Assembly: GCF_003609605.1 (NCBI RefSeq) | Contig: NZ_MCHY01000009.1 | Location: forward strand, 551,058 to 615,057 | Source of the DNA: Ammoniphilus oxalaticus | GTDB taxonomy: Bacteria > Bacillota > Bacilli > Aneurinibacillales > RAOX-1 | Direction: 5' to 3' | DNA length: 64,000 nucleotides | Position numbers and translations under genes: made by a program | The notes under the pieces: model-generated | The model's database searches: none | What the model saw: only the letters and a program-made list of their open reading frames with translations | What the model was told of the DNA's origin: nothing | In this document: piece after piece, positions 1 through 64,000 of the stretch | Layout: each line of letters starts with the position of its first letter | Numbering within the stretch: the first letter of the stretch is position 1

Positions 1-1
1 G

Positions 2-166
2 GTTAGTGATGTGCTGCGTTTTGAAAAAGAATTGCACGCATTCTTCGATGCGAACAAGACAGATTTGTTGGATCACATCCGAGATTCGAAGGATCTACCT
101 GAAGAAGATCAGTTAAAAGCGGCGATCGAAGAATTTAAGCAAGGTTTTGTTGGCACTGCTTCATAA
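2..166 (+). CDS. atpA: ATP synthase F1 subunit alpha, C-terminal end (partial)
   Basis: The first 54 codons in frame 2 read through to a TAA and encode an acidic helical tail rich in Lys, Asp and Glu, as at the C-terminus of F1 alpha. Identity rests mainly on position: atpG, atpD and atpC follow in the canonical order of the ATP synthase operon. The gene starts outside the window, so no catalytic motif is visible. Confidence 0.85.
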
Positions 167-224
167 TTCATTCGATCTGACTGAGGACTGCAATTAAACT
201 GAATCTATAAAGGTGGTGAATTCA

Positions 225-1100
225 ATGGCTGCTGGAATTCGTGAAATAAGACGAAAAATTAGAAGTGTCACCAATACGAGACAGATCACGAGAGCGATGG
301 AAATGGTTGCTGCGGCAAAACTACGCCGCGCCCAAGAGCGCGCCCAATCTTCGCGACCTTATTCGGAGAAAATGCAGGATGTGATTCATAGCATCGCCAA
401 GGCTACAACGGCGAGCCATCCAATGTTGGAAACGCGCCCGATTAAGAAGACAGGCTACTTAGTCATCTCAGCAGACCGCGGTTTGGCGGGCGGGTTGACA
501 AGTAACTTGATGCGTAAAATTGTCGCGACGATTGAAGAACGCCATCAAAATCATGATGAATTCGTATTGTTTGTGGCAGGGAAAAAAGGACGCGACTTTT
601 TGTCGAAACGCGGTTATCCGATCCTCGATTCCGTCGTGGATATTCCAGATTCCCCAAACTTTGCGGATATTCAAAGTATCGCAAACCAAGCCGTTAATCT
701 TTTTGCGGAAGAGGAAATTGATGAGTTGAACCTTTTCTACAGTGAGTTCCAAAGCGCCTTGTCACAAGTGCCAACCGAAATTCGTCTACTTCCTTTAGCG
801 GAAGTAGAGCAGGATACTGCGCAGGAAAGTGACTCATCTGGGATGGTTTTGGAATATGAATATGAGCCTTCTCCAGAGGCGGTATTGGAAGTGTTATTGC
901 CTCGTTACGCAGAAACGTTGATTTTCAGCGCGTTGCTTGAATCGAAGGCGAGTTTCCAAGGGGCGCAAATGACAGCGATGGGCAGCGCGAGTGAAAACGC
1001 GAGCGAGTTGATCGACGATCTAACGTTAATGTTCAACCGTTCTCGACAAGCTGCGATTACGCAAGAGATCTCGGAGATCGTTGCGGGCGCCAATGCTTAG
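225..1100 (+). CDS. atpG: ATP synthase F1 subunit gamma
   Basis: Central rotor shaft of the F1F0 ATP synthase, 291 aa, the normal family length. The N-terminus (MAAGIREIRRKI, then TRAMEMVAAAKLRRAQ at about residues 27-42) and the C-terminal helix ending in ITQEISEIVAGA are the diagnostic gamma coiled-coil ends that insert into the alpha3beta3 ring. GTG codons at 213 and 216 lie in frame, but they overlap the Shine-Dalgarno AAAGGTGG; the ATG at 225 has proper spacing and gives the family N-terminus. The gene lies between atpA and atpD in the operon. Confidence 0.97.
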   Translation: MAAGIREIRRKIRSVTNTRQITRAMEMVAAAKLRRAQERAQSSRPYSEKMQDVIHSIAKATTASHPMLETRPIKKTGYLVISADRGLAGGLTSNLMRKIVATIEERHQNHDEFVLFVAGKKGRDFLSKRGYPILDSVVDIPDSPNFADIQSIANQAVNLFAEEEIDELNLFYSEFQSALSQVPTEIRLLPLAEVEQDTAQESDSSGMVLEYEYEPSPEAVLEVLLPRYAETLIFSALLESKASFQGAQMTAMGSASENASELIDDLTLMFNRSRQAAITQEISEIVAGANA

Positions 1101-1170
1101 CGCATGGACTGTAGTTGATTGGTAAGGCGTTGATCTTTGGTCGACATTTTGTTCGGTTAAGGATCAATGA

Positions 1171-2619
<1,449 letters not shown>

Positions 2620-2647
2620 CCCGTCATTCAGGGGAGGAATCGTACAC

Positions 2648-3064
2648 ATGAATATGATAAATGTTGAAATAGTGACTCCTGAACGGATTGTTTACAGCGG
2701 GGAGGCCAGAGCTGTCGTCGCAAGTGGTGTAGAAGGATCGATTGGGGTCTTAGCGAATCACGTTCCATTAGTTACCCCCTTAGAGATTGCGCCTGTTCAG
2801 GTGAAAAAACCATCTGGCGAAGATCTGCTGGCAGTAAGCGGCGGGTTCATGGAAGTGCGTAAAGATAAAGTAACGATTCTTGCTACAACCGCCGAACTAC
2901 CTGAGGATATCGATGTTACGCGAGCCCAGGCTTCGAAAGAACGCGCGGAACGCCGTTTACAACAAGCCAATCGTGATAGCCTAGATATTAAACGAGCGCA
3001 ACTTGCTTTGCAACGAGCTCTGATTCGCCTGCAAGTGGCGGCGAAAGCGGTCAAAACAAACTAG
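2648..3064 (+). CDS. atpC: ATP synthase F1 subunit epsilon
   Basis: Inhibitory and coupling subunit of F1, 138 aa. An N-terminal beta-sandwich begins with VEIVTPERIVYSGEA and contains EGSIGVLANHVPLVTPL; the C-terminal half (from about residue 88) is the helical hairpin rich in Arg, Ala and Gln that can insert into the rotor. The Shine-Dalgarno GGGGAGGA lies at 2630-2637. An in-frame ATG at 2654 is an alternative start, but 2648 has the better spacing. Last gene of the atp operon, followed by a terminator. Confidence 0.96.
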   Translation: MNMINVEIVTPERIVYSGEARAVVASGVEGSIGVLANHVPLVTPLEIAPVQVKKPSGEDLLAVSGGFMEVRKDKVTILATTAELPEDIDVTRAQASKERAERRLQQANRDSLDIKRAQLALQRALIRLQVAAKAVKTN

Positions 3065-3114
3065 TCACGAAACATTGTTATTCTGTTTCAAACATATATT
3101 TTCAAAAAAAGCGT

Positions 3115-3156
3115 AAGAGGCTGACTCCTAAGATAGTGGAGACAGCCTCTTTTTAT
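3115..3156 (+). terminator. Intrinsic terminator of the atp operon
   Basis: The arms AAGAGGCTG.ACTCC and GGAG.ACAGCCTCTT pair around the loop TAAGATAGT and are followed by a short T run (3149-3154). It sits 50 nt after the atpC stop codon. Confidence 0.9.
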
Positions 3157-3567
3157 ATTGTCGGTCAGCGATCGAGCGAATCCTCTCTTAACCCAAGACT
3201 CCTAACTCAAGCATCCTCTCAACTTGAAAAAGCCCCATATTTAATGATAGCAACGTATCTTTTTAGCGCTTTTGACTTAAATTGTATTCGAATTTTAATT
3301 AATTAGCTTTAATCTAGCCGATCAATCCGCATGAATAAGGCGGGTATAACATACGATGGTTATCGGTTTAGCGAACTTCCAAGTTATTTCCAAATTTCTC
3401 GTTTTGTTCACGCCTGCTAAATGATATTAATTACGTGTGAATTGATATTGATTATGTCAATAATAAAATGCGCTTTAAATGTGCTGGGAACGCGCAAATG
3501 AACCAATTTGATACTTTATGTTTCAATATTTTTGTTATAATGGGGGTGAGGTAACTTCATGAACATT
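3157..3567. other. Intergenic stretch without recognised feature
   Basis: AT-rich spacer between the atp terminator and the nuo control region. No open frame with a ribosome-binding site and no clear hairpin with a T run is visible. Confidence 0.6.
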
Positions 3568-3584
3568 TTGTGAACGATTGACAA
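3568..3584. promoter_or_regulatory. Possible Rex-like operator upstream of nuo
   Basis: TTGTGAACGATTGACAA forms a 17-bp dyad with arms TTGTnAA and TTnACAA. It resembles the Rex consensus (TTGTGAA, four bases, TTCACAA). It overlaps a TTGACA hexamer (3578-3583) that could be the -35 box of a weak upstream promoter. Rex senses NADH/NAD+ and controls NADH dehydrogenase genes in Gram-positives, so the location makes sense; one base per arm deviates and spacing is one base short. Confidence 0.4.
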
Positions 3585-3627
3585 AAAAGAAGGGGGAGAT
3601 TAGTTAAATTTTCTTCTGATTTCATGT

Positions 3628-3656
3628 TAGACACAGAACATGGGCAGTGCTATACT
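3628..3656 (+). promoter_or_regulatory. Sigma-A promoter of the nuo operon (extended -10)
   Basis: The -35 box TAGACA (3628-3633), a 17-nt spacer, and the -10 box TATACT (3651-3656) with an upstream TG at 3648-3649. The predicted start is near 3662, giving a leader of about 70 nt before nuoA. Confidence 0.75.
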
Positions 3657-3669
3657 ATTAAAGGTACTT

Positions 3670-3695
3670 TAAAGTTCACAATGTTGTAAACTTTA
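3670..3695. promoter_or_regulatory. 26-bp palindrome just downstream of the nuo start site
   Basis: Arms TAAAGTTnACAA (3670-3681) and TTGTnAACTTTA (3684-3695) are exact reverse complements except for one position per arm, centred between 3682 and 3683. There is no T run, so it is not a terminator. Lying at about +8 to +33, it would suit a repressor roadblock or an mRNA 5' hairpin. The ACAA/TTGT core is an inverted arrangement of Rex-like half sites. The regulator is unknown. Confidence 0.6.
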
Positions 3696-3730
3696 GAGCC
3701 GAAACATTACTGGTAATGGAGGAAAGAGCA

Positions 3731-4099
3731 ATGGCTGATTTATACTCCAATAATTACCTTATAGTCGCCATATTTTTTCTATTAGGAATCATCCTTCCCG
3801 TTGGAGCGTTAACTTTTGGACGATTTTTACGTCCACATAACCCAACTCCTGAGAAAGAAGCTACGTATGAGAGTGGGATGGTGCCAATTGGCGGCAGTAG
3901 GGTACAGTTTCACATCAGATACTACTTGTATTGCTTACTATTCGTTGTATTTGATGTAGAGACAATCTTTTTATATCCGTGGGCCGTAGCCTATAGAGAG
4001 TTAGGACTTTTTGCCCTCGTCGAGATGCTGATTTTCATTACACTACTGGGTATTGGTTTAATCTATGCCTGGAAAAAGAAGGTGTTAGAATGGGAGTAA
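3731..4099 (+). CDS. nuoA: NADH-quinone oxidoreductase subunit A
   Basis: Small membrane subunit of complex I, 122 aa with three hydrophobic helices. [19 protein letters not shown] and the acidic [12 protein letters not shown] segment are NuoA hallmarks. An earlier in-frame ATG at 3716 is part of the Shine-Dalgarno itself (ATGGAGGAA); the ATG at 3731 has normal spacing and is chosen. First gene of an 11-gene operon; its end overlaps nuoB by 10 nt, suggesting translational coupling. Confidence 0.96.
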
Positions 4100-4614
4100 A
4101 TCTAAATCTAGAAGATATCACGCCGGAAGAACGAGAAGAACTGAAGCGTAATGTTTTTGTGACGAGCTTAGATCAGCTCAAGGCATGGTCCCGCAGTAAC
4201 TCAATTTGGCCGCTCACTTTCGGGTTAGCGTGCTGCGCGATTGAGATGATGGCAACAGGTGGAGCCCACTGGGACTTTGACCGATTCGGAGTTCTATTCC
4301 GAGCTTCTCCGCGCCACGCTGACTGCATGATCGTTGCAGGAACGGTAACGAAGAAGATGGCTCCAGCTGTGCGTCGTCTTTACGATCAAATGCCTGAGCC
4401 AAAATACGTAATCGCAATGGGTGTTTGCGCAACTGCGGGCGGTCCATATGTGAACGCCTATTCGGTTGTAAAAGGCGTAGACCAAATCGTGCCTGTCGAT
4501 GTGTATATCCCTGGTTGTCCGCCAAATCCAGCAGCGCTTATCTACGGTGTAAATAAATTGCAAGAAAAGATTCGTTGGGAAGCAAAGACTGGAAAGAAGG
4601 TGACCAGTCAGTGA
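4090..4614 (+). CDS. nuoB: NADH-quinone oxidoreductase subunit B (N2 cluster)
   Basis: Peripheral-arm subunit that holds the terminal [4Fe-4S] cluster N2, next to the quinone site. 174 aa. The ligand cysteines are visible in [10 protein letters not shown] (paired Cys), MGVCATAGG and PGCPPNP. The gene begins inside the end of nuoA and its TGA overlaps the GTG start of nuoC (GTGA), so nuoA-B-C are probably co-translated. Confidence 0.97.
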
Positions 4615-5720
4615 GCCAAGACGAAAAAAAGGCCGCAGCAGCAAAAGCTCGTGAAGAAGCGATGAAGAAGCTGCAAGCAAAAAAAGAAGCGGAAGCTACT
4701 GCGGGCGCGCAACAAGCGGCTGACAAGCCAATCAGTGAAATGACCGAGGAAGAGAAGAAAGAAGCGAAGGCGAAAGCCGCCGCGGAAGCGAAAGCCAAGG
4801 TTACCGCCGCCGCGAAAGAGAAGGCGGAAGATACGGAACAGCAGCCGACAAGCAGTGGGTCAGCGGATGATAAAGCGAAGGCTGCCGCAGCAGCCAAAGC
4901 CAAGGCCGCTGCTGCTGCGAAAGCCAAAGCCGCCGCTGCTGCTAAGGCGAAAGCTCAAGCAGCGGGTGATGGAGCCGCCGACGCTGGAGATGACAAGTCG
5001 AAAGCCGCTGCCGCCGCCAAGGCCAAAGCTGCTGCTGCCGCCAAGGCCAAAGCCGCCGCTGCCGCGAAAGCCAAAGCTGCCGCAGGGGGTGGAGGAGCCG
5101 CCGACGCTGGAGATGACAAGTCGAAAGCCGCTGCTGCCGCTAAGGCCAAAGCCGTCGCCGCAGCTAAAGCCAAAGCCGCTGCCGCCGCGAAAGCAAAGGG
5201 CGGAGCTGCCGTTGAAGACGAAGAACCGAAACAACCATCTCCAAATCAATCCACGCTTGATAAGTTCGTGAAAATCATTTCCGAGCGAGTTGGTGAGGAT
5301 GCGATTGAAGAGTCTTACATTCGCGAAGAAAGCAAGCATATGCCGACGATCGTCATCAAACGAGATAAGTGGTTGGAAGTGGCGAGCTTATTAAAAGAAC
5401 ATCCTGAACTTAAGTTTGATATGGTGCAAAATTTACTTGGCATTGACTTTAAAGAGCATATGGAATCCATCGCGTATTTCACTTCCTATACGCACCGTCA
5501 TTCCTTATGTATTCGGGTGAAAACCCCAGATCGAGAGGATACCAAGATCGCTTCGATAGCAAATCTTTGGAACAGCGCGAACTGGCATGAACGCGAAACG
5601 TATGATTTGCTTGGCATCGAATATGTAGGTCATCCAGACTTACGCCGAATTCTTTTGACGGATGACTGGGTGGGGCATCCTCTTCGTAAAGATTATGAGC
5701 AATTTGACGAGGAGGTTTGA
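4611..5720 (+). CDS. nuoC: NADH-quinone oxidoreductase subunit C with long Lys/Ala-rich N-terminal extension
   Basis: The conserved NuoC (30-kDa subunit) domain occupies about residues 213-369, with [24 protein letters not shown] (split here: [12 protein letters not shown], then HPDLRRIL) as signature. The preceding 200 residues are a charged region that becomes a low-complexity series of AAAAAKAK units, interrupted by two copies of [11 protein letters not shown]. Standalone NuoC is usually about 160-230 aa, so the protein is nearly doubled. The GTG start at 4611 overlaps the nuoB stop; an in-frame TTG at 4575 lies inside nuoB and is less likely. The extension may be a helical or disordered arm; its role is unknown. 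Confidence 0.93.
4878..5209 (+). repeat. In-frame tandem repeat coding for (AAAAAKAK)n in NuoC
   Basis: A 24-nt codon unit reading Ala-rich with paired Lys recurs, and a larger 123-nt (41-codon) unit starting GGAGCCGCCGACGCTGGAG occurs at 4971 and again at 5094. The frame is kept throughout. Synonymous variation between units shows the array is not brand new. Confidence 0.85.
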
Positions 5721-5725
5721 TCCGT

Positions 5726-6832
5726 ATGGCACAATTAAAGACCGAAGAAATGATTCTCAATATGGGGCCGCACCATCCTAGTACACACGGCGTTTTACGC
5801 TTGATTTTAAGGCTAGATGGTGAGATTGTGAGAGATTTGGAACCTGTGATTGGTTATCTCCACCGCGGCACTGAAAAGCTGGCTGAAGACTTGAACTATA
5901 CGCAAATTATTCCTTATACAGACCGCATGGACTACCTTGCCGCGATGTTGTCGAACTATAACTTGGTGCACTGTGTTGAAACCGCGCTAGGCTTAGAGAT
6001 TCCAGAGCGGGCGGAGTACATTCGTATTATTGTTATGGAGTTGCAACGAATTGCGAGTCACTTAGTTTCCTGGGGAACGTATTTACTTGACCTTGGAGCG
6101 ACAACGCCATTCCTAATTGCGTTTAAAGATCGGGAAACAATCCTTGATTTCTTTAATGAACTCAGTGGAGCTCGTTTAACGTATAACTATATGCGTGTGG
6201 GCGGCGTGAAATGGGATGTGCCAACAGGTTGGATTGAAAAAGTGACCGAATTTGTCCAGTACATGAAAAAAGAACTGGATGGCTATCATCAGTTGGCGAC
6301 AGGAAATGAGATTTTCTTGCAGCGTACCGTCAACGTTGGCGTTTACAGCGCGGAAATGGCGACCGACTATGGCTTAACAGGCGTTATGGCCCGTTGCGCT
6401 GGGGTCGATTGGGACTTGCGTCGCGATGAACCGTATTCGATTTATGATCGCTTTGAATTCGATGTTCCCGTTTCAAATGATGGTGATTGTTTCTCTCGTT
6501 ACATGCTTCGTTTGCTTGAGATCGAACAATCATTGCGTATTTTGGAACAAGCTTTAGAACAATTCCCGAAAGAGGGCGACATCTTGGCCAAAGTGCCGCG
6601 TGTGATTCGTCCGCCAGCTGGGGAGTGCTATACACGCATTGAAAGTTCTAAAGGAGAACTCGGTACGTACATCTATAGCGAAGGAAGAGATAAACCTTAT
6701 CGATTGAAATTCCGTCGTCCATCTTTTTGTAACTTGCAGATCCTACGGGACATTTCGATCGGGGAAAGTATCGCCAATGTCGTTGCTATTTTAGCGAGCA
6801 CCGATATTGTGTTAGGGGAGGTTGACGCTTAA
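5726..6832 (+). CDS. nuoD: NADH-quinone oxidoreductase subunit D
   Basis: 49-kDa-type subunit that forms the quinone pocket with NuoB, 368 aa. GPHHPSTHGVLRL near the N-terminus and the C-terminal RRPSFCNLQ and ASTDIVLGEVDA are conserved. A TTG at 5717 overlaps the nuoC stop but touches the Shine-Dalgarno GAGGAGG (5709-5715); the ATG at 5726 is correctly spaced. NuoC and NuoD are separate genes here, not fused. Confidence 0.96.
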   Translation: MAQLKTEEMILNMGPHHPSTHGVLRLILRLDGEIVRDLEPVIGYLHRGTEKLAEDLNYTQIIPYTDRMDYLAAMLSNYNLVHCVETALGLEIPERAEYIRIIVMELQRIASHLVSWGTYLLDLGATTPFLIAFKDRETILDFFNELSGARLTYNYMRVGGVKWDVPTGWIEKVTEFVQYMKKELDGYHQLATGNEIFLQRTVNVGVYSAEMATDYGLTGVMARCAGVDWDLRRDEPYSIYDRFEFDVPVSNDGDCFSRYMLRLLEIEQSLRILEQALEQFPKEGDILAKVPRVIRPPAGECYTRIESSKGELGTYIYSEGRDKPYRLKFRRPSFCNLQILRDISIGESIANVVAILASTDIVLGEVDA

Positions 6833-7833
6833 TGGGAGCGTATCTAGCTCAACCGTTAACCTGGAGTAATGCGCTTATATTTATTATATCGCCAATTATC
6901 TTACTGGCTCTCGTGCTTGGATATGTAACGTATGCGATCTACGCGGAACGGAAAATTCAAGGTTGGATTCAATTAAGACATGGTCCGAACCGACTAGGAC
7001 CCGCTGGATTGTTGCAGACCGTTGCTGACGTATTAAAGCTATTGATAAAGGAAGACGTTATTCCAAGACTAGCGGATAAACCGCTGTTTATCTTGGCGCC
7101 GATACTCGCGTTTGTGCCTTCATTTGCCGTTTTGGCGGTTATGCCGTTTACCGAATCGATCCACTTTGCGGATCTTGGGGTCGGAGTCCTATATTATATC
7201 GCGGTCGCTGGAATTACAACGCTCGGCGTGATGACCGCAGCTTGGGCTGGAAATAACAAATATGGGATTATCGGCGGGATGCGGGCCGCTGCGCAAATGA
7301 TCAGTTACGAAATTCCGTTGATCTTGTCGCTTGTCGGGGTCATCCTAATGACAGGAAGTCTGAACCTGATTGAAATTGTGAAAAAGCAAGAAGAAATGGG
7401 TTTTTGGTTTTTCATCCCGCAAATCGTGGCGTTCGTGATCTTTATCATCGCTTCGCTTGCGGAATTGGTGCGGACTCCGTTTGACTTAGTAGAAGCCGAG
7501 CAAGAATTGATTGCGAGTCATATGACAGAGTATAGTGGATTCCGAATGGCGTTCTTTATGCTTGCTGAGTACGTCTACATGTTCGGAATGGCGTCAATCA
7601 CAACCGTTGTATTTTTAGGAGGATGGCTGCCACCATTCCAATTCCTATCGTTTATTCCCGGAATTGTGTGGTTCGGATTGAAGTTCTGCGCGATGATCTT
7701 CTTCTACATGTGGTTGCGGGCGACGATGCCGCGTTTGCGAGCGGACCTACTCATGCAAATGGGATGGAAGATACTCTTGCCATTGTCTCTGCTCAATCTA
7801 TTTGTTACAGCCCTTCTAATGGAATTCTTATAA
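6832..7833 (+). CDS. nuoH: NADH-quinone oxidoreductase subunit H
   Basis: Membrane subunit linking the quinone site to the proton-pumping arm, 333 aa, about eight helices. ERKIQGWIQLRHGPNRLGP and the loop RTPFDLVEAEQELIASHMTEYSG (acidic, quinone-site loop) are characteristic. The start overlaps the nuoD stop by one base (TAATG). The 64-nt gap to nuoI contains a small hairpin (CCGAC/GTCGG near 7856-7876). Confidence 0.96.
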   Translation: MGAYLAQPLTWSNALIFIISPIILLALVLGYVTYAIYAERKIQGWIQLRHGPNRLGPAGLLQTVADVLKLLIKEDVIPRLADKPLFILAPILAFVPSFAVLAVMPFTESIHFADLGVGVLYYIAVAGITTLGVMTAAWAGNNKYGIIGGMRAAAQMISYEIPLILSLVGVILMTGSLNLIEIVKKQEEMGFWFFIPQIVAFVIFIIASLAELVRTPFDLVEAEQELIASHMTEYSGFRMAFFMLAEYVYMFGMASITTVVFLGGWLPPFQFLSFIPGIVWFGLKFCAMIFFYMWLRATMPRLRADLLMQMGWKILLPLSLLNLFVTALLMEFL

Positions 7834-7897
7834 AAGGATTTTCTTAGGTAGCCGACTGTTCGTGAGGTCGGAGCCAAAATATAAGGGGGAAATTTAA

Positions 7898-8314
7898 ATG
7901 CTAGGATTAGCAAAAGGATTAGCTTATACCTTAAAGACGTTGACGGCCAAAAAGGTAACCCATGCCTATCCGGATGAGCCATACATTATGCCGGACCGAT
8001 TTCGCGGGATTCAGCACTTTGATCCGGAAAAATGCATTGTTTGTAACCAATGCGCGCGCATTTGCCCAACACAATGCATCGATTTGACTGGGAAGAAGTC
8101 AGAAGATCCGAATAAAAAAGGAAGAGTTATCAATACGTACGATATTAACTTTGAACTTTGTATTTTGTGTGACCTATGCACAGAAGTTTGCCCGACCGAA
8201 GCGATTGTGATGACGAATAACTTCGAGTTGGCGACCTACAGCCGCGACGACTTATTTAAAGATATGAAGTGGCTTCACGACAACAATACCAATGTGCGAA
8301 AGGAACAGCATTAA
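7898..8314 (+). CDS. nuoI: NADH-quinone oxidoreductase subunit I (2x[4Fe-4S] ferredoxin)
   Basis: Electron-transfer subunit carrying clusters N6a and N6b, 138 aa. Two complete ferredoxin motifs are visible: CIVCNQCARICP at about residues 46-57 and CILCDLCTEVCP at about 85-96. AAGGGGGAAA precedes the ATG. In the absence of NuoEFG this subunit is the likely entry point for electrons into the complex, as proposed for other 11-subunit complexes. Confidence 0.96.
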   Translation: MLGLAKGLAYTLKTLTAKKVTHAYPDEPYIMPDRFRGIQHFDPEKCIVCNQCARICPTQCIDLTGKKSEDPNKKGRVINTYDINFELCILCDLCTEVCPTEAIVMTNNFELATYSRDDLFKDMKWLHDNNTNVRKEQH

Positions 8315-8316
8315 AT

Positions 8317-8823
8317 ATGAGCTTACAATTCATAGCGTTTTTTATCCTTTCATTGGTAACCGTTGGCGGATCGGTGTTTATGATTAGCTTTGGACAACAA
8401 GTTATCCATCAAGTTATCGCTTTAGCTTTTAGTTTCTTAGGAATTGCCGGGTTATTCTTTCTGTTGGACGCGGAGTTCGTTGGAATCACGCAAATTCTTG
8501 TGTACTCTGGATCGATCACGATTCTCATGTTATTCGGGATCATGTTAACGAGACATGACCCTGAACCCGAACAGACAAAAAAGGGACCTAGAATCTTCTC
8601 ATTTGCTGTTGTCGCCGCTTTTTTCGTGATCATGTTCATCGGAATTCAGTCGATGAATATTATTGGCGAGCCTGCTGTTTACTCGGGTCAGTCTAATGTT
8701 AAAGAAATTGGGTTGCAATTGTTTACGGAAAATGTGATTCCTTTTGAGCTTACCTCCGTGCTACTACTCGTAGCGATGGTTGGCGCCATCGTTCTAGCCA
8801 AGAGGGAGGCGGATGATCAATGA
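8317..8823 (+). CDS. nuoJ: NADH-quinone oxidoreductase subunit J
   Basis: Membrane subunit, 168 aa with five hydrophobic helices. The segment [20 protein letters not shown] is the conserved NuoJ helix with the pi-bulge region. A longer frame opens at 8269 inside nuoI, but the ATG at 8317, two bases after the nuoI stop and preceded by AAAGGA, gives the family N-terminus. Its TGA overlaps the nuoK ATG. Confidence 0.95.
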
Positions 8824-9131
8824 GTGTACCTTTAACCTCATATTTACTCGTCGCGTTAATTTTGTTCAGTGTTGGACTTTATGGCGCCTTGACGAGACGT
8901 AATGCTGTGATTGTATTACTATCCATAGAATTGATGCTGAATGCGGTCAATATCAACTTTGTCGCCTTTGCTAAGTATGGTGTACTGGCTAACCTAACAG
9001 GTCAGATCTTCTCCTTGTTCAGCATCACGCTTGCGGCTGCGGAAGCGGCGGTAGGTGTGGCGATTATAATCTCCCTATACCGCAATCGCGCAACCGTTAA
9101 TGTGGATGAGATGGACTTATTAAAACGTTAA
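8820..9131 (+). CDS. nuoK: NADH-quinone oxidoreductase subunit K
   Basis: Small three-helix subunit, 103 aa, with the two conserved membrane glutamates in the segments [10 protein letters not shown] and [11 protein letters not shown] used for proton translocation. It overlaps nuoJ by ATGA. A 71-nt gap separates it from nuoL. Confidence 0.96.
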
Positions 9132-9202
9132 GGGGAAGAAAGCAGTCTCTACTTAGGCTACTTCCTTCTCTCACTTAGAAGAGGAAGGGTGAAATCACAA
9201 AA

Positions 9203-11074
9203 ATGATGTCCAACGCATGGTTGATTCCTCTTTTTCCGCTCCTGGGATTCCTGCTGTTGCTTGCCTTCGGACGCCAATTGAAGGAAGCATCCGCTTACGT
9301 CGGAATTCTTGCTGCGTTAGCCGGCTTTGTACTCGCGCTCGGCGTGTTTTTCGGGCGATTTGCCGCAGGGGCAGAGGATTATGTATTTGCGTTTCACTGG
9401 TTAACCTTTGGAGACAAAGGTGTTCAAATGGGTTTTGTCGTTAACCAGCTTAATGCGATGATGCTGGTCATCGTCACGTTTGTTAGCTTGCTAGTTCATA
9501 TTTATTCAAAAGGATACATGCAAGGGGACGAACGTTTCCCAGTTTATTATTCATATCTTGCGTTGTTTACCTTTTCCATGTTGGGATTGGTTATTTCTCC
9601 GAACTTATTGCAAGTATTTATTTTCTGGGAGCTTGTCGGTGTCTGTTCTTTCTTACTCGTAGGGTTTTACTTTGAAAAGCCTGAGGCGAGAGCAGCCGCT
9701 AAAAAAGCGTTTATTGTTACGCGAATCGGGGATATTGGGCTCTTTATCGCAACAGCGCTCGTATTCTGGTTTGTGGGTAGTTTCGAATTTAGTGAAATTT
9801 TTGCAGCGGCTAAAAACGGAACGATGGAATCTTGGCAGATCACACTGATCGGTATTCTCGTCTTTATTGGCGCCGTCGGTAAATCTGGACAGTTCCCGTT
9901 GCATACGTGGTTGCCGGACGCGATGGAAGGTCCGACACCTGTTTCAGCGTTAATTCACGCGGCAACGATGGTAGCGGCTGGGGTTTACCTCGTAGCAACC
10001 ATGTTCCCATTATATGAAGCATCGGTGACTGCTAGTTTAGTCGTCGCTTATATCGGTGGAATCACCGCCATCTTTGCCGCATCAATCGGGATTACGCAAC
10101 GCGACATCAAGCGTGTGCTTGCCTATTCCACAGTCAGTCAGCTCGGATTCATGATGTTGGCTCTAGGGATGGCGTCTGTAGCTGGTTATGTGGCTGGTAC
10201 ATTTCACTTGATGACGCACGCCTTTTTCAAAGCGCTATTGTTCTTAGGGGCAGGAAGCGTAATTCATGCTGCGCATACGCAGGACATTTTCGAAATGGGC
10301 GGCTTGTTTAAGAAAATGCGTGTGACCGGAACGGTCTTTTTAATCGGTTGCTTAGCGATCGCAGGGGTACCTCCGTTTTCGGGATACTTCTCAAAAGAAG
10401 AAATTATCGGAGCGGTATACAGTCAAGGACATATCGGCCTGTTTGTCGTGGCGATCGTCGCCGCCTTCTTTACCGCGTTTTATATGTTCCGGTTGTTCTT
10501 CGTGACCTTCACAGGCAAACCGTTGAGTGAGGAAGCGCGTCAAGCGGAAGAATCGCCATTGGTGATGACAGTTCCGATGATCTTGCTTGCGATTCTCGCG
10601 ATTTCTGCGGGGTGGATCAACCTACCGGGTTCCCAGGCGCTTGGTAACTGGATGACAGATGGGGCGGTTGGAGCGGCAGGACAACATGCGCCAGGTTGGG
10701 TTGCAATTTTAGCGACAGCGATTTCGCTCTTCGGGATTTTACTTGCGTACTTAATGTACGGGAAAAAGTCCATTTCCAACGAAAAAGCGGCAAGCGCGTT
10801 TGGCGGATTGTACAACCTGTCATTTAAAAAGTATTTTATTGATGAGATTTACGATGTTGTGTTTGTTCGTTCATTACGGGCGATTGGTCGCTTCTTGACC
10901 GTCGTTGATGTGTATATTATTGATGGTTTCGTGCGCCTTGTCGGAGCCTTTACACGTGAATTGGGACATGCGGGGCAACGGGTTCAAAATGGTCAAGTTC
11001 AAACGTACGGAGCAGTTGCTTTACTAGGCATCGTCTTGCTCGTGATCGGCTTGACGTTCGTGAGGGGGTTTTAG
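9203..11074 (+). CDS. nuoL: NADH-quinone oxidoreductase subunit L
   Basis: Antiporter-like proton-channel subunit at the distal end of complex I, 623 aa, with about 15 helices and the lateral helix at the C-terminus. HTWLPDAMEGPTPVSALIHA and VGKSGQFPLHTW mark the core with its conserved Lys. Two consecutive ATG codons (9203 and 9206) are possible starts; AAGAGGAAGG precedes both. Confidence 0.96.
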   Translation: MMSNAWLIPLFPLLGFLLLLAFGRQLKEASAYVGILAALAGFVLALGVFFGRFAAGAEDYVFAFHWLTFGDKGVQMGFVVNQLNAMMLVIVTFVSLLVHIYSKGYMQGDERFPVYYSYLALFTFSMLGLVISPNLLQVFIFWELVGVCSFLLVGFYFEKPEARAAAKKAFIVTRIGDIGLFIATALVFWFVGSFEFSEIFAAAKNGTMESWQITLIGILVFIGAVGKSGQFPLHTWLPDAMEGPTPVSALIHAATMVAAGVYLVATMFPLYEASVTASLVVAYIGGITAIFAASIGITQRDIKRVLAYSTVSQLGFMMLALGMASVAGYVAGTFHLMTHAFFKALLFLGAGSVIHAAHTQDIFEMGGLFKKMRVTGTVFLIGCLAIAGVPPFSGYFSKEEIIGAVYSQGHIGLFVVAIVAAFFTAFYMFRLFFVTFTGKPLSEEARQAEESPLVMTVPMILLAILAISAGWINLPGSQALGNWMTDGAVGAAGQHAPGWVAILATAISLFGILLAYLMYGKKSISNEKAASAFGGLYNLSFKKYFIDEIYDVVFVRSLRAIGRFLTVVDVYIIDGFVRLVGAFTRELGHAGQRVQNGQVQTYGAVALLGIVLLVIGLTFVRGF

Positions 11075-11080
11075 GATAAC

Positions 11081-12613
11081 ATGGACATGGAAAATAATAT
11101 GTTCTTAACGTTACTCACATTTTCACCTGTGATCGGTCTCGTCCTTTTAGCCTTTATCCCGCGAGCGCAAGTGGGAGCATTAAAATTGATTGGTATTTTA
11201 GCGACCATTCCACCGATCATTATGTCGTTAATGATGTACGCTGGTTTTGATTACACACAACCGGGCTTACAGTACGCGCAAAATGTGAGTTGGTTCTCGA
11301 TTCCAGTTGATCAAATGGCCTTCCCAGTTGCTTATCAATTGGGTGTTGATGGGCTATCGATGCCGCTCGTGTTACTCGCTTCAATCATCGGCTTTTTCGC
11401 CGCGATTGCGGGAGCGGTCTTTATCAAAAAGCGTTGGAAAGAATTCTTCATCTTATTTATGATCATGTTGATCGGGATGTTAGGAGTCTTTACGTCGCAA
11501 AACTTATTCTTGTTCTTCATCTTCTTCGAGATGACGTTGATTCCGATGTTCTTTATTATGGGCATCTGGGGCTTCGAGCAACGAGAAAAAGCGGCAATGA
11601 AATTCTTACTCTATAACGGGGTCGGATCCGCGATCATGTTAATCGTGTTTGTTGCCCTGTTTATGAATGTATGGTCACTTAGCTTTGTAGAAATTAAAGA
11701 AGCGTTAACGAATCCAATTTCACCATTTAACATTCAGGAATCGCCAAGCTACATTACGGCGGGGACGCGTCTCGGATTCTTCATCGCCTTGCTAATTGCG
11801 TTTGCGATTAAAATGCCGATTGCGCCATTGCACACATGGATGGTGACCGCTTATCGCGAATCGCCAGCGCCTGCGGTGCTCGTTTCTTCCGGGGTGTTAA
11901 TCAAAATTGGAGCGTACGGTTTGCTTCGTTTCAACGTGGGCTTCTTCCCTGAAGCGGCTCAACAGTTAGCAGGATTTTTAGCGGCGCTCGGCGTGATCAA
12001 CATCATTTACGGCGCGTTGCTCGCTTTAGTGCAAAAGAATCTGAAACTCGTGCTGGCCTACTCCAGTTTGAGTCATATGGGAATTGTGTTGCTTGGAGTC
12101 GCCGCGATGAATACAGTCGGTTTCCAAGGGGCGATCTTCCAAATGGTGTCGCACGGACTCGTCGCCGCATTACTCTTCTTTATCGTCAGCGTCATTTTCG
12201 AACGGACGTCGACAGACGAACTTTCAGATTTAGGCGGATTGGCCAAATCGATGCCATTCTTAGGCGGGATCTTCTTAACCGCAGCAATGGCTTCAGCCGG
12301 TCTACCTGGAATGTCAGGATTTATTAGTGAATTTACCGCATTTCTCGGATTGTTTAAAGAAATGCCAGTGCTAGCCGCGATTGGTACGTTAGGGATCATT
12401 TTTACAGCCGTATACTTACTTCGCGCGGTATTGGGAACGACATACGGTCCAACACCTGAACGTTGGCTGAAATTAGCAGATGTTCAACCATTAGAAGCGT
12501 TACCGATGATCATCGTGCTTGGCTTCATCGTTCTCATCGGGGTTTATCCTTCTGTCCTTAGTGAACCGATGCAGGCTACACTACAAAATATTGTTCCAAG
12601 GATAGGAGGGTGA
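11081..12613 (+). CDS. nuoM: NADH-quinone oxidoreductase subunit M
   Basis: Second antiporter-like proton-pumping subunit, 510 aa. PLHTWMVTAYRESPAPAVL and the preceding helix with the buried Lys (FAIKMPIAPLHTW) are the NuoM version of the channel motif. Starts seven bases after nuoL; ATGs at 11087 and 11099 are alternatives. The nuoL end (GAGGGGG) supplies the ribosome-binding site. Confidence 0.96.
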   Translation: MDMENNMFLTLLTFSPVIGLVLLAFIPRAQVGALKLIGILATIPPIIMSLMMYAGFDYTQPGLQYAQNVSWFSIPVDQMAFPVAYQLGVDGLSMPLVLLASIIGFFAAIAGAVFIKKRWKEFFILFMIMLIGMLGVFTSQNLFLFFIFFEMTLIPMFFIMGIWGFEQREKAAMKFLLYNGVGSAIMLIVFVALFMNVWSLSFVEIKEALTNPISPFNIQESPSYITAGTRLGFFIALLIAFAIKMPIAPLHTWMVTAYRESPAPAVLVSSGVLIKIGAYGLLRFNVGFFPEAAQQLAGFLAALGVINIIYGALLALVQKNLKLVLAYSSLSHMGIVLLGVAAMNTVGFQGAIFQMVSHGLVAALLFFIVSVIFERTSTDELSDLGGLAKSMPFLGGIFLTAAMASAGLPGMSGFISEFTAFLGLFKEMPVLAAIGTLGIIFTAVYLLRAVLGTTYGPTPERWLKLADVQPLEALPMIIVLGFIVLIGVYPSVLSEPMQATLQNIVPRIGG

Positions 12614-12617
12614 ACCG

Positions 12618-14147
12618 ATGGAAAGCAGATGGGGTCCTTTGGCCCAATATGATTGGTCGGTAATGGCACCCGAATTTACCATCTTAGCGGTCGTTACATT
12701 GATGACATTAATCGGTCTATTCACTTCAAGCGTAAAGGATCGCCGCTTTATAGGGTGGTTGGGAATCTTAGGTTGTATCGTTGCGGCATGGTTCGTATTT
12801 CAAAATGTGGGCGGCGGCGTTGTCGAGATTTTGCATGGCTCGTTCCGCGTAGACGCCTATGGAAATATATTTAAACTGATCTTTTTAGCGGGAACAGCAG
12901 TTACCTTGTTGATGTCCATGAACTACATCGGTGATGGAGAAGAAATTCAGCATCAGGATGAATTCTATTACCTAGCATTAACAGCCTTGCTTGGAACGAT
13001 GTTCATGGCATCATCCGCTGACTTAATCACGTTATTCGTTGGGTTGGAGTTGCTTTCAATTTCATCTTACATTTTAGTTGGAATTCGAAAGAACAACTTA
13101 CAATCGAACGAATCCGCGTTTAAATACTTGATCAATGGGGCGATTGCTTCGGCGATCACCTTGTACGGAATTAGTTTCTTGTATGGATTAAGCGGTACAA
13201 CGAATATCTTCTTGTTGGCAGAGCGCTTGCCGGAAGCGTTTATGGCAGGGAACCAGTTCATGATTTACCTGGCTTTCTTCCTACTGTTTATTGGATTGTC
13301 GTTCAAAATCGCGGCGGTTCCTTACCACATGTGGGCTCCAGATGTGTACCAAGGAGCGGCAACGCCAGTGACAGCATTCTTATCGGTTGTTTCAAAAGCG
13401 GCTGGATTCGCGTTAATCTTGCGTGTTGTCATTACGTCGTTTATCGGTGTTGTCGATTTTGGAAGCGACGGAGGAGAACCCGTTGGGATGATCGACGAGA
13501 TTATGTTGATAGTCGGAATTCTAGCGGCAATCTCGATGATTGTTGGAAACACGATGGCTTTGCGCCAATCAAACGTGAAGCGAATGATGGCTTATTCCTC
13601 CATTGCCCAAGCGGGTTATCTGTTGGTGCCATTCGCAACGTTTACCGTGCTTATGTTTGAACAAACCGTATTCTATTTAATCGCCTATTTAATGATGAAT
13701 ATGGGGGCGTTCGCGATCATAATGATCGTTACGCGTGACCGCGATTCTGAGGACATTAGCGCCTTTGCTGGACTCTATCACCGTTCGCCATTATTAGCGA
13801 TTGCAATGACCGTCTTCTTGCTTTCATTGGCGGGAATCCCGATTTCAGCTGGATTCTTCGGTAAGTTTTATATTTTCATGAGTTCGCTCGTCATGCAAAA
13901 CTACTGGCTAGCGGGAATCATGGTCGCAACAAGTGTGGTCTCGTACTTCTATTATTTTGGAATTATCAAACAGATGTACATGCGTCCTGGAGAAACGGAT
14001 AGCCGTTTGGCTGTGCCAGCTTCGATCATCGTCATCGTTGTGTTGGCGTTTATCGGAACGGTTGGCGTCGGATTAGTGCCGGGAACATTGCTAGACTATA
14101 TTCACACGAACTTCCCGTTTGCGGAAATGATTATGGCGGCGAAGTAG
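12618..14147 (+). CDS. nuoN: NADH-quinone oxidoreductase subunit N
   Basis: Third antiporter-like subunit, 509 aa. PYHMWAPDVYQGAATPVTAF with the preceding FKIAAVP helix is diagnostic. ATAGGAGGGTG precedes the ATG. It is the last gene of the operon and is followed by two terminators. No nuoE, nuoF or nuoG is found between atpC and murA. Confidence 0.96.
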   Translation: MESRWGPLAQYDWSVMAPEFTILAVVTLMTLIGLFTSSVKDRRFIGWLGILGCIVAAWFVFQNVGGGVVEILHGSFRVDAYGNIFKLIFLAGTAVTLLMSMNYIGDGEEIQHQDEFYYLALTALLGTMFMASSADLITLFVGLELLSISSYILVGIRKNNLQSNESAFKYLINGAIASAITLYGISFLYGLSGTTNIFLLAERLPEAFMAGNQFMIYLAFFLLFIGLSFKIAAVPYHMWAPDVYQGAATPVTAFLSVVSKAAGFALILRVVITSFIGVVDFGSDGGEPVGMIDEIMLIVGILAAISMIVGNTMALRQSNVKRMMAYSSIAQAGYLLVPFATFTVLMFEQTVFYLIAYLMMNMGAFAIIMIVTRDRDSEDISAFAGLYHRSPLLAIAMTVFLLSLAGIPISAGFFGKFYIFMSSLVMQNYWLAGIMVATSVVSYFYYFGIIKQMYMRPGETDSRLAVPASIIVIVVLAFIGTVGVGLVPGTLLDYIHTNFPFAEMIMAAK

Positions 14148-14175
14148 GAATAAAAGCAAATACCTTATATGAAAG

Positions 14176-14210
14176 ACCCTCTTGTTCGTGAGCGGATGAG
14201 GGGGTTTTTT
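14176..14210 (+). terminator. Intrinsic terminator after nuoN
   Basis: ACCCTC pairs with GAGGGG(G)T across a loop of about 16 nt and is followed directly by TTTTTT. It ends 60 nt after the nuoN stop. Confidence 0.85.
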
Positions 14211-14228
14211 GATGCAAAAAAAAGAAGA

Positions 14229-14269
14229 AAAAACCTCCCTTCCATTAAAAAACGGGGAAAGAGGTTTTT
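14229..14269. terminator. Bidirectional terminator between nuoN and the convergent small gene
   Basis: AAAAACCTC (14229-14237) and GAGGTTTTT (14261-14269) are perfect complements, with inner TTCC/GGAA pairing. A-rich on one side and T-rich on the other, so it can serve both the nuo operon and the minus-strand gene that ends at 14324. Confidence 0.85.
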
Positions 14270-14323
14270 CTTTTTAAAACGAGGAATTGAACGTGGCGTT
14301 CTTAGGAATAGGTAATTGTCGTG

Positions 14324-14518
14324 TTAATAAAATGATTCGCGTCCAAAATTAACCTGTAGTTTACTCTGATAACCGTTCATCATATCCTTTAATTCTTGGT
14401 TGCTCACGGTAATATTTTCAACATTGTTCATCACCTGATCACAACATTTAAGTAAAACTGAATCCGTCAAAACTTCTTTACCACACGAGATACAATGGAA
14501 ACGAAATAAAGTATTCAT
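14324..14518 (-). CDS. Small hypothetical protein with zinc-knuckle-like cysteines
   Basis: 64 aa. Two Cys pairs are visible, CISC at residues 10-13 and KCC at about 28-30, spaced as in small zinc ribbons; HC before the first pair could add a ligand. I do not recognise the family. The minus-strand gene converges on nuoN, with the shared bidirectional terminator at its end. The ribosome-binding site is weak (TTAGGTGTG at fair spacing). Probably a real gene because Cys spacing and terminator agree, but function is unknown. Confidence 0.55.
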   Translation of the reverse strand: MNTLFRFHCISCGKEVLTDSVLLKCCDQVMNNVENITVSNQELKDMMNGYQSKLQVNFGRESFY

Positions 14519-14753
14519 GGAAAAAACACACCTAACCTTCCTTCATACAATGGCCAAAAAACCTGCATTTTAAGAAACAATGTTTCTACATACGAAATAA
14601 CGAATTACGAGATATATTTATGCAGATGCGCGCTGATTCATGTATACTAAATATGGAGTTCTTTGCGAAATTATCAAATGATAGTGAAAGCTGAATGAAA
14701 TAAAGGCTACCCGTTGGGATTGAAGTTTTTGGAGGCGTATTTAAAATGGCCGC

Positions 14754-14778
14754 TTTTACTAAACAATATTGTGGGTGG
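14754..14778 (+). repeat. Family-A 25-nt dispersed repeat, copy 1
   Basis: TTTTACTAAACAATATTGTG followed by GGTGG. Taken as the reference form; it contains the inner palindrome ACAATATTGT. At least 13 further copies occur up to 26951, in both orientations and only between genes. Confidence 0.85.
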
Positions 14779-14979
14779 ATGTTTGGCATAAAAATGGCTC
14801 AGATCGATCTGATTTAAACAGGGGCCTGCGAACATGAATCCAACCACTGTTAGCCCCATTTGCGCAGACTACTTACGTAGAGTTATCAATGGGATCAAAA
14901 ATAGCTCATAAACTTCGGCGCTACTAGGATTTGCCACGGACTTAGCTTTTATACATAGTGGATTCATAAAGGTAATCAC

Positions 14980-15004
14980 TTTTACTAAACGATGTTGTGG
15001 GTGT
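14980..15004 (+). repeat. Family-A repeat, copy 2
   Basis: TTTTACTAAACGATGTTGTG then GGTGT; three differences from copy 1. Together with the inverted copy at 15825 it brackets the 112-bp tandem array. Confidence 0.85.
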
Positions 15005-15067
15005 GACGGCTTACCTGGGTGGAGGGACGGGCATGGCGAATGGGGCGCTACAACGTCTTGGCTATGC

Positions 15068-15537
15068 GCGCCAAGGTCTTAACTCCCGTTACAAGTGGCT
15101 GATTCGGATTGAATCGCGCTGTAAAGGTCAAAACTCCCGCTGCATGTGAGGGGATCTGCTTTTGTCGCGTGTTGCCACCTTGTAAAGGTCTTAACTCCCG
15201 TTACAAGTGGCTGATTCGGATTGAATCGCGCTGTAAAGGTCAAAACTCCCGCTGCATGCGTGGGGATCTGCTTTTGTCGCGTGTTATCATGTTGCAAAGG
15301 TCTTAACTCCCGTTACAAGTGGCTGATTCGGATTAAGCGCGCTGTAAAGGTCAAAACTCCCGCTGCATGCGTGGGGATCTGCTTTTGTCGCGTGTTATCA
15401 TGTTGCAAAGGTCTTAACTCCCGTTACAAGTGGCTGATTCGGATTAAATCGCGCTGTAAAGGTCAAATCTCCCGCTGCAAGCGTGGGGATCTGCTTTTAT
15501 CGCGTGTTGCCATCTTGTAAAGGTCAAAATTCCCCGT
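15068..15537 (+). repeat. Tandem array of about four 111-112-bp units, each with two REP-like hairpins
   Basis: The marker ACAAGTGGCTGATTCGGATT recurs at 15091, 15203, 15315 and 15426 (periods 112, 112, 111). Each unit holds one copy of TGTAAAGGTCTTAACTCCCG followed by TTACA and one copy of TGTAAAGGTCAAAACTCCCG followed by CTGCA. Both are variants of the family-B hairpin seen at 22.7 and 26.4 kb. Open frames across the array are by-products of the repeat. Confidence 0.92.
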
Positions 15538-15824
15538 TGAAGTCATAGTTGTTGGATCGCGAGAAGACGCTGGCTCGAATAGCAGCCTTTTGTAACATAG
15601 GGAAGCGGCCCCCCTTTTTTGATCGGCAAAACAGGTTCTTTTATTATCGAACTTATTCTTATTATTTCAATATGCAAAGTTGAGTTCCTGTTATGCTGAT
15701 TTAAAAGTGGGATATGCGAATTAAAATGAGTTGCGCCGATTAAAACGGTGTTATGCGGATTGGCTCCAACTTGGGCGGGTGGGCCCGACAGAGCTAACTT
15801 ATTAGGAACTCTGGCCAGATTGAG

Positions 15825-15849
15825 CCACCCACAACACTGTTTAGTAAAA
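15825..15849 (-). repeat. Family-A repeat, copy 3 (inverted)
   Basis: On the plus strand CCACCCACAACACTGTTTAG then TAAAA, the reverse complement of the reference element with two changes. Confidence 0.85.
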
Positions 15850-15914
15850 GTGTGCATCGCATAAACAAACTGGCGCCTGCTTGCGCTTGAACGGCATGCT
15901 ACCTCCCAAGGCCG

Positions 15915-15940
15915 ACCCACAACACTATATAGTAGTAAAA
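15915..15940 (-). repeat. Family-A repeat, copy 4 (inverted, degenerate)
   Basis: ACCCACAACACTATATAGTA then GTAAAA; a three-base duplication of GTA in the TTTTAC end makes it one base longer than the others. Confidence 0.75.
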
Positions 15941-16082
15941 GTGGGTACCCGTATAGTTACGCGCCAGCAAGCCAGCTGAACGCCCTTGACTAGTGGGAGG
16001 CCGCCTCGTCCACGCCCGCCACAGCCACCACGCCGCCAAACTACCCCATCACCGCCAACATAGAAAGGATGCGAGTGGAAAA

Positions 16083-16634
16083 ATGGGTTTTCATCGTTGG
16101 AAGCGGGTTAGCAGTAAAATAACCTACCATGAGCGGTTTATCCGCGCTCGAAAAGATGAGCTGGAATCTCCCACAGGGGAGCGGACTGATTATGTTTATT
16201 TAGAGGATCCGACGCCGGGTACGGTTATTGTGCTGGCGATCTCCGCTGATAAGCAAATTCCGCTGGCAAAACAGTATCGGTATCCAATCGGCGATTTTCA
16301 ATACAACCTGCCTGGCGGGGTGATCGATCCAGGGGAAACGCCTTTACAAGCGGCTCAGCGCGAGTTGAGGGAAGAAACGGGATTGACCGCCGCAGACTGG
16401 AGCGAGGTGGGCAACTATCATCCGATGGCTTCCCATTTTACGAGGACCGCTCATTTTTTTATCGCCAAAAATGCGCGGCAAACGACCCATAAACAGTGGG
16501 ATTGTTACGAAGAGATTGAGGTGGTGTGGATGCCTGCCGAACAAGCCGTCGAAAAAATACTGAGCGGGGCTTTCAACGACCTTGAGCTTGCTTTTGCGAT
16601 TTTATTTGCGAAAACAAAAGGTTTCTTTGAATAG
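16083..16634 (+). CDS. NUDIX hydrolase (ADP-ribose pyrophosphatase type)
   Basis: 183 aa. A complete Nudix box GX5EX7REUXEEXG spans about residues 78-100 (begins GGVIDPGETP, ends RELREETG), binding Mg2+ and cleaving a nucleoside diphosphate linked to X. The N-terminal strand WKRVSSKITYHERFI and the P-rich segment after the box resemble the NudF/ADP-ribose branch, but substrate is not certain. The frame is open from 15993, yet the ATG at 16083 fits the family N-terminus and follows GAAAGGA at moderate spacing. Confidence 0.9.
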   Translation: MGFHRWKRVSSKITYHERFIRARKDELESPTGERTDYVYLEDPTPGTVIVLAISADKQIPLAKQYRYPIGDFQYNLPGGVIDPGETPLQAAQRELREETGLTAADWSEVGNYHPMASHFTRTAHFFIAKNARQTTHKQWDCYEEIEVVWMPAEQAVEKILSGAFNDLELAFAILFAKTKGFFE

Positions 16635-16682
16635 ATATATGGGTTAGATGTCACCGTCACAAAAAGGAGCGTGAGCAGATAG

Positions 16683-16919
16683 ATGGGTTTGGGAATGGGA
16701 GCAGATGGACTGATCAATATATTTATCTCGCTAGTGTTCATCACCTTAAGTTGGTGGGCCTTGCAAACGTTACGCTTTGAGCTGTTTACCAACGATTATA
16801 AAGGAGCGCAAACAAGATTACTGCAAATTTTAGCTTCAATTGCTTTAGGACACGGCGTAGCCCGCTTTTTCATGGACTACCTCGGTTGGTCGTTGATGCT
16901 TAAGCAGCTGTTTAGCTAG
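16683..16919 (+). CDS. ywzB: DUF1146 membrane protein YwzB
   Basis: 78 aa with two hydrophobic helices (about residues 8-28 and 47-65). The sequence WWALQTLRFE, then RLLQILASIALG and FFMDYLGWS, matches the small Bacillales protein family that precedes ywmB and murA. Function is unknown. AAGGAG at 16661-16666 is rather far from the ATG; a GTG at 16671 is blocked by an in-frame stop. Confidence 0.85.
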   Translation: MGLGMGADGLINIFISLVFITLSWWALQTLRFELFTNDYKGAQTRLLQILASIALGHGVARFFMDYLGWSLMLKQLFS

Positions 16920-17137
16920 ATGGAAGTGGATTCCCCGCTGAACAAACGCAAACAACACGGGTCCGCTTTTTTGCCCAAAAACAGATATGACGTCAGCGCG
17001 GCATCCCAAAAGGGCTAAGAAATTCAGATCATAGACGCTCGTAAAAATAGGCCCGCGGCAGTTCACCTGGTATAGTTTTCCTCCCCCCGGTTAATAATAA
17101 GTGTAAGAACACATGGGACGAGGGGAAAGAAACAGAC

Positions 17138-17953
17138 ATGAAAAAATATAGGGGAATCCAATTTTTACTTTGTAGTGTTATGATGGTTTTTGGGTTGACG
17201 GTCTTTGCCGAGCAGCAGCAGGAAAAACAAGATCCCGCCGCAGCGATGCGTGATGTCGACAAGCTAGTTGATATCATGGAACAAACGGGGATCGAGCTCG
17301 AACACATTCAACTTCATGATGGGATTGCCCATCAAACTTTTGAACAATGGGAAGAAGCGCAAGCTTTTGCGACAAGGATCGGGCAAGCTATGGGACTCGC
17401 TTTAATCGAGCAACCATCGCCCGCCGATATTCCAAATGCGCCGACATCCACTGCTTTCCATTTTGAAGAGCAAACGCAACAACAACATCAAGATGAACAT
17501 ACAGCAAACAAAACTGCCCGTACGATGTTGCGCGTGATTGCCACGCCGCAAGAAGCGGGTTGGGATACATATCTCACAATCAACATACAATTCGATGCGA
17601 CTAACGATCGAGACCAGACGATGCAACAGCTGGAAATCGTGTTCAAAGCGCTGGAAAATGAGCAAATCGTACCGCAATTTGACACTTGTACCCAGGGAAT
17701 TATAAATGATAAACTGACTGATGATATTCAAATAAAAAAGCTGAATAAACTCCTTGATTTGTTAGGGGCGCAAGTAGTGGAAAAGGTGGAAGATCCCACA
17801 GTGAAAAGCTTATCGGCTTATTCGCCAGATTTCCCTTTTTACATATGGACGAACGGTAAAAAGATGAACCTGCAAGCGGCAACGCATGTCGATCATCTCA
17901 ACAGCCAGACTCGCATAACCGTTGGAACACCCATCATCACTATCGAATATTAA
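17138..17953 (+). CDS. ywmB: YwmB family protein (TATA-box-binding-like fold)
   Basis: 271 aa with an N-terminal signal or anchor (hydrophobic about residues 8-24, VMMVFGLTVFAEQ). Length, position between ywzB and murA, and the layout (export signal followed by a two-lobed alpha/beta region) match YwmB, an exported protein of unknown role. GAGGGGAAAG provides the ribosome-binding site. The stretch of Gln/His near residue 110 (TQQQHQDEH) is a local low-complexity insertion. Confidence 0.8.
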   Translation: MKKYRGIQFLLCSVMMVFGLTVFAEQQQEKQDPAAAMRDVDKLVDIMEQTGIELEHIQLHDGIAHQTFEQWEEAQAFATRIGQAMGLALIEQPSPADIPNAPTSTAFHFEEQTQQQHQDEHTANKTARTMLRVIATPQEAGWDTYLTINIQFDATNDRDQTMQQLEIVFKALENEQIVPQFDTCTQGIINDKLTDDIQIKKLNKLLDLLGAQVVEKVEDPTVKSLSAYSPDFPFYIWTNGKKMNLQAATHVDHLNSQTRITVGTPIITIEY

Positions 17954-18084
17954 TACATAGTGTGGTAGAACGGATGATCTCACATAGACCTGTACTTCGT
18001 CCAACGGGAGCCACTCCAATTGGTGTATGGCGCCCGACTACCTAAAGCAATCAAGATGAATACTTGCAGCGGGGGGATAGTAAC

Positions 18085-19422
18085 TTGGACAAAATTAAAG
18101 TCCGCGGTGGAACTCGTTTATCTGGAAAAGTTAAAGTTAGCGGAGCAAAAAATGCCGTCCTACCGATTATTGCGGCAGCCCTTCTGCCTGAATCGGGCGT
18201 AAGCGTCATTCATGACGTGCCCGCCTTAGATGATGTGCACACAATCAGCGAAGTGCTGAGGGCATTGAACGCTCAAGTCACATATGCAGATGGAAAATTA
18301 ACAGTCGATTCAACGACGGTCAATCATACGGAAACACCATACGAGTGGGTCCGCAAAATGAGAGCTTCTTTTCTCGTGATGGGACCCTTGTTGGCTCGCA
18401 AAGGGAACGCTCGGATTTCTTTGCCGGGAGGATGCGCGATTGGCACGCGCCCGATCGATCAACACCTTAAAGGTTTTGAGGCGATGGGAGCGACAATCGA
18501 GCACGGGCACGGTTATATCGAAGCGTCTGTCAATGGACGCCTGCGCGGGTGTAAAATTTATTTAGATATCGCCAGCGTCGGCGCGACGGAAAACATTATG
18601 ATGGCGGCAACGTTAGCGGATGGGACGACGATCATTGAAAACGCGGCCCAAGAACCCGAAGTTGTCGATTTGGCAAATTACCTGAACGCGATGGGGGCCA
18701 AAGTGCGCGGCGCTGGAACGGGCACGATCAAGATCGAAGGGGTTGAGCAGCTTTACGGCGCCAACCATACGGTGATCCCGGACCGCATCGAAGCGGGCAC
18801 CTTCATGGTCGCGGCAGCGATTACACGCGGCGATGTGTATATTGAAGGGGCGATCAGCGACCATTTACGTCCTGTGATTGCCAAATTGCGTGAAATGGGT
18901 GTCATCGTGAAGGAAGAGGAAAATGGCGTGCGCGTCACGGCGACAGGCAAGTTGAAAGCAGTCAACGTAAAAACGTTGCCGCACCCTGGTTTTCCAACCG
19001 ATATGCAGTCGCAATTCATGGCTCTGATGTTGACCGCGGAAGGATCGAGCGTCATCTCCGAAACGGTTTTTGAAAATCGATTCATGCATGTCGATGAATT
19101 TAAGCGGATGGGCGCCCACATCAAAATCGAAGGCCGCAGCGCCGTCATTAAAGGCGAAGCTCGTTTAACGGGGGCGGAAGTGACGTCCACAGACTTGCGA
19201 GCAGGAGCGGCGCTTGTATTAGCCGGATTGATCGCTGAAGGGCAAACGGAAGTCGGCGGGCTGCAACATATCGACCGCGGCTACGTCGATTTTACAGAGA
19301 AATTGCGTGGACTTGGGGCGGACATTAGCCGTCTTTCCGAAGAGGAAGAAGCGCGTAAAGCAGCGGAAGAAGCGGCCCTAGCCAGCGGCAATGTAGTTAA
19401 GTTTAGAACATCTTACGCATAG
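18085..19422 (+). CDS. murA: UDP-N-acetylglucosamine 1-carboxyvinyltransferase MurA
   Basis: First committed step of peptidoglycan synthesis: transfers enolpyruvate from PEP to UDP-GlcNAc. 445 aa. Substrate-binding Lys22-Asn23 in SGAKNAVLP and the catalytic Cys117 in [13 protein letters not shown] are present, so fosfomycin would be expected to bind. The chosen start is TTG at 18085, preceded by GCGGGGGGAT; the earlier TTG at 18064 lies upstream of that ribosome-binding site. Followed directly by a terminator. Confidence 0.96.
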
Positions 19423-19424
19423 AA

Positions 19425-19462
19425 GATAGCCTTATCCTTTTGGGTAAGGCTATATTTTTTTT
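19425..19462 (+). terminator. Intrinsic terminator after murA
   Basis: ATAGCCTTA and TAAGGCTAT form the stem, extended by TCC/GGG(T) pairing around TTTT, followed by ATTTTTTTT. Confidence 0.93.
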
Positions 19463-19522
19463 GGATTAAATGGTAAAATAAGGATTGTGAATCAGTTAAG
19501 AGAAAAATAGGAGGGGAACAAC

Positions 19523-21211
19523 TTGGGATACAAGGCGCAATATGAGCGATGGCTAAACCATCCGCATCTCGACGCGGACATGAAACAACAGCTGCAACAG
19601 CTCCAAGGGAACGAGAAAGAAATGGAGGATTCCTTTTATAAAGTTCTCGCGTTTGGCACTGGGGGATTGCGCGGGGTGATCGGTCCGGGGACAAACCGCA
19701 TGAATAAATATATCGTTCGAAAAGTGACGCAAGGGCTTGCGGCCTACATAAGCAGGCAAGGCGAAGACGCGAAAAAACGCGGTGTGGCGATTGCGTTCGA
19801 TTCGCGACATCAATCTCCTGAGTTTGCCCAGGAAGCGGGTCGCGTATTAGCGCAAAATGGAATCAAGGCGTACGTGTTTAGGGAGCTGCGACCGACCCCG
19901 GAGCTTTCTTTTGCGGTGCGTCATCTCGGCGCTTCCGGAGGGATTATGATTACCGCCAGCCACAACCCGTCGGAGTACAATGGATACAAAGTGTACGGGA
20001 ATGATGGAGCCCAGCTGTCGAATGAGGCGTCCGATGCGGTGACCGCGGAAATTAATCAGATCGACGATGAGCTACTCGTGCCAGCGATGGATTTGGAAAC
20101 GGCTGAGCGCGCGGGATTGTTCGAGTGGATCGGCGCGGAAGTCGATGACGCGTACCAGGCGGAACTGCGAGGACTCGTGTTCCAGCCTGCCGAACATAAT
20201 CGCGACTTCAAAATCGTGTTCACGCCGCTGCATGGCACGGGGAATGAGCCTGTGAGACGGATTTTGGGGGCGATGGGTTTTGAGCATGTGTACGTCGTGC
20301 CTGAGCAGGAGCTGCCTGATCCGAATTTTTCGACGGTGAAGTCTCCGAATCCTGAGGATCTGGAAGCGTTCAAGTTGGCGATTGCGCTCGCGGATGAAAA
20401 AGGGGCGGACATGATTCTTGGCACCGATCCAGATACGGACCGCGCGGGGGTCGTCGTGCGTGATGAAAAAGGGGAGTTTCAGCCGCTGACAGGGAACGAG
20501 TTGGGGGCCTTGATGCTCGACTATATTTTGTCGCAACGCCAGCAAAAAGGGGACTTGCCCGCAAACGGAACGGTGATCAAGACGATTGTCACCTCACAAA
20601 TGGGGGCGAGCGTCGCGGACCGCTACGGCTTGGAAACGTTGGACACATTGACGGGTTTCAAGTACATTGGCGAAAAAATGCGCGAGTTCGAACAGTCGGG
20701 CGAAAAAACGTTCCTGTTCGGCTACGAGGAAAGCTACGGGTATCTTGTGGGGACGTTTTGTCGGGATAAAGACGCGGTGCAAGCGTGCATGATGGCCGCG
20801 GAAATGGGCGCCTATTATGGGAAACAGGGCTTGACCTTGTATCAAGCGTTGCTGCGTTTGTATGAAAAAGTCGGCTTCTACAAAGAGGACCTCGCCTCGC
20901 TCACGTTAAAAGGGGTCGATGGGGCTGAGCAAATTGCGCGGATGATGGACGACCTGCGCTCCAACCCGCCGGCGCAAATCGGTTCGCTGGGGGTCACGGA
21001 GGTAAAAGATTATCAGCAAGGGATCGAAGGGCTGCCTAAGTCAAACGTCATGAAATTTGTGATGAACGACGAATCCTGGTTCGCCGCCCGCCCTTCCGGC
21101 ACCGAGCCAAAAATCAAATTCTATTTCGGCGTCAAAGGCGCCAGTTTGGATGATGCCACAAGCAAACTGCAAACATTACGCGCTGACGTCATGGCGATGG
21201 TTGAGGCTTAG
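19523..21211 (+). CDS. pgcA: Phospho-sugar mutase (alpha-phosphoglucomutase PgcA type)
   Basis: 562 aa, the length of Bacillus PgcA, which interconverts glucose 6-phosphate and glucose 1-phosphate. The phosphoserine loop ITASHNPSEYNGYKVYG, the metal loop GTDPDTDRAGVV, the sugar-binding GYEESYGYL and the phosphate-binding ARPSGTEPKIKFY are all in order. TTG start with AGGAGGGG at 19510-19517. Supplies Glc-1-P for GalU (34.9 kb) and RfbA (51 kb). It is inserted between murA and spoIID, an order differing from that in B. subtilis. Confidence 0.93.
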   Translation: MGYKAQYERWLNHPHLDADMKQQLQQLQGNEKEMEDSFYKVLAFGTGGLRGVIGPGTNRMNKYIVRKVTQGLAAYISRQGEDAKKRGVAIAFDSRHQSPEFAQEAGRVLAQNGIKAYVFRELRPTPELSFAVRHLGASGGIMITASHNPSEYNGYKVYGNDGAQLSNEASDAVTAEINQIDDELLVPAMDLETAERAGLFEWIGAEVDDAYQAELRGLVFQPAEHNRDFKIVFTPLHGTGNEPVRRILGAMGFEHVYVVPEQELPDPNFSTVKSPNPEDLEAFKLAIALADEKGADMILGTDPDTDRAGVVVRDEKGEFQPLTGNELGALMLDYILSQRQQKGDLPANGTVIKTIVTSQMGASVADRYGLETLDTLTGFKYIGEKMREFEQSGEKTFLFGYEESYGYLVGTFCRDKDAVQACMMAAEMGAYYGKQGLTLYQALLRLYEKVGFYKEDLASLTLKGVDGAEQIARMMDDLRSNPPAQIGSLGVTEVKDYQQGIEGLPKSNVMKFVMNDESWFAARPSGTEPKIKFYFGVKGASLDDATSKLQTLRADVMAMVEA

Positions 21212-21296
21212 GATATTTATCTGTCGCGGGGTGGTAGGTTTGGTGGGTGTGGAGGGCCGCGAGTCAGGCGCGCTGAGAGATTACAACCAATCCGCG

Positions 21297-21319
21297 TTTT
21301 ACTAAACAATGTTGTGGTC
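21297..21319 (+). repeat. Family-A repeat, copy 5
   Basis: TTTTACTAAACAATGTTGTG then GTC. First of five copies in the 494-nt gap behind the phosphoglucomutase gene, which holds nothing else that I recognise. Confidence 0.8.
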
Positions 21320-21334
21320 GGAGCAGGGTCCCCC

Positions 21335-21360
21335 TTTTAATATCGAATATTGTGGATGGG
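21335..21360 (+). repeat. Family-A repeat, copy 6 (degenerate)
   Basis: TTTTAATATCGAATATTGTG then GATGGG. Keeps both ends and the ATATTGTGG core; the middle is changed. Confidence 0.6.
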
Positions 21361-21398
21361 GTGTCGGTTCGCGTTATGGCGGGACTCGCGATCGCGGC

Positions 21399-21422
21399 TT
21401 TTACTAAACAGTGTTGTGGGTG
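21399..21422 (+). repeat. Family-A repeat, copy 7
   Basis: TTTTACTAAACAGTGTTGTG then GGTG. Confidence 0.85.
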
Positions 21423-21579
21423 AAGCAGGTTGCTCGTCGGACTTGAGTGATCGAGGGGACCTCCTCTGGCGACAGCGCTGGAAAGTATGTGAGAAAAACA
21501 ATGGGAACGAGAGGGAAAAGGCTGGCGCCGTGGTGCGTCGGCCTTTTTTCATTTGTATGGCGGAGCGGCCTAGCCACAC

Positions 21580-21604
21580 TTTTACTAAAGGATGTTGTGG
21601 GTGG
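21580..21604 (+). repeat. Family-A repeat, copy 8
   Basis: TTTTACTAAAGGATGTTGTG then GGTGG. Confidence 0.8.
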
Positions 21605-21653
21605 TGGTGAATCGTCCATACCCTTGTTCGGTGTCGGCGCCACAGCTGCCTTC

Positions 21654-21677
21654 TTTTACTAACCAATATTGTGGGTA
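21654..21677 (+). repeat. Family-A repeat, copy 9
   Basis: TTTTACTAACCAATATTGTG then GGTA; located 29 nt before the end of the minus-strand coiled-coil gene. Confidence 0.85.
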
Positions 21678-21705
21678 AGGAAGGAGGAACAAAAAAGCCC
21701 TATTG

Positions 21706-22053
21706 CTAGGACTGCATCGCTTGTTTTAGGACATAAATCTCTTCTTCATTTCTCGCAATTTTATTTCGTTGAAAATCAATGACATGGTTTTGGTTGCGCA
21801 TTTCTTTTAGTAACTCATCAAAACCATTCTGCGTCCGCTTTTGCTCGTCTTCAAACCGCCCGTTCAATTCATCGAAGCGATTTTCCAGGCTGTCCATGCG
21901 TGTTTCCAGCTTATCCATTTGATTTTCCAGGCTGTCCATGCGGGATTCTAAATTTCCGAAACGGTGATCTAAGTGGTTCACTTTTTCTATAAGTTGACCC
22001 ACCATTGTTGTCAACTGATCAAGCTGCTTTTCAATCGATTTTAAATCGGCCAT
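21706..22053 (-). CDS. Small coiled-coil protein of unknown function
   Basis: 115 aa, almost entirely heptad-patterned. Near-identical units of about 14 residues follow one another (RMDSLENQMDKLET, RMDSLENRFDELNG), so the gene itself carries a short internal repeat. An excellent ribosome-binding site AGGAGGTGAG lies six bases before the ATG. No membrane segment or catalytic motif. Similar short coiled-coil proteins are common in Bacillales genomes without assigned function. Confidence 0.78.
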   Translation of the reverse strand: MADLKSIEKQLDQLTTMVGQLIEKVNHLDHRFGNLESRMDSLENQMDKLETRMDSLENRFDELNGRFEDEQKRTQNGFDELLKEMRNQNHVIDFQRNKIARNEEEIYVLKQAMQS

Positions 22054-22166
22054 CGTATCTCACCTCCTATTCCTCTAGTTTAGCGCAAATGATAACTAGC
22101 GGGGTTTGTAAAAATATGATGTTCGGAAAGTTTTAACAATTTACCACCAAACAGCTTAGCGGCTGC

Positions 22167-22191
22167 TTTTACTATACAGTGTTGTGGGTGG
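22167..22191 (+). repeat. Family-A repeat, copy 10
   Basis: TTTTACTATACAGTGTTGTG then GGTGG, between the two minus-strand genes. Confidence 0.85.
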
Positions 22192-22241
22192 GGTCTGGTC
22201 ACCAAGCCCCCCGAATTCAGCTCAAACACTTTTTTCACTTT

Positions 22242-22580
22242 TTAATTCTCCTCGCGCTTTAACGTTGGGCTCGTTCCGTGATGAATCACATCAATTTGCT
22301 CAATTTCATTAGAATCCCTTTTGCGCCAGTAAAAATAACGCGCCTCCGATTCATCTTGAAAAGTAACAACCGCCATGTAGACTTTTTTATCTAGAGTCGC
22401 ATAGACGATGCTTAAATTATCAATATCCGTTTCCATTTTGTACCCTCTATCTTCCAAATAAGACACGGTGTCCTCTTCTAAACGCTTCCTTTTCTGAACT
22501 TCTTGGTATGTGGAATAGATTTGAAAGCCGAGAACAGCGATTGATACTAGCAGCGCAAGCGATCTGAGCTTTTTCTTCAA
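22242..22580 (-). CDS. Membrane-anchored hypothetical protein (DUF3139-like)
   Basis: 112 aa. One N-terminal helix (about residues 5-22) after a KKK start anchors it to the membrane; the remainder is a small charged domain containing YLEDRGYK, then IVYATLDKKVYMAVVTF. Size and the YLEDRGY region resemble the DUF3139 group, but I am not certain. TTG start with GAGGTGAT upstream. Minus strand like its neighbour, but with a family-A repeat between them, so not clearly one operon. Confidence 0.65.
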   Translation of the reverse strand: MKKKLRSLALLVSIAVLGFQIYSTYQEVQKRKRLEEDTVSYLEDRGYKMETDIDNLSIVYATLDKKVYMAVVTFQDESEARYFYWRKRDSNEIEQIDVIHHGTSPTLKREEN

Positions 22581-22686
22581 AAATGATCACCTCTTTGTAC
22601 GGACTAATGTAACAGAAACTGCCCGTTTCGGCGAGGTCTAATCAAACATTATGGGGCGTCGCGCGCCGCTCGTTTAGAGATCGCGC

Positions 22687-22874
22687 GTAAAGGTCGCAAC
22701 TCCCTTTACAGTGGTCGTGGTGTCAAAAGGGGATGCTGTAAGCGTCCAATCTCCCGTTACAAACACTGTAATAGGTCTGGGGGACATGGACTTGGTCTGT
22801 AAAGGTCGCAACTCCCTTTACAGTGGCGATATTGCGCGGATGTGTGATTGTAAAGGTCAAAACTCCCGTTACAG
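22687..22874 (+). repeat. Four family-B REP-like hairpins
   Basis: Copies at 22687-22709, 22736-22762, 22797-22823 and 22848-22874. The general form is TGTAAAGGTCnnAACTCCC then G/T, TTACA, with ends that pair (CTGTAA with TTACAG). The units are spaced 50-60 nt apart. The same element makes up the 15.1-kb and 26.4-kb arrays. Confidence 0.88.
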
Positions 22875-22919
22875 CAAGGCTTTCTTCAAAACCAGTAAGG
22901 AGAGGGAGCTTCGCTCCCT

Positions 22920-22944
22920 TTTTATTAAACAATATTGTGGGTAG
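22920..22944 (+). repeat. Family-A repeat, copy 11
   Basis: TTTTATTAAACAATATTGTG then GGTAG; follows the family-B cluster directly. From here to 23187 I see no other feature. Confidence 0.85.
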
Positions 22945-23187
22945 CTGCAGCTACCTAAATTGGGCTTCTGAAATATCCACGTAAGGTCGCTCACAACGCG
23001 CTTCCGCGCCGCTCGCATTGATCGAGGCGCCCCTAGTCTGCCATGCCGTCCTCTTGTTCTACCTCACAAATTCGATCCGTGATCCACATCCCCGCCAGCC
23101 CGTCCCCGCATCCCTCCCCGCATTCGTTTTCCAGTCATCTTTTGCCTGTCCACCGAATAAGCTAGTCTAGGGGGCTTGTCAAAAACG

Positions 23188-23388
23188 ATGGCGTTTCTAC
23201 TTACTTTTTTGTGGCTTGTGTTGCGAGATATTCTGATTCTATTCGCTCTCTTTTTTATCGGAGGGTATTTGGCGGATCGTTGGGGCTGGAGTCGCGTTGA
23301 AAAGGCGTGGTGGCTCGCGTTGTTGACCGTGGCGTTGCTCACTTTTGCGCTATGGTTCCAGTTTGGGAAAATATTAATCTTGATCTGA
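23188..23388 (+). CDS. Small two-helix membrane protein, hypothetical
   Basis: 66 aa from the ATG at 23188 (a TTG at 23176 would add four residues). Two hydrophobic helices (about residues 3-27 and 40-62) are separated by a basic/aromatic loop DRWGWSRVEKAWW. Charge distribution looks like a real integral membrane protein. The Shine-Dalgarno (GGGGG at 23169-23173) is about 14 nt from the ATG, so the start is uncertain. Located 103 nt upstream of spoIID. No family recognised. Confidence 0.5.
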   Translation: MAFLLTFLWLVLRDILILFALFFIGGYLADRWGWSRVEKAWWLALLTVALLTFALWFQFGKILILI

Positions 23389-23491
23389 TTCTAGAAAGGA
23401 CGCGCCTGGAATATACATCATAACAACTGCTGCAATTCTAAAAAATACGCTACAAAAATCAGCAAAAGTCGCTCCAGGAGGGATGCTATGC

Positions 23492-24508
23492 ATGAAACGT
23501 ATGATTATCGGTTTGGTCACCCTATTTTTAGCGGTGATCCTCATTATTCCAGGTTTGATTGCCCTTTTTGGGGGCAGCAAGCAACAACAAACGGGTTCGA
23601 ACGTCGCTGAGCAACAGGAGGAGATCCCTTTGCCCGCTGCGATTGAAAATCAGATTTCGGTTTCGGTATATCGCGCGGAGACGGAGGAAGTGCAGGTCAT
23701 TCCGATCGAGGAGTACATCGCCGGTGTTATTTCTGGGGAAATGCCCGCTGATTTCGAGTTGGAGGCGTTGAAAGCGCAGGCGCTGGCGGCGCGGACGTAC
23801 ATCATTCGTCGTTTGGCTGAAAATGATTTTTCTGACGTTCCAAAAGGGGCGCATGTGACGGACACCATCCAGCATCAAGTTTACAGGGATCAGCAGCAGC
23901 AAAAAGAAAGTTGGGGTTCACGCGATTTTGATTGGAAAATTCGAAAAATAAGACAAGCCGTAGTCGAAACGAAAGAGCAGGTGCTCACCTATGAAGGGAA
24001 GCCGATTGACGCCACTTTTTTTTCGACGAGCAACGGTTTTACTGAAAATTCGGAGGAATATTGGGCCCAAGAGATTCCTTATTTGCGCAGCGTTGCCGTG
24101 CCTTGGGACCAAAAATCGCCTAAATATAAAGAGGAATACACATTTACCGCCAAGCAATTGGAGGAGAAACTAGGCTTTAAACTCGCGGCGCCCGTCTCGA
24201 CTGGTAATCCGGGAATCAACATCGTGGAAAAAACGACCGGGAATCGAGCCGCAAAAATAAAAGTAGGCGATCAAGAGCTAAGCGGTCGGCAATTCCGTGA
24301 AAAATTGGACCTCCCGTCATCCGCATTTGAGATCGAAGGACAATCCGACGGATCGATCAAAATCAAAACATTCGGCTACGGACACGGCGTCGGCATGAGC
24401 CAATGGGGCGCCCACGGCATGGCCCGCGAAGGAAAAACAGCGACCGACATCGTCCAATATTTTTATCAAGGCATCGCCATCGAAAGCTACCACCAGTGGG
24501 TCCAGTAG
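23492..24508 (+). CDS. spoIID: Stage II sporulation protein D (lytic transglycosylase of engulfment)
   Basis: 338 aa. N-terminal membrane anchor (about residues 3-24), then the SpoIID/LytB domain: EEYIAGVISGEMPADFELEALKAQ (catalytic Glu in the GEMP segment), QALAARTYI, and the C-terminal GYGHGVGMSQWGAHGMA signature. With SpoIIM and SpoIIP it degrades septal peptidoglycan during engulfment. The ATG at 23492 is preferred over that at 23483, which abuts the AGGAGGG. As in B. subtilis it lies downstream of murA and upstream of spoIIQ. Confidence 0.95.
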   Translation: MKRMIIGLVTLFLAVILIIPGLIALFGGSKQQQTGSNVAEQQEEIPLPAAIENQISVSVYRAETEEVQVIPIEEYIAGVISGEMPADFELEALKAQALAARTYIIRRLAENDFSDVPKGAHVTDTIQHQVYRDQQQQKESWGSRDFDWKIRKIRQAVVETKEQVLTYEGKPIDATFFSTSNGFTENSEEYWAQEIPYLRSVAVPWDQKSPKYKEEYTFTAKQLEEKLGFKLAAPVSTGNPGINIVEKTTGNRAAKIKVGDQELSGRQFREKLDLPSSAFEIEGQSDGSIKIKTFGYGHGVGMSQWGAHGMAREGKTATDIVQYFYQGIAIESYHQWVQ

Positions 24509-24608
24509 GATTGGGATCGCAGGACGGGTAGAATCAAGTAAAAACGCGGGGACCTGCTCCGTTTCTACGATCTAAGGTAGAGACGGTCGGGCCCTCGCGT
24601 TTTTTGCG

Positions 24609-24630
24609 TCCACAATATTCGATAATAAAA
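24609..24630 (-). repeat. Family-A repeat, copy 12 (inverted, degenerate)
   Basis: Plus strand TCCACAATATTCGATAATAA then AA; resembles the degenerate copy at 21335. Confidence 0.6.
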
Positions 24631-24677
24631 GGGGATGCGTGCGGCAAACCTCCGATTGGACTTCGAGCGTGCCGTTC

Positions 24678-24702
24678 CCACCCCCAACACTGTTTAGTAA
24701 AA
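24678..24702 (-). repeat. Family-A repeat, copy 13 (inverted)
   Basis: Plus strand CCACCCCCAACACTGTTTAG then TAAAA. Confidence 0.82.
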
Positions 24703-24772
24703 GCAAAAATAGGAGGGCCCCCGCCGAAACGCAGTGACCCTCTCGTTTTTCGCTTCCCGCCGCCTCCAATTC

Positions 24773-25087
24773 CTAGTTCATATTAACAAATACCTTTTTT
24801 GCCTGCCCGTCCCATCGCACATCACCGCCGAGTTGCTCCAACAAGCGAACAGGGATGTACGTGTAGTTATCGACGAGCATGGCTGCTTTTCCCCCGTGAA
24901 CGCGATCGACACCATTAACTAACAGCCGTTCCTTTTCGAGATCAATCTCCATCTGAGCCTGCGCTTTCATCTTCGCGTCGACGATGGCCGTCGCTGGCAC
25001 AGAAGCTTGTCCCATAAAAAGCGGAAATAGTCCGATCCCCGCGCCCCACAAAATGGCCAACAAAAACGCCCATTTTTTATCGTTCAT
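24773..25087 (-). CDS. Exported protein with copper-amine-oxidase N-terminal-like (stalk) domain
   Basis: 104 aa. After an N-terminal signal or anchor (WAFLLAILWGAGIGLFPLF) comes one unit of the domain common on the cell surface of Bacillales: the segment VDNYTYIPVRLLEQLGG then VRWDGQAKKVFV. The gene runs opposite to spoIID and spoIIQ. Start is ambiguous: the GAGGAGG immediately precedes an in-frame ATG (25099) but is 12 nt from the ATG at 25087. Its N-terminus resembles that of the proline-rich protein at 63.0 kb. Confidence 0.75.
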   Translation of the reverse strand: MNDKKWAFLLAILWGAGIGLFPLFMGQASVPATAIVDAKMKAQAQMEIDLEKERLLVNGVDRVHGGKAAMLVDNYTYIPVRLLEQLGGDVRWDGQAKKVFVNMN

Positions 25088-25352
25088 TGCTATTTTCATC
25101 CTCCTCAAAAATCACTCTTTTGTGAATTACCAATCTATTTCAAACACATTATAGACAAGCTCCATCGTAAAAGGTGTCGGAATCAGACTGACTTTTTTGT
25201 CTCTGTCTGCCGAAACGAGCGAAACTTACGACATCATTTTTCTCCGAAGAAGCGATGCCCGCAAAAAAAGATGCATAGTTTTAACGTAATTGCGCACGCT
25301 CTAGGTTTAAACCTCGTTCAAACTGGAAAAGACTGTTGATGAGGTGATAAAA

Positions 25353-26111
25353 ATGAGTGAAGAACAAAAACAAAATCAGCAACCAATCCAACCGCCTAAA
25401 AATTCAAAATGGAAGGCGATGCTTGGAAAGAAATGGACATTCCCGGTCATTTACATGGGGGCCGCAGCACTTATCCTTGCTTTCATCATGTGGTTTCAGG
25501 ACTCTCGGGACTATAACATGGACCCAAATTTAATGCAGCCTGGAATTGATTTGAGCGAGGAGCCCGCCGAACGACCTGACGCCCAGACTGTCGATGCAAC
25601 CGCAACAAACGATCAAGAAGCGAAGCCAGTGACTCAAACCGAGCAAAAAGCATTATCCTGGCCTGTAGCGGAGGAAACGGAAGTCGTGATCGTGATGGAT
25701 TTCTATAATGACGAAGCGACGGAAGACGTCAAAGCGGCGGCGATGATCCAATACGAGGACACGTTCTACCCGCACAGTGGCGTGGACATGGCGAAAAAAG
25801 ACGGGACTGCTTTTGAAGTCATCTCGGCTCTAGACGGAAAAGTGATTCGCGCTGAAAAAGACCCAATGACGGGGTACACCGTTGAAATCGAGCATGAAAA
25901 TGGCCTGCAAACGGTCTATCAAAGTTTAGAAGATCTAAAAGTAAAAGTAGGCGATGAGGTCAAGAAAGGTGACGGGCTCGGACAATCGGGCCGCAACCTA
26001 TTCGAAAAAGAGCTTGGCATCCATCTCCATTTTGAAGTGAAGGAAGAGGGACAATCCGTCTCCCCAGACAAGTACCTCAGCCAAGCCGACACCGAAAAAC
26101 AAGCCCAATAA
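25353..26111 (+). CDS. spoIIQ: Stage II sporulation protein Q (M23/LytM domain)
   Basis: 252 aa. Forespore membrane protein that joins SpoIIIAH across the intermembrane space. One membrane helix (about residues 29-48), an acidic linker, then an M23 domain with HSGVD at about 141-145 and GIHLHFEV near 225. Both zinc motifs (HxxxD and HxH) are intact, unlike B. subtilis SpoIIQ, where as far as I recall the first His is replaced. ATG 25353 follows GAGGTGAT. Its own transcript, with a terminator at 26134. Confidence 0.92.
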   Translation: MSEEQKQNQQPIQPPKNSKWKAMLGKKWTFPVIYMGAAALILAFIMWFQDSRDYNMDPNLMQPGIDLSEEPAERPDAQTVDATATNDQEAKPVTQTEQKALSWPVAEETEVVIVMDFYNDEATEDVKAAAMIQYEDTFYPHSGVDMAKKDGTAFEVISALDGKVIRAEKDPMTGYTVEIEHENGLQTVYQSLEDLKVKVGDEVKKGDGLGQSGRNLFEKELGIHLHFEVKEEGQSVSPDKYLSQADTEKQAQ

Positions 26112-26133
26112 TCTTATTTCCAGAACCCAACCC

Positions 26134-26177
26134 AAAAAACCTGTTCCTCTCTATTCATAGAGAGAGCAGGTTTTTTT
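26134..26177 (+). terminator. Intrinsic terminator after spoIIQ
   Basis: AAACCTG and CAGGTTT enclose inner arms CTCTCTAT and ATAGAGAG, followed by a run of seven T. 25 nt after the stop codon. Confidence 0.92.
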
Positions 26178-26379
26178 GTAGTTTTTTTGGAGGCAAAAGG
26201 GGGGAGCGGGAGGCGCGCGGCCAGATAGGAATGAAGTGACGATTGAGGCTGAGGAAAGCGCGTTGAAGAGAACACCGCGTTGAAGAGAACATAAAGAAGG
26301 GAAACACATAGAGGCGGAAAAGATCAGGAGGAAATGGGCTCCGCCCATGGATTGAAGAGAAGACCCGTCGTCGGACCAC

Positions 26380-26880
26380 TGCGCGGGCACGGGACTCGTT
26401 GTAACGGGAGTTTCGACCGTTGCAGCGCTTCCTTTCATATAATCCGCTCTGTAACGGCCTTTGAGACCGTTACATTCCCTCTCCGCTGTTTTTCCTTGGG
26501 TTATTGGTTTGCAACGGGAGTTTCGACCGTTGCGCGCGTGGGCCTAGACTCTTGTGCGGATCCGCCGCGCCTACCGCGCGGGCACAGGACTCGTTGTAAC
26601 GGGAGAATCGACCGTTGCAGCGTTTCTTTTCATATAATCCGCTCTGTAACGGTCTTTGAGACCGTTACATTCCCTCTCCGCTGTTTATCCTCGGGTTATC
26701 GGTTTGCAACGGGAGCTCTGACCCTTACAGCCCAACCGATTTATTTGCTTCATCTGTAACGGGAGCTCTGACCTTTACAGCCCAACCGATTTACTCGCTT
26801 CATCTGTAACGGGAGTTTCGACCGTTGCGCGCGTGGGCCTAGACTCTTGTGCGGATCCGCCGCGCCCACCGCGCGCTTGC
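26380..26880 (+). repeat. Array of eight family-B hairpins inside a 195-bp tandem duplication
   Basis: Hairpins at about 26399, 26450, 26508, 26594, 26645, 26704, 26754 and 26804. The copy at 26645-26669 is a perfect hairpin: stem TGTAACGGTCT, loop TTG, and the exact complementary arm. Others read TGTAACGGGAGTTTCGACCG then TTGCA. The block starting GGACTCGTTGTAACGGGAG occurs near 26392 and again near 26587 (period 195), and a GCGCGTGGGCCTAGACTCTT segment is repeated at 26533 and 26829. Confidence 0.92.
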
Positions 26881-26926
26881 CTCCTAGGACCTCCCTCATA
26901 GTTGTCAAAAGTCCACCTATTCCCGC

Positions 26927-26951
26927 CCACCCACAATATTGTTTAGTAAAA
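26927..26951 (-). repeat. Family-A repeat, copy 14 (inverted)
   Basis: Plus strand CCACCCACAATATTGTTTAG then TAAAA, an exact inverted copy of the reference at 14754. Last copy found; about 185 nt upstream of spoIIID. Confidence 0.88.
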
Positions 26952-27136
26952 GGGGGCCCCGCCGTCTTCAAAAGGGTGTGGTTCCCTCGCGCCCCTGCCC
27001 TCAGCCCCACCCGCCCCCACACCCATCGTCCGCCCTTTGCCCCCGCCAAATTAATTTAATCTCCCTGTTTCCCGCATATATACACATCTGCCTCAATATA
27101 ATGTATCAGACTATTCGTAACAGGGAGGCGAAGGGA

Positions 27137-27463
27137 GTGCACGACTACATCAAAGAGCGCACCATCAAGATCGGTCGGTATATCGTGGAGACACGGAACA
27201 CCGTCCGCAAGATTGCCAAGGAATTCGGCGTATCCAAGAGCACTGTGCACAAAGATCTGACCGAACGACTGCCCGAAATCAACCCCGAATTAGCGACCAA
27301 AGTTAAGGAGATACTAGAATACCATAAGAGTATTCGCCACCTGCGCGGCGGAGAAGCCACAAAAATCAAGTACAAGCGCAAAAATCAAAACAAAAAACTG
27401 AACGAACAGAAAGAATCACCCACATCTTCCACAACATCATCATCGTCAGAGGAACTAGCCTAA
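27137..27463 (+). CDS. spoIIID: Sporulation transcriptional regulator SpoIIID
   Basis: DNA-binding regulator of mother-cell (sigma-E) genes. HDYIKERTIKIGRYIVETRN leads into the helix-turn-helix VRKIAKEFGVSKSTVHKDLT and the basic C-terminal helix with HKSIRHLRGGEATKIKYK. The GTG at 27137, eight bases after GGGAGG, gives the family N-terminus; the open frame starts far upstream but that part is unrelated. 108 aa versus about 93 in Bacillus: the extra tail is Lys/Asn then Ser/Thr-rich. Confidence 0.95.
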   Translation: MHDYIKERTIKIGRYIVETRNTVRKIAKEFGVSKSTVHKDLTERLPEINPELATKVKEILEYHKSIRHLRGGEATKIKYKRKNQNKKLNEQKESPTSSTTSSSSEELA

Positions 27464-27572
27464 TTCGGAGATCAACAAGAAAATTGTCGAACAGAAAAAA
27501 GGAATTCCTTGTTCCGCAGCGAAATGATTAAACCATAAGCATAGATATGAACCAGTACAGGGAGGACCTTGC

Positions 27573-28592
27573 ATGTTAGGAAAGGACATCGGAATCGATT
27601 TAGGAACGGCAAACGTACTAATTTATGTAAAAGGACGCGGGGTTGTATTAGATGAACCGTCGGTGGTGGCAATCGATAGCGACTCAAAAAAGGTGCTTGC
27701 AGTAGGAAACGAAGCCTATATGATGGTTGGACGAACACCAGGAAACATCGTAGCCATGCGCCCAATGCGCGATGGCGTCATCGCAGATTTTGACATCACC
27801 GAAGCGATGCTGAAACACTTCATTGATAAAATCGGAGTAAAAGGTTTTATGGCCCGTCCCCGAATTTTGATCTGCTGTCCGACAAACATCACATCAGTAG
27901 AACAAAAAGCAATCAGAGAAGCGGCGGAACGCAGTGGAGCAAAAACGGTGTACTTAGAAGAGGAGCCAAAGATCGCCGCAGTAGGAGCAGGGATGGACAT
28001 CTTTGCGCCAAGCGGCAATATGGTAGTAGATGTAGGCGGGGGGACGACAGACGTGGCTATTTTGTCCATGGGTTCGATCGTTACCGCCTCTTCTATTAAA
28101 GTCGCGGGGGACAAGTTCGACGCGGACATCATGCGCTACATTAAAAGGCAGTATAAACTGATGATCGGAGAAAGAACGTCGGAAGACATCAAAAAGACAA
28201 TCGCTACCGTTTGTCCCGATGGTCGGGATGAAAAAATGGATATTCGCGGGCGCGACCTGGTCACAGGATTGCCGCAGACGATCACGATTACTTCGAAGGA
28301 AATCAAAGGGGCATTGTCCGAATCCGTTTCGCACATCGTGTTGGCCGCGAGAAGTGTGCTCGAACGGACACCGCCCGAACTCTCCGCGGACATTATCGAT
28401 CGGGGCGTGATGCTGACAGGCGGCGGGGCGTTGCTCCATGGTTTGGACAAGCTACTCGCTCAAGAATTGAAACTTCCCGTACTCGTCGCGGAAGAACCGA
28501 TGCATTGCGTTGCCCAAGGAACAGCGATGATGCTCGAAAATTTGGATCGAATCAAAGCGAATGCGCCAAAAAGAAGAAGTGTGTTAAAATAA
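27573..28592 (+). CDS. mbl: Rod-shape-determining protein Mbl (MreB family)
   Basis: 339 aa actin homologue that organises lateral cell-wall synthesis. DIGIDLGTANVLIYVKGRG (phosphate 1), VDVGGGTTDVAILSMG (phosphate 2) and LTGGGALLHGLDKLL (adenosine loop) are complete. Position directly after spoIIID, as in B. subtilis, supports Mbl rather than MreB. AGGGAGG lies nine bases before the ATG. 110 nt separate it from spoIIID. Confidence 0.95.
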   Translation: MLGKDIGIDLGTANVLIYVKGRGVVLDEPSVVAIDSDSKKVLAVGNEAYMMVGRTPGNIVAMRPMRDGVIADFDITEAMLKHFIDKIGVKGFMARPRILICCPTNITSVEQKAIREAAERSGAKTVYLEEEPKIAAVGAGMDIFAPSGNMVVDVGGGTTDVAILSMGSIVTASSIKVAGDKFDADIMRYIKRQYKLMIGERTSEDIKKTIATVCPDGRDEKMDIRGRDLVTGLPQTITITSKEIKGALSESVSHIVLAARSVLERTPPELSADIIDRGVMLTGGGALLHGLDKLLAQELKLPVLVAEEPMHCVAQGTAMMLENLDRIKANAPKRRSVLK

Positions 28593-28624
28593 GCGAGCAT
28601 GGTCAAAAAGTGGGCTTGCTTTTG
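28591..28624 (+). terminator. Probable weak terminator after mbl
   Basis: AAGCGAGC pairs with GCTTGCTT (one G-T pair) over a 15-nt loop, followed by TTTG. The start overlaps the mbl stop codon. Confidence 0.5.
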
Positions 28625-28756
28625 CAAAAGAGCGGCTGCTTTTAGTACTGAAAAAGTCTGGAACAGGGCACGCTAACAAAAAGGAAAAAGTATCCTACAC
28701 CAGGTTTCGCATGTCATTTTTAATTCTTGAGATGCGGTAAGGAGCTGTCATTTCAG

Positions 28757-29287
28757 ATGGAACAGAAAAAAGGAAGCAAACACGAAGAAACAATCATATA
28801 CGATAAAACAACCGAACAGAAAACGAGGGAATTTCGCGTGGACCGTCGACAAGCAGCCAAAGAGGATGTAGCCGACGACGAGGGATCGAACTCTCCGGAT
28901 CAGCCAGCCAGCGCCAACGCAGCTAGCCGGCCAGCCGCATTCTCTTCGGACGCCGCATCCTCGCTCACTGCCAACAGCAGCCAGGAACAGACCGTAGGAC
29001 GGAGAGACGGAGAAGAAGACGTCGGTACGACTACGACTGACGGCGTCACCTCCATCGCTGGCGAGGAGACCCAATCCGAACCGTTATCGCGCAAAGGCAA
29101 GCGGGCCATCAAAAACTTACGCAAAGCGAGCCGCCGCAAGAAGGCAGCGATTGCGTTTGGGCTACTGATCGCATCGGGACTGTTCGGACTTGTGGTCGGT
29201 TATAGCGTTATCGGCAAAGGCTCGTTTCTCGACGCGTTCAATCCTGCTACTTACAAGCATATGTACAACTTGGTTTTTCAGCAGTAA
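28757..29287 (+). CDS. EpuA-like membrane protein (annotated in relatives as RNA polymerase subunit beta, PF11772)
   Basis: 176 aa. The C-terminal 50 residues are the conserved part: a basic stretch (RKASRRKKAA), one membrane helix (FGLLIASGLFGLVVGYSVIG) and DAFNPATYKHMYNLV. This matches the short EpuA family, sometimes labelled DNA-directed RNA polymerase subunit beta for historical reasons. The first 125 residues are Ser/Ala/Asp/Glu-rich and probably disordered in the cytoplasm, longer than usual. ATG 28757 follows AAGGAGCTG; an upstream in-frame start at 28727 is possible. Confidence 0.7.
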   Translation: MEQKKGSKHEETIIYDKTTEQKTREFRVDRRQAAKEDVADDEGSNSPDQPASANAASRPAAFSSDAASSLTANSSQEQTVGRRDGEEDVGTTTTDGVTSIAGEETQSEPLSRKGKRAIKNLRKASRRKKAAIAFGLLIASGLFGLVVGYSVIGKGSFLDAFNPATYKHMYNLVFQQ

Positions 29288-29708
29288 CACACACAGGAGG
29301 AAGTCTGAATCTCCCCGCGAATGCCGCGCTTGACCACAATAGCAAGGGGTGAGACGCGCCGCCCGCCAAGAATCACAGCGATGTGGTTCTCGGATGGACC
29401 CGCTCGCTCGAACCGCCGCTTGATGTGTGGTTGATGCAGTGGGGCTCGGTGGTGGATTAATCAGACTTCCTTTTTATATAAACCCGACTTTCTGACGAAC
29501 CCATGCGGCTAAGGCTGCTGCGCCGTCACGTTTGTCTGGGTCTGTCGGGGTTGTTCTTAGTTTGGTACGCTGGCCTTGAAATATGACAGGAGAATCGAAC
29601 CAATTTTATCGAGAAGCTCATCACATGATGATTAATATCAAAGCCGCCCAAATGGCGGATCAAATATGACCTACGCCATCGTAGCGTATAAGGAGAGGAA
29701 CGATAAAC
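29288..29708. other. Intergenic stretch with possible coding remnants
   Basis: No intact gene. A plus frame ending at 29460 (..LEPPLDVWLMQWGSVVD) and a minus frame over about 29475-29615 (..PTDPDKRDGAAALAAWV..) look protein-like but have no start or continue into stops. In B. subtilis the flagellar genes flhO and flhP occupy this place; I could not match the fragments to them. Confidence 0.35.
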
Positions 29709-30137
29709 ATGTTAAATATCGAACAAATCAAAGAGATTATCCCGCACCGTTATCCTTTTTTACTCGTGGATCGCGTTTTAGAATTGGAGCCAGGCAAACG
29801 AGCGGTTGGCATCAAAAATGTGAGCGCCAATGAACCCTTTTTCCAAGGGCATTTCCCAGAGTACGCGGTGATGCCAGGGGTGCTGATCATTGAGGCCCTG
29901 GCCCAAGTCGGCGCGGTTGCGGCGTTAAGTTTAGAAGAGAACAAAGGCAAAATCGCCTTTTTCGCGGGTATCGACAAAGTCCGATTTCGCGAACAAGTCC
30001 GCCCAGGCGACACCCTCACGCTTGAGATCGAAATGAGCGCCATGCGCCGGGGCATTGGACGCGGCAAAGCGGTTGCTCGCATTGGGGAGAAAGTTGCAGC
30101 AGAGGGCGAATTGATGTTTGCGATTGGGAATGGATAG
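29709..30137 (+). CDS. fabZ: 3-hydroxyacyl-[acyl-carrier-protein] dehydratase FabZ
   Basis: 142 aa hot-dog-fold enzyme of type II fatty acid synthesis; removes water from 3-hydroxyacyl-ACP. The catalytic His48 lies in [15 protein letters not shown] and Glu62 in [17 protein letters not shown] precedes the ATG. The end of the conserved mbl-fabZ segment; the EPS locus follows. Confidence 0.96.
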
Positions 30138-30202
30138 GAGGGAAAAATACCCATTCTCCGAAAATGTGGAAGAAATGTCATGAAAAAACTCAGCTCATGT
30201 CG

Positions 30203-30208
30203 TATAAT
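30203..30208 (+). promoter_or_regulatory. Probable -10 box of the first EPS promoter
   Basis: A perfect TATAAT, 78 nt before the first EPS gene. The matching -35 region (around 30180, ATGAAA) is poor, so an activator may be needed. Confidence 0.5.
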
Positions 30209-30285
30209 AGTATCAGCAATTAAACGAATCTATTTTTATACCGATTCAATAATTATAAGAAATACATACAGATCAGGAGAATCCT

Positions 30286-31038
30286 ATGGAAAATCAAGAA
30301 ACAACGATTGAGCTGAGGGAACTTTTTGAGATTTTGAAAAAGCGGATGCTAATCATTATCCTTGTGCCCCTTATTGCCGCTCTAACAAGCGGCTTGGTTA
30401 GTTTTTTTGCGTTGACGCCGATTTATGAAGCTTCTACGCAAATCTTGGTCAATAAATCCCAGCATCAAGAGGCGGCGTCGCCCTCAATGAATGACATTCA
30501 ATCCGATTTGAAGTTAATCGAAACATACAATGTCATTTTTAAAAGCCCGCGTATTCTAGAGCCGGCGATTCGAAACATGAGCCTGGATTTAACGCCGAAC
30601 CAACTTAGCGGCAAGGTCAAGGTGAGCGCGGTGCAAGGCTCGCAGGTGATGGCGATTTCAGTCGAAGACCCTGATCCAGCAATGGCCGTCACGATAGCGA
30701 ATGGGATAGCGGCGACATTCCAGCAAGAAATAAAACCGATCATGAACGTCGATAATGTGCAAATTTTATCCGAAGCGAAAGTAGCGGACAAGCCATCGCC
30801 GATTAAACCAAAATCGAGTTTGAACATTGCGATTGCGTTTGTTGTTGGCTTGATGACCGCTGTTGGGATCGCCTTCTTGCTGGAGTACTTGGATAATACG
30901 GTCAAGACAGAACAGGACGTGGAGCAAATTTTAGAATTGACGGTGCTAGCGAGTATTTCAACGGTGGACCCGAAGATGGAACAAAAGGCGCAAAACCAAT
31001 CAACGTCTGTGATGGGAGGGAACCAACTTGAACTCTAA
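30286..31038 (+). CDS. ywqC: Wzz-type chain-length regulator / tyrosine kinase modulator (CapA, YwqC type)
   Basis: 250 aa. Two membrane helices (about residues 20-40 and 180-200) flank an extracytoplasmic region, the layout of the Gram-positive polysaccharide co-polymerase adaptors. The proline-rich KPSPIKPKSSLNIA before the second helix is typical. The C-terminal cytoplasmic tail would activate the kinase encoded next, whose TTG start overlaps this gene by 11 nt. Controls polymer length together with the kinase. Confidence 0.9.
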   Translation: MENQETTIELRELFEILKKRMLIIILVPLIAALTSGLVSFFALTPIYEASTQILVNKSQHQEAASPSMNDIQSDLKLIETYNVIFKSPRILEPAIRNMSLDLTPNQLSGKVKVSAVQGSQVMAISVEDPDPAMAVTIANGIAATFQQEIKPIMNVDNVQILSEAKVADKPSPIKPKSSLNIAIAFVVGLMTAVGIAFLLEYLDNTVKTEQDVEQILELTVLASISTVDPKMEQKAQNQSTSVMGGNQLEL

Positions 31039-31717
31039 TCCTCTCATGATGAAAAGATCGTTGATTACGTTAACGAATCCACGGTCCCCTGTATCTGAAG
31101 CGTATCGCACGCTGCGGACGAATTTACAGTTTTCGGGTATCGATCGCCAATTGAAGCGTTTGATGGTTACGAGTACTGGACCTGGAGAAGGGAAATCGAC
31201 GACAATCGCCAACTTAGCGATTGTGACGGCGCAAACCGAGAAAAAGACCGTGTTAATTGACGCGGATTTGCGGAAGCCCACGGTGCATCATACGTTTGAA
31301 ATTCCAAACCGACACGGATTGACAACAGTCATTACGGGACAAGCTTCCGCGCAGGAAGTCGTTCAATCGACGACGATCCCTCACCTTGACGTGATTACAG
31401 CGGGACCGATTCCGCCAAATCCCGCAGAACTGATCGGGTCTCAAGCGATGACGCGTTTTATTGAAGAAGTGGCAACGCTATATGATCAAGTTTTGTTTGA
31501 CACGCCACCCGTATTGGCGGTGACAGATGCTCAAATTTTGGCGTCTAAATTAGATGGCGTGATCATGGTTGTTAATGCAGGCAAGACGAATAAAGAAATG
31601 GCCCTACGAGCGAAAGTTCAATTGGAGAATGTGCAGGCGAATATCGTCGGGGTTGTGTTAAACAATAAAAAGATGCAAGGAAACAGTGGTTATTATTATT
31701 ACTATGGCCAAAATTAG
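31028..31717 (+). CDS. ywqD: Bacterial tyrosine kinase of the CpsD/CapB/YwqD family
   Basis: 229 aa. Walker A GPGEGKST at residues 51-58, Walker A' VLIDADLRKPT, Walker B LFDTPP. A C-terminal cluster of five tyrosines (GYYYYYGQN) is the usual autophosphorylation site. TTG start with GGGAGGG six bases upstream. Separate adaptor and kinase genes are the Gram-positive arrangement. Partner phosphatase follows at 31943. Confidence 0.93.
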   Translation: MNSNPLMMKRSLITLTNPRSPVSEAYRTLRTNLQFSGIDRQLKRLMVTSTGPGEGKSTTIANLAIVTAQTEKKTVLIDADLRKPTVHHTFEIPNRHGLTTVITGQASAQEVVQSTTIPHLDVITAGPIPPNPAELIGSQAMTRFIEEVATLYDQVLFDTPPVLAVTDAQILASKLDGVIMVVNAGKTNKEMALRAKVQLENVQANIVGVVLNNKKMQGNSGYYYYYGQN

Positions 31718-31867
31718 ATGGAAGAAAAAGGGTGAAATCGATAACGTATTGTGAGGAAAGGTACAGGACGTAGGCGTATTAGCCCTTTTTTTTATTCCCA
31801 AATTTGTGAATTATTAGGGACTAAAAACCCCTTTTTTAACAAACCATGCCAAAATATTACAAATCCA

Positions 31868-31896
31868 TTGCCGGATTTTGTAGCTTGGCTTATAAT
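31868..31896 (+). promoter_or_regulatory. Sigma-A promoter upstream of the EPS phosphatase
   Basis: TTGCCG (31868-31873), 17-nt spacer, TATAAT (31891-31896). 46 nt before the phosphatase ATG. Indicates that the phosphatase and perhaps the downstream operon can be transcribed separately from the kinase pair. Confidence 0.75.
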
Positions 31897-31942
31897 TATA
31901 TACAAGTTAAGGTAAAGTTGGCGGTTTCAAGGAGGGGAGAAT

Positions 31943-32707
31943 ATGATCGACATCCACTCGCATATTTTATATGGGCTCGATGATGGAGCGCAAACAAAAG
32001 AAGATACGTTAGCGATGGCGCGGCAGGCGGTTGAAGATGGGATCACGGTGATTGTGGCTACGCCGCATCACAATGACGGGCAACACGATAATTCGCCAGC
32101 GCGCATTATAGAAAGATGCAATCAAGTCCAAGCGTTGTTGGACGAGCATCAGATTCCAATACGCGTGCTGCCTGGGATGGAAATGCGCGTCAAGGGCGAT
32201 GAAGTAGTCGCTTTAGAAATGAAACAACTTCTGACATACAATGATCTGCAACGTCATATCTTGTTAGAGTTGCCGCATGATCATGTCCCGCGCTACGTCG
32301 ACCAGTTGATTTTTGATTTGCAATTGGCAGGTTATGTCCCCATTATCGCTCACCCGGAACGGAATCGGGAAATTGGGCGGGATCTTAATATATTGTATCG
32401 GATGGTGAAACGCGGGGCGTTAGCTCAGCTGACGGCTGCTAGCGTTTCGGGAAAGTTTGGGAAAAAATATCAGGGTATCTCATTTTCGATGATCAAACAT
32501 CACATGGTTCATTTTGTAGCTACGGACGCCCATAATACGGGCAAGCGCGGCGTTCAGTTAAGTGAAGCGTATCAAGTGATCGATCGGAAGTTTGGGCCAG
32601 AATATTCTTTGATGTATCAAGAATTTGCGCTAAAGGTAACGAAAGGATTGGACTGTCCTGTACCGCCAGTCGAAAAGATTAGAAAAAAGTTATTCGGAAT
32701 ATTCTAA
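31943..32707 (+). CDS. ywqE: PHP-family protein tyrosine phosphatase (CapC/YwqE/CpsB type)
   Basis: 254 aa manganese-dependent phosphatase that reverses the kinase at 31028. The metal ligands are visible: IDIHSHILYGLDDGA at the N-terminus, ATPHHNDG, the Glu in GMEMRVKGD, HPERN, and TDAHN. AGGAGGGGAG precedes the ATG. The kinase-phosphatase pair sets polymer length and export. Confidence 0.93.
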   Translation: MIDIHSHILYGLDDGAQTKEDTLAMARQAVEDGITVIVATPHHNDGQHDNSPARIIERCNQVQALLDEHQIPIRVLPGMEMRVKGDEVVALEMKQLLTYNDLQRHILLELPHDHVPRYVDQLIFDLQLAGYVPIIAHPERNREIGRDLNILYRMVKRGALAQLTAASVSGKFGKKYQGISFSMIKHHMVHFVATDAHNTGKRGVQLSEAYQVIDRKFGPEYSLMYQEFALKVTKGLDCPVPPVEKIRKKLFGIF

Positions 32708-32764
32708 TTAATTCGAATCAGGATAGAGAACACCCTTAGATTACTTGGAAATCAAAGCTTTCAG

Positions 32765-32890
32765 GTGACGTCTGCTAACCTTTATCAATGCAGGCACTCG
32801 GCTGCGCTGTGGGATTGATTCAACAGCCTTAGACTTGTATTGTCAAGGGCGTGGTGTGAGGGAGGGTTCGATGCCCTATACATAATTTAC
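32765..32890 (+). ncRNA. Probable EAR (epsC) antitermination RNA
   Basis: Structured, GC-richer leader immediately before an epsC-type gene inside an EPS operon, the position of the eps-associated RNA in B. subtilis. Visible helices: GGCTG (32800-32804) with CAGCC (32824-32828); CTTG (32834-32837) with CAAG (32844-32847); GGG (32874-32876) with CCC (32884-32886). Sequence such as GGCTGCGCTGTGGGATTG resembles what I remember of the motif. EAR lets RNA polymerase read through downstream terminators. Boundaries are approximate. Confidence 0.62.
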
Positions 32891-32909
32891 TTTATAAAAA
32901 GTTGTTGGA

Positions 32910-32968
32910 GATAGAGTTTCTTCCCAAACGAGTGAGCGTCGCTTGTTTTGGAAGAGATTCTATCTTTT
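32910..32968 (+). terminator. Intrinsic terminator between the EAR-like RNA and epsC
   Basis: Arms GATAGA..CTTCC.AAAC (32910-32928) and GTTT.GGAAG..TCTATC (32944-32964) pair around a GC-containing loop, followed by TTTT. It lies inside the operon, so read-through, presumably with the upstream RNA, is needed. Confidence 0.7.
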
Positions 32969-33017
32969 CGGCGTGTCTAAATAAAAGGATAAGGATTTGG
33001 AAAAGGGGGAGTAGCAA

Positions 33018-34850
33018 TTGTCATATGGCAAACGAATCGCCTCATTGATGTTAATTGACTCCATTGTCGTCATGACTTCTGTATTTATTAGTTACTTTAT
33101 TTTAGTGCCTGATAAAAATATTTTTACAACGACGCTATGGGTCAGTTCATTAACTCTCTTAATTAGTCATCATCTATTAGCCTACTACTACAAGTTGTAT
33201 AAGCGTGTTTGGAAGTATGCCAGTGTGGGAGAGTTGATCTCTGTGTTCAAGGCGGTCACGATCTCGATCCTGATTACGGGGGCCGCGCAATATGGGATGA
33301 TCCAAACCGTGTACATCCGCACATTAGCGATTACATGGATGATGCATATTTTATTGATTGGCGGTGTTCGTTTTTCTTGGCGTTTATTCCGCGATAATTA
33401 CGTAGCGACGAAGGCGGAGCTTGAAAATAAAAGGCATACATTAATTATCGGGGCAGGAGCGGCAGGGACGATGATTGCTCGCCAATTAAGACATAATCCG
33501 GATGTAGAGCTTTATCCCGTCGCTTTTATTGATGATGACCCGCATAAACATCATTTAGAAATCATGGGATTGCCCGTGATCGGGGGGCGAGAACAGATTG
33601 AACATACGGTTACTGAAATGCGGATTACAAATATCGTCATCGCGATTCCTTCATTGAGTAGAAAGGACCTCAGCTCAATCGTGCAATATTGTCATCAAAC
33701 ACAAGCAAAAACGCAGATTGTGCCGATGATCGAGGATATTATGACAGGGCGGATCTCCGTCAATGAATTCCGCGACGTGGAAGTGGAAGACTTGCTGGGT
33801 CGCGATCCTGTCGAATTAGATACACAATCGATCGCGGATTACATTACGGGAAGCGTTGTGCTTGTCACGGGCGCGGGAGGTTCGATCGGTTCGGAAGTGT
33901 GCCGTCAGATTTCTCACTTTTCGCCAAAAACTGTGATCTTATTAGGACACGGCGAGAACAGCATCTATTCCGTGGAAATGGAATTAAAAGAGCGTCACCA
34001 GGACCAAATTGAATACATAACTGAAATTGCCGATATTCAAGATCGGGAGAAAATGATGCAGATCATGCAACATCATCAACCGACCGTCGTGTTCCATGCC
34101 GCTGCTCATAAGCATGTGCCACTGATGGAACGGAACCCAGAGGAAGCGGTTAAAAACAACATGATGGGCACGAAAAATGTCGCCGAAGCCGCTGATTATG
34201 CAAAAGTGGACACGTTCGTGATGATCTCCACGGATAAAGCGGTCAATCCAACGAACGTGATGGGCTCAACCAAACGGTTAGCGGAAATGATCGTGCAAGA
34301 TTTGAACAGTCGCAGCCAAACGAAATTCGTCGCGGTTCGTTTTGGAAACGTGCTGGGTAGTCGGGGCAGCGTGATCCCTTTGTTTAAAGCGCAACTGCAA
34401 AAAGGGGGACCACTTACTGTTACCGATCCCGAAATGGAACGTTATTTTATGACGATTCCAGAGGCATCACGTCTCGTGTTACAGGCTGGCGCCTTAGCGC
34501 AAGGCGGGGAAATCTTCGTGCTCGATATGGGAGATCCGGTTAAAATCGTGGACCTCGCCAGAAACCTAATCCGCTTATCCGGCTTTACGGAAGAGGAAAT
34601 TGGCATCAAGTTCACAGGGATTCGTCCAGGCGAAAAACTATATGAAGAACTGTTAAATGATAACGAAGTCCATGAAAAGCAAGTGTATCCAAAAATTTAT
34701 GTCGGTAGGACCGCCCATCTTTTTATAGACGAAATTCAAGAGATTGTAACAAATGTGAATGATATGAAGACAGAAGAGTTAAGAGAGAGACTGCTAGACT
34801 TAGCGAATAATAAAGTAGAGACAAAAGAACTAGCGACAGCAGCGAATTAA
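33018..34850 (+). CDS. epsC: Membrane nucleotide-sugar 4,6-dehydratase (EpsC/CapD/WbpM type)
   Basis: 610 aa. Four N-terminal membrane helices (to about residue 125), a first nucleotide-binding fold (IIGAGAAGTMIARQL), then the catalytic SDR domain with VTGAGGSIGSEV and STDKAVNPTNVMGSTKR, where Met replaces the usual catalytic Tyr as in large membrane dehydratases of this family. Converts UDP-GlcNAc to a 4-keto-6-deoxy sugar. TTG start with AAGGGGGAG upstream. Forms the start of the core EPS operon. Confidence 0.9.
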   Translation: MSYGKRIASLMLIDSIVVMTSVFISYFILVPDKNIFTTTLWVSSLTLLISHHLLAYYYKLYKRVWKYASVGELISVFKAVTISILITGAAQYGMIQTVYIRTLAITWMMHILLIGGVRFSWRLFRDNYVATKAELENKRHTLIIGAGAAGTMIARQLRHNPDVELYPVAFIDDDPHKHHLEIMGLPVIGGREQIEHTVTEMRITNIVIAIPSLSRKDLSSIVQYCHQTQAKTQIVPMIEDIMTGRISVNEFRDVEVEDLLGRDPVELDTQSIADYITGSVVLVTGAGGSIGSEVCRQISHFSPKTVILLGHGENSIYSVEMELKERHQDQIEYITEIADIQDREKMMQIMQHHQPTVVFHAAAHKHVPLMERNPEEAVKNNMMGTKNVAEAADYAKVDTFVMISTDKAVNPTNVMGSTKRLAEMIVQDLNSRSQTKFVAVRFGNVLGSRGSVIPLFKAQLQKGGPLTVTDPEMERYFMTIPEASRLVLQAGALAQGGEIFVLDMGDPVKIVDLARNLIRLSGFTEEEIGIKFTGIRPGEKLYEELLNDNEVHEKQVYPKIYVGRTAHLFIDEIQEIVTNVNDMKTEELRERLLDLANNKVETKELATAAN

Positions 34851-34868
34851 ATAGAGGGGGAACTATAC

Positions 34869-35747
34869 GTGAAAGTAAGAAAAGCGATTATTCCCGCGGC
34901 GGGATTAGGGACCCGATTCTTACCAGCAACAAAAGCGATGCCGAAAGAAATGCTGCCAATCGTCGATAAGCCAACCATTCAATACATCGTCGAAGAAGCA
35001 GTGGAGTCGGGGATTGAAGACATCATCATTGTGACGGGAAAAGGCAAACGAGCGATCGAAGATCATTTCGACCATTCGTTTGAACTGGAACAAAACCTAT
35101 TAGAAAAAGGCAAGCTTGATCTTCTAAATGAAGTGCAGAAATCATCAAAGATGGTCGACATCCACTACATCCGACAGAAAGAACCGAAAGGGTTAGGCCA
35201 TGCGATTTGGTGCGCCCGCAAGTTCATCGGCAACGAACCGTTCGCGGTTTTACTTGGTGATGATATCGTCAAAGGGGATAAGCCGTGCTTGCAACAAATG
35301 ATCGAACACTATGATCGCTATCATTCCTCGATCATCGGCGTGCAACGTGTGCCAGATGAAGAAGTATCGCGATACGGCATCGTGGACGCGAAACAAATCG
35401 ACGAACGACTGCACAGTGTCAGTAACTTAGTAGAAAAGCCGAATCTAGAAGATGCTCCATCTAATCTAGCAATCATGGGTCGCTATGTACTGAGCCCATC
35501 GATCTTTAGCATTTTGGACCATCAATCGCCTGGCGCTGGCGGTGAAATCCAACTTACCGACGCAATCGCGAATCTAAACAAGAGTGAGGCCGTCTACGCT
35601 TATGATTTCCAAGGCATTCGCTATGATGTCGGGGAAAAGATGGGTTTCATCCGCACACAAGTCGAATTTGCGTTGCAACGGGATGATCTAAGAGCGGAAT
35701 TGCTGGAGTATTTGCATGGAGTAGTGGAAGGGAATTTGGTGAAGTAG
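34869..35747 (+). CDS. galU: UTP-glucose-1-phosphate uridylyltransferase
   Basis: 292 aa. Makes UDP-glucose from UTP and Glc-1-[20 protein letters not shown] and the VEKP and [11 protein letters not shown] segments are complete. 18 nt after epsC with its own GAGGGGGAA. UDP-glucose feeds the UDP-glucose dehydrogenase at 53.0 kb and glycosyltransferases of the locus. Confidence 0.95.
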
Positions 35748-35772
35748 AGTTGGGCCCTGCGGGCCCTTCTAC
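35744..35772 (+). terminator. Strong hairpin after galU without T run
   Basis: GTAGA..GGGCCC, loop TGC, GGGCCC..TCTAC. No U tract follows, so it may be an RNA-stability or pause element rather than a terminator. Confidence 0.4.
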
Positions 35773-35869
35773 ATCGTTTAGTGGGTTAGTAGTTGATTAG
35801 AGGACTGTTACGATCTAGTTAAGCGCTAAGCTACTAAATAAAAAAAGTTCTTTATTGAGGTGTAATTAT

Positions 35870-36499
35870 ATGTACATGGTGGTCAAAAGGATGATAGATA
35901 TATTGCTTTCATTGATTGGAATCATTATATTGTTTCCTTTTTTTATTTTACTCGTTTTAGCGATCAAACTAGATTCAAAAGGACCTGTATTTTTTAAACA
36001 GAAGCGAATTGGGATTAATAAGACACATTTTTACATTCTAAAGTTTCGGACGATGCGAACCGATACCCCTAAAGACATGCCGACTCATCTGCTGAAAGAT
36101 CCGGATCAGTATATTACGAGAGTAGGCAAGTTTTTAAGGAAGACCAGCCTCGATGAACTACCGCAAATTTGGAACATCCTTGTTGGGCAAATGTCAATCA
36201 TTGGACCACGACCCGCTTTGTGGAACCAATATGATCTCATTGAGGAAAGAGACAAGTATGGCGCCAACGACATTCCGCCAGGACTGACGGGATGGGCTCA
36301 AATTAATGGTAGAGATGAACTGCCAATTGAAGTAAAGGCTGGCTTAGACGGTGAATATGTCAAAAAGATTAGCTTTTGGATGGATGTGAAGTGTTTCTTC
36401 GGCACGATCACAAGTGTGTTGAAAAGTGATGGCGTCGTTGAAGGTGGAACGGGTGTCAAGAAAAAGGCTTCTGGCAATGAGGAGAGTATCAAAGGATGA
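35870..36499 (+). CDS. Initiating sugar transferase (EpsL/CapM/PglC type phosphoglycosyl transferase)
   Basis: 209 aa. Transfers the first sugar phosphate to undecaprenyl phosphate. One N-terminal re-entrant hydrophobic helix, then KRIGINKTHFYILKFRTMR, the catalytic region KTSLDELPQIWNIL (Asp-Glu pair) and GPRPALWNQYDL. GAGGTG lies eight bases before the ATG at 35870; the frame opens at 35855. Its TGA overlaps the next ATG. With EpsC and the reductase next door this suggests a 6-deoxy-HexNAc as first sugar. Confidence 0.92.
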   Translation: MYMVVKRMIDILLSLIGIIILFPFFILLVLAIKLDSKGPVFFKQKRIGINKTHFYILKFRTMRTDTPKDMPTHLLKDPDQYITRVGKFLRKTSLDELPQIWNILVGQMSIIGPRPALWNQYDLIEERDKYGANDIPPGLTGWAQINGRDELPIEVKAGLDGEYVKKISFWMDVKCFFGTITSVLKSDGVVEGGTGVKKKASGNEESIKG

Positions 36500-37293
36500 A
36501 GCGAATCTTAATAACAGGGAAGAACAGCTATGTGGGAACAAACTTTCAAAGATGGTTGGAGAATGAACCTGATAAATATATGGTAGAATCGATCAGTGTA
36601 AGAGATGATGCTTGGAAGGAAAAGGACTTTTCCAAGTATGATGTGGTGTTACATGTGGCTGCAATGGTTCATAAAAAGGAACAACCTGAAATGGAACGTC
36701 TATATTTTGAAGTAAATAAGGAATTGCCATTACAGATTGCAATCAAGGCAAAAAAATCAGGAGTAAAACAATTTATTTTCATGAGTACAATGGCGGTTTA
36801 CGGGGAAGAAGGGAAGGTTGATCGGGAGGTGATTATTACCAGGGGCACTCTACCGAACCCCAAGACTTTTTATGGTAAAAGCAAGTTAAGAGCCGAATAT
36901 GAACTGAAAAAAATATCCGATGAATCTTTTAAAATAGCAATTCTTAGGCCTCCAATTATATATGGTCCCAATTGTCCCGGGAATTATAGTCGACTTGAAT
37001 CATTAGCTAAGAAGGTACCGATCTTTCCGCTTATTGATAATAAAAGAAGTATGCTACACATTAAAAGTTTATGCAAAATGTTAGATGAATTAATTGAGGG
37101 TAAAAAAGAAGGTTTGTTTTTACCACAAGATGATGAGTATGTGAATACAAGCTTATTAGTAAAAGATTTGGGTAAACAAAGAGGTAGAAAGATATATCTT
37201 TCGCGTTTCGTGGGTTGGCTTATTAGATTAGTTGGAAAAAACAACAACTTAGTAAAAAAAGTTTTTGGAAATTTGGTTTACGAGAGATACTAG
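36496..37293 (+). CDS. NAD-dependent epimerase/reductase (extended SDR)
   Basis: 265 aa. Glycine-rich N-terminus ITGKNSYVG, then MSTMAVYGEEG and the catalytic YGKSK. It resembles the 4-keto reductases or epimerases (CapN, WbpV group) that accompany an initiating transferase. It probably reduces the product of EpsC to a UDP-HexNAc 6-deoxy sugar; the substrate is inferred. From this gene onward the DNA is markedly richer in A and T. Confidence 0.8.
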   Translation: MKRILITGKNSYVGTNFQRWLENEPDKYMVESISVRDDAWKEKDFSKYDVVLHVAAMVHKKEQPEMERLYFEVNKELPLQIAIKAKKSGVKQFIFMSTMAVYGEEGKVDREVIITRGTLPNPKTFYGKSKLRAEYELKKISDESFKIAILRPPIIYGPNCPGNYSRLESLAKKVPIFPLIDNKRSMLHIKSLCKMLDELIEGKKEGLFLPQDDEYVNTSLLVKDLGKQRGRKIYLSRFVGWLIRLVGKNNNLVKKVFGNLVYERY

Positions 37294-37314
37294 ACAATAT
37301 TAGAGGATGATAAC

Positions 37315-38229
37315 ATGGAGCCATTAGTAAGCGTAATAATCCCCACCTATAAACGGAGTGATTTTCTAATAAGAGCTATTGATTCAATTTTAAATCAAAC
37401 GTATAAAAATGTAGAGGTTATTGTTGTAGATGATAATGATCCTGAATCTGAATATCGAATAAAAACTGAAATGAAGATTAAAGACTATATAAAGAAAAAC
37501 CTGATTGTATATCATAAAAATGAAGAAAATTTAGGAGGAGCGTTGGCGAGGAATGAGGGGATAAATATTGCTTTAGGATTCTTCGTTACTTTTCTAGATG
37601 ATGACGATGTTTATGAAGAAGAAAAAATTGAACACCAAGTAGGTTATATGTTAGATCATGATCTAGACGCTTCCTTTACAGATGTAAGAATTTTGAATAT
37701 GTCGGGTAAACTTGTCGATTATCGTAAACATAAATATGTAACAGATTTATCAAACTCAGAATTATTAAAACAACATATCCTCCATCATTTAACTCCGACG
37801 AATACGTATATGTTCAAAAGAGAGAGGCTTATTGAGTTAGGCGGATTCGATAATGTGAGTATGGGACAAGAATTTAGACTTATGTTAAAGGCTATCGAGA
37901 ATGATTTAAGTATAGGGTACTTACCTAGAGCCGATGTTATTCAATACATACATGATCGAGAGAGAATATCGATTGGGGACAACAAGATTGTTGCAGAAAA
38001 TGAATTGTTCGAGTTTAAAAAGGGATATTTTTCCATTCTAAATAATGATCAGAAAAAATATGTTAGATTTAGACATTATGCTGTTTTATCTGTAGTCGGT
38101 CTAAGAAGTAAAATGTATATGTTTTTTTTGAAAAATTTGATCTGTTCACTCATAGTTTCTCCTAAATACTTCTCTTTTGAATTATTTCAAATGTTTAATT
38201 TAAGGTATAGACAATTACATAAAAAATAG
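37315..38229 (+). CDS. Family 2 glycosyltransferase
   Basis: 304 aa. Classic GT-A N-terminus VSVIIPTYKRSDFLIRAIDS, VVDDNDPESEY, and the metal-binding DXD segment TFLDDDDVYEEEK at about residues 93-105. Cytoplasmic enzyme that adds one sugar to the lipid-linked repeat unit. The sugar and linkage cannot be read from sequence. AT-rich. Confidence 0.9.
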   Translation: MEPLVSVIIPTYKRSDFLIRAIDSILNQTYKNVEVIVVDDNDPESEYRIKTEMKIKDYIKKNLIVYHKNEENLGGALARNEGINIALGFFVTFLDDDDVYEEEKIEHQVGYMLDHDLDASFTDVRILNMSGKLVDYRKHKYVTDLSNSELLKQHILHHLTPTNTYMFKRERLIELGGFDNVSMGQEFRLMLKAIENDLSIGYLPRADVIQYIHDRERISIGDNKIVAENELFEFKKGYFSILNNDQKKYVRFRHYAVLSVVGLRSKMYMFFLKNLICSLIVSPKYFSFELFQMFNLRYRQLHKK

Positions 38230-38378
38230 ATGTAGGGACTAAATAAAAGGTTGATTCAATATTATCTTTCAGTAATTTTAAGAGGATTTTATTGACGGAA
38301 ATTAACCCCCAGTATTTACTGTTCGTTTATAGCTAGTTGTAATTAAATAAGCAAAACAATTGGAGTTGACCTTGAGTT

Positions 38379-39494
38379 TTGAAAATTTTATATATCTGTT
38401 CATTTTATCATCGAGCAATGATTTTTAAGGATTGTATGGATGCATTAACTAGAAGAGGAAATACTGTCCAGGTATATAATGCAACTTGGAAAGGTGATAG
38501 TGTTGAAAAAAAATATGTTCCTATAATGACCGATTCGGTAGTTCATAAGGAATGCTATTTTAAATGGGAGAGATATTTCTTCTTTACTAAGCAATATAAG
38601 ATATATCGAAATTTGGTGAAAAACTTCGACCTTTTGAACTTTGATATTTTACATGCTCATAATCTTTTTAATGGTGGAGTTTCTGCTTATTATTGTAGTA
38701 AGAAAACAAATGTTCCTTTTATTGTTAGTATACGAGCCAGTGACATCACTGCATTTATGAATATCTCTTTTTTTAGAAAATTAGCTAAAAAAGTCTTGAA
38801 AAGTGCTGCAGGTATTCAATTCCTTTCTATAAGACATAGAGACGAGTTTTTAAATAATTATGTTGACTCGGGAGATCGTGATTTAATTGAGGCTAAATCA
38901 TTTATTGCATTTAATGGTTTGGAGGAATTTTGGTTAAAAAATAGGCATAATCCAAAGACGTTGAAAAATAAAAAAAATATCACTCTTTTATTTGCGGGGA
39001 AAATAAACAAAAATAAAAATATATTAAAGATAGTGGAAGCAAGTAATCTTCTTATTAATAGAGGATACAATGTTAATCTAAGGATTGTTGGAAAGGTCCT
39101 TGATGGAGAGATAGGAAGAAGATTAAGGGAAATAGATTATGTAGAATTGATTGACTTTAAGCCAATGGATGAATTAATTAATCTATATCGAGAAAGTGAT
39201 ATTTTTATTATGCCATCTATACATGAAAGTTTTGGTCGCGTTTATGCGGAAGCTATGACACAAGGATTGCCTGTTATATATACAAAAGGACAAGGTTTTG
39301 ATGGAATATTTTCGGATGGAGAAGTCGGTTACGCAGTACCAAGTGGGGATGCGGAATATATCTCGCAGTGTATTGAAAGAATTACAACAAAGTATGAACA
39401 AATTTCCAAAAATTGCATAGATAGATCACAAAAATTTGATTGGAAAAGAATTTCAAAAGATATTGATGAATTCTATAAAAAGGTTATAAGTTGA
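38379..39494 (+). CDS. Family 4 glycosyltransferase
   Basis: 371 aa GT-B fold enzyme. C-terminal half contains LLFAGKINKNKNILKIVEA and the EX7E region SIHESFGRVYAEAMTQGLPVI (split: IHESFGRVYAEAM). TTG start at 38379 has only a weak, distant GGAG, so the exact start is uncertain. Adds a further sugar of the repeat unit. Confidence 0.88.
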   Translation: MKILYICSFYHRAMIFKDCMDALTRRGNTVQVYNATWKGDSVEKKYVPIMTDSVVHKECYFKWERYFFFTKQYKIYRNLVKNFDLLNFDILHAHNLFNGGVSAYYCSKKTNVPFIVSIRASDITAFMNISFFRKLAKKVLKSAAGIQFLSIRHRDEFLNNYVDSGDRDLIEAKSFIAFNGLEEFWLKNRHNPKTLKNKKNITLLFAGKINKNKNILKIVEASNLLINRGYNVNLRIVGKVLDGEIGRRLREIDYVELIDFKPMDELINLYRESDIFIMPSIHESFGRVYAEAMTQGLPVIYTKGQGFDGIFSDGEVGYAVPSGDAEYISQCIERITTKYEQISKNCIDRSQKFDWKRISKDIDEFYKKVIS

Positions 39495-39507
39495 GGAGAT
39501 TTTAAAT

Positions 39508-40623
39508 ATGAAAATCGGGTTGATTACATTTCATAATGCTCTAAACTACGGTGCATCATTACAGACATACGCTACTCAGAAATACCTGAATGAACTTGGT
39601 CACGAATGTGTAATAATAGATTATGTTAATGATAGCAGAAATAAGGCTTATGACATGAAGGCCCAAATAACTAATCAATTTAAAGAAAAACAATATAAAA
39701 CAGCTATTCGAATGGCTGCTGGAAGTTTTTTAATGAATCTTAGAAGGAAAAGTTTTTTAGCGTTTTATTCTCAAAATACGATTAAAACAAATAAAATGTA
39801 TAGAACAAATGAAGAAGCAAGGGAGTTAAATGGAAAATTTGATTATTTTATTGTGGGAAGTGATCAGGTTTGGAATCCGAATAATAATGGCTGGGATATG
39901 GCTTATTTATTGAATTTCGTTGACGAAAAAGAAAAAACTATCTCATATGCGTCAAGTTTTGGTGTAAGCAGCATACCAGATGAACTTACGGATCTCTATT
40001 CTGAGAACTTGAGGTTAATTAACCATTTGTCCACGCGAGAGGGTCTCGGTGTTGAGCTGATAAAGAACATGACAGGTAGAGATGCAAAATTAGTTTTGGA
40101 TCCAGTATTCCTTTTGGATAGGGATAGGTGGATTAAACTGGCAAAGACAGCGAAAGATGAGAAGGGGGAATTTCTGTTTGTATATACAAATAGAAGCAAT
40201 CAGTTTGAAAGAATGGTAAAAACAACTGATTTTGATGTAACTCCATACAAGATACATAAAATAAGTCGTTTCTTGACGCCATGGGATTTTATAAATTCAA
40301 ATGTCAAAGTGGATTATTTTATACCGCCTCAAAAATTTTTGTCTAATATTTTGAATGCCAGTTTAGTAGCTACAGCATCTTTTCACTGCGTAGCTTTTGC
40401 AATATTATTTCAAAAAAAGTTTGTAGCATTTCTTACAGGAGATGAAGGTAGGGACGAAAGAATAACTAATCTACTACATATCACAGGTTTATCTCATAGG
40501 ATTTACAATGAAAATATGACATCTAGAGATATTGAAGAAGAAATAGACTACGCAAATGTGGAAAGAAGGTTACAAAAATATGTAGCTGATTCTCAAGAAT
40601 TCTTAAATAATATATTTACTTAG
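39508..40623 (+). CDS. Polysaccharide pyruvyl transferase family protein
   Basis: 371 aa. N-terminus KIGLITFHNALNYGASLQTYA and the motif FIVGSDQVWNPN are diagnostic for the family that adds a pyruvate ketal from PEP to a sugar (CsaB, WcaK relatives). LVLDPVFLLDRDRW and the FHCVAFAI region complete it. GAGGAGA precedes the ATG. A pyruvylated sugar would give the EPS extra negative charge and may serve as anchor for SLH-domain proteins. Confidence 0.9.
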   Translation: MKIGLITFHNALNYGASLQTYATQKYLNELGHECVIIDYVNDSRNKAYDMKAQITNQFKEKQYKTAIRMAAGSFLMNLRRKSFLAFYSQNTIKTNKMYRTNEEARELNGKFDYFIVGSDQVWNPNNNGWDMAYLLNFVDEKEKTISYASSFGVSSIPDELTDLYSENLRLINHLSTREGLGVELIKNMTGRDAKLVLDPVFLLDRDRWIKLAKTAKDEKGEFLFVYTNRSNQFERMVKTTDFDVTPYKIHKISRFLTPWDFINSNVKVDYFIPPQKFLSNILNASLVATASFHCVAFAILFQKKFVAFLTGDEGRDERITNLLHITGLSHRIYNENMTSRDIEEEIDYANVERRLQKYVADSQEFLNNIFT

Positions 40624-40733
40624 TTCTTTAAACATGTAAGTGTTTCTTTGGAATTTACATATTAAGTAATTCCAACCTACGGACTTTATGGAACTCAGTA
40701 CATTTTTTATTAAAGGTTGAAGGAGGGTTAGGA

Positions 40734-41585
40734 GTGCAGATATTAGAAAATGAATCTTTGAAAAAATATACTACAATCAAGATTGGCGGAAATGCAAAAC
40801 ATTTATATATTCCTGAAAGTATAGATGATTTGGTAAATTTAATGGAAAGAATTAAAAATGATAAATATTATATCATTGGTGGTGGTTCAAATATCCTAAT
40901 GAATGACCAAAAAACATATGAAAATGTGATTTGCTTGACTGCGATGGATAATAATATAAAAAGCTTAGGAAACGGTACTTACTATGTCGGCGCATCTGTT
41001 AGGGTGCAGGAATTAATCAATCATATAAACAAAGATGGTTTTTGTGGAATAGAATATCTATATTCAGTTCCGGCATTAATTGGAGGGGCTATTGTAATGA
41101 ATGCTGGCAGAGGAAGGGGACACGGACTTTCTATTAGCGACTTTATTGAAGAGGTTCATATATGGGATGGGGGCTCTATTAAAGTCGTTAAGAACGATAA
41201 ATGTGGTTTTGAGTATAGAAAGTCTAATTTTAAAAACAGTAAAGTCATAGTATTGGGTGGGAAATTTACCTTTGATAAAATTATTAATGATGGATCAAGA
41301 ATGACAAAGCAAGATAGAATAAATTATAGCAAAAAAGTTCAGGACTACAGTGGCCCAAGCTTCGGTTCAGTATTCTGTCAACATGATCGGAAAATAATGC
41401 AAATAGTAAGAATACTCTCTCCTGGTTTTAAAAATGGAATATCATTTTCTAATAAAACTTCTAATTGGTTAACAAATAGAGGAGAGGGGACTTACTTACA
41501 AGCTGTAAGTCTAATAAACAGGGTAAAGAGATATCACAAAATAATTGGAAGAAAGGCTGTTCCTGAAGTGATAATCTGGGAATGA
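40734..41585 (+). CDS. MurB-like FAD-dependent reductase within the EPS locus
   Basis: 283 aa. Looks like a type II UDP-N-acetylenolpyruvylglucosamine reductase: KYTTIKIGGNA, FAD-binding IIGGGSNIL (residues 47-55), PALIGGAIVMNAG, YRKS (Arg162), catalytic Ser212 in SFGSVF, and PEV (Glu278) at the end. The usual Asn-Pro after GSxFK is replaced by CQ. GTG start with AAGGAGGG. It is not next to mur genes, so either an extra MurB or an enzyme reducing an enolpyruvyl group on an EPS sugar. Confidence 0.85.
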   Translation: MQILENESLKKYTTIKIGGNAKHLYIPESIDDLVNLMERIKNDKYYIIGGGSNILMNDQKTYENVICLTAMDNNIKSLGNGTYYVGASVRVQELINHINKDGFCGIEYLYSVPALIGGAIVMNAGRGRGHGLSISDFIEEVHIWDGGSIKVVKNDKCGFEYRKSNFKNSKVIVLGGKFTFDKIINDGSRMTKQDRINYSKKVQDYSGPSFGSVFCQHDRKIMQIVRILSPGFKNGISFSNKTSNWLTNRGEGTYLQAVSLINRVKRYHKIIGRKAVPEVIIWE

Positions 41586-41683
41586 TAGTATAGCATAGGT
41601 GAACATAAACCCTTTATTTTAATATAAAGATTAATTGTTTTAAACGTTTTTATCGATTTCATCTTAAGGAGGTGGAATTTTAA

Positions 41684-42634
41684 TTGTTGTCTATTGTTAT
41701 TCCACATTACAATTCAGTGGACATGTTGAAGAAATTAATTAACTCAATACCAAAACAATCTGATGTTCAGATTATAGTTGTAGATGATAAAAGTAACAAG
41801 GATATAGAATCACTTAATTCGCTAATGTCGGATAATAGGTACGATCATGTATTATTTTTAAAGAATGAAACAAATAAAAAAGGAGCTGGTGTATGTAGAA
41901 ATATAGGTTTAAAAAAAGTAAAAGGTGAGTGGGTTCTATTTGCCGATGCTGATGATTTTTTCACTGACGATTTTTATTCAATTGTAAGGAAATACTTTAA
42001 TTCTGACAATGATGTAATATTCTTTACTCCGACTAGTATTGAATTAGAAACGGGGAAAAAGTCCAATAGGCATGATGTATATGAAAAAAAGATAGTTGAT
42101 TATATTCAGAACAATAATATTAAGTCGGAACTTTCCCTAAGATATGAGTTTACCGTTCCATGGTCTAAATTGATAAAGGTTAATTTATTGAAAGAAAACA
42201 ACATATGTTTTGACGAAGTAATAGCTTCTAATGATATGATGTTTTCTGCAAAGGTTGGTTTATATATGGAAAAATTTGATGTGTCGGATAAAGTAATCTA
42301 TTGCGTTACAAAGAGTAAAGGTAGTTTAACTACTAAAATAAATGAAACTATATTTGATACAAGATTAATGGTACGTATAAATTATTGTCAGTTCCTTAAA
42401 TATAATTTGAGTTCAAAAGAATTAAAAATGATAAATCTTAGTGGAAGGGGAATGATCTATAATTCAATAATACATGGCCATGGTTTAAAAAAAGTTTTTT
42501 CAACATACATTAAATTGAGAAGAAATGGTATAGAAGTTTTTAATCTTAAGTTTTTAAATCCTATTTTTTTAATAAAAAAGGTTAGTCGTCATTATAAAAT
42601 TTATAGTGAAAACAAAAGATATCTAAGTAAGTAA
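41684..42634 (+). CDS. Family 2 glycosyltransferase
   Basis: 316 aa. LSIVIPHYNSVDMLKKLI, IIVVDDKSNKD and the DXD segment FADADDFFTDDF near residue 90. TTG start 11 nt after AAGGAGGT. Strongly AT-rich. Acceptor and donor unknown. Confidence 0.88.
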   Translation: MLSIVIPHYNSVDMLKKLINSIPKQSDVQIIVVDDKSNKDIESLNSLMSDNRYDHVLFLKNETNKKGAGVCRNIGLKKVKGEWVLFADADDFFTDDFYSIVRKYFNSDNDVIFFTPTSIELETGKKSNRHDVYEKKIVDYIQNNNIKSELSLRYEFTVPWSKLIKVNLLKENNICFDEVIASNDMMFSAKVGLYMEKFDVSDKVIYCVTKSKGSLTTKINETIFDTRLMVRINYCQFLKYNLSSKELKMINLSGRGMIYNSIIHGHGLKKVFSTYIKLRRNGIEVFNLKFLNPIFLIKKVSRHYKIYSENKRYLSK

Positions 42635-42904
42635 TGGTAAATTTCATTAAATTGGGGAAAAGGAACTGAAAGGAGTTAACGGTAGACTTTTCTTATTAAG
42701 TAGTTAGACCTCCTCGAGAAGTGTATTTTGTGAAAAATTAAAAGCAGTGCGTATTTTAGAATATAAGTGAGAGAAAAGGATTTTAAATCAGTAGTTTTTC
42801 AAAAATTATTTTCATTTGATTCACAGAGAAATTGGGGATTTCAGGATTATGAAAGACCTTGTAGAGTGGCCTTATATTGTAAATTTTATTTAAAGGGAGT
42901 AACT

Positions 42905-44044
42905 ATGACTTCGTTTTCCAAAGCCAAAATAAATGCAGGTCTATTAGCATTTTTTATGTTTATACCATCGTTAACTATACCTATAAAGATGTTCTTGCAA
43001 AATGGTGTAATTGTCTGGTTATTGAATCTAATATTATTAGTATTTTCAATATATAAAAATGGAATAAATAAGAAGTTTTTTGGGGTATTTCTATCACTTA
43101 ATCTTTTGTTTTTATTAAATATTTTAGTTGTTACCCATAAGAATGAAGTTCTTTCTATTTATATGGAGTTTTTAAAAATTTCTACTATCGCACTAATTTT
43201 AACTCTAAAAGAAATTGATTACGGGAAGTTTTATAGGGTTTGGTATATATTGGGTGTGGCTAATGTTTTTGTATGGACATTTTACATAAATCAATTAATA
43301 TCATCTGATATTGGCTATATGTTTTTTGGGACAAGCATGACGTATAGTTTTTCTATTATACTTTACAGGTTTCTTGATAAGAAAAATATTTTAGACCTAT
43401 TATTATTAATACTAACTTTTGTTTTCGTTGCTGTTTTTGCTAATAGGGGGGCTATATTAGCATGTAGTATTCTAATTCCAGTGTTGTTATATTTAAAGGT
43501 CAAGAAACATAGAATATTGTTAATATTTAGTACTATCCCTTTAACATTTTTTTATCTTATCTCAGACATTAAATTAAATTTAATCAATTTTATAATGTAT
43601 ATTAATAATATATTGCTCGATAATGATATAAAATCATATGCACTAATTAAACTTTCGAATATGTTTATACACGGGCTTGTTGAAAGTTCTTCTGGTAGAG
43701 ATGGAATTTTTCATCAATCTTTTGAGCTAATAAAAGATGGATTTCTCCCACGTGGAGTAGGATACTTTCAATATGTTACAGGTCTTGTTTATCCTCATAA
43801 TCTTTTATTAGACATATTTATTGTTTTTGGTATATTAGGCATACCTCTGATTGTATTAATAACTATACATATCATTAAATTTTTTAAGATTGAAAGGAAT
43901 TTCAGAAAAAAGGATATTGTAATTATTCTTTTAATAATGAGTTTGACTAGGCTCTCACTAAGTTCTACATTTTTGTATGATACTACGTTTTGGGTTTTAG
44001 TAGGGGTTGTTTTAAGTACGAATGTCTATAAAATTAGAGGCTAG
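42905..44044 (+). CDS. Wzy-type EPS polymerase (O-antigen ligase/polymerase family)
   Basis: 379 aa, about ten to twelve hydrophobic helices and few other features. ANRGAILACS and the large loop with SGRDGIFHQSFELIKD, then YPHNLLLDIFIVFGILG, are typical for the polymerase superfamily. The frame is open from 42767, but the ATG at 42905 with AAAGGGAG upstream gives a normal N-terminus. Joins repeat units on the outer face of the membrane. Confidence 0.82.
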   Translation: MTSFSKAKINAGLLAFFMFIPSLTIPIKMFLQNGVIVWLLNLILLVFSIYKNGINKKFFGVFLSLNLLFLLNILVVTHKNEVLSIYMEFLKISTIALILTLKEIDYGKFYRVWYILGVANVFVWTFYINQLISSDIGYMFFGTSMTYSFSIILYRFLDKKNILDLLLLILTFVFVAVFANRGAILACSILIPVLLYLKVKKHRILLIFSTIPLTFFYLISDIKLNLINFIMYINNILLDNDIKSYALIKLSNMFIHGLVESSSGRDGIFHQSFELIKDGFLPRGVGYFQYVTGLVYPHNLLLDIFIVFGILGIPLIVLITIHIIKFFKIERNFRKKDIVIILLIMSLTRLSLSSTFLYDTTFWVLVGVVLSTNVYKIRG

Positions 44045-44097
44045 AAACTAGAAGACTATCTAGTTATCCTGTTATGGATTGAGAGAAGGAGGAAATA

Positions 44098-44214
44098 GTG
44101 CGGGAACTCACTACAATAAATACCATTGGAGTTAGTATAGATATATGGACACTGGTTAAATCTTCACTATGGCAATTAGAGATGGCCTCTCGGGGACGTT
44201 TTACAAGAAAATAA
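44098..44214 (+). CDS. Possible small ORF of unknown function
   Basis: 38 codons from GTG, with a strong AAGGAGG five bases upstream; sequence RELTTINTIGVSIDIWTLVK then SSLWQLEM. Another 68-codon frame (44169-44375) overlaps it. Either a small gene or the frameshifted remnant of a longer one in the 644-nt gap between wzy and the next transferase. Not recognised. Confidence 0.3.
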   Translation: MRELTTINTIGVSIDIWTLVKSSLWQLEMASRGRFTRK

Positions 44215-44423
44215 CAGACAGGGAGATCATTGATCAAATCGACCAGGAGAGAGATTACCATACAATTCAAATGATGTGTCAAGTGTTGGTAGTACTTAAA
44301 AATATGTGTTATCAATTGATATACAGGTTAAAGTCATTGTATAAAATTGATAATGAAGCTGGTTTGAGAGAGTGAATTTTTTTGGAACGGAATTTTACAA
44401 TAATAAAAACAATAGGAAGCGGA

Positions 44424-44450
44424 TGAGTGGTGTTATTTACCCACTCTTTT
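44424..44450 (+). terminator. Short intrinsic terminator inside the EPS locus
   Basis: GAGTGG and CCACTC pair around TGTTATTTAC, followed by TTTTT. Lies 380 nt after wzy. The rest of 44215-44688 shows no gene; a new promoter before 44689 is possible but not convincing. Confidence 0.6.
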
Positions 44451-44688
44451 TAAGCGTGCACGCTAATAAAGGGTTAGGTTATTCACTTGTAAAGTCAAAG
44501 ACAATCGAACTGGGGCTTCAGGTCCTTAGTAATGCCAATTAAGTCCAGCATCCGAAGTAGGGACTTATTTTTGCATACCGATTTAAGCAGCCAGTAAGCG
44601 TTTCTACAAAGACTTAACTTTTTGTATCCCTAGATTCAAGTTCAAGGATATGTTTATAACAGTAAATATAGGCTAGAGGTGCTGTGAA

Positions 44689-45684
44689 ATGGTAGATTTG
44701 AAACCAGAGAATGGAATTATTAAGTCATGGAAAGGAAATATAAAAAATCCAAAAGTGAGTATTTGTTGTATAACATTTAATCACGAATCATATATCGAAA
44801 ATGCAATTAAAAGTTTCTTAATGCAAGAAACAGATTTTCCATTCGAAATCCTTATTCATGATGATGCCTCAACAGATGGTACACAAGACATCATACGAAA
44901 GTATGAAATGATGTATCCTAAAATAATAAAACCTATATATCAGACGGAAAATCAATTTTCCAAAGGGATAAGAATGATTTTTACATACAATTATTCAAGA
45001 GCATTAGGAGAATATATTGCTTTGTGTGAAGGAGATGATTATTGGACGGATAGAAAAAAGATACAAAAACAAGTGAGGATATTGGAAGAAAACAATGGAA
45101 TTACTTTATGTATACATTCGACCGGAGTATTTAGTTTACCTAAGAATTCCCTGGATTCAAATGAAATTAGACTTAAAAATGGAGATGAAATTTATAATGC
45201 AAGTCAAGTTATCTTAGGAGGAGGTATGTTTGGACATACTTCCTCATTTGTTTTTCGTAGAAAAGTAATTGAAAATCTTCCCGAGTGGTTTTTTGACTCC
45301 CCATCGGGAGATACACCATTAAGATTATTGAGTGCTAGCCTTGGAGATGTTTATTATATAGATCAGGAAATGTCTGTATATAGAAAAGGTATAGGTGGCT
45401 CTTGGACTAGTAGGATGCAAGAAAATAAAATATTTATAACCCATTGGGAGAAAAGCATTAAAATGTATGAAGAGTATAATGAGTATACTGACTACAGATA
45501 TTCACAAGCAATAAAGAAAAGAATTAGCCAAATTTCATACACTTTGATTTTAAGATTTATTTCACATATGAATGCAAAAAAACAATTAAAAGGATTCTAC
45601 TCACGTCTAGTTGTTATAGATAAATTGAAATTGAAAATTAAAGTACTCTTATTGTCCATCTCAGACATAAAAAAAGAATATTGA
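44689..45684 (+). CDS. Family 2 glycosyltransferase
   Basis: 331 aa. VSICCITFNHESYIENAIKS, HDDASTDGTQDIIRKYE and CEGDDYWTDRKKIQ (DXD equivalent near residue 115) are the GT2 landmarks. AGAGGTG precedes the ATG. Separated from the preceding transferases by a terminator, so perhaps acquired as part of a second cassette. Confidence 0.9.
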   Translation: MVDLKPENGIIKSWKGNIKNPKVSICCITFNHESYIENAIKSFLMQETDFPFEILIHDDASTDGTQDIIRKYEMMYPKIIKPIYQTENQFSKGIRMIFTYNYSRALGEYIALCEGDDYWTDRKKIQKQVRILEENNGITLCIHSTGVFSLPKNSLDSNEIRLKNGDEIYNASQVILGGGMFGHTSSFVFRRKVIENLPEWFFDSPSGDTPLRLLSASLGDVYYIDQEMSVYRKGIGGSWTSRMQENKIFITHWEKSIKMYEEYNEYTDYRYSQAIKKRISQISYTLILRFISHMNAKKQLKGFYSRLVVIDKLKLKIKVLLLSISDIKKEY

Positions 45685-45871
45685 TGTCAAAAAGTGTGTT
45701 CAAAATAGATAAGGAGTATTTTAATCGAATTCCAGGTTTCAAGATGATGGACGATAATTAATCTATAGAAGTAGTCGTGATCAAAATAATGAAAATGGTT
45801 AAAAATATAAAAAGGTGCACATTTTATGATGGGATTTTTTACAGATAATATAATAAATAAAGAGGAATTAT

Positions 45872-47377
45872 ATGGGTGATAATGGACAGTTAAAAAAAGA
45901 TACTATCAGGGGGCTTTTCTGGACCTTTGCAGACTTCTTTTCCTCTAGAGGAATTGGATTTATAATACAATTGTTATTAGCCCGACTTCTTTTACCAGTT
46001 CATTTTGGGCTGATGGGGATGATCTTAATTGTAATCGCAGTTTCTCAAACAATAGTTGACAGTGGAATGCAAAATGCATTAATTCGTGAAAAGGATTCTA
46101 CCCAGGAAGATTACTCAACAGTTTTTTATTTTAATTTAGTTATTTCATTCTTGCTTTATAGCGTTATTTTTGGAATAGCACCGTATGTAAGTCTATTTTA
46201 TGATGAACCAATTTTAACTGCATTACTACGAGTGTTGGGGATAATCGTAATTATTAATGCATTTAGTATTGTACAGAGAACAATTCTAACAAAAAATATT
46301 GATTTTAAAACCCAGACAATAATAAACATTATCTCTACGTTTTTTTCTGGTATTATTTCGATTGGGCTTGCTTTTTATGGGTTTGGAGTATGGAGTTTAG
46401 TTATTCAAAATGTTGTGGGACAACTTTTACAGTCAATTCTTTTAACAGTGCACAATCGATGGCTACCATCGTTAATTTTTAGTGTTGCGTCTTTTAAAAG
46501 ATTATTTGGATTTGGATGGAAATTGCTCATATCAAGTCTTATAGATACCAGCTATCAAAATTTTTACAATGTTATCATTGGTAGGACTTATTCCACAATT
46601 CCATTAGGGTATTATACACAAGCTCTTATGTTAAGAGATGTTGCGTCAAAATCAATCACATCAGCTGTTCAAAAAGTAACATATCCCGTTTTAAGTAAAA
46701 TGCAAGAGAATGAGGAACAGTTAAAACGTGGTTATCGTACTTTAATCAAGAGCTCAGTTTTTATCACGTTTCCTGTGATGATAGGACTTTCCGCTATTTC
46801 TGGAACGTTAATCCCGTTGTTATTTGGTGAAAAGTGGGCAGGGACTGTGCCCTTTTTCCAAATTTTATGTCTGGCTGGGATGCTCTATCCTTTACAGTCT
46901 ATTAATTTAAATATTCTTCAAGTTAAAGGTCGATCTGACTTGTTTTTAAAACTGGAAATAATAAAAAAAACATTTGGAATAAGTTTGATTACAATAACTA
47001 TAGTACTGAAACTTGGGATGTTCGTATTAGTATGGACATTAGTTATTTCTGCAGTAATCAGTTACTTTATTAATTCATATTATTCTGGGAAATTATTAAA
47101 TTACAGCACTAAACAACAAATTAAAGATATAACTAAGACAATGATATCCACCCTTATCATGGGTATATCAGTCATAATGCTTGGTTCACAATTAGATATG
47201 CTTAATAATTTGTTTTCACTAATTTTACAAATCATGTTGGGTTTCAGTGTGTTTGTTGGGATGTCATTAATTTTAAAATCTAATGAATTAAATTATTTTA
47301 TAAAAACATTGAAAACTCTTTTGAATAAGAAAGTGAAAAATCAAACTGAGATTGAGAAGGTGAGTAATAATCAGTGA
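45872..47377 (+). CDS. Wzx-type flippase (MOP superfamily)
   Basis: 501 aa with about 14 membrane helices. TIRGLFWTFADFFSSRGIGF at the N-terminus and the LARLLLPVHFGLMGM segment are typical of PST/MOP polysaccharide exporters. Translocates the undecaprenyl-linked repeat unit. Its TGA overlaps the GTG of the next gene, tying it to the amino-sugar cassette. Confidence 0.9.
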   Translation: MGDNGQLKKDTIRGLFWTFADFFSSRGIGFIIQLLLARLLLPVHFGLMGMILIVIAVSQTIVDSGMQNALIREKDSTQEDYSTVFYFNLVISFLLYSVIFGIAPYVSLFYDEPILTALLRVLGIIVIINAFSIVQRTILTKNIDFKTQTIINIISTFFSGIISIGLAFYGFGVWSLVIQNVVGQLLQSILLTVHNRWLPSLIFSVASFKRLFGFGWKLLISSLIDTSYQNFYNVIIGRTYSTIPLGYYTQALMLRDVASKSITSAVQKVTYPVLSKMQENEEQLKRGYRTLIKSSVFITFPVMIGLSAISGTLIPLLFGEKWAGTVPFFQILCLAGMLYPLQSINLNILQVKGRSDLFLKLEIIKKTFGISLITITIVLKLGMFVLVWTLVISAVISYFINSYYSGKLLNYSTKQQIKDITKTMISTLIMGISVIMLGSQLDMLNNLFSLILQIMLGFSVFVGMSLILKSNELNYFIKTLKTLLNKKVKNQTEIEKVSNNQ

Positions 47378-48318
47378 AAAAAAACATTATAGCAACGCCG
47401 ATTCAACCTATGAATTATAGTGACGGAAGTAATCATTACTACATAAAACGTGATGATTTACTTCCGTTTTCATTTGGAGGGAATAAAGTCAGGATTGCAG
47501 AGCAGTATTTTCATGATATGAAGAATAAAAACTGTGATTGTATCATTGCTTATGGCAACAGCCGATCCAACCTTTGTCGAGTCATTGCAAATATGAGTAA
47601 ATCACTTAAAATACCTTGCTTTGTAATTTCTCCATCTGATGACTCGGGGGGGCACATTGAGACAAACAATAGTAGAATTGTAAAGGCTTTGGGAGCCAAG
47701 ATGGTATATTGCAATAAAAAGAATATCTCACAAACGGTTAAAAAAGTTATGGATGATTGTATACAGAAGGGCCTGAATCCTTATTACATTTATGGAAATA
47801 TTTTTGGAAAGGGAAACGAAAAGGTAGCTGTTGAGGCATATGCCACAGCTTACGATGAAATAAATGAATTCGAATCAGAAAGCGGTGTCACTTTTGATTA
47901 TATATTCCATGCATCAGGTACGGGTACAACACAGGCTGGATTAATTTGTGGAAGTCTTCTATATGGAGATAATAAAAAGATTGTCGGGATCTCAGTTGCT
48001 CGGAATGCAAGCGATAATAAAGAAATAATTAAACATAATATATCAGAATACATGAACGGAAAAGTATATCGCGAAAAAGATATCTATTTTGAAGATAAAT
48101 ATGTCCTTGGCGGGTATGGGAATTATAATAATGAAATTATCAATGTTATAAATGAAATGCTTAGCCATGATGGTATATCGCTAGACCCTACTTATACCGG
48201 TAAAGCATTCTGGGGAATGACTGAATATTTGAAGGAAAACTCAATTGGAGGTAAAAAGATCCTCTTTATTCATACAGGTGGACTTCCATTGTTTTTTGAT
48301 AACATAAATTTAATTTAA
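47374..48318 (+). CDS. PLP-dependent enzyme of the D-cysteine desulfhydrase / ACC deaminase family
   Basis: 314 aa, fold type II. IKRDDLLPFSFGGNKVR carries the PLP lysine (Lys38), YGNSRSNLCR binds the substrate carboxylate, and SGTGTTQAGL binds the phosphate. GTG start in a GTGA overlap with wzx. Family members act on D-cysteine, ACC or related small amino acids, or do beta-replacement. In this place it may supply or modify an amino acid used by the ligase encoded next; the actual reaction is unknown. Confidence 0.82.
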   Translation: MKKNIIATPIQPMNYSDGSNHYYIKRDDLLPFSFGGNKVRIAEQYFHDMKNKNCDCIIAYGNSRSNLCRVIANMSKSLKIPCFVISPSDDSGGHIETNNSRIVKALGAKMVYCNKKNISQTVKKVMDDCIQKGLNPYYIYGNIFGKGNEKVAVEAYATAYDEINEFESESGVTFDYIFHASGTGTTQAGLICGSLLYGDNKKIVGISVARNASDNKEIIKHNISEYMNGKVYREKDIYFEDKYVLGGYGNYNNEIINVINEMLSHDGISLDPTYTGKAFWGMTEYLKENSIGGKKILFIHTGGLPLFFDNINLI

Positions 48319-48333
48319 GCAAGAGGGGTTATT

Positions 48334-49797
48334 ATGAATATACTATTAACTTCAGTAGGCAGACGCAGTTATCTCGTTAAATATTTTAAAGATGCTTTGG
48401 GGAATAGTGGTGAAGTACACGTTTCAAACAGCAGCGCTATTACCCCTGCTTTCACTTTCGCTGACAAATGTATAGTAACACCTCTTATTTATGATGAGAA
48501 TTATATTCCCTTTTTATTAGATTATTGCGAACAGAATAATATTAAAGCCGTCATATCTCTTTTTGATATCGATCTTCCAGTTTTATCAGCCAATAAGCAT
48601 GCTTTTTTGGAAATAGGGACACAAGTAATTGTTTCGAATAAGTCAGTCATTAATATTTGTAATGATAAGTTTGAAACATATAAATTTTTAATAAATAATG
48701 GATTCAATGCACCGAAAACTCTCATTTCCCTTTATTCTGCACTGGATGCTATACAGTCAAAATCACTAGAATATCCCCTAATCATCAAACCTCGTTGGGG
48801 AATGGGTTCGATAGGGGTGTTTGAGGCTCATAATGAAGATGAGTTGGGTGTTTTTTATAATAAAGTCATTTCAGAAATAAAAGGCAGTTATCTGAAGTAT
48901 GAAATACAAGGAAAGTTGGAAGAAAGTGTTCTAATACAAGAAAAATTGCCCGGACAGGAGTATGGATTAGATATTATTAATAATCTTGATGGGGAATATC
49001 AAAATACAGTTGTTAAGAGGAAGTATGCAATGCGTTCAGGGGAAACTGATAGTGCCGAAACAGTGGACAATTCATTGTTAAAGGATATAGGCGAAAATAT
49101 TAGCAAAAGTCTTCAACATATTGCAAATCTCGATGTAGATGTTTTCTTAAAAGACAATATTCCATATATCTTAGAAATGAACGCAAGGTTTGGTGGAGGG
49201 TATCCCTTTAGTCACATGGCGGGGGTTAATTTACCGTTAGCCATTGTGAAATGGTTAGATGGTCAACAAATTGATAGCACATTGCTTACAGAGAGAATCG
49301 GAGTTTTAGCGCATAAAGATATAGAAATAGTCCATATTCAGAATGAGGTTGATGATTATAAGATTATCAGACTTGAAACAAGCGAAGAAATATGTAATGT
49401 GCTCACTTCTTTTGATTATGTATTTCAGCCGTCGATATCACAGCGGATTGAGAATCTAAATCAATATGCGCAAAAGTTAAAAGATAATGCCCTTGTATAT
49501 GCGGCAAAGGATACCAATAATCAAATTATTGGTTTTGTGGTTTTTTATGTAAATGATATGGAAACAAAAACAGGATATGTAACCTTTCTTGCAGTACAGC
49601 CGTATGCCCGAAGAAGAAAGCTGGGCGAAAAACTTTTAGATTTTTGTATAAATGAATCAAGAGAAAATGAGATGTCTTCTCTAAAATTAGAAGTCCGCAA
49701 GCATAATGAGAAGGCTATACGATTATATGAGAAAAACGGTTTTGAATATTGTGATGAGGCTTCTGGGGATTCAGTGTATATGATTAAGAAATTGTAG
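48334..49797 (+). CDS. Fusion of an ATP-grasp ligase with a GNAT acetyltransferase
   Basis: 487 aa. Residues 1-330 form an ATP-grasp protein like the carbamoyl-phosphate-synthase large-chain type: ILLTSVGRRSYLVKYF, YPLIIKPRWGMGSIGV (ATP Lys), LEMNARFGGGYP (metal ligands). From about 390 to the end is a GNAT domain with FLAVQPYARRRKLGEKLLDF (acetyl-CoA loop) and YEKNGFEY. ATP-grasp enzymes join a carboxylate to an amine via an acyl phosphate. Between a PLP enzyme and a sugar aminotransferase it plausibly couples an amino acid to an amino sugar and acetylates it. Confidence 0.85.
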   Translation: MNILLTSVGRRSYLVKYFKDALGNSGEVHVSNSSAITPAFTFADKCIVTPLIYDENYIPFLLDYCEQNNIKAVISLFDIDLPVLSANKHAFLEIGTQVIVSNKSVINICNDKFETYKFLINNGFNAPKTLISLYSALDAIQSKSLEYPLIIKPRWGMGSIGVFEAHNEDELGVFYNKVISEIKGSYLKYEIQGKLEESVLIQEKLPGQEYGLDIINNLDGEYQNTVVKRKYAMRSGETDSAETVDNSLLKDIGENISKSLQHIANLDVDVFLKDNIPYILEMNARFGGGYPFSHMAGVNLPLAIVKWLDGQQIDSTLLTERIGVLAHKDIEIVHIQNEVDDYKIIRLETSEEICNVLTSFDYVFQPSISQRIENLNQYAQKLKDNALVYAAKDTNNQIIGFVVFYVNDMETKTGYVTFLAVQPYARRRKLGEKLLDFCINESRENEMSSLKLEVRKHNEKAIRLYEKNGFEYCDEASGDSVYMIKKL

Positions 49798-49811
49798 CAG
49801 AGGAGAAGATT

Positions 49812-50906
49812 ATGAAACCTATTCAAGTAACTCAATCCTCAATGCCCAACTTTAATGATTATATAGAGGAAATCAGGGATCTGTGGGATAGTCGATGGTT
49901 AACAAATATGGGGGTAAAACATAATCAATTAGAAAAAGAATTATCACATTATTTAAATACCCCTTACGTTAATCTTTTTACTAACGGACATCTTGCGTTG
50001 GAATGTGCGATAGCAGCTTTTAATCTCAAAGGAGAAGTTATAACAACGCCATTCACATTTGTGTCAACAACACATGCAATAGTACGAAATGGTTTAAAGC
50101 CTGTCTTCTGTGACATCAATTTGGATAATTATAATATTGATACAAGTAAGCTGGAAAGTCTTATAACGGATAAGACTTCGGCAATTATCCCTGTCCATGT
50201 CTATGGGAATATTTGCAATGTTGAAGAGATCGATAGGATAGCTAAAAAGTATGATCTTAAGGTAATCTATGATGCTGCGCACGCATTTGGTGTAACGGTA
50301 GATGGTGTTGGTGTTGGGAACTTTGGGGATGCTTCCATGTTTAGTTTCCATGCGACAAAAGTATTTAATACAATCGAAGGAGGAGCAGTAACCTTTAGGA
50401 ATTCAAATCTAAAAGAAACGTTAAATAGTATAAAGAACTTTGGTATTAAAGGTCGAGAGACTATTGAATATGTTAGTGGTAACGCAAAAATGAATGAATT
50501 TCAAGCTGCCATGGGGCTTTGTAATTTACGTCATGTTGAAGATGAAATAAATAAGCGTAAATTGGTAGTGAATAGATATAAAGAAAGGCTTAGTAATATA
50601 AAAGGGATAAGACTGCTTCAACTTCAAAAAGGCGTTAAAAGTAATTTTGCATATTTTCCTGTTGTTTTTGATGGTTATAAAATGAATCGTGATGAGATAG
50701 CTGAATCCTTGGCAATTAAAAATATTTTTGCAAGAAAATATTTTTATCCATTAACAAATAGTCTTGACTGTTATGAACAAAAATATGATGTTGATTTAAC
50801 CCCAGTAGCCAAATTTGTTTCGCAAAATGTATTAACTTTGCCGCTTTATGCGGATCTGTCTTTAGATGATGTTGATTTAATATGCGACACCGTTTTAGGG
50901 ACTTAA
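49812..50906 (+). CDS. DegT/DnrJ/EryC1/StrS sugar aminotransferase
   Basis: 364 aa PLP enzyme. DAAHAFG and the lysine of [10 protein letters not shown] (Lys183) are conserved; FSFHATKVF instead of FS.H..K is the normal VioA/WecE-type form. Transfers an amino group to a 4-keto sugar nucleotide. Since RfbA and RfbB follow, dTDP-4-keto-6-deoxyglucose is the likely substrate, giving dTDP-4-amino-4,6-dideoxyhexose. AGAGGAGAAG precedes the ATG. Confidence 0.9.
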
Positions 50907-50973
50907 AGGAGATGGGTTGGTTTATAGTGGCTGCGAGACTCTAGATCTATATTTTCTAAAAGGAGAGATCATT

Positions 50974-51867
50974 GTGAAAGGGATAATATTAGCAGGTGGT
51001 TCGGGTACTCGCCTTTATCCATTAACTAAGGCTGTTTCAAAGCAAATATTACCTGTTTATGATAAACCTATGATTTATTATCCGTTGTCTGTTTTAATGT
51101 TGGCAGGAATAAGAGAAATTTTGATTATTTCTACACCTAGAGATGTGGACGTATTTAAGGAGTTGCTAGGTGATGGCAGCAAACTGGGAGTTAAGTTTGA
51201 ATATGCGATTCAAGAAGAACCTAATGGTCTAGCGGAGGCTTTTATTATTGGGAAAGATTTTATCGGTGATTCAGCAGTTTCGTTAGTCTTAGGAGATAAT
51301 ATTTTCTATGGCTCTGATTTTGGAAATCGCTTAAAAAGGGCTGCAACTTTACAAAGTGGCGGAATTATATTCGGATGTTATGTTAAGGATCCAAGAGCTT
51401 ATGGTGTAGTAGAAGTTGATGAGAATATGAATGCAATATCAATCGAAGAAAAACCTGAAGATCCGAAATCATCTTATGCGGTTCCAGGTTTATACTTTTT
51501 CGATAATAAGGTAGTGGATATTGCAAAGAATGTAAGCCCATCAGAGCGGGGTGAAGTTGAAATCACGTCAGTGATAGAAGAGTACCTCAAAAGGGGGGAA
51601 TTAAAAGTACAACTAACTGGGCGGGGTTTGGCCTGGCTTGATACAGGAACGCACGAATCTCTACTTGAAGCATCTAATTTTGTTGAAGCTATACAAAACC
51701 GCCAAGGGTTATATGTCGCTTGTATCGAAGAAATAGCTTATCGAAGGGGATATATAGATAAAGAACAATTACTTGCTCTCGCACAACCACTGTTAAAAAC
51801 AGATTATGGACAGTATTTAGTTGAGGTAGCCCTTCAATCACAACATACGGAATTAACGATGGTATAG
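50974..51867 (+). CDS. rfbA: Glucose-1-phosphate thymidylyltransferase
   Basis: 297 aa. [32 protein letters not shown] and the metal loop VLGDNIFYG are complete. Activates Glc-1-P to dTDP-glucose. The GTG at 50974, eight bases after AAAGGAGA, is preferred; the frame opens at 50917. Pairs with rfbB; no rfbC or rfbD in the window. Confidence 0.95.
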
Positions 51868-51916
51868 AACTATATAATGGGACGTAAATTTGAATGAGAG
51901 TGGAAGGGTGAAATAA

Positions 51917-52936
51917 ATGACAATAAAGAAAGTGCTTGTTACTGGTGGAGCAGGTTTTATTGGTGGTAACTTTGTAAGGTACATGGCTGATAAATATAGT
52001 GATTATCAAATTTATAACTTAGATTTATTAACGTATGCCGGTGATTTAACAAAACATCGAGATATTGAGAACAAAGCCAATTACCACTTTATTAAAGCTG
52101 ATATCGCCAATCGAGACGAAATCAAGCCTCTTTTTGAAAAAGAGAGGTTTGATTATGTTATTCATTTTGCTGCAGAGAGTCATGTTGATCGTTCCATTAC
52201 CGATCCAGAGATATTCATCCGTACCAATGTGTTAGGAACCCAAGTTTTATTAGATGCTGCAAGAGAATTTGCGGTTACAAAATTTGTGCATGTTTCTACG
52301 GATGAAGTATATGGAGAACTAGATTTTGATCCGAACACATTTTTCACAGAGGATACACCTTTACAGCCGAATAGTCCATACAGCGCGAGTAAAGCGTCAT
52401 CGGACTTTTTAGTTCGCTCCTATTATGAGACCTATGGATTACCAATGAATATAACACGTTGTTCTAACAATTATGGACCCTATCATTTTCCCGAAAAATT
52501 GATACCTTTAACTATTTCTCGTGTGCTGAATGATCAGAAGGTACCAGTCTATGGGGATGGGAAAAATATACGTGATTGGTTACATGTGATAGACCATTGC
52601 GCGGCCATAGATTTAGTCATGCATAAAGCGCCAAGTGGTGAGGTTTATAATATTGGCGGACATAATGAACGTACAAACTTAGAAGTAGTAAAAACAATTA
52701 TTCATGCTTTGGGTAAATCGGAAGATCTGATTGAATTTGTAGAGGATCGACTAGGCCATGATAAGCGCTATGCGATTGATCCGACTAAACTAGAACAACT
52801 TGGCTGGAAACCTACATATACTTTCGAGACTGGAATAGCTCAAACCATTCAGTGGTATCTGGATAATAAAGAATGGTGGGAGCAAATTATCAGTGGAGAG
52901 TACCAAAAATATTTTGAAAAGCAGTATGCTATGTAA
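51917..52936 (+). CDS. rfbB: dTDP-glucose 4,6-dehydratase
   Basis: 339 aa. NAD-binding TGGAGFIGGNFVRY, the catalytic STDEVYGEL (Thr128, Asp129, Glu130) and YSASK (Tyr155, Lys159). Produces dTDP-4-keto-6-deoxyglucose, the branch point to rhamnose, viosamine or fucosamine-type sugars. Followed by the operon terminator; GGAAGGGTG upstream of ATG. Confidence 0.96.
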   Translation: MTIKKVLVTGGAGFIGGNFVRYMADKYSDYQIYNLDLLTYAGDLTKHRDIENKANYHFIKADIANRDEIKPLFEKERFDYVIHFAAESHVDRSITDPEIFIRTNVLGTQVLLDAAREFAVTKFVHVSTDEVYGELDFDPNTFFTEDTPLQPNSPYSASKASSDFLVRSYYETYGLPMNITRCSNNYGPYHFPEKLIPLTISRVLNDQKVPVYGDGKNIRDWLHVIDHCAAIDLVMHKAPSGEVYNIGGHNERTNLEVVKTIIHALGKSEDLIEFVEDRLGHDKRYAIDPTKLEQLGWKPTYTFETGIAQTIQWYLDNKEWWEQIISGEYQKYFEKQYAM

Positions 52937-52948
52937 ATTCTAAATGTT

Positions 52949-52995
52949 AAGCCGTCTGAGTCTACAGAGTAGACTCAGACGGCTTTGTTTTTTTA
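52949..52995 (+). terminator. Strong intrinsic terminator of the EPS operon
   Basis: A perfect 17-bp stem: AAGCCGTCTGAGTCTAC (52949-52965), loop AGA, complementary arm to 52985, then TGTTTTTTTATTTT. Confidence 0.96.
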
Positions 52996-53039
52996 TTTTC
53001 TATAATTTTTATTTTCTATAAATAGAGGAGTGTGTAGAG

Positions 53040-54206
53040 ATGAAAATAACAGTAGCAGGTACAGGCTATGTCGGGTTATCCAATGCCGTTTTATTAGCCC
53101 AGCATAATGAAGTGATAGCTTTGGATATTATTCAAGAGAAGGTGGACTTGATCAACAATAAAAAATCGCCGATTGCCGATCGCGAGATTGAAGATTTTTT
53201 GGCAACGAAACAATTGAATTTAACGGCAACGACTGATCAGGAAAAGGCGTTCAGTGAAGCCGAGTACGTCATTATATCCACGCCGACGGATTATGACCCC
53301 GATGCGAATTATTTCGATACAAAGAGCGTGGAGGCGGTTATAGCGAGTGTTTTATCGATTAACCCTGATGCGGTCATGATCATTAAGTCAACGATTCCTG
53401 TTGGTTATACGGAACGAATCAAGGAACAGTTTGAAACGGACAATATCATTTTCTCACCCGAATTTTTAAGAGAAGGCAACGCCCTGTATGATAACTTGCA
53501 CCCTTCCAGAATCATTGTTGGGGAACAATCCGAACGGGCGAAAGTATTTGCCAATCTACTGATGCAAGGGGCGGTCAAAGAGGATATCCCTGTCCTTTTT
53601 ACAAACTCCACTGAAGCGGAAGCGATTAAACTCTTTTCAAACACATACCTTGCGATGCGCGTCGCTTTTTTTAATGAGCTCGATTCGTATGCAGAAGTAA
53701 GGGGACTAGACACGAAACAAATCATTGAGGGCGTTGGATTGGATCCACGGATTGGGAGTCACTACAACAACCCATCTTTTGGCTATGGCGGCTACTGCCT
53801 ACCGAAAGATACGAAGCAAATGTTAGCGAACTACGCGGATATTCCAAACAACATTATGACCGCGATCGTGGATGCCAACCGCACCAGAAAGGATCACGTC
53901 GCCGATCAAATCATTAACAAAGATCCAAAAATCGTCGGAATCTATCGTCTAACAATGAAAACAGACTCCGATAACTTTAGACAGTCGGCCATTCAAGGTG
54001 TCATGAAGCGTATTAAAGGGAAAGGCATTGAAGTTGTCATCTACGAACCTACGCTGAATGAAGAGACATTTTATAATTCACGAGTTATCAATGACTTTGA
54101 TACGTTCAAACAGGAGTGTGACGTCATCATCGCCAACCGCCTATCCGATGATTTGAAAGACGTTGCGGACAAGGTGTATACGCGGGATGTGTTTAGTCGG
54201 GACTAG
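53040..54206 (+). CDS. ugd: UDP-glucose/UDP-sugar 6-dehydrogenase
   Basis: 388 aa, the compact bacterial form. [16 protein letters not shown] (NAD), [11 protein letters not shown], and the catalytic Cys253 in [13 protein letters not shown]. Oxidises UDP-glucose to UDP-glucuronate for the EPS. It has its own position behind the EPS terminator; base composition returns to that of the core genome. Confidence 0.93.
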
Positions 54207-54273
54207 TTTTGTTTCGTTATAAACATGTAAGTCTGATGAATAGAAGTTGTTTCGATAAAGGAGTGGATGAACC

Positions 54274-55635
54274 ATGGGAAAATATTTTGGTACGGATGGC
54301 GTCAGAGGAGTAGTGAACGAAGAGTTAACGCCCGAGTTGGCTTTTAAGCTAGGTCGATGCGGTGGGTATGTCCTCACAAAGGATCTTCAGGGTAAAAGGC
54401 CGAGGGTGCTGATTGGAAAGGATACACGGATTTCTGGGTGTATGTTGGAGGCTTCCTTGGTTGCGGGCTTGCTTTCGATTGGGGTAGACGTCATGCGATT
54501 AGGGGTGATCTCAACGCCAGGGGTTGCGTACTTAACCCGATCACTCGAAGCCGATGCGGGCGTGATGATCTCCGCTTCACACAATCCGTTTCAGGATAAT
54601 GGCATTAAGTTTTTTGGCGGGGACGGATTTAAACTTTCAGATGAACAAGAGGCGGAAATAGAGGACTTGATCGATCGCAAAGAGGATCAACTGCCTCGTC
54701 CCATAGCGGATGAAGTCGGAACTGTGATGGAATTTCGTGAGGGTGGACAAAAATACATATCCTATTTAAAAACAACGGTGAAGAACGAGTTCAACGGTTT
54801 AAAAGTCGTTTTAGATTGCGCCCATGGAGCAGCCTATTCACTCGCCCCTCAATTGTTCCGAGACTTAGGGGCGGAGACGGTCATCTTGGCCAATCAACCG
54901 GACGGATTGAATATCAATCAAGCATGCGGATCCACCCATCCAGAATCGTTACAAAAAGCGGTGATCGAGCATCAAGCGGATGTGGGACTTGCTTTTGACG
55001 GGGATGCGGATCGACTCATTGCTGTCGATGAAAATGGGGAGATTGTGGATGGAGATCAGATCATGTTTATCTTAGCTGCGGCAATGGCAAAAGATCTTCG
55101 TCTCAATCAAAAAACAGTCGTATCTACGGTAATGAGCAACATCGGCTTTTATAAGGGGATACAGGAGCAAGGATTAATGGCGAAACAAACACAAGTAGGC
55201 GATCGCTATGTCATGGAAGAGATGCGTAGAGAGGGTTATAATCTAGGTGGAGAACAGTCAGGTCATCTCATCCTGCTCGATTATAATACGACAGGGGATG
55301 GGATGCTATCGGGACTTCAATTGCTAGACATCATCAGATCGGAAGGCAAACCATTGTCTGAATTGGCCGCGCAGATGAACAAGTTTCCTCAAATCCTCGT
55401 TAACGTCCGGGTCGAAGATAAAACAGGCTGGGATACGAACGATCGGATTCAAGAGGCGATCCGTAGCGTAGAAGACAAGCTAGGCGAAAATGGACGGGTG
55501 CTTGTTCGACCATCCGGCACGGAACCGCTGATCCGCGTCATGGCGGAGGGGCCAGATGAAACGGAACTAGAACAATACGTGAACGCTATTGCAGAAGCGA
55601 TTAAAGAAGAACTGAAGAGCGGGATTTTAGTGTAG
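54274..55635 (+). CDS. glmM: Phosphoglucosamine mutase GlmM
   Basis: 453 aa. [20 protein letters not shown] is the family N-terminus; phosphoserine Ser102 in [13 protein letters not shown], metal loop DGDADRLIA, and [12 protein letters not shown]. Converts GlcN-6-P to GlcN-1-P for UDP-GlcNAc. In most Bacillales glmM follows cdaA and ybbR; here it stands alone behind the EPS genes, so it may be a second copy. Confidence 0.93.
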
Positions 55636-55692
55636 GGTCTATGTATGATGCATGTTGGAAAAGAAAGCTAATACAAGGAGCGCGCTCGAAAC

Positions 55693-56334
55693 ATGCAGAC
55701 TGATAAAAGTCGATTGAAGCGCTATCAGAAGACCCGAAGGAGAAAACGGAAATGGGTGAGACGTTTCCTGTTTGCATCGATTTTCATGTCGCTTTTCTTG
55801 TTTGCTGGCGTATTCCTCGTCGTTAACGAACAACCAAAAGCAGCGGATGCGGTTATCGTTTTGAGTGGAGGTTCTGGTCGGATAGAGCATGGTTTGGAGT
55901 TAATGAATGAAGGGTATGCTGATCATCTGATTCTCTCCAACGGATTAAGCTCGGACCTAAAAAAGAAAGCGAATAACGTTCTTTCCTCCTCATCGATCGT
56001 GATCGAAGACCAGGCCTCTAGTACGTTGGAAAACGCAATGTTTACAAAGGAAATCATGATGAAGAGAAACTGGCGCTCCGCGATCGTTGTTTCATCCGAT
56101 TATCATATGAGGCGAGTCAAGTACCTGTTTGATCGAACCTATCGAGGATCTGACATTGAACTAACGTTTGTAGCTAGCAAAAGTCGGCATCCTCACCCAC
56201 TTAAATGGTGGACAACGAAAGCAAGCAGAAAAGCGACAGTCAATGAATATCTAAAGCTAACTGGCAACACGTTTGGTATGCATGGCGAGAAGGCGAAAGC
56301 CGAGTTGAGGAAGATCAATCGATTGTTGTTTTAA
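55693..56334 (+). CDS. YdcF-like (DUF218) membrane protein
   Basis: 213 aa. A very basic N-terminus (KRYQKTRRRKRKWVRR) precedes one membrane helix (about 24-44); the DUF218 domain follows with ADAVIVLSGGSGRIEHGLEL, EDQASSTLENA and VVSSDYHMRRVKYL. Such proteins (YdcF, SanA, ElyC) act in envelope or undecaprenyl-linked metabolism. AAGGAG lies about 15 nt before the ATG. Confidence 0.88.
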   Translation: MQTDKSRLKRYQKTRRRKRKWVRRFLFASIFMSLFLFAGVFLVVNEQPKAADAVIVLSGGSGRIEHGLELMNEGYADHLILSNGLSSDLKKKANNVLSSSSIVIEDQASSTLENAMFTKEIMMKRNWRSAIVVSSDYHMRRVKYLFDRTYRGSDIELTFVASKSRHPHPLKWWTTKASRKATVNEYLKLTGNTFGMHGEKAKAELRKINRLLF

Positions 56335-56362
56335 GATAAACATATAGGCGGTGAAATAGAGC

Positions 56363-56845
56363 ATGAAGAAGTGGATGTGGGTTTCGTTAATCGCAGTGGC
56401 TGTTTTAATCGGTGTTGGTTTTGCAGGATATAACTACGCGCTTAACTTAGCGGCGGAGAAACTCTCTCAGGAACTCAGCAGCAACGAAGAACTATTGAAA
56501 GAAATTGAAGATCTTGCTGTTTTGACGCCTGTTCCCGTACAGGATGGGGATACTATGCCAGAGACGATAACAGAAAATGATGCTGAAGTCGATACAACCC
56601 AAGTGGGTGAATCAGAGGAACCTGTTTTGGACCAGACAAAGCAAGAAAATAAAGTCCAATTTGAAAACAAACAAGAAGCTGTTAAATTTACAATGAGCCG
56701 CTTCTCCGCTTCGGAAATCGCTAAGTTAAGTAAAATGAACGCCTCCGATCTAACACCCGAGGAGAAAAAAGAATTAAAATCCCTCGCGTTTTCTAAATTT
56801 TCACCCGCTGAAATCGAGGCGGTAAGGCAAGCTGTTACACAATAG
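56363..56845 (+). CDS. Membrane-anchored extracytoplasmic protein of unknown function
   Basis: 160 aa. N-terminal helix (about residues 5-26), an acidic linker, then a conserved-looking C-terminal helix pair (KFTMSRFSASEIAKLSKM, LTPEEKKELKSLAFSKF, SPAEIEAVRQAV). 28 nt after the DUF218 gene, so probably one operon. A frameshifted copy of its last 85 bp lies at 59775. The stop codon is immediately followed by a REP palindrome. Confidence 0.75.
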   Translation: MKKWMWVSLIAVAVLIGVGFAGYNYALNLAAEKLSQELSSNEELLKEIEDLAVLTPVPVQDGDTMPETITENDAEVDTTQVGESEEPVLDQTKQENKVQFENKQEAVKFTMSRFSASEIAKLSKMNASDLTPEEKKELKSLAFSKFSPAEIEAVRQAVTQ

Positions 56846-56858
56846 GGGGTCAGACCCC
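56843..56858. repeat. REP palindrome (family C), copy 1
   Basis: TAGGGGGTCAGACCCC: stem GGGGTC/GACCCC with one central A. It touches the stop codon of the preceding gene. Shares the flank GTCGAA with copy 2. Confidence 0.85.
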
Positions 56859-56946
56859 GGTCGAATTTTGTCGAATGTCGGGAGGCAATCACCGGACGTC
56901 GCTGATCGTGAGATTTAAATTTTTCAAGTCAAAAATATTGGATTAG

Positions 56947-56986
56947 AAAGAGCTGCTGTCCTGCTCCAAAGTGGCAGCTTTTTTTG
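56947..56986 (+). terminator. Intrinsic terminator
   Basis: AGCTGC and GCAGCT pair with a 17-nt loop, flanked by AAAG and TTTTTTT. Closes the ydcF-like operon; the remaining gap to 57198 shows nothing clear. Confidence 0.8.
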
Positions 56987-57198
56987 GTAATATACATACA
57001 CCTACATGTACCTGTAATAATAGAGAAGTGAATGCAGTTTGAGCCAGTCATTCGATTTAATAATTCACTGTTTCGGGCTAGCTGGGATAGATCCTTAGCC
57101 ATTACAATGTTCTATCAAGACAGCAATTGGCTGGCAATGAAGTAATGTAAAGTGGATGAGTAGTTGTACGGATAAAAATAGTATGAAAAGAGGGGACC

Positions 57199-58449
57199 AT
57201 GGCGTTGAATAGTGATGATCGATTAAGACGAATTCAACAGATTACGAGATTTGTATCTAATAATCATTTGCTCGAGCGGATAGAATCTCGTTTAAACGAA
57301 TTTAACCCGTTTCGCGTATTACAAATCACACACTATGAAATCCGTCATTCTACTATGTTAGGATGGCTCATGAACCCGCAGGAAAGTCACCTATTACGAG
57401 ATTATTTCCTCAAAAAAGTAATGAGTGAAGTTCTGTGTGGTGATGTGATACAGCAGAATCATCAACTGCAAGTCACCGATATGATGATGAATGATTTTAG
57501 TGATGCCGAGGTCTATCGGGAGTGGAAAAACGTGGATCTTGTCGTTGTTTCCAAGAAAAATCAGCTCGTATTATTTTTTGAAAATAAAATCCAAGCTGCG
57601 CTCGCTGATCATCAGTTGGAAACGTATTTGAGAAGAATAAAAGAAACTTTTCCCGGCTATCATACCATCCCCGTTTTTTTAACCCTACAAGGTGATGAGG
57701 CGTTCCATGATGAATACTATAATCTCAGCCATGTACAGATTCTTGATATTTTGAAACTCGTTCTAGAGATGTATGAAGACAGAATCAATACAAAGATTTT
57801 CGACTTTATCACTTACTATGTTGAAACATTGGAGGAGCTTACGATGCAAGACGATCAATTAATTGCGCTATGCAGGGATATATACAGGCATCATAAAGAT
57901 GCAATCAATGCGATCATTAAGTATGGGATGGTCACGACCTATCATTTTGACGAAGCGATCGAGGAACTAAAAATCGATGTTCTTCGAGACATCATCGATC
58001 ACGTAACAGAACCTCGTTTTGCCAAAAACGATAAAGAGCATTGGTTTATCCCAGCCCAATTATCTGCGATCCTACCTACACTATCTAATCGATGGAGATC
58101 GCCGTATCCGATAACCTATTTTTTTGAACGATATGACAATAGACTTCGTTTAATATTAGAAGTGGGCCCCATCCTTGATGGACAATTACGTTTGGATCTC
58201 CTTAATAAAATAGTGGACCATGAGTGTGGGTTGTTCTCCGCAAGAAGTTCCGCGCTATCCAACATGAATGGATCCTATACGAGAATACGAACAAGCGCCA
58301 TTGATATCACAGATTGGGATGACACCGAATACATGAAAGAAAGAATCATACACTTGCTAAGCAATGAATTCAAATTTGAAACGGTCAATCAAACGCTAGC
58401 GGAAATAATCCAAAACTTCGAGCAACTTAAAGGGAGTCAAGAAGTTTAG
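57199..58449 (+). CDS. PD-(D/E)XK nuclease superfamily protein
   Basis: 416 aa. N-terminal half fits the PDDEXK_4 pattern: Glu47 and His50 in YEIRHSTMLGWLMNP, Asp113 in EWKNVDLVVV, and Glu128-x-Lys130 in VLFFENKIQAALADHQ followed by Gln139. The second half (residues 215-416) is unassigned. Stand-alone nucleases of this group occur in defence and mobile regions; no methylase or helicase partner lies next to it. AGAGGGGACC precedes the ATG. Bounded by REP palindromes on both sides. Confidence 0.78.
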   Translation: MALNSDDRLRRIQQITRFVSNNHLLERIESRLNEFNPFRVLQITHYEIRHSTMLGWLMNPQESHLLRDYFLKKVMSEVLCGDVIQQNHQLQVTDMMMNDFSDAEVYREWKNVDLVVVSKKNQLVLFFENKIQAALADHQLETYLRRIKETFPGYHTIPVFLTLQGDEAFHDEYYNLSHVQILDILKLVLEMYEDRINTKIFDFITYYVETLEELTMQDDQLIALCRDIYRHHKDAINAIIKYGMVTTYHFDEAIEELKIDVLRDIIDHVTEPRFAKNDKEHWFIPAQLSAILPTLSNRWRSPYPITYFFERYDNRLRLILEVGPILDGQLRLDLLNKIVDHECGLFSARSSALSNMNGSYTRIRTSAIDITDWDDTEYMKERIIHLLSNEFKFETVNQTLAEIIQNFEQLKGSQEV

Positions 58450-58457
58450 CTCTGGTG

Positions 58458-58474
58458 GTAGGGGTCAGACCCCT
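58458..58474. repeat. REP palindrome (family C), copy 2, with GTAG
   Basis: GTAGGGGTCAGACCCCT: GTAG tetranucleotide at the foot of a GGGGTC-A-GACCCC stem, the arrangement of REP elements mobilised by RAYT transposases. Nine bases after the nuclease stop codon. Confidence 0.87.
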
Positions 58475-58513
58475 GTCGAAAATTGCCGAGCCCGACTCGG
58501 TCTAATGGGTGGA

Positions 58514-58542
58514 TAGACTGAAAAGGATAGATTTGCTAGAAT
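58514..58542 (+). promoter_or_regulatory. Promoter of the holin-like toxin
   Basis: TAGACT (58514-58519), 17-nt spacer, TAGAAT (58537-58542) with TG at 58534-58535 (extended -10). Predicted start near 58549, leaving a leader of about 54 nt. Confidence 0.65.
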
Positions 58543-58602
58543 AGAGTGGCAATTACATAAAGCGAGGTGGCGGCTGAACTCCCCAAAAAGGGGGTGAGGC
58601 TT

Positions 58603-58710
58603 ATGACGACATTCGAAGCATTTAGTTTAATCGCTCAGTTTAGTTTAGTGCTAATTGCATTACTAACACTGGTCGTAAGTATTGTCGTCTATTTAAACAA
58701 ACAGAAATAG
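58603..58710 (+). CDS. Putative holin-like type I toxin (35 aa)
   Basis: MTTFEAFSLIAQFSLVLIAL begins the protein and YLNKQK ends it: a single membrane helix with a short charged tail, the pattern of the putative holin-like toxin family (TxpA/BsrG relatives). A strong GGGGTGAGG (58591-58599) can pair with CTCCCC (58579-58584). GAGGTGGC (58564-58571) is exactly complementary to GCCACCTC (58710-58717), so the mRNA 5' and 3' ends can pair, as known for type I toxins whose full-length message is poorly translated. The antitoxin RNA is expected antisense to the 3' end. Confidence 0.82.
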   Translation: MTTFEAFSLIAQFSLVLIALLTLVVSIVVYLNKQK

Positions 58711-58795
58711 CCACCTCTGCTCGCCAAAGTAAGGTGACTATTTCAGTTACAATTTAAATTTGGTCAGCCGCTATCTATGCGGCATGTAGTTGCTC

Positions 58796-58830
58796 AGTCA
58801 GGCGGTCCAACGCCTGACTATTTTAATTTA
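58796..58830. terminator. Intrinsic terminator downstream of the toxin
   Basis: AGTCAGGCG, loop GTCCAA, CGCCTGACT, then ATTTTAATTT. A small hairpin CCGC/GCGG lies just upstream (58768-58782). Probably ends the toxin mRNA. Confidence 0.8.
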
Positions 58831-59196
58831 TCCAATAGTGTATTAATTTATACATTTAATTTTAGCATGACTGTATGACGTTGACAATAAATTTCTTCGC
58901 ATTGGGCGCGACAGCTCTCACATCAGTCGGCATATGACCCTATCGCCTCCTCGGAAATACCTCCTTTGGTAGGGAGATGCCCCTAGCGGATAAATCTGAT
59001 CATTTTGAGCGTCTATTTGCCCCGATCCCTTCCGATCGTTTCAACCTGCTATCGTGTATATTTCATCGTTTCAAGCTGAAAGGAGCGCTTTTCCCCGTAG
59101 TATTTACAACTAGAAATTAAGTGGAGTAGAATGAGGGTTGAAATACCTTTTAGGCCTTCTGTCCATTTTTTTGCTTAACTTATAAGGGAGGTTTCT
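58831..59196. other. Intergenic stretch without recognised feature
   Basis: Between the toxin terminator and the transposase. No open frame with ribosome-binding site; no REP palindrome seen here. Confidence 0.5.
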
Positions 59197-59667
59197 ATGG
59201 CGCGCAAACATCGGATCTGGTACCCGGGGGCTTCTTATCATATCATGTGTCGCGGCAACCGCCGTCATGATATTTTTCGGGATGATGAAGATCGTGAGTA
59301 TTATTTGTCTATCCTTCTTCACGTTCAGAGCAAGTTCCCCCATCTATTACACTCCTACTGTTTAATGACGAACCACGTTCATCTTCAAATTCAAACGAAG
59401 GATGATTCCATCAGTAAAATTATGAAAAGAATTAACATGCTGTATTCAATTTATGTTAATCGGAAGTACAATGTTGTCGGTTATTTGTTCCAGGGGCGTT
59501 ATCGTTCGGAACTGATCGATTCCGATGCGTATCAGCTAGAAACAAGTCGGTACATTCATCTCAATCCTTGGTTACGGTCGATCATATCTTGGGTTACTTT
59601 ACTCAACCAAGAGCTCAGCGGTATCGTTGGTATGTTGAATCTGGAATGTAGGGGGTCTGATCCCTAG
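59197..59667 (+). CDS. REP-associated tyrosine transposase (RAYT, Y1 family), C-terminally truncated
   Basis: 156 aa. ARKHRIWYPGASYHIMCRGN begins the Y1_Tnp domain; the HUH motif is MTNHVHLQIQ (His-Val-His) and the candidate nucleophile Tyr lies in FQGRYRSELID. After YIHLNP the usual continuation (a W-SSY segment and about 60-100 further residues) is missing; instead the frame runs into unrelated codons, and its last residues GSDP are encoded by a REP palindrome. Likely a decayed copy. AAGGGAGG precedes the ATG. Confidence 0.88.
   Translation: MARKHRIWYPGASYHIMCRGNRRHDIFRDDEDREYYLSILLHVQSKFPHLLHSYCLMTNHVHLQIQTKDDSISKIMKRINMLYSIYVNRKYNVVGYLFQGRYRSELIDSDAYQLETSRYIHLNPWLRSIISWVTLLNQELSGIVGMLNLECRGSDP
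59648..59665. repeat. REP palindrome (family C), copy 3, overlapping the transposase end
   Basis: GTAGGGGGTCTGATCCCT: again GTAG followed by a GGG..TC-T-GA.CCC stem, in the opposite sense of the central base (T instead of A). The TAG stop of the transposase is its last part. Confidence 0.8.
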
Positions 59668-59774
59668 CTGATTCTAGGAAAGTCGCCTATACCTCGAAAA
59701 ACTCGCCCATAATCGTCGCCTCGCAAAATCGGCCCTCGCGCTCGCCAACTTTTCCCCATGACGACTCCCTGCCC

Positions 59775-59859
59775 GCCTCTGATCTAACCCCCAGGAGGAA
59801 AAAGAATTAAAATCTCTCGCCTATTCCAAGTTTTCACCTGCTGAAATTGAGGCGGTAGG
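59775..59859 (+). pseudogene. Decayed 85-bp duplicate of the 3' end of the gene at 56363
   Basis: GCCTCTGATCTAACCCCCAG onward aligns with 56741-56827 (GCCTCCGATCTAACACCCGA onward), about 80 percent identical by eye with single-base deletions that break the frame. The rest of 59668-59967 shows no gene. Confidence 0.85.
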
Positions 59860-59967
59860 AAAGGAGTGGTGGGTGGTTTTATCTATGTCTGAATGCATTA
59901 AACAAACCTGATTTATTTTCCGATAGTAAAGTAGAGGATCAACTAAAAAATAATGGGGGTATGAATT

Positions 59968-60174
59968 ATGGAAGAGTTATTGAGTGTGCTTGTGGATATT
60001 AGGAATAGTATAGACAATTTAAATTCAAATATTATAGAGTTAAAAGATTCAGTTAAAGAACTAAGAGGGGACGGATTATATAACTCCATCACAGATGTTT
60101 GCGATAAATTGGACACATTAAATAGTATTGACTCGCATTTGTTTTCTATTGACATGAATACTAACAATTTATAA
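59968..60174 (+). CDS. Small coiled-coil protein, hypothetical
   Basis: 68 aa, heptad pattern throughout: LLSVLVDIRNSIDNLNSNII then ELKDSVKELRG. Ribosome-binding site GGGGGTATG eight bases before the ATG. AT-rich compared with neighbours. Not recognised; possibly a remnant or a small phage-like or toxin-related protein. Confidence 0.55.
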   Translation: MEELLSVLVDIRNSIDNLNSNIIELKDSVKELRGDGLYNSITDVCDKLDTLNSIDSHLFSIDMNTNNL

Positions 60175-60272
60175 AGAACCGTTTGAACTGAACCAACATT
60201 CGGCTGTTTTTAAAGAGATGCGAAGGGACGGAGGACATATGAGGGGATGGGAAGAGGTGAAAGGAGAACGCG

Positions 60273-61100
60273 ATGTGCGAACAAATAAAGAAAGAAAATC
60301 CGCAGGCTCAGGTCTCCCCTAAAGCCAATTTTCTAAAGTCAGCTCTTGTTTTTTTCTTGGGGGCAGTGACTGCGGCTATAGTGGTCGTTCCGCTCATGTG
60401 GTTTTTTCTAAAGCCAATCGAAAAGGAAACGGAAAAACTTATTTCCAATTCTAATTTACTTTACGAGCATCCGTTTGGAAGCATTTATCATTTGACTTCT
60501 GAAAGCGTGATGAAACGATTTAAATCGGTGAATCGGTCAACCATAGATCGTACTTTTATTTTCTCGGATAGTTCCTTGCATTCTTTAAAAGAGGGATTAG
60601 GCGTTTTAGAAGCTGCAACTTCCGATTTTGGGGCGGAGTTAACAAATCTCAATATCTTTTTGATTCCGGCTGAATTTAAGTTGAACTCGACTGAATCGGA
60701 CTTTTACACTCGCGCGTATGTTAAACCTCAGTTGGGGAATGAAAATGTTTTCTTTTCAAAAAATAATCCGAACAAGGATGTGCTCTACCATGAGGTAGCG
60801 CACTTTTTTTGGACGAGATATTTTAAAGGCAGCAAGTATGAGGATGAGTACCTGACCTTGCGGGATTTGGACGATCGGTTTTCTTTCGGGGGAGCATGGG
60901 ATTACAACATAGAAGAGGTTTTTGCTGAGGACCTGGGCTTTATTTTGTCTGGGGAGGATTATGCAGATTATCCGGAGGGCTATCCTGACTGGTTACGGGC
61001 TAGAACCCCACGCATTTACACAGCCGCCCCTCAACTAACCAAGGAACGAGCTGATTTATTGGAACAACTTTTTCGATCGGCGGTCCAAGCGGCTTCTTAG
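60273..61100 (+). CDS. Membrane-anchored zinc metallopeptidase (gluzincin-like), uncharacterised
   Basis: 275 aa. One membrane helix (about residues 22-46), then an outside domain with HEVAH (His173, Glu174, His177) and EEVFAED about 40 residues later (Glu214/215 or Glu219 as third ligand), the order of gluzincins. I do not recognise the family. AAAGGAGAA precedes the ATG. No obvious partner; a cupin remnant follows in the same frame after the stop. Confidence 0.75.
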   Translation: MCEQIKKENPQAQVSPKANFLKSALVFFLGAVTAAIVVVPLMWFFLKPIEKETEKLISNSNLLYEHPFGSIYHLTSESVMKRFKSVNRSTIDRTFIFSDSSLHSLKEGLGVLEAATSDFGAELTNLNIFLIPAEFKLNSTESDFYTRAYVKPQLGNENVFFSKNNPNKDVLYHEVAHFFWTRYFKGSKYEDEYLTLRDLDDRFSFGGAWDYNIEEVFAEDLGFILSGEDYADYPEGYPDWLRARTPRIYTAAPQLTKERADLLEQLFRSAVQAAS

Positions 61101-61262
61101 GGAAAAGTTATTGCTGAACAAGGGGAGGATTCATTCATAATAGAAGAAGGGGATGTTTTTAGCCCGAATGCAAGCGTTCCACACATTGTTAAAAATATAG
61201 GTAATGAGCCAGCTGTGGTATTATTTTACATTTATACAGATGTCAACTTAAATGATACTTAA
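61101..61262 (+). pseudogene. Cupin-domain remnant
   Basis: 53 codons open to a TAA, reading KVIAEQGEDSFIIEEGDVFS then VPHIVKNIGNEPAVVLFYIY: the last strands of a cupin barrel. There is no start codon; it begins directly after the metallopeptidase stop. The front part of the gene has been lost, apparently by a fusion at this point. Confidence 0.75.
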
Positions 61263-61268
61263 ACTAGA

Positions 61269-61305
61269 AAAGCTGTGATCAGGGGCGCATATCGATCACA
61301 GCTTT
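61269..61305. terminator. Bidirectional terminator
   Basis: Perfect 12-bp stem AAAGCTGTGATC (61269-61280) with GATCACAGCTTT (61294-61305). Serves the minus-strand azoreductase, ending 11 nt from its stop codon. Confidence 0.85.
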
Positions 61306-61315
61306 AACATTTCAT

Positions 61316-61942
61316 TTAGAATTCTTCAGCAACCTTTGCAACATTCTCCAAACCGTCAGCAATGATGTCTTGCGCGCGATCAGAATACTGATTATGGCCT
61401 TCGATTACTACGATTTCAGGATTTTTAATACCCCAAAAGGCAAGGACATTTTTCACATAATTTACGCCCATTTCCATTGGCGCCATTTGTTCAGAAGAGT
61501 AGTCAGATCCGCGGGCGTTTAATAAGGCAACTTTTTTGTCACCAGCCAATCCAACTAGTCCTTTATCTGTATATTTGAATGTTTTGCCGGCTTGGAAAAG
61601 GTAAGAAATATACGTAATTAACGGAGCAGGTACTGTTAAGTTCCACAAAGGGAAAGCAAACACAACCTTTTTGGCGGCTAAGAATTGGTTTAAGTATTGC
61701 TCAACGATATTCACAGCTTTTTCTTCTTCGGCAGTTAACTCTAGACCTTGGCTCCGTTTGTAACCTCCTGTAATAGCTGTATTACCAAAGTACGGAAGAT
61801 CCAGATTAAAAAGATCTAGTTCAGTAATATCCTCATTTGAATTGGCTTCTTTATAAGTGGTGATAAAAGTTTCATACATTTTTGAACTAATGGCTTGGTC
61901 GGCTGGACGATCATTTGCTTTAATAAATAGTATTTTTGACAT
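61316..61942 (-). CDS. azoR: FMN-dependent NADH-azoreductase
   Basis: 208 aa flavodoxin-like enzyme. ILFIKANDRPADQAISSKMY binds FMN phosphate; FAFPLWNLTVPAPLITYISY and LLNARGSDYS are family segments. Two-electron reduction of quinones and azo compounds, protecting against electrophile stress. It has its own promoter (62014-62042) with a dyad over the start site, and an HxlR regulator gene upstream on the same strand. Confidence 0.95.
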   Translation of the reverse strand: MSKILFIKANDRPADQAISSKMYETFITTYKEANSNEDITELDLFNLDLPYFGNTAITGGYKRSQGLELTAEEEKAVNIVEQYLNQFLAAKKVVFAFPLWNLTVPAPLITYISYLFQAGKTFKYTDKGLVGLAGDKKVALLNARGSDYSSEQMAPMEMGVNYVKNVLAFWGIKNPEIVVIEGHNQYSDRAQDIIADGLENVAKVAEEF

Positions 61943-61997
61943 GATTTTACTCTCCCCTAAATTTTGTCTACTACTATACTTTTAATTAAATAGCTAA

Positions 61998-62010
61998 TTA
62001 CTTTATGTAA
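61998..62010. promoter_or_regulatory. Probable HxlR-type operator at the azoR start site
   Basis: TTACTTTATGTAA: TTAC and GTAA separated by five bases, similar to the TAC..GTA dyads bound by YodB/CatR-type repressors. Lies directly downstream of the -10 box, where binding would block transcription. Confidence 0.6.
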
Positions 62011-62013
62011 GCT

Positions 62014-62042
62014 ATTTTAGTTTAATAATTATATTTTGTCAA
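62014..62042 (-). promoter_or_regulatory. Sigma-A promoter of azoR
   Basis: Minus strand: TTGACA (62042-62037), 17-nt spacer, TAAAAT (62019-62014). A perfect -35 and a near-perfect -10. Confidence 0.8.
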
Positions 62043-62178
62043 CAGGTTGTTAATGAATTCGCATCTTTTCTCCTATAGAAAAGAATCGTATGGGACTCAA
62101 TGGAAATGGAGATTGTTAATTTGGAAAGATAAGTGTTGATTAAAGAGGAACAAACCAGCCATCGACTGGTTTGTCCTT

Positions 62179-62499
62179 TTATTCTACCCAAATATCGGCC
62201 CACTTTTCGCATTCATCCATCATAGGTTTCAAGGATTTCCCTTTTTCTGTTAATTCGTATTCAATTCGAATCGGCGTTTCAGGGTATACATTTCTTTTGA
62301 TGATTCCGGCCTCTTCCAATTGTTTAAATCGTTCTGAAAGTACCCGATCGCTAAGATTTGGGATCAAATTGGATACTTCCTTGAATCTTGTCGGACCATT
62401 CAACAACACACGGATAATTAAGCCTGTCCATCGTTTGCCCAGTAACTCAAAAGCGGATTCAAATTTAGGGCATATTGTAAAATCCTTCAGTCTAAACAA
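62179..62499 (-). CDS. HxlR-family redox-responsive transcriptional regulator
   Basis: 106 aa winged-helix protein. CPKFESAFELLGKRWTGLII is the family N-terminus with a conserved Cys10, the sensing residue in YodB, CatR and HypR; the recognition helix lies in LSDRVLSERFKQLEEAGII. Probably a repressor that is inactivated by quinones or diamide. Placed 236 nt upstream of azoR on the same strand; azoR1 regulation by YodB in B. subtilis is the precedent. Confidence 0.9.
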   Translation of the reverse strand: MFRLKDFTICPKFESAFELLGKRWTGLIIRVLLNGPTRFKEVSNLIPNLSDRVLSERFKQLEEAGIIKRNVYPETPIRIEYELTEKGKSLKPMMDECEKWADIWVE

Positions 62500-62538
62500 C
62501 CTCCAATCTCCAAATTTTTAAATAGTTGCTTGACATAG

Positions 62539-62549
62539 GTTAGTATAAC
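62539..62549 (-). promoter_or_regulatory. Probable autoregulated promoter of the HxlR gene
   Basis: Minus-strand TATACT (62547-62542) with TG two bases upstream (extended -10) lies inside the dyad GTTAGTATAAC. A -35 box is not convincing. The dyad would place a repressor over the -10 box. Confidence 0.4.
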
Positions 62550-63044
62550 ATAGCAAAGCGCTTGTTAAGAGTAAGTTTATATATAAATACAATCTACCAA
62601 TAAAATGTAAGCCATTGAGACGTCATCATGTACTATGGCCATTGGTGTAGCACTCATTGGAGCAGGCACACATTCGATTACGTTCGGCAGTGGATTAGCG
62701 TTATGATGTTACTATAAAATTCCCTGCAAATGATGCATATGAGCTTTTAAGGGGGGCTTCAATCGGCTATGGCATATGAATGGTAATGGACGCCCTTGAA
62801 CAATATCCCTCGAGTAGGGGAACCAGATGACAAGATGAATGACTTAAAGGAACATGCAGAACTCTTTCCGTGAAGATCTTATCCGGGTTTATAGGCATGT
62901 TTCTACGAAAATCGTATTTTCCGTCTATCAATTTTTGTATTCAATAAGGGTCTATTGTATGATGGCAAGAACAATCGCGCATGTTACGCTAAAATGAATC
63001 GGATTTACCAAAAAATACTACGATATGGAAGGATTAATAGAGTT
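62550..63044. other. Intergenic stretch with broken coding fragments
   Basis: A 23-codon frame starting ATGGCCATTGGTGTAGCAC at 62634 and a following fragment reading NDAYELLRGASIGYGI look like pieces of a decayed gene, interrupted by stops. The origin is not recognised. Confidence 0.35.
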
Positions 63045-63710
63045 ATGCGTAAAATTTATTCGATAGCTTCTTGCTGCATGGTAGGCGTCACCATTGGTCT
63101 ATTTCCTTTGATCACAAAGCCGAAGGTAGTGCCTGCAATGAGTACCGTCAGATCAGCGCCAACAGAATCTATACCAAATGAGACTGTGGACGACCCTGAG
63201 GATCAAATAGAAGAGGAAGAAACATCTAGTGTTTCACCCGGTCAACTAGATGACGTTTCCACGACACCCCCTGTTTCAAAGGAAGAGGAAGCCCCCGCAC
63301 CAACACCGACACCAACGCCTCAACCTGCGCGGGAGAGGGCTACTGTGGAAACTTCGGTAACAGAAAAGGAAAAAGTAGCGCCGATTCCTGCCCCAGCGCC
63401 GAAGAAAGAAGCGGTAAAGGCGCCCTCGCCACCGCCGCCCCCACCACCTGCGCCGATACAAGAGAAGAAAGAACCCGTTATTCCACCGGTTGCCCCACCC
63501 ACACCTGTGAATCCAAGTTCAGCTGATAAACCGGTTACGAATCCACAGGAGGAACCTGTCGTCATTCCGCCGAATGAACCAAAAGGCAATGCGCCAGTCA
63601 CTCCAAATACTCCAAAGCAGGATGGAAACGCTCAACGGATCCCACCCGCATCTCATCAAGGAGAAATGCCGCCAGAGCCACCTTCTGTGGAATCAATGGA
63701 GGGTAATTAA
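63045..63710 (+). CDS. Proline-rich exported protein
   Basis: 221 aa from the ATG at 63045, preceded by GGAAGGA at 12-nt spacing (ATG 62994 and a TTG at 62955 are in frame but lack ribosome-binding sites). A signal or anchor MRKIYSIASCCMVGVTIGLF is followed by 190 residues of Pro, Glu, Ala, Thr and Lys with PTPTPTPQP and SPPPPPPPA runs and no globular domain. It probably spans or decorates the wall. The N-terminus resembles that of the protein at 24.8-25.1 kb. Confidence 0.7.
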   Translation: MRKIYSIASCCMVGVTIGLFPLITKPKVVPAMSTVRSAPTESIPNETVDDPEDQIEEEETSSVSPGQLDDVSTTPPVSKEEEAPAPTPTPTPQPARERATVETSVTEKEKVAPIPAPAPKKEAVKAPSPPPPPPPAPIQEKKEPVIPPVAPPTPVNPSSADKPVTNPQEEPVVIPPNEPKGNAPVTPNTPKQDGNAQRIPPASHQGEMPPEPPSVESMEGN

Positions 63711-64000
63711 ACTATGAATAAAGCGCTAATGAGGCACAATCTGGATTAGGTCTCGTTGATAAGGTAGATGTCTTTTTCACAAGGATCCCAAAAACCCATA
63801 AAGATGCTCAATTCCCTTATAACCATAAATGTTCCTGTCATTGAAGATGAACACATGGAGAAGGGCTACATCATTCTCGGAATCAACGTCTGTCCCGCTG
63901 AAATGGTTTTAATATTCAGTTATCATTTTGAAGGTTGTTATTTAAGTGGGAATAATGTACTATTTTGAAGGAAGAATTCCGCGTAGATTCCAGTGGATTG
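63711..64000. other. Window end without recognised gene
   Basis: A 66-codon frame at 63768-63968 has no ribosome-binding site and no recognisable sequence. Could be the beginning of degraded DNA or a gene continuing beyond the window. Confidence 0.3.

Follow-up and report, generated by a model that had tools for sequence, protein, structure and literature searches.

A putative gene module for an N-acylated aminoacyl derivative of dTDP-4-amino-4,6-dideoxy-D-glucose in Ammoniphilus oxalaticus

Genes of the cassette and the dTDP sugar branch

The window analysed here is the whole 64,000-nucleotide stretch of the Ammoniphilus oxalaticus contig NZ_MCHY01000009.1 from position 551,058 to 615,057 of the forward strand. 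The earlier note had described five adjacent genes at 47374-52936 within a surface-polysaccharide (EPS) locus, and all of these ORFs are present there, contiguous and on the plus strand, encoding a PLP enzyme, an ATP-grasp/GNAT fusion, a DegT aminotransferase, RfbA and RfbB (Table 1). The cassette extent given for these five genes holds, but the module also takes in the upstream flippase and GT2 genes. The Wzx and PLP genes overlap by 4 bases, and the gaps from the PLP gene onward are 15, 14, 67 (to 50974) and 49 bases. For RfbA the GTG at 50974 is more likely to be the start than the TTG at 50917 chosen by the ORF finder, because it is preceded by AAAGGAG and the TTG would give an unlikely leader.

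Table 1. Features of the cassette and adjoining genes, in window coordinates
Feature	Position	Strand	Matches and remarks
GT2-family glycosyltransferase that probably transfers the modified sugar	44689..45684	+	PF00535
Wzx-type flippase	45872..47377	+	PF13440
PLP enzyme, fold type II	47374..48318	+	PF00291, 103 bits
ATP-grasp/GNAT fusion	48334-49797	+	PF21360, PF02655, PF00583
PylC-like ATP-grasp domain (residues 1-336), candidate ligase joining an amino acid to the amino sugar	48334..49341	+	PF21360, PF02655, NF009404
GNAT domain (residues 337-487), candidate N-acetyltransferase acting on the attached amino acid	49342..49797	+	PF00583, 65 bits
DegT aminotransferase, VioA/DesI type, proposed dTDP-4-keto-6-deoxyglucose 4-aminotransferase	49812..50906	+	PF01041, 323 bits
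RfbA, glucose-1-phosphate thymidylyltransferase	50917..51867, start more likely 50974	+	TIGR01207
RfbB, dTDP-glucose 4,6-dehydratase	51917..52936	+	TIGR01181
Terminator-like hairpin 3' of the cassette	52949..52985	+	17-pair stem and T tail; consensus match only

Six terminator-like hairpins occur in 44000-54400, against 4.6 expected from shuffles, and that with the highest number of pairs, 17, is the hairpin immediately 3' of RfbB. A gene for UDP-glucose 6-dehydrogenase is located 103 bases downstream of the cassette, at 53040, which raises the alternative that the ATP-grasp enzyme forms an amide between an amino acid and a uronic acid (for example, the product of this dehydrogenase) and that the GNAT domain acetylates the amino sugar itself. 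The hairpin intervenes, however, the GC content steps from 0.37 to 0.44, and the dehydrogenase is unmatched in the stretches read of four comparison loci (L040, L062, L068 and L085), all of which carry DegT; we consider this alternative very improbable.

RfbA scores 474 bits against TIGR01207 (cut-off 360.65) and RfbB 490 bits against TIGR01181 (cut-off 365.1), and as members of these families the two enzymes would convert glucose-1-phosphate to dTDP-4-keto-6-deoxyglucose. The lack of rfbC and rfbD, claimed previously for the locus, extends to the genome, since the whole assembly (99.93% complete) was searched: PF00908 gave no match for rfbC (11 of 14 control genomes were positive), and the best genome-wide match to TIGR01214 for rmlD, which is RfbB itself, reached 60.7 bits, with the cut-off at 224. 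Copies of either gene elsewhere in the genome were looked for, and none was found above the family cut-off. With RmlC unmatched and RmlD far under its cut-off, rhamnose was rejected as the product, and the dTDP branch should not end in this sugar.

The best NCBIfam match of the DegT protein is the DesI equivalog TIGR04427, at 284 bits under a cut-off of 650, and its best phmmer match is PDB 2po3; E. coli O7 VioA has the same first NCBIfam match, also under the cut-off (310 vs 650). The window DegT shares 45-46% identity with two VioA-annotated E. coli proteins (46% with O7 VioA) and 24-27% with five DegT proteins from UDP-type loci. In a tree of 14 rows, which includes four of those five, it groups with O7 VioA and is split from the DegT proteins of the UDP-type loci at 100/99. 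By identity and tree the DegT protein is assigned to the VioA/DesI group of 4-aminotransferases, in line with its earlier reading as the maker of a 4-amino sugar, and the relationship to VioA argues strongly that transamination would take place at C-4 to give dTDP-Qui4N. The biochemistry of VioA and DesI underlies this reading. A 3-amino sugar was rejected on the grouping with VioA and on the lower score of QdtB (3frk), 152 bits vs 181 for 2po3.

The ATP-grasp, GNAT and PLP enzymes

The ATP-grasp domain matches NF009404, which represents PylC/PRK12767-like ATP-grasp proteins, at 358.7 bits (cut-off 316), and PF21360 at 96 against a cut-off of 27. Its N-x-RFGGG motif, whose role in ATP-grasp enzymes we presume, is invariant in all seven rows of the alignment. 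The domain is predicted to activate an amino acid at its carboxylate and to form an amide at N-4 of the sugar. A phage collection held no relative of it at E 1e-30. AlphaFold2 models of the fusion protein and of the PLP enzyme were poor, with mean pLDDT of 48.5 and 42.5, respectively.

The window GNAT domain, which was aligned with its counterparts from L040, L068 and E. coli O121, is 32.5% identical to the O121 protein (E 3e-18). When O121 GNAT was searched against the window genome, the window GNAT was the best match (E 2.5e-17), followed by one at 2.0e-8. The earlier proposal of an N-acetyltransferase step is consistent with this match to a cluster whose O-antigen carries N-acetylglycyl-Qui4N, and the fused domain would N-acetylate the amino acid either before attachment or once it is on the sugar. 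At the position that we take to be the acetyl-CoA motif the window protein has RRRKLG in place of the RGKGIG of O121, and its activity is therefore less certain.

The PLP enzyme retains the GGNK, SN and Y-[TS]-GKA signatures, and all of its best NCBIfam matches fall under their cut-offs: 156.4 bits for the best match, the CuyA D-cysteate sulfo-lyase NF052482 (cut-off 450), 156.1 bits for the D-cysteine desulfhydrase family TIGR01275 (cut-off 289.4) and 123.9 bits for the 1-aminocyclopropane-1-carboxylate (ACC) deaminase TIGR01274 (cut-off 392). ACC deaminase was rejected as its function on this score. The description of the enzyme as D-Cys desulfhydrase/ACC-deaminase-like thus stands for the superfamily and fails for each of the three named activities; from its sequence, the protein is placed within the D-cysteine desulfhydrase/CuyA superfamily, in a group as yet uncharacterised. 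It may make or epimerise the attached amino acid, though the named relatives mostly degrade amino acids, which counts against this reading. Tentatively, and at less than even odds, it may represent a biosynthetic branch whose members produce or epimerise an amino acid (such as a D-amino acid or a beta-substituted alanine like cysteate) solely for attachment to a sugar nucleotide, the trio of ATP-grasp, PLP enzyme and acyltransferase forming a mix-and-match system for 4-amino sugars on dTDP as well as on UDP, across three or more phyla.

Distribution of the gene set

The homologue search gave 13 matches, of which nine regions and G464 were used and G958, G588 and G841 (about 176 bits) were left out. 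The neighbourhood comparison comprises 23 loci, those excluded including L010-L020, L042-L044 and the E. coli stretches L069-L074. Co-occurrence of the genes, suggested as a check in the earlier note, was borne out in part: an ATP-grasp gene lies within 3 kb of the PLP gene at 9 of 20 further loci found by PLP match and is missing from that interval at the other 11. The genes for rfbA, rfbB, DegT, ATP-grasp and the PLP enzyme occur together in L040, L068 and L085, and DegT, ATP-grasp and PLP genes in L062, where rfbAB were not detected; no DegT gene was detected in either L061 or L091. Around the PLP match in G1178, a genome of Sphingobium's phylum, the other cassette genes are unmatched. Eight rows of the PLP tree carry the label generic on account of the absence of adjoining cassette genes, so their lack of ATP-grasp is not an independent result. 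Contig ends truncate the stretches of L063, L064, L066 and L067, and L065 starts within the PLP gene at a contig end, with half of its neighbourhood visible.

Homologues of the GT2 gene adjoin the cassette in L068 (44%), L039 (36%), L040 (35%) and L085 (57%, best stretch), with weaker ones in the O123, PM22 and O121 clusters, and a Wzx homologue adjoins it in L040, L062, L068, L085 and L039. With flippase and GT2 glycosyltransferase included, the set recurs in a second class of the window's phylum (Bacillota), on plasmids of E. coli and in a single genome from Leptobacterium's phylum. Since similar blocks occur in such unrelated bacteria, the block looks like a portable, horizontally moving tool kit.

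These neighbourhoods bear on whether the PLP enzyme belongs to the pathway at all, or whether, with an ordinary amino acid attached, its gene encodes a detoxifying enzyme or has come along as a passenger. The E. coli O121 system attaches glycine with no such PLP gene in its annotated cluster; at L009 the ATP-grasp gene has neither DegT nor PLP neighbours, and that genome has no PLP enzyme relative at E 1e-20; and two close PLP relatives (L063, 44%; L064, 46%) have no ATP-grasp gene in the truncated stretches read. Against this, PLP and ATP-grasp genes are adjacent in seven of the nine loci (L040, L041, L060, L061, L062, L068 and L085), a PLP-GNAT fusion in L040 ties the enzyme to the acylation step, and in L039 and L045 the ATP-grasp gene is clustered with another, unrelated PLP enzyme of the ornithine/DAP decarboxylase type. 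We consider a PLP enzyme outside the pathway unlikely, though less so than the other alternatives.

The acyltransferase varies in placement and kind, GNAT being fused to ATP-grasp in the window, fused to the PLP enzyme in L040, encoded by a separate gene in L068 and E. coli, and replaced by a formyltransferase in L085. One or the other accompanies six of the nine PLP and ATP-grasp loci (L040, L041, L060, L068, L085 and L091), in keeping with an acyl group that bears a free amine, and the window GNAT is kin to that of O121, where this group is N-acetylglycyl. Both points argue against attachment of a hydroxy or keto acid, made by the PLP enzyme through elimination and deamination. That alternative would account for the three loci in which no acyltransferase was seen (L059, L061 and L062), draws on the lyases and deaminases within the PLP superfamily, and has a precedent in Neisseria PglB2, whose ATP-grasp domain is described as responsible for a glyceramido sugar in the available part of PMC11130364; we judge it improbable.

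Proposed pathway and comparison with known systems

We propose, with a probability of about 0.7, that the locus is a horizontally transferred module, with its own flippase and glycosyltransferase, for making dTDP-4-(N-acyl-aminoacyl)amino-4,6-dideoxy-D-glucose. After synthesis of dTDP-Qui4N, aminoacylation and acetylation as set out above, the GT2 enzyme would join the modified sugar to the repeat unit, which Wzx would then flip. The steps of the earlier pathway reading that are open to comparison agree with the data, and the pathway as a whole is predicted from sequence.

Aminoacylated amino sugars are known in several surface polysaccharides, according to the available part of PMC3210612. 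The cassette would offer a compact testable set comprising a single ligase, a single acyltransferase and a single PLP enzyme. To our knowledge, the enzymes that load the amino acid onto such sugars are mostly unassigned, and we know of no locus with the PLP and ATP-grasp set for which the polysaccharide structure is known. The natural swaps (GNAT to formyltransferase, fold-II to decarboxylase-type PLP enzyme, ATP-grasp to WbqC) allow a prediction of the part responsible for each feature of the sugar; if the proposal is correct, the decoration could be deduced from genome sequence, and the enzymes could serve to make such sugar nucleotides. In a literature search over mainly open-access papers, none of the titles and abstract openings listed describes the gene set, and no paper came up that joins ATP-grasp with Qui4N or pglB2 with ATP-grasp. 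PMC9933511 contains the terms vioA, ATP-grasp and O-antigen.

The gene set, which the earlier note could not place, can be placed as an O121-type scheme in which ATP-grasp and PLP enzymes replace WbqC. The E. coli O121 O-antigen carries N-acetylglycyl-Qui4N (PMC3210612, available part), and its cluster, in the order rfbB-rfbA-DegT-WbqC-GNAT, shares with the window rfbB, rfbA, a VioA-type DegT, a homologous GNAT, and flippase and GT2 genes. It differs in the WbqC protein (PF08889) and in having no such ATP-grasp or PLP gene among the features of the stretch; PF08889 has no match in the window genome (2 of 14 controls were positive). The E. coli O7 vioA-vioB cluster, whose sugar we take to be Qui4NAc, likewise has rfbA, rfbB and VioA, but has VioB instead of ligase and GNAT, and rfbC and rfbD are present. 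Neither GNAT nor WbqC is among the features listed for the O7 and PM22 stretches, which have VioB or a different acyltransferase.

Two further systems were compared by published description, each from the available part of the sources. Neisseria PglB2, an ATP-grasp/phosphoglycosyltransferase for a glyceramido acetamido trideoxyhexose (PMC11130364), resembles the window in using an ATP-grasp domain for N-acylation of an amino-trideoxyhexose, and differs in its glyceramide rather than aminoacyl group and in the phosphoglycosyltransferase fusion. The Pfam matches of the window fusion protein include GNAT instead of a phosphoglycosyltransferase domain. PglB2 presumably works on a UDP sugar. In Clostridioides difficile, mutation of an ATP-grasp gene clustered with an FdtB homologue abolishes a peptidylamido-sugar (PMC5207246, PMC5207245). 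This type B flagellin locus (CDR20291_0244-0247) is like the window in combining an FdtB-like aminotransferase, ATP-grasp, an amino-acid enzyme and an acyltransferase for an aminoacylated amino sugar, and unlike it in the 3-amino sugar (Fuc3N), the ornithine cyclodeaminase and the FemAB protein that stands in place of GNAT.

Gene content and surroundings

ORF finding and profile searches recovered all five genes where the earlier note had placed them, each with the domain claimed for it: a fold-II PLP enzyme, an ATP-grasp/GNAT fusion, a DegT protein, RfbA and RfbB. Intergenic gaps within the block are short, and the Wzx and PLP genes share 4 bases. Terminator-like hairpins between 44000 and 54400 numbered six, against 4.6 expected from shuffles. 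Genes measured in the low-GC block (Table) have a GC content of 0.27-0.34, and those for RfbA and RfbB 0.37-0.38, versus 0.425 for the window, which suggests a foreign origin.

Around the cassette, the gene content resembles that of an ordinary Wzx/Wzy-type locus. Upstream lie Wzz-like, CpsB/CapC and CapD-like proteins, glycosyltransferases together with a bacterial sugar transferase, a pyruvyl transferase and a weak match to Wzy_C, at 1.3e-6 under its cut-off; UDP-glucose dehydrogenase and a phosphohexomutase follow downstream. On contig C9 of the same genome, two frames suggest another polysaccharide locus nearby: one is epimerase-like, and the other, of 619 residues, resembles the CapD-like protein of the window in its match to PF04321.

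Table. Coordinates of features in the window and in comparison sequences (L-handles denote comparison loci)
Sequence	Coordinates	Feature	Remark
Window	40734-41585	MurB-like protein	In the polysaccharide locus, between pyruvyl transferase and glycosyltransferase genes; 126.8 bits, under the murB cut-off of 144.5
Window	41684-50906	Low-GC block	Resembles a transferred serotype-specific block
Window	47374-52936 (+)	Cassette	
Window	52949-52985	Terminator-like hairpin	After RfbB; most pairs among the six
Window	59197-59667	Short ORF	By eye, similar to a REP-associated or IS200-like transposase
Contig C9	645320-658949	342-residue epimerase-like frame and 619-residue frame	About 30 kb downstream of the window
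L009	8001-9008	ATP-grasp gene	Immediately after a flippase gene; same pair in L010-L013
L060	3232-5356	Further, distant ATP-grasp gene	Beside a third ornithine/DAP decarboxylase-type PLP gene
L068	2974-11848	O-antigen-like gene row	E. coli plasmid; flanked by transposase genes
L070	8951-12709	After DegT: WbqC-family protein, 324-residue protein (no Pfam match), GNAT, MaoC dehydratase	E. coli A25, O123/O186-family flippase; perhaps another aminoacyl-sugar scheme
L074	7525-16399	O-antigen-like gene row	E. coli plasmid; flanked by transposase genes

Probable sugar product of RfbA, RfbB and DegT

Among NCBIfam models, TIGR04427 (dTDP-4-dehydro-6-deoxyglucose aminotransferase, DesI) fits the DegT protein best, at 284 bits, under the cut-off of 650; the same model also stays below 650 on the annotated VioA of E. 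coli O7 (310 bits) and on the O121 enzyme (275 bits). The WecE-type model TIGR02379 gave 133 bits. The closest solved structure is 2po3 (181 bits), labelled '4-dehydrase', which we take to be DesI. Identity is 46% to O7 VioA, 45% to PM22 VioA, 43% to the O121 protein and 47% to that of O123, and 24-27% to five DegT proteins from UDP-type loci. A 14-row tree that took in four of these five splits the VioA-type from the UDP-type group at support 100/99, and pairs the window protein at 98/95 with that of L040, a locus from the window's phylum but another class. The sugar product is thus likely to be dTDP-Qui4N (Qui4N being 4-amino-4,6-dideoxyglucose), an assignment based on sequence comparison in which our confidence is high.

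The earlier note, which proposed an aminoacylated and acetylated 4-amino-4,6-dideoxyhexose, named rfbC and rfbD elsewhere as the first of the findings that would count against it. The RmlC model PF00908 has no match in the whole assembly, compared with one in 11 of 14 control genomes; the RmlD model TIGR01214 has RfbB itself as its top scorer, with 60.7 bits where the cut-off is 224, while nine of the 14 controls pass. The generic model PF04321 has nine hits in the genome, seven above its low cut-off, the top one again RfbB. Because RmlC is unmatched and no RmlD exceeds its cut-off genome-wide, this objection falls away, and the dTDP branch should not lead to rhamnose.

Recurrence of the gene set and exchange of its parts

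The gene set is uncommon and scattered. L040 repeats the gene order of the window, with GT2, Wzx, a PLP-GNAT fusion, ATP-grasp, DegT, RfbA and RfbB. The E. coli plasmid NZ_LR890610, typed IncR, has consecutive genes for rfbB, rfbA, Wzx, DegT, GNAT, PLP, ATP-grasp and GT2. At least 80% of the 3.4-kb DegT-to-ATP-grasp stretch is present in 4 of 5426 E. coli genomes, in all four on plasmids (the one typed being IncR); of the other 167 matching records, those listed cover 15-19% of it, over a DegT gene. In L085, from a sample of 395 genomes belonging to the phylum of Leptobacterium, the row reads rfbB, rfbA, Wzx, DegT, formyltransferase, PLP, ATP-grasp, GT2. L062 shows Wzx, PLP, ATP-grasp and DegT; neither rfbAB nor GNAT was matched in the 18 kb read there. 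In another group of loci (L041, L059, L060, L061 and L091), PLP and ATP-grasp genes lie near a sugar transferase that looks PglC-type from its first residues; a distant DegT was detected in the first three and none in L061 or L091. We infer that these loci use UDP sugars.

At E 1e-45, 3 of 299 genomes of the window's phylum (its own counted) have relatives of the PLP enzyme; the figures are 13 of 391 at 1e-50 for the class of the L040 genome and, at 1e-60, 1 of 398 for the phylum of Sphingobium and 7 of 395 for that of Leptobacterium. One of these seven has the full dTDP set (L085), one has PLP, GNAT and ATP-grasp (L091), and five have neither. The ATP-grasp query had hits at 1e-45 in 6 of 398 genomes of the class, again counting the window's. 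Among the 20 loci outside the window brought in by the PLP match, an ATP-grasp homologue lies within 3 kb of the PLP gene in nine and not in 11; among the latter, L065 begins at a contig end. A PLP tree of 20 rows (window included, L065 left out) has a branch with support 100/99 that sets eight 'generic' rows (28-34% identity), so labelled for having no cassette gene adjacent, apart from ten cassette-type rows plus L063 and L064. As these last two have no ATP-grasp in the stretch read, the branch is mostly, though not exclusively, dedicated to the cassette context. The ATP-grasp gene of L009 stands without PLP or DegT of this kind nearby, and carriers of its pairing with a flippase gene are Lachnoanaerobaculum and one related oral member of the Lachnospiraceae.

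The GNAT domain sits on the ATP-grasp protein in the window, on the PLP protein in L040 and free in L068, and a formyltransferase (PF00551, 75 bits) occupies its place in L085. GNAT genes of another type adjoin the PLP/ATP-grasp pair in L041, L060 and L091; L059, L061 and L062 showed none. On the simplest reading, the ligase, PLP enzyme and acyltransferase would share a single small substrate, an amino acid, whose amine would receive an acetyl or formyl group. In L039, Wzx, ATP-grasp, DegT, RfbA and RfbB occur with an ornithine/DAP decarboxylase-type PLP enzyme and an Acetyltransf_6 protein; in L045, a 50% relative of this decarboxylase adjoins that locus's own ATP-grasp and DegT. L060, besides its fold-II PLP and ATP-grasp pair, has a further ATP-grasp gene next to a third such decarboxylase. 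ATP-grasp genes of this kind thus have PLP partners of two unrelated kinds, as would follow if the choice of amino acid lay with the PLP enzyme.

The PLP enzyme, the proposed acylation step and known systems

The PLP enzyme belongs to the D-cysteine desulfhydrase/ACC deaminase/CuyA superfamily and lies far under every curated cut-off (CuyA, 156 versus 450; TIGR01275, 156 versus 289; ACC deaminase, 124 versus 392). The GGNK lysine motif, SN pair and Y-[TS]-GKA signature are retained in all eight aligned rows, and D-cysteine desulfhydrase structures are among the top profile matches, so the protein is likely an active enzyme. The L085 protein, outside this alignment, has GGSK, judged from its first residues. 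True ACC deaminases typically have a glutamate at the position that is Thr or Ser in the aligned rows. Gene neighbourhood and the L040 fusion tilt the balance slightly towards the enzyme supplying the attached amino acid.

The E. coli O121 cluster (rfbB, rfbA, DegT, WbqC, GNAT, Wzx, GT2) provides an anchor for the acylation step. A review (PMC3210612), citing the O121 structure study, gives N-acetylglycyl as one N-acyl group of Qui4N; it also lists N-acetyl-D-alanyl-Qui4N in Pseudoalteromonas and an N-[(R)-3-hydroxybutyryl]-L-alanyl group. With the O121 GNAT as query, the window GNAT is the best match in its genome (2.5e-17; next, 2.0e-8), and the window, O121, L040 and L068 proteins also align in the segment preceding the core domain. 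The acetyl-CoA motif of the window GNAT, RRRKLG, has lost a glycine, which leaves its activity in some doubt. The annotated features of the O7 and PM22 stretches include VioB or another acyltransferase and neither GNAT nor WbqC. An N-acylated amino acid at N-4 is a probable outcome. Unlike O121, the window genome has no WbqC match, and the window has the ATP-grasp and PLP enzymes; given the shared GNAT, the ATP-grasp protein, aided by the PLP enzyme, seems to replace WbqC. Overall, we put at roughly 0.7 the probability that the cassette would join an N-acylated amino acid to N-4 of the sugar made by RfbA, RfbB and DegT.

By their published descriptions, ATP-grasp proteins of Clostridioides difficile and Neisseria offer precedents for the proposed ligase of the window. 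For C. difficile type B flagellin, one study (PMC5207246) describes mutants in the ATP-grasp gene CDR20291_0245, and likewise in 0246 (a putative ornithine cyclodeaminase), that lose the terminal sulfonated peptidylamido sugar, whose Fuc3N bears glycine, alanine and taurine according to a second (PMC5207245). In Neisseria, a third (PMC11130364) describes PglB2, an ATP-grasp/phosphoglycosyltransferase, as responsible for the glyceramido sugar.
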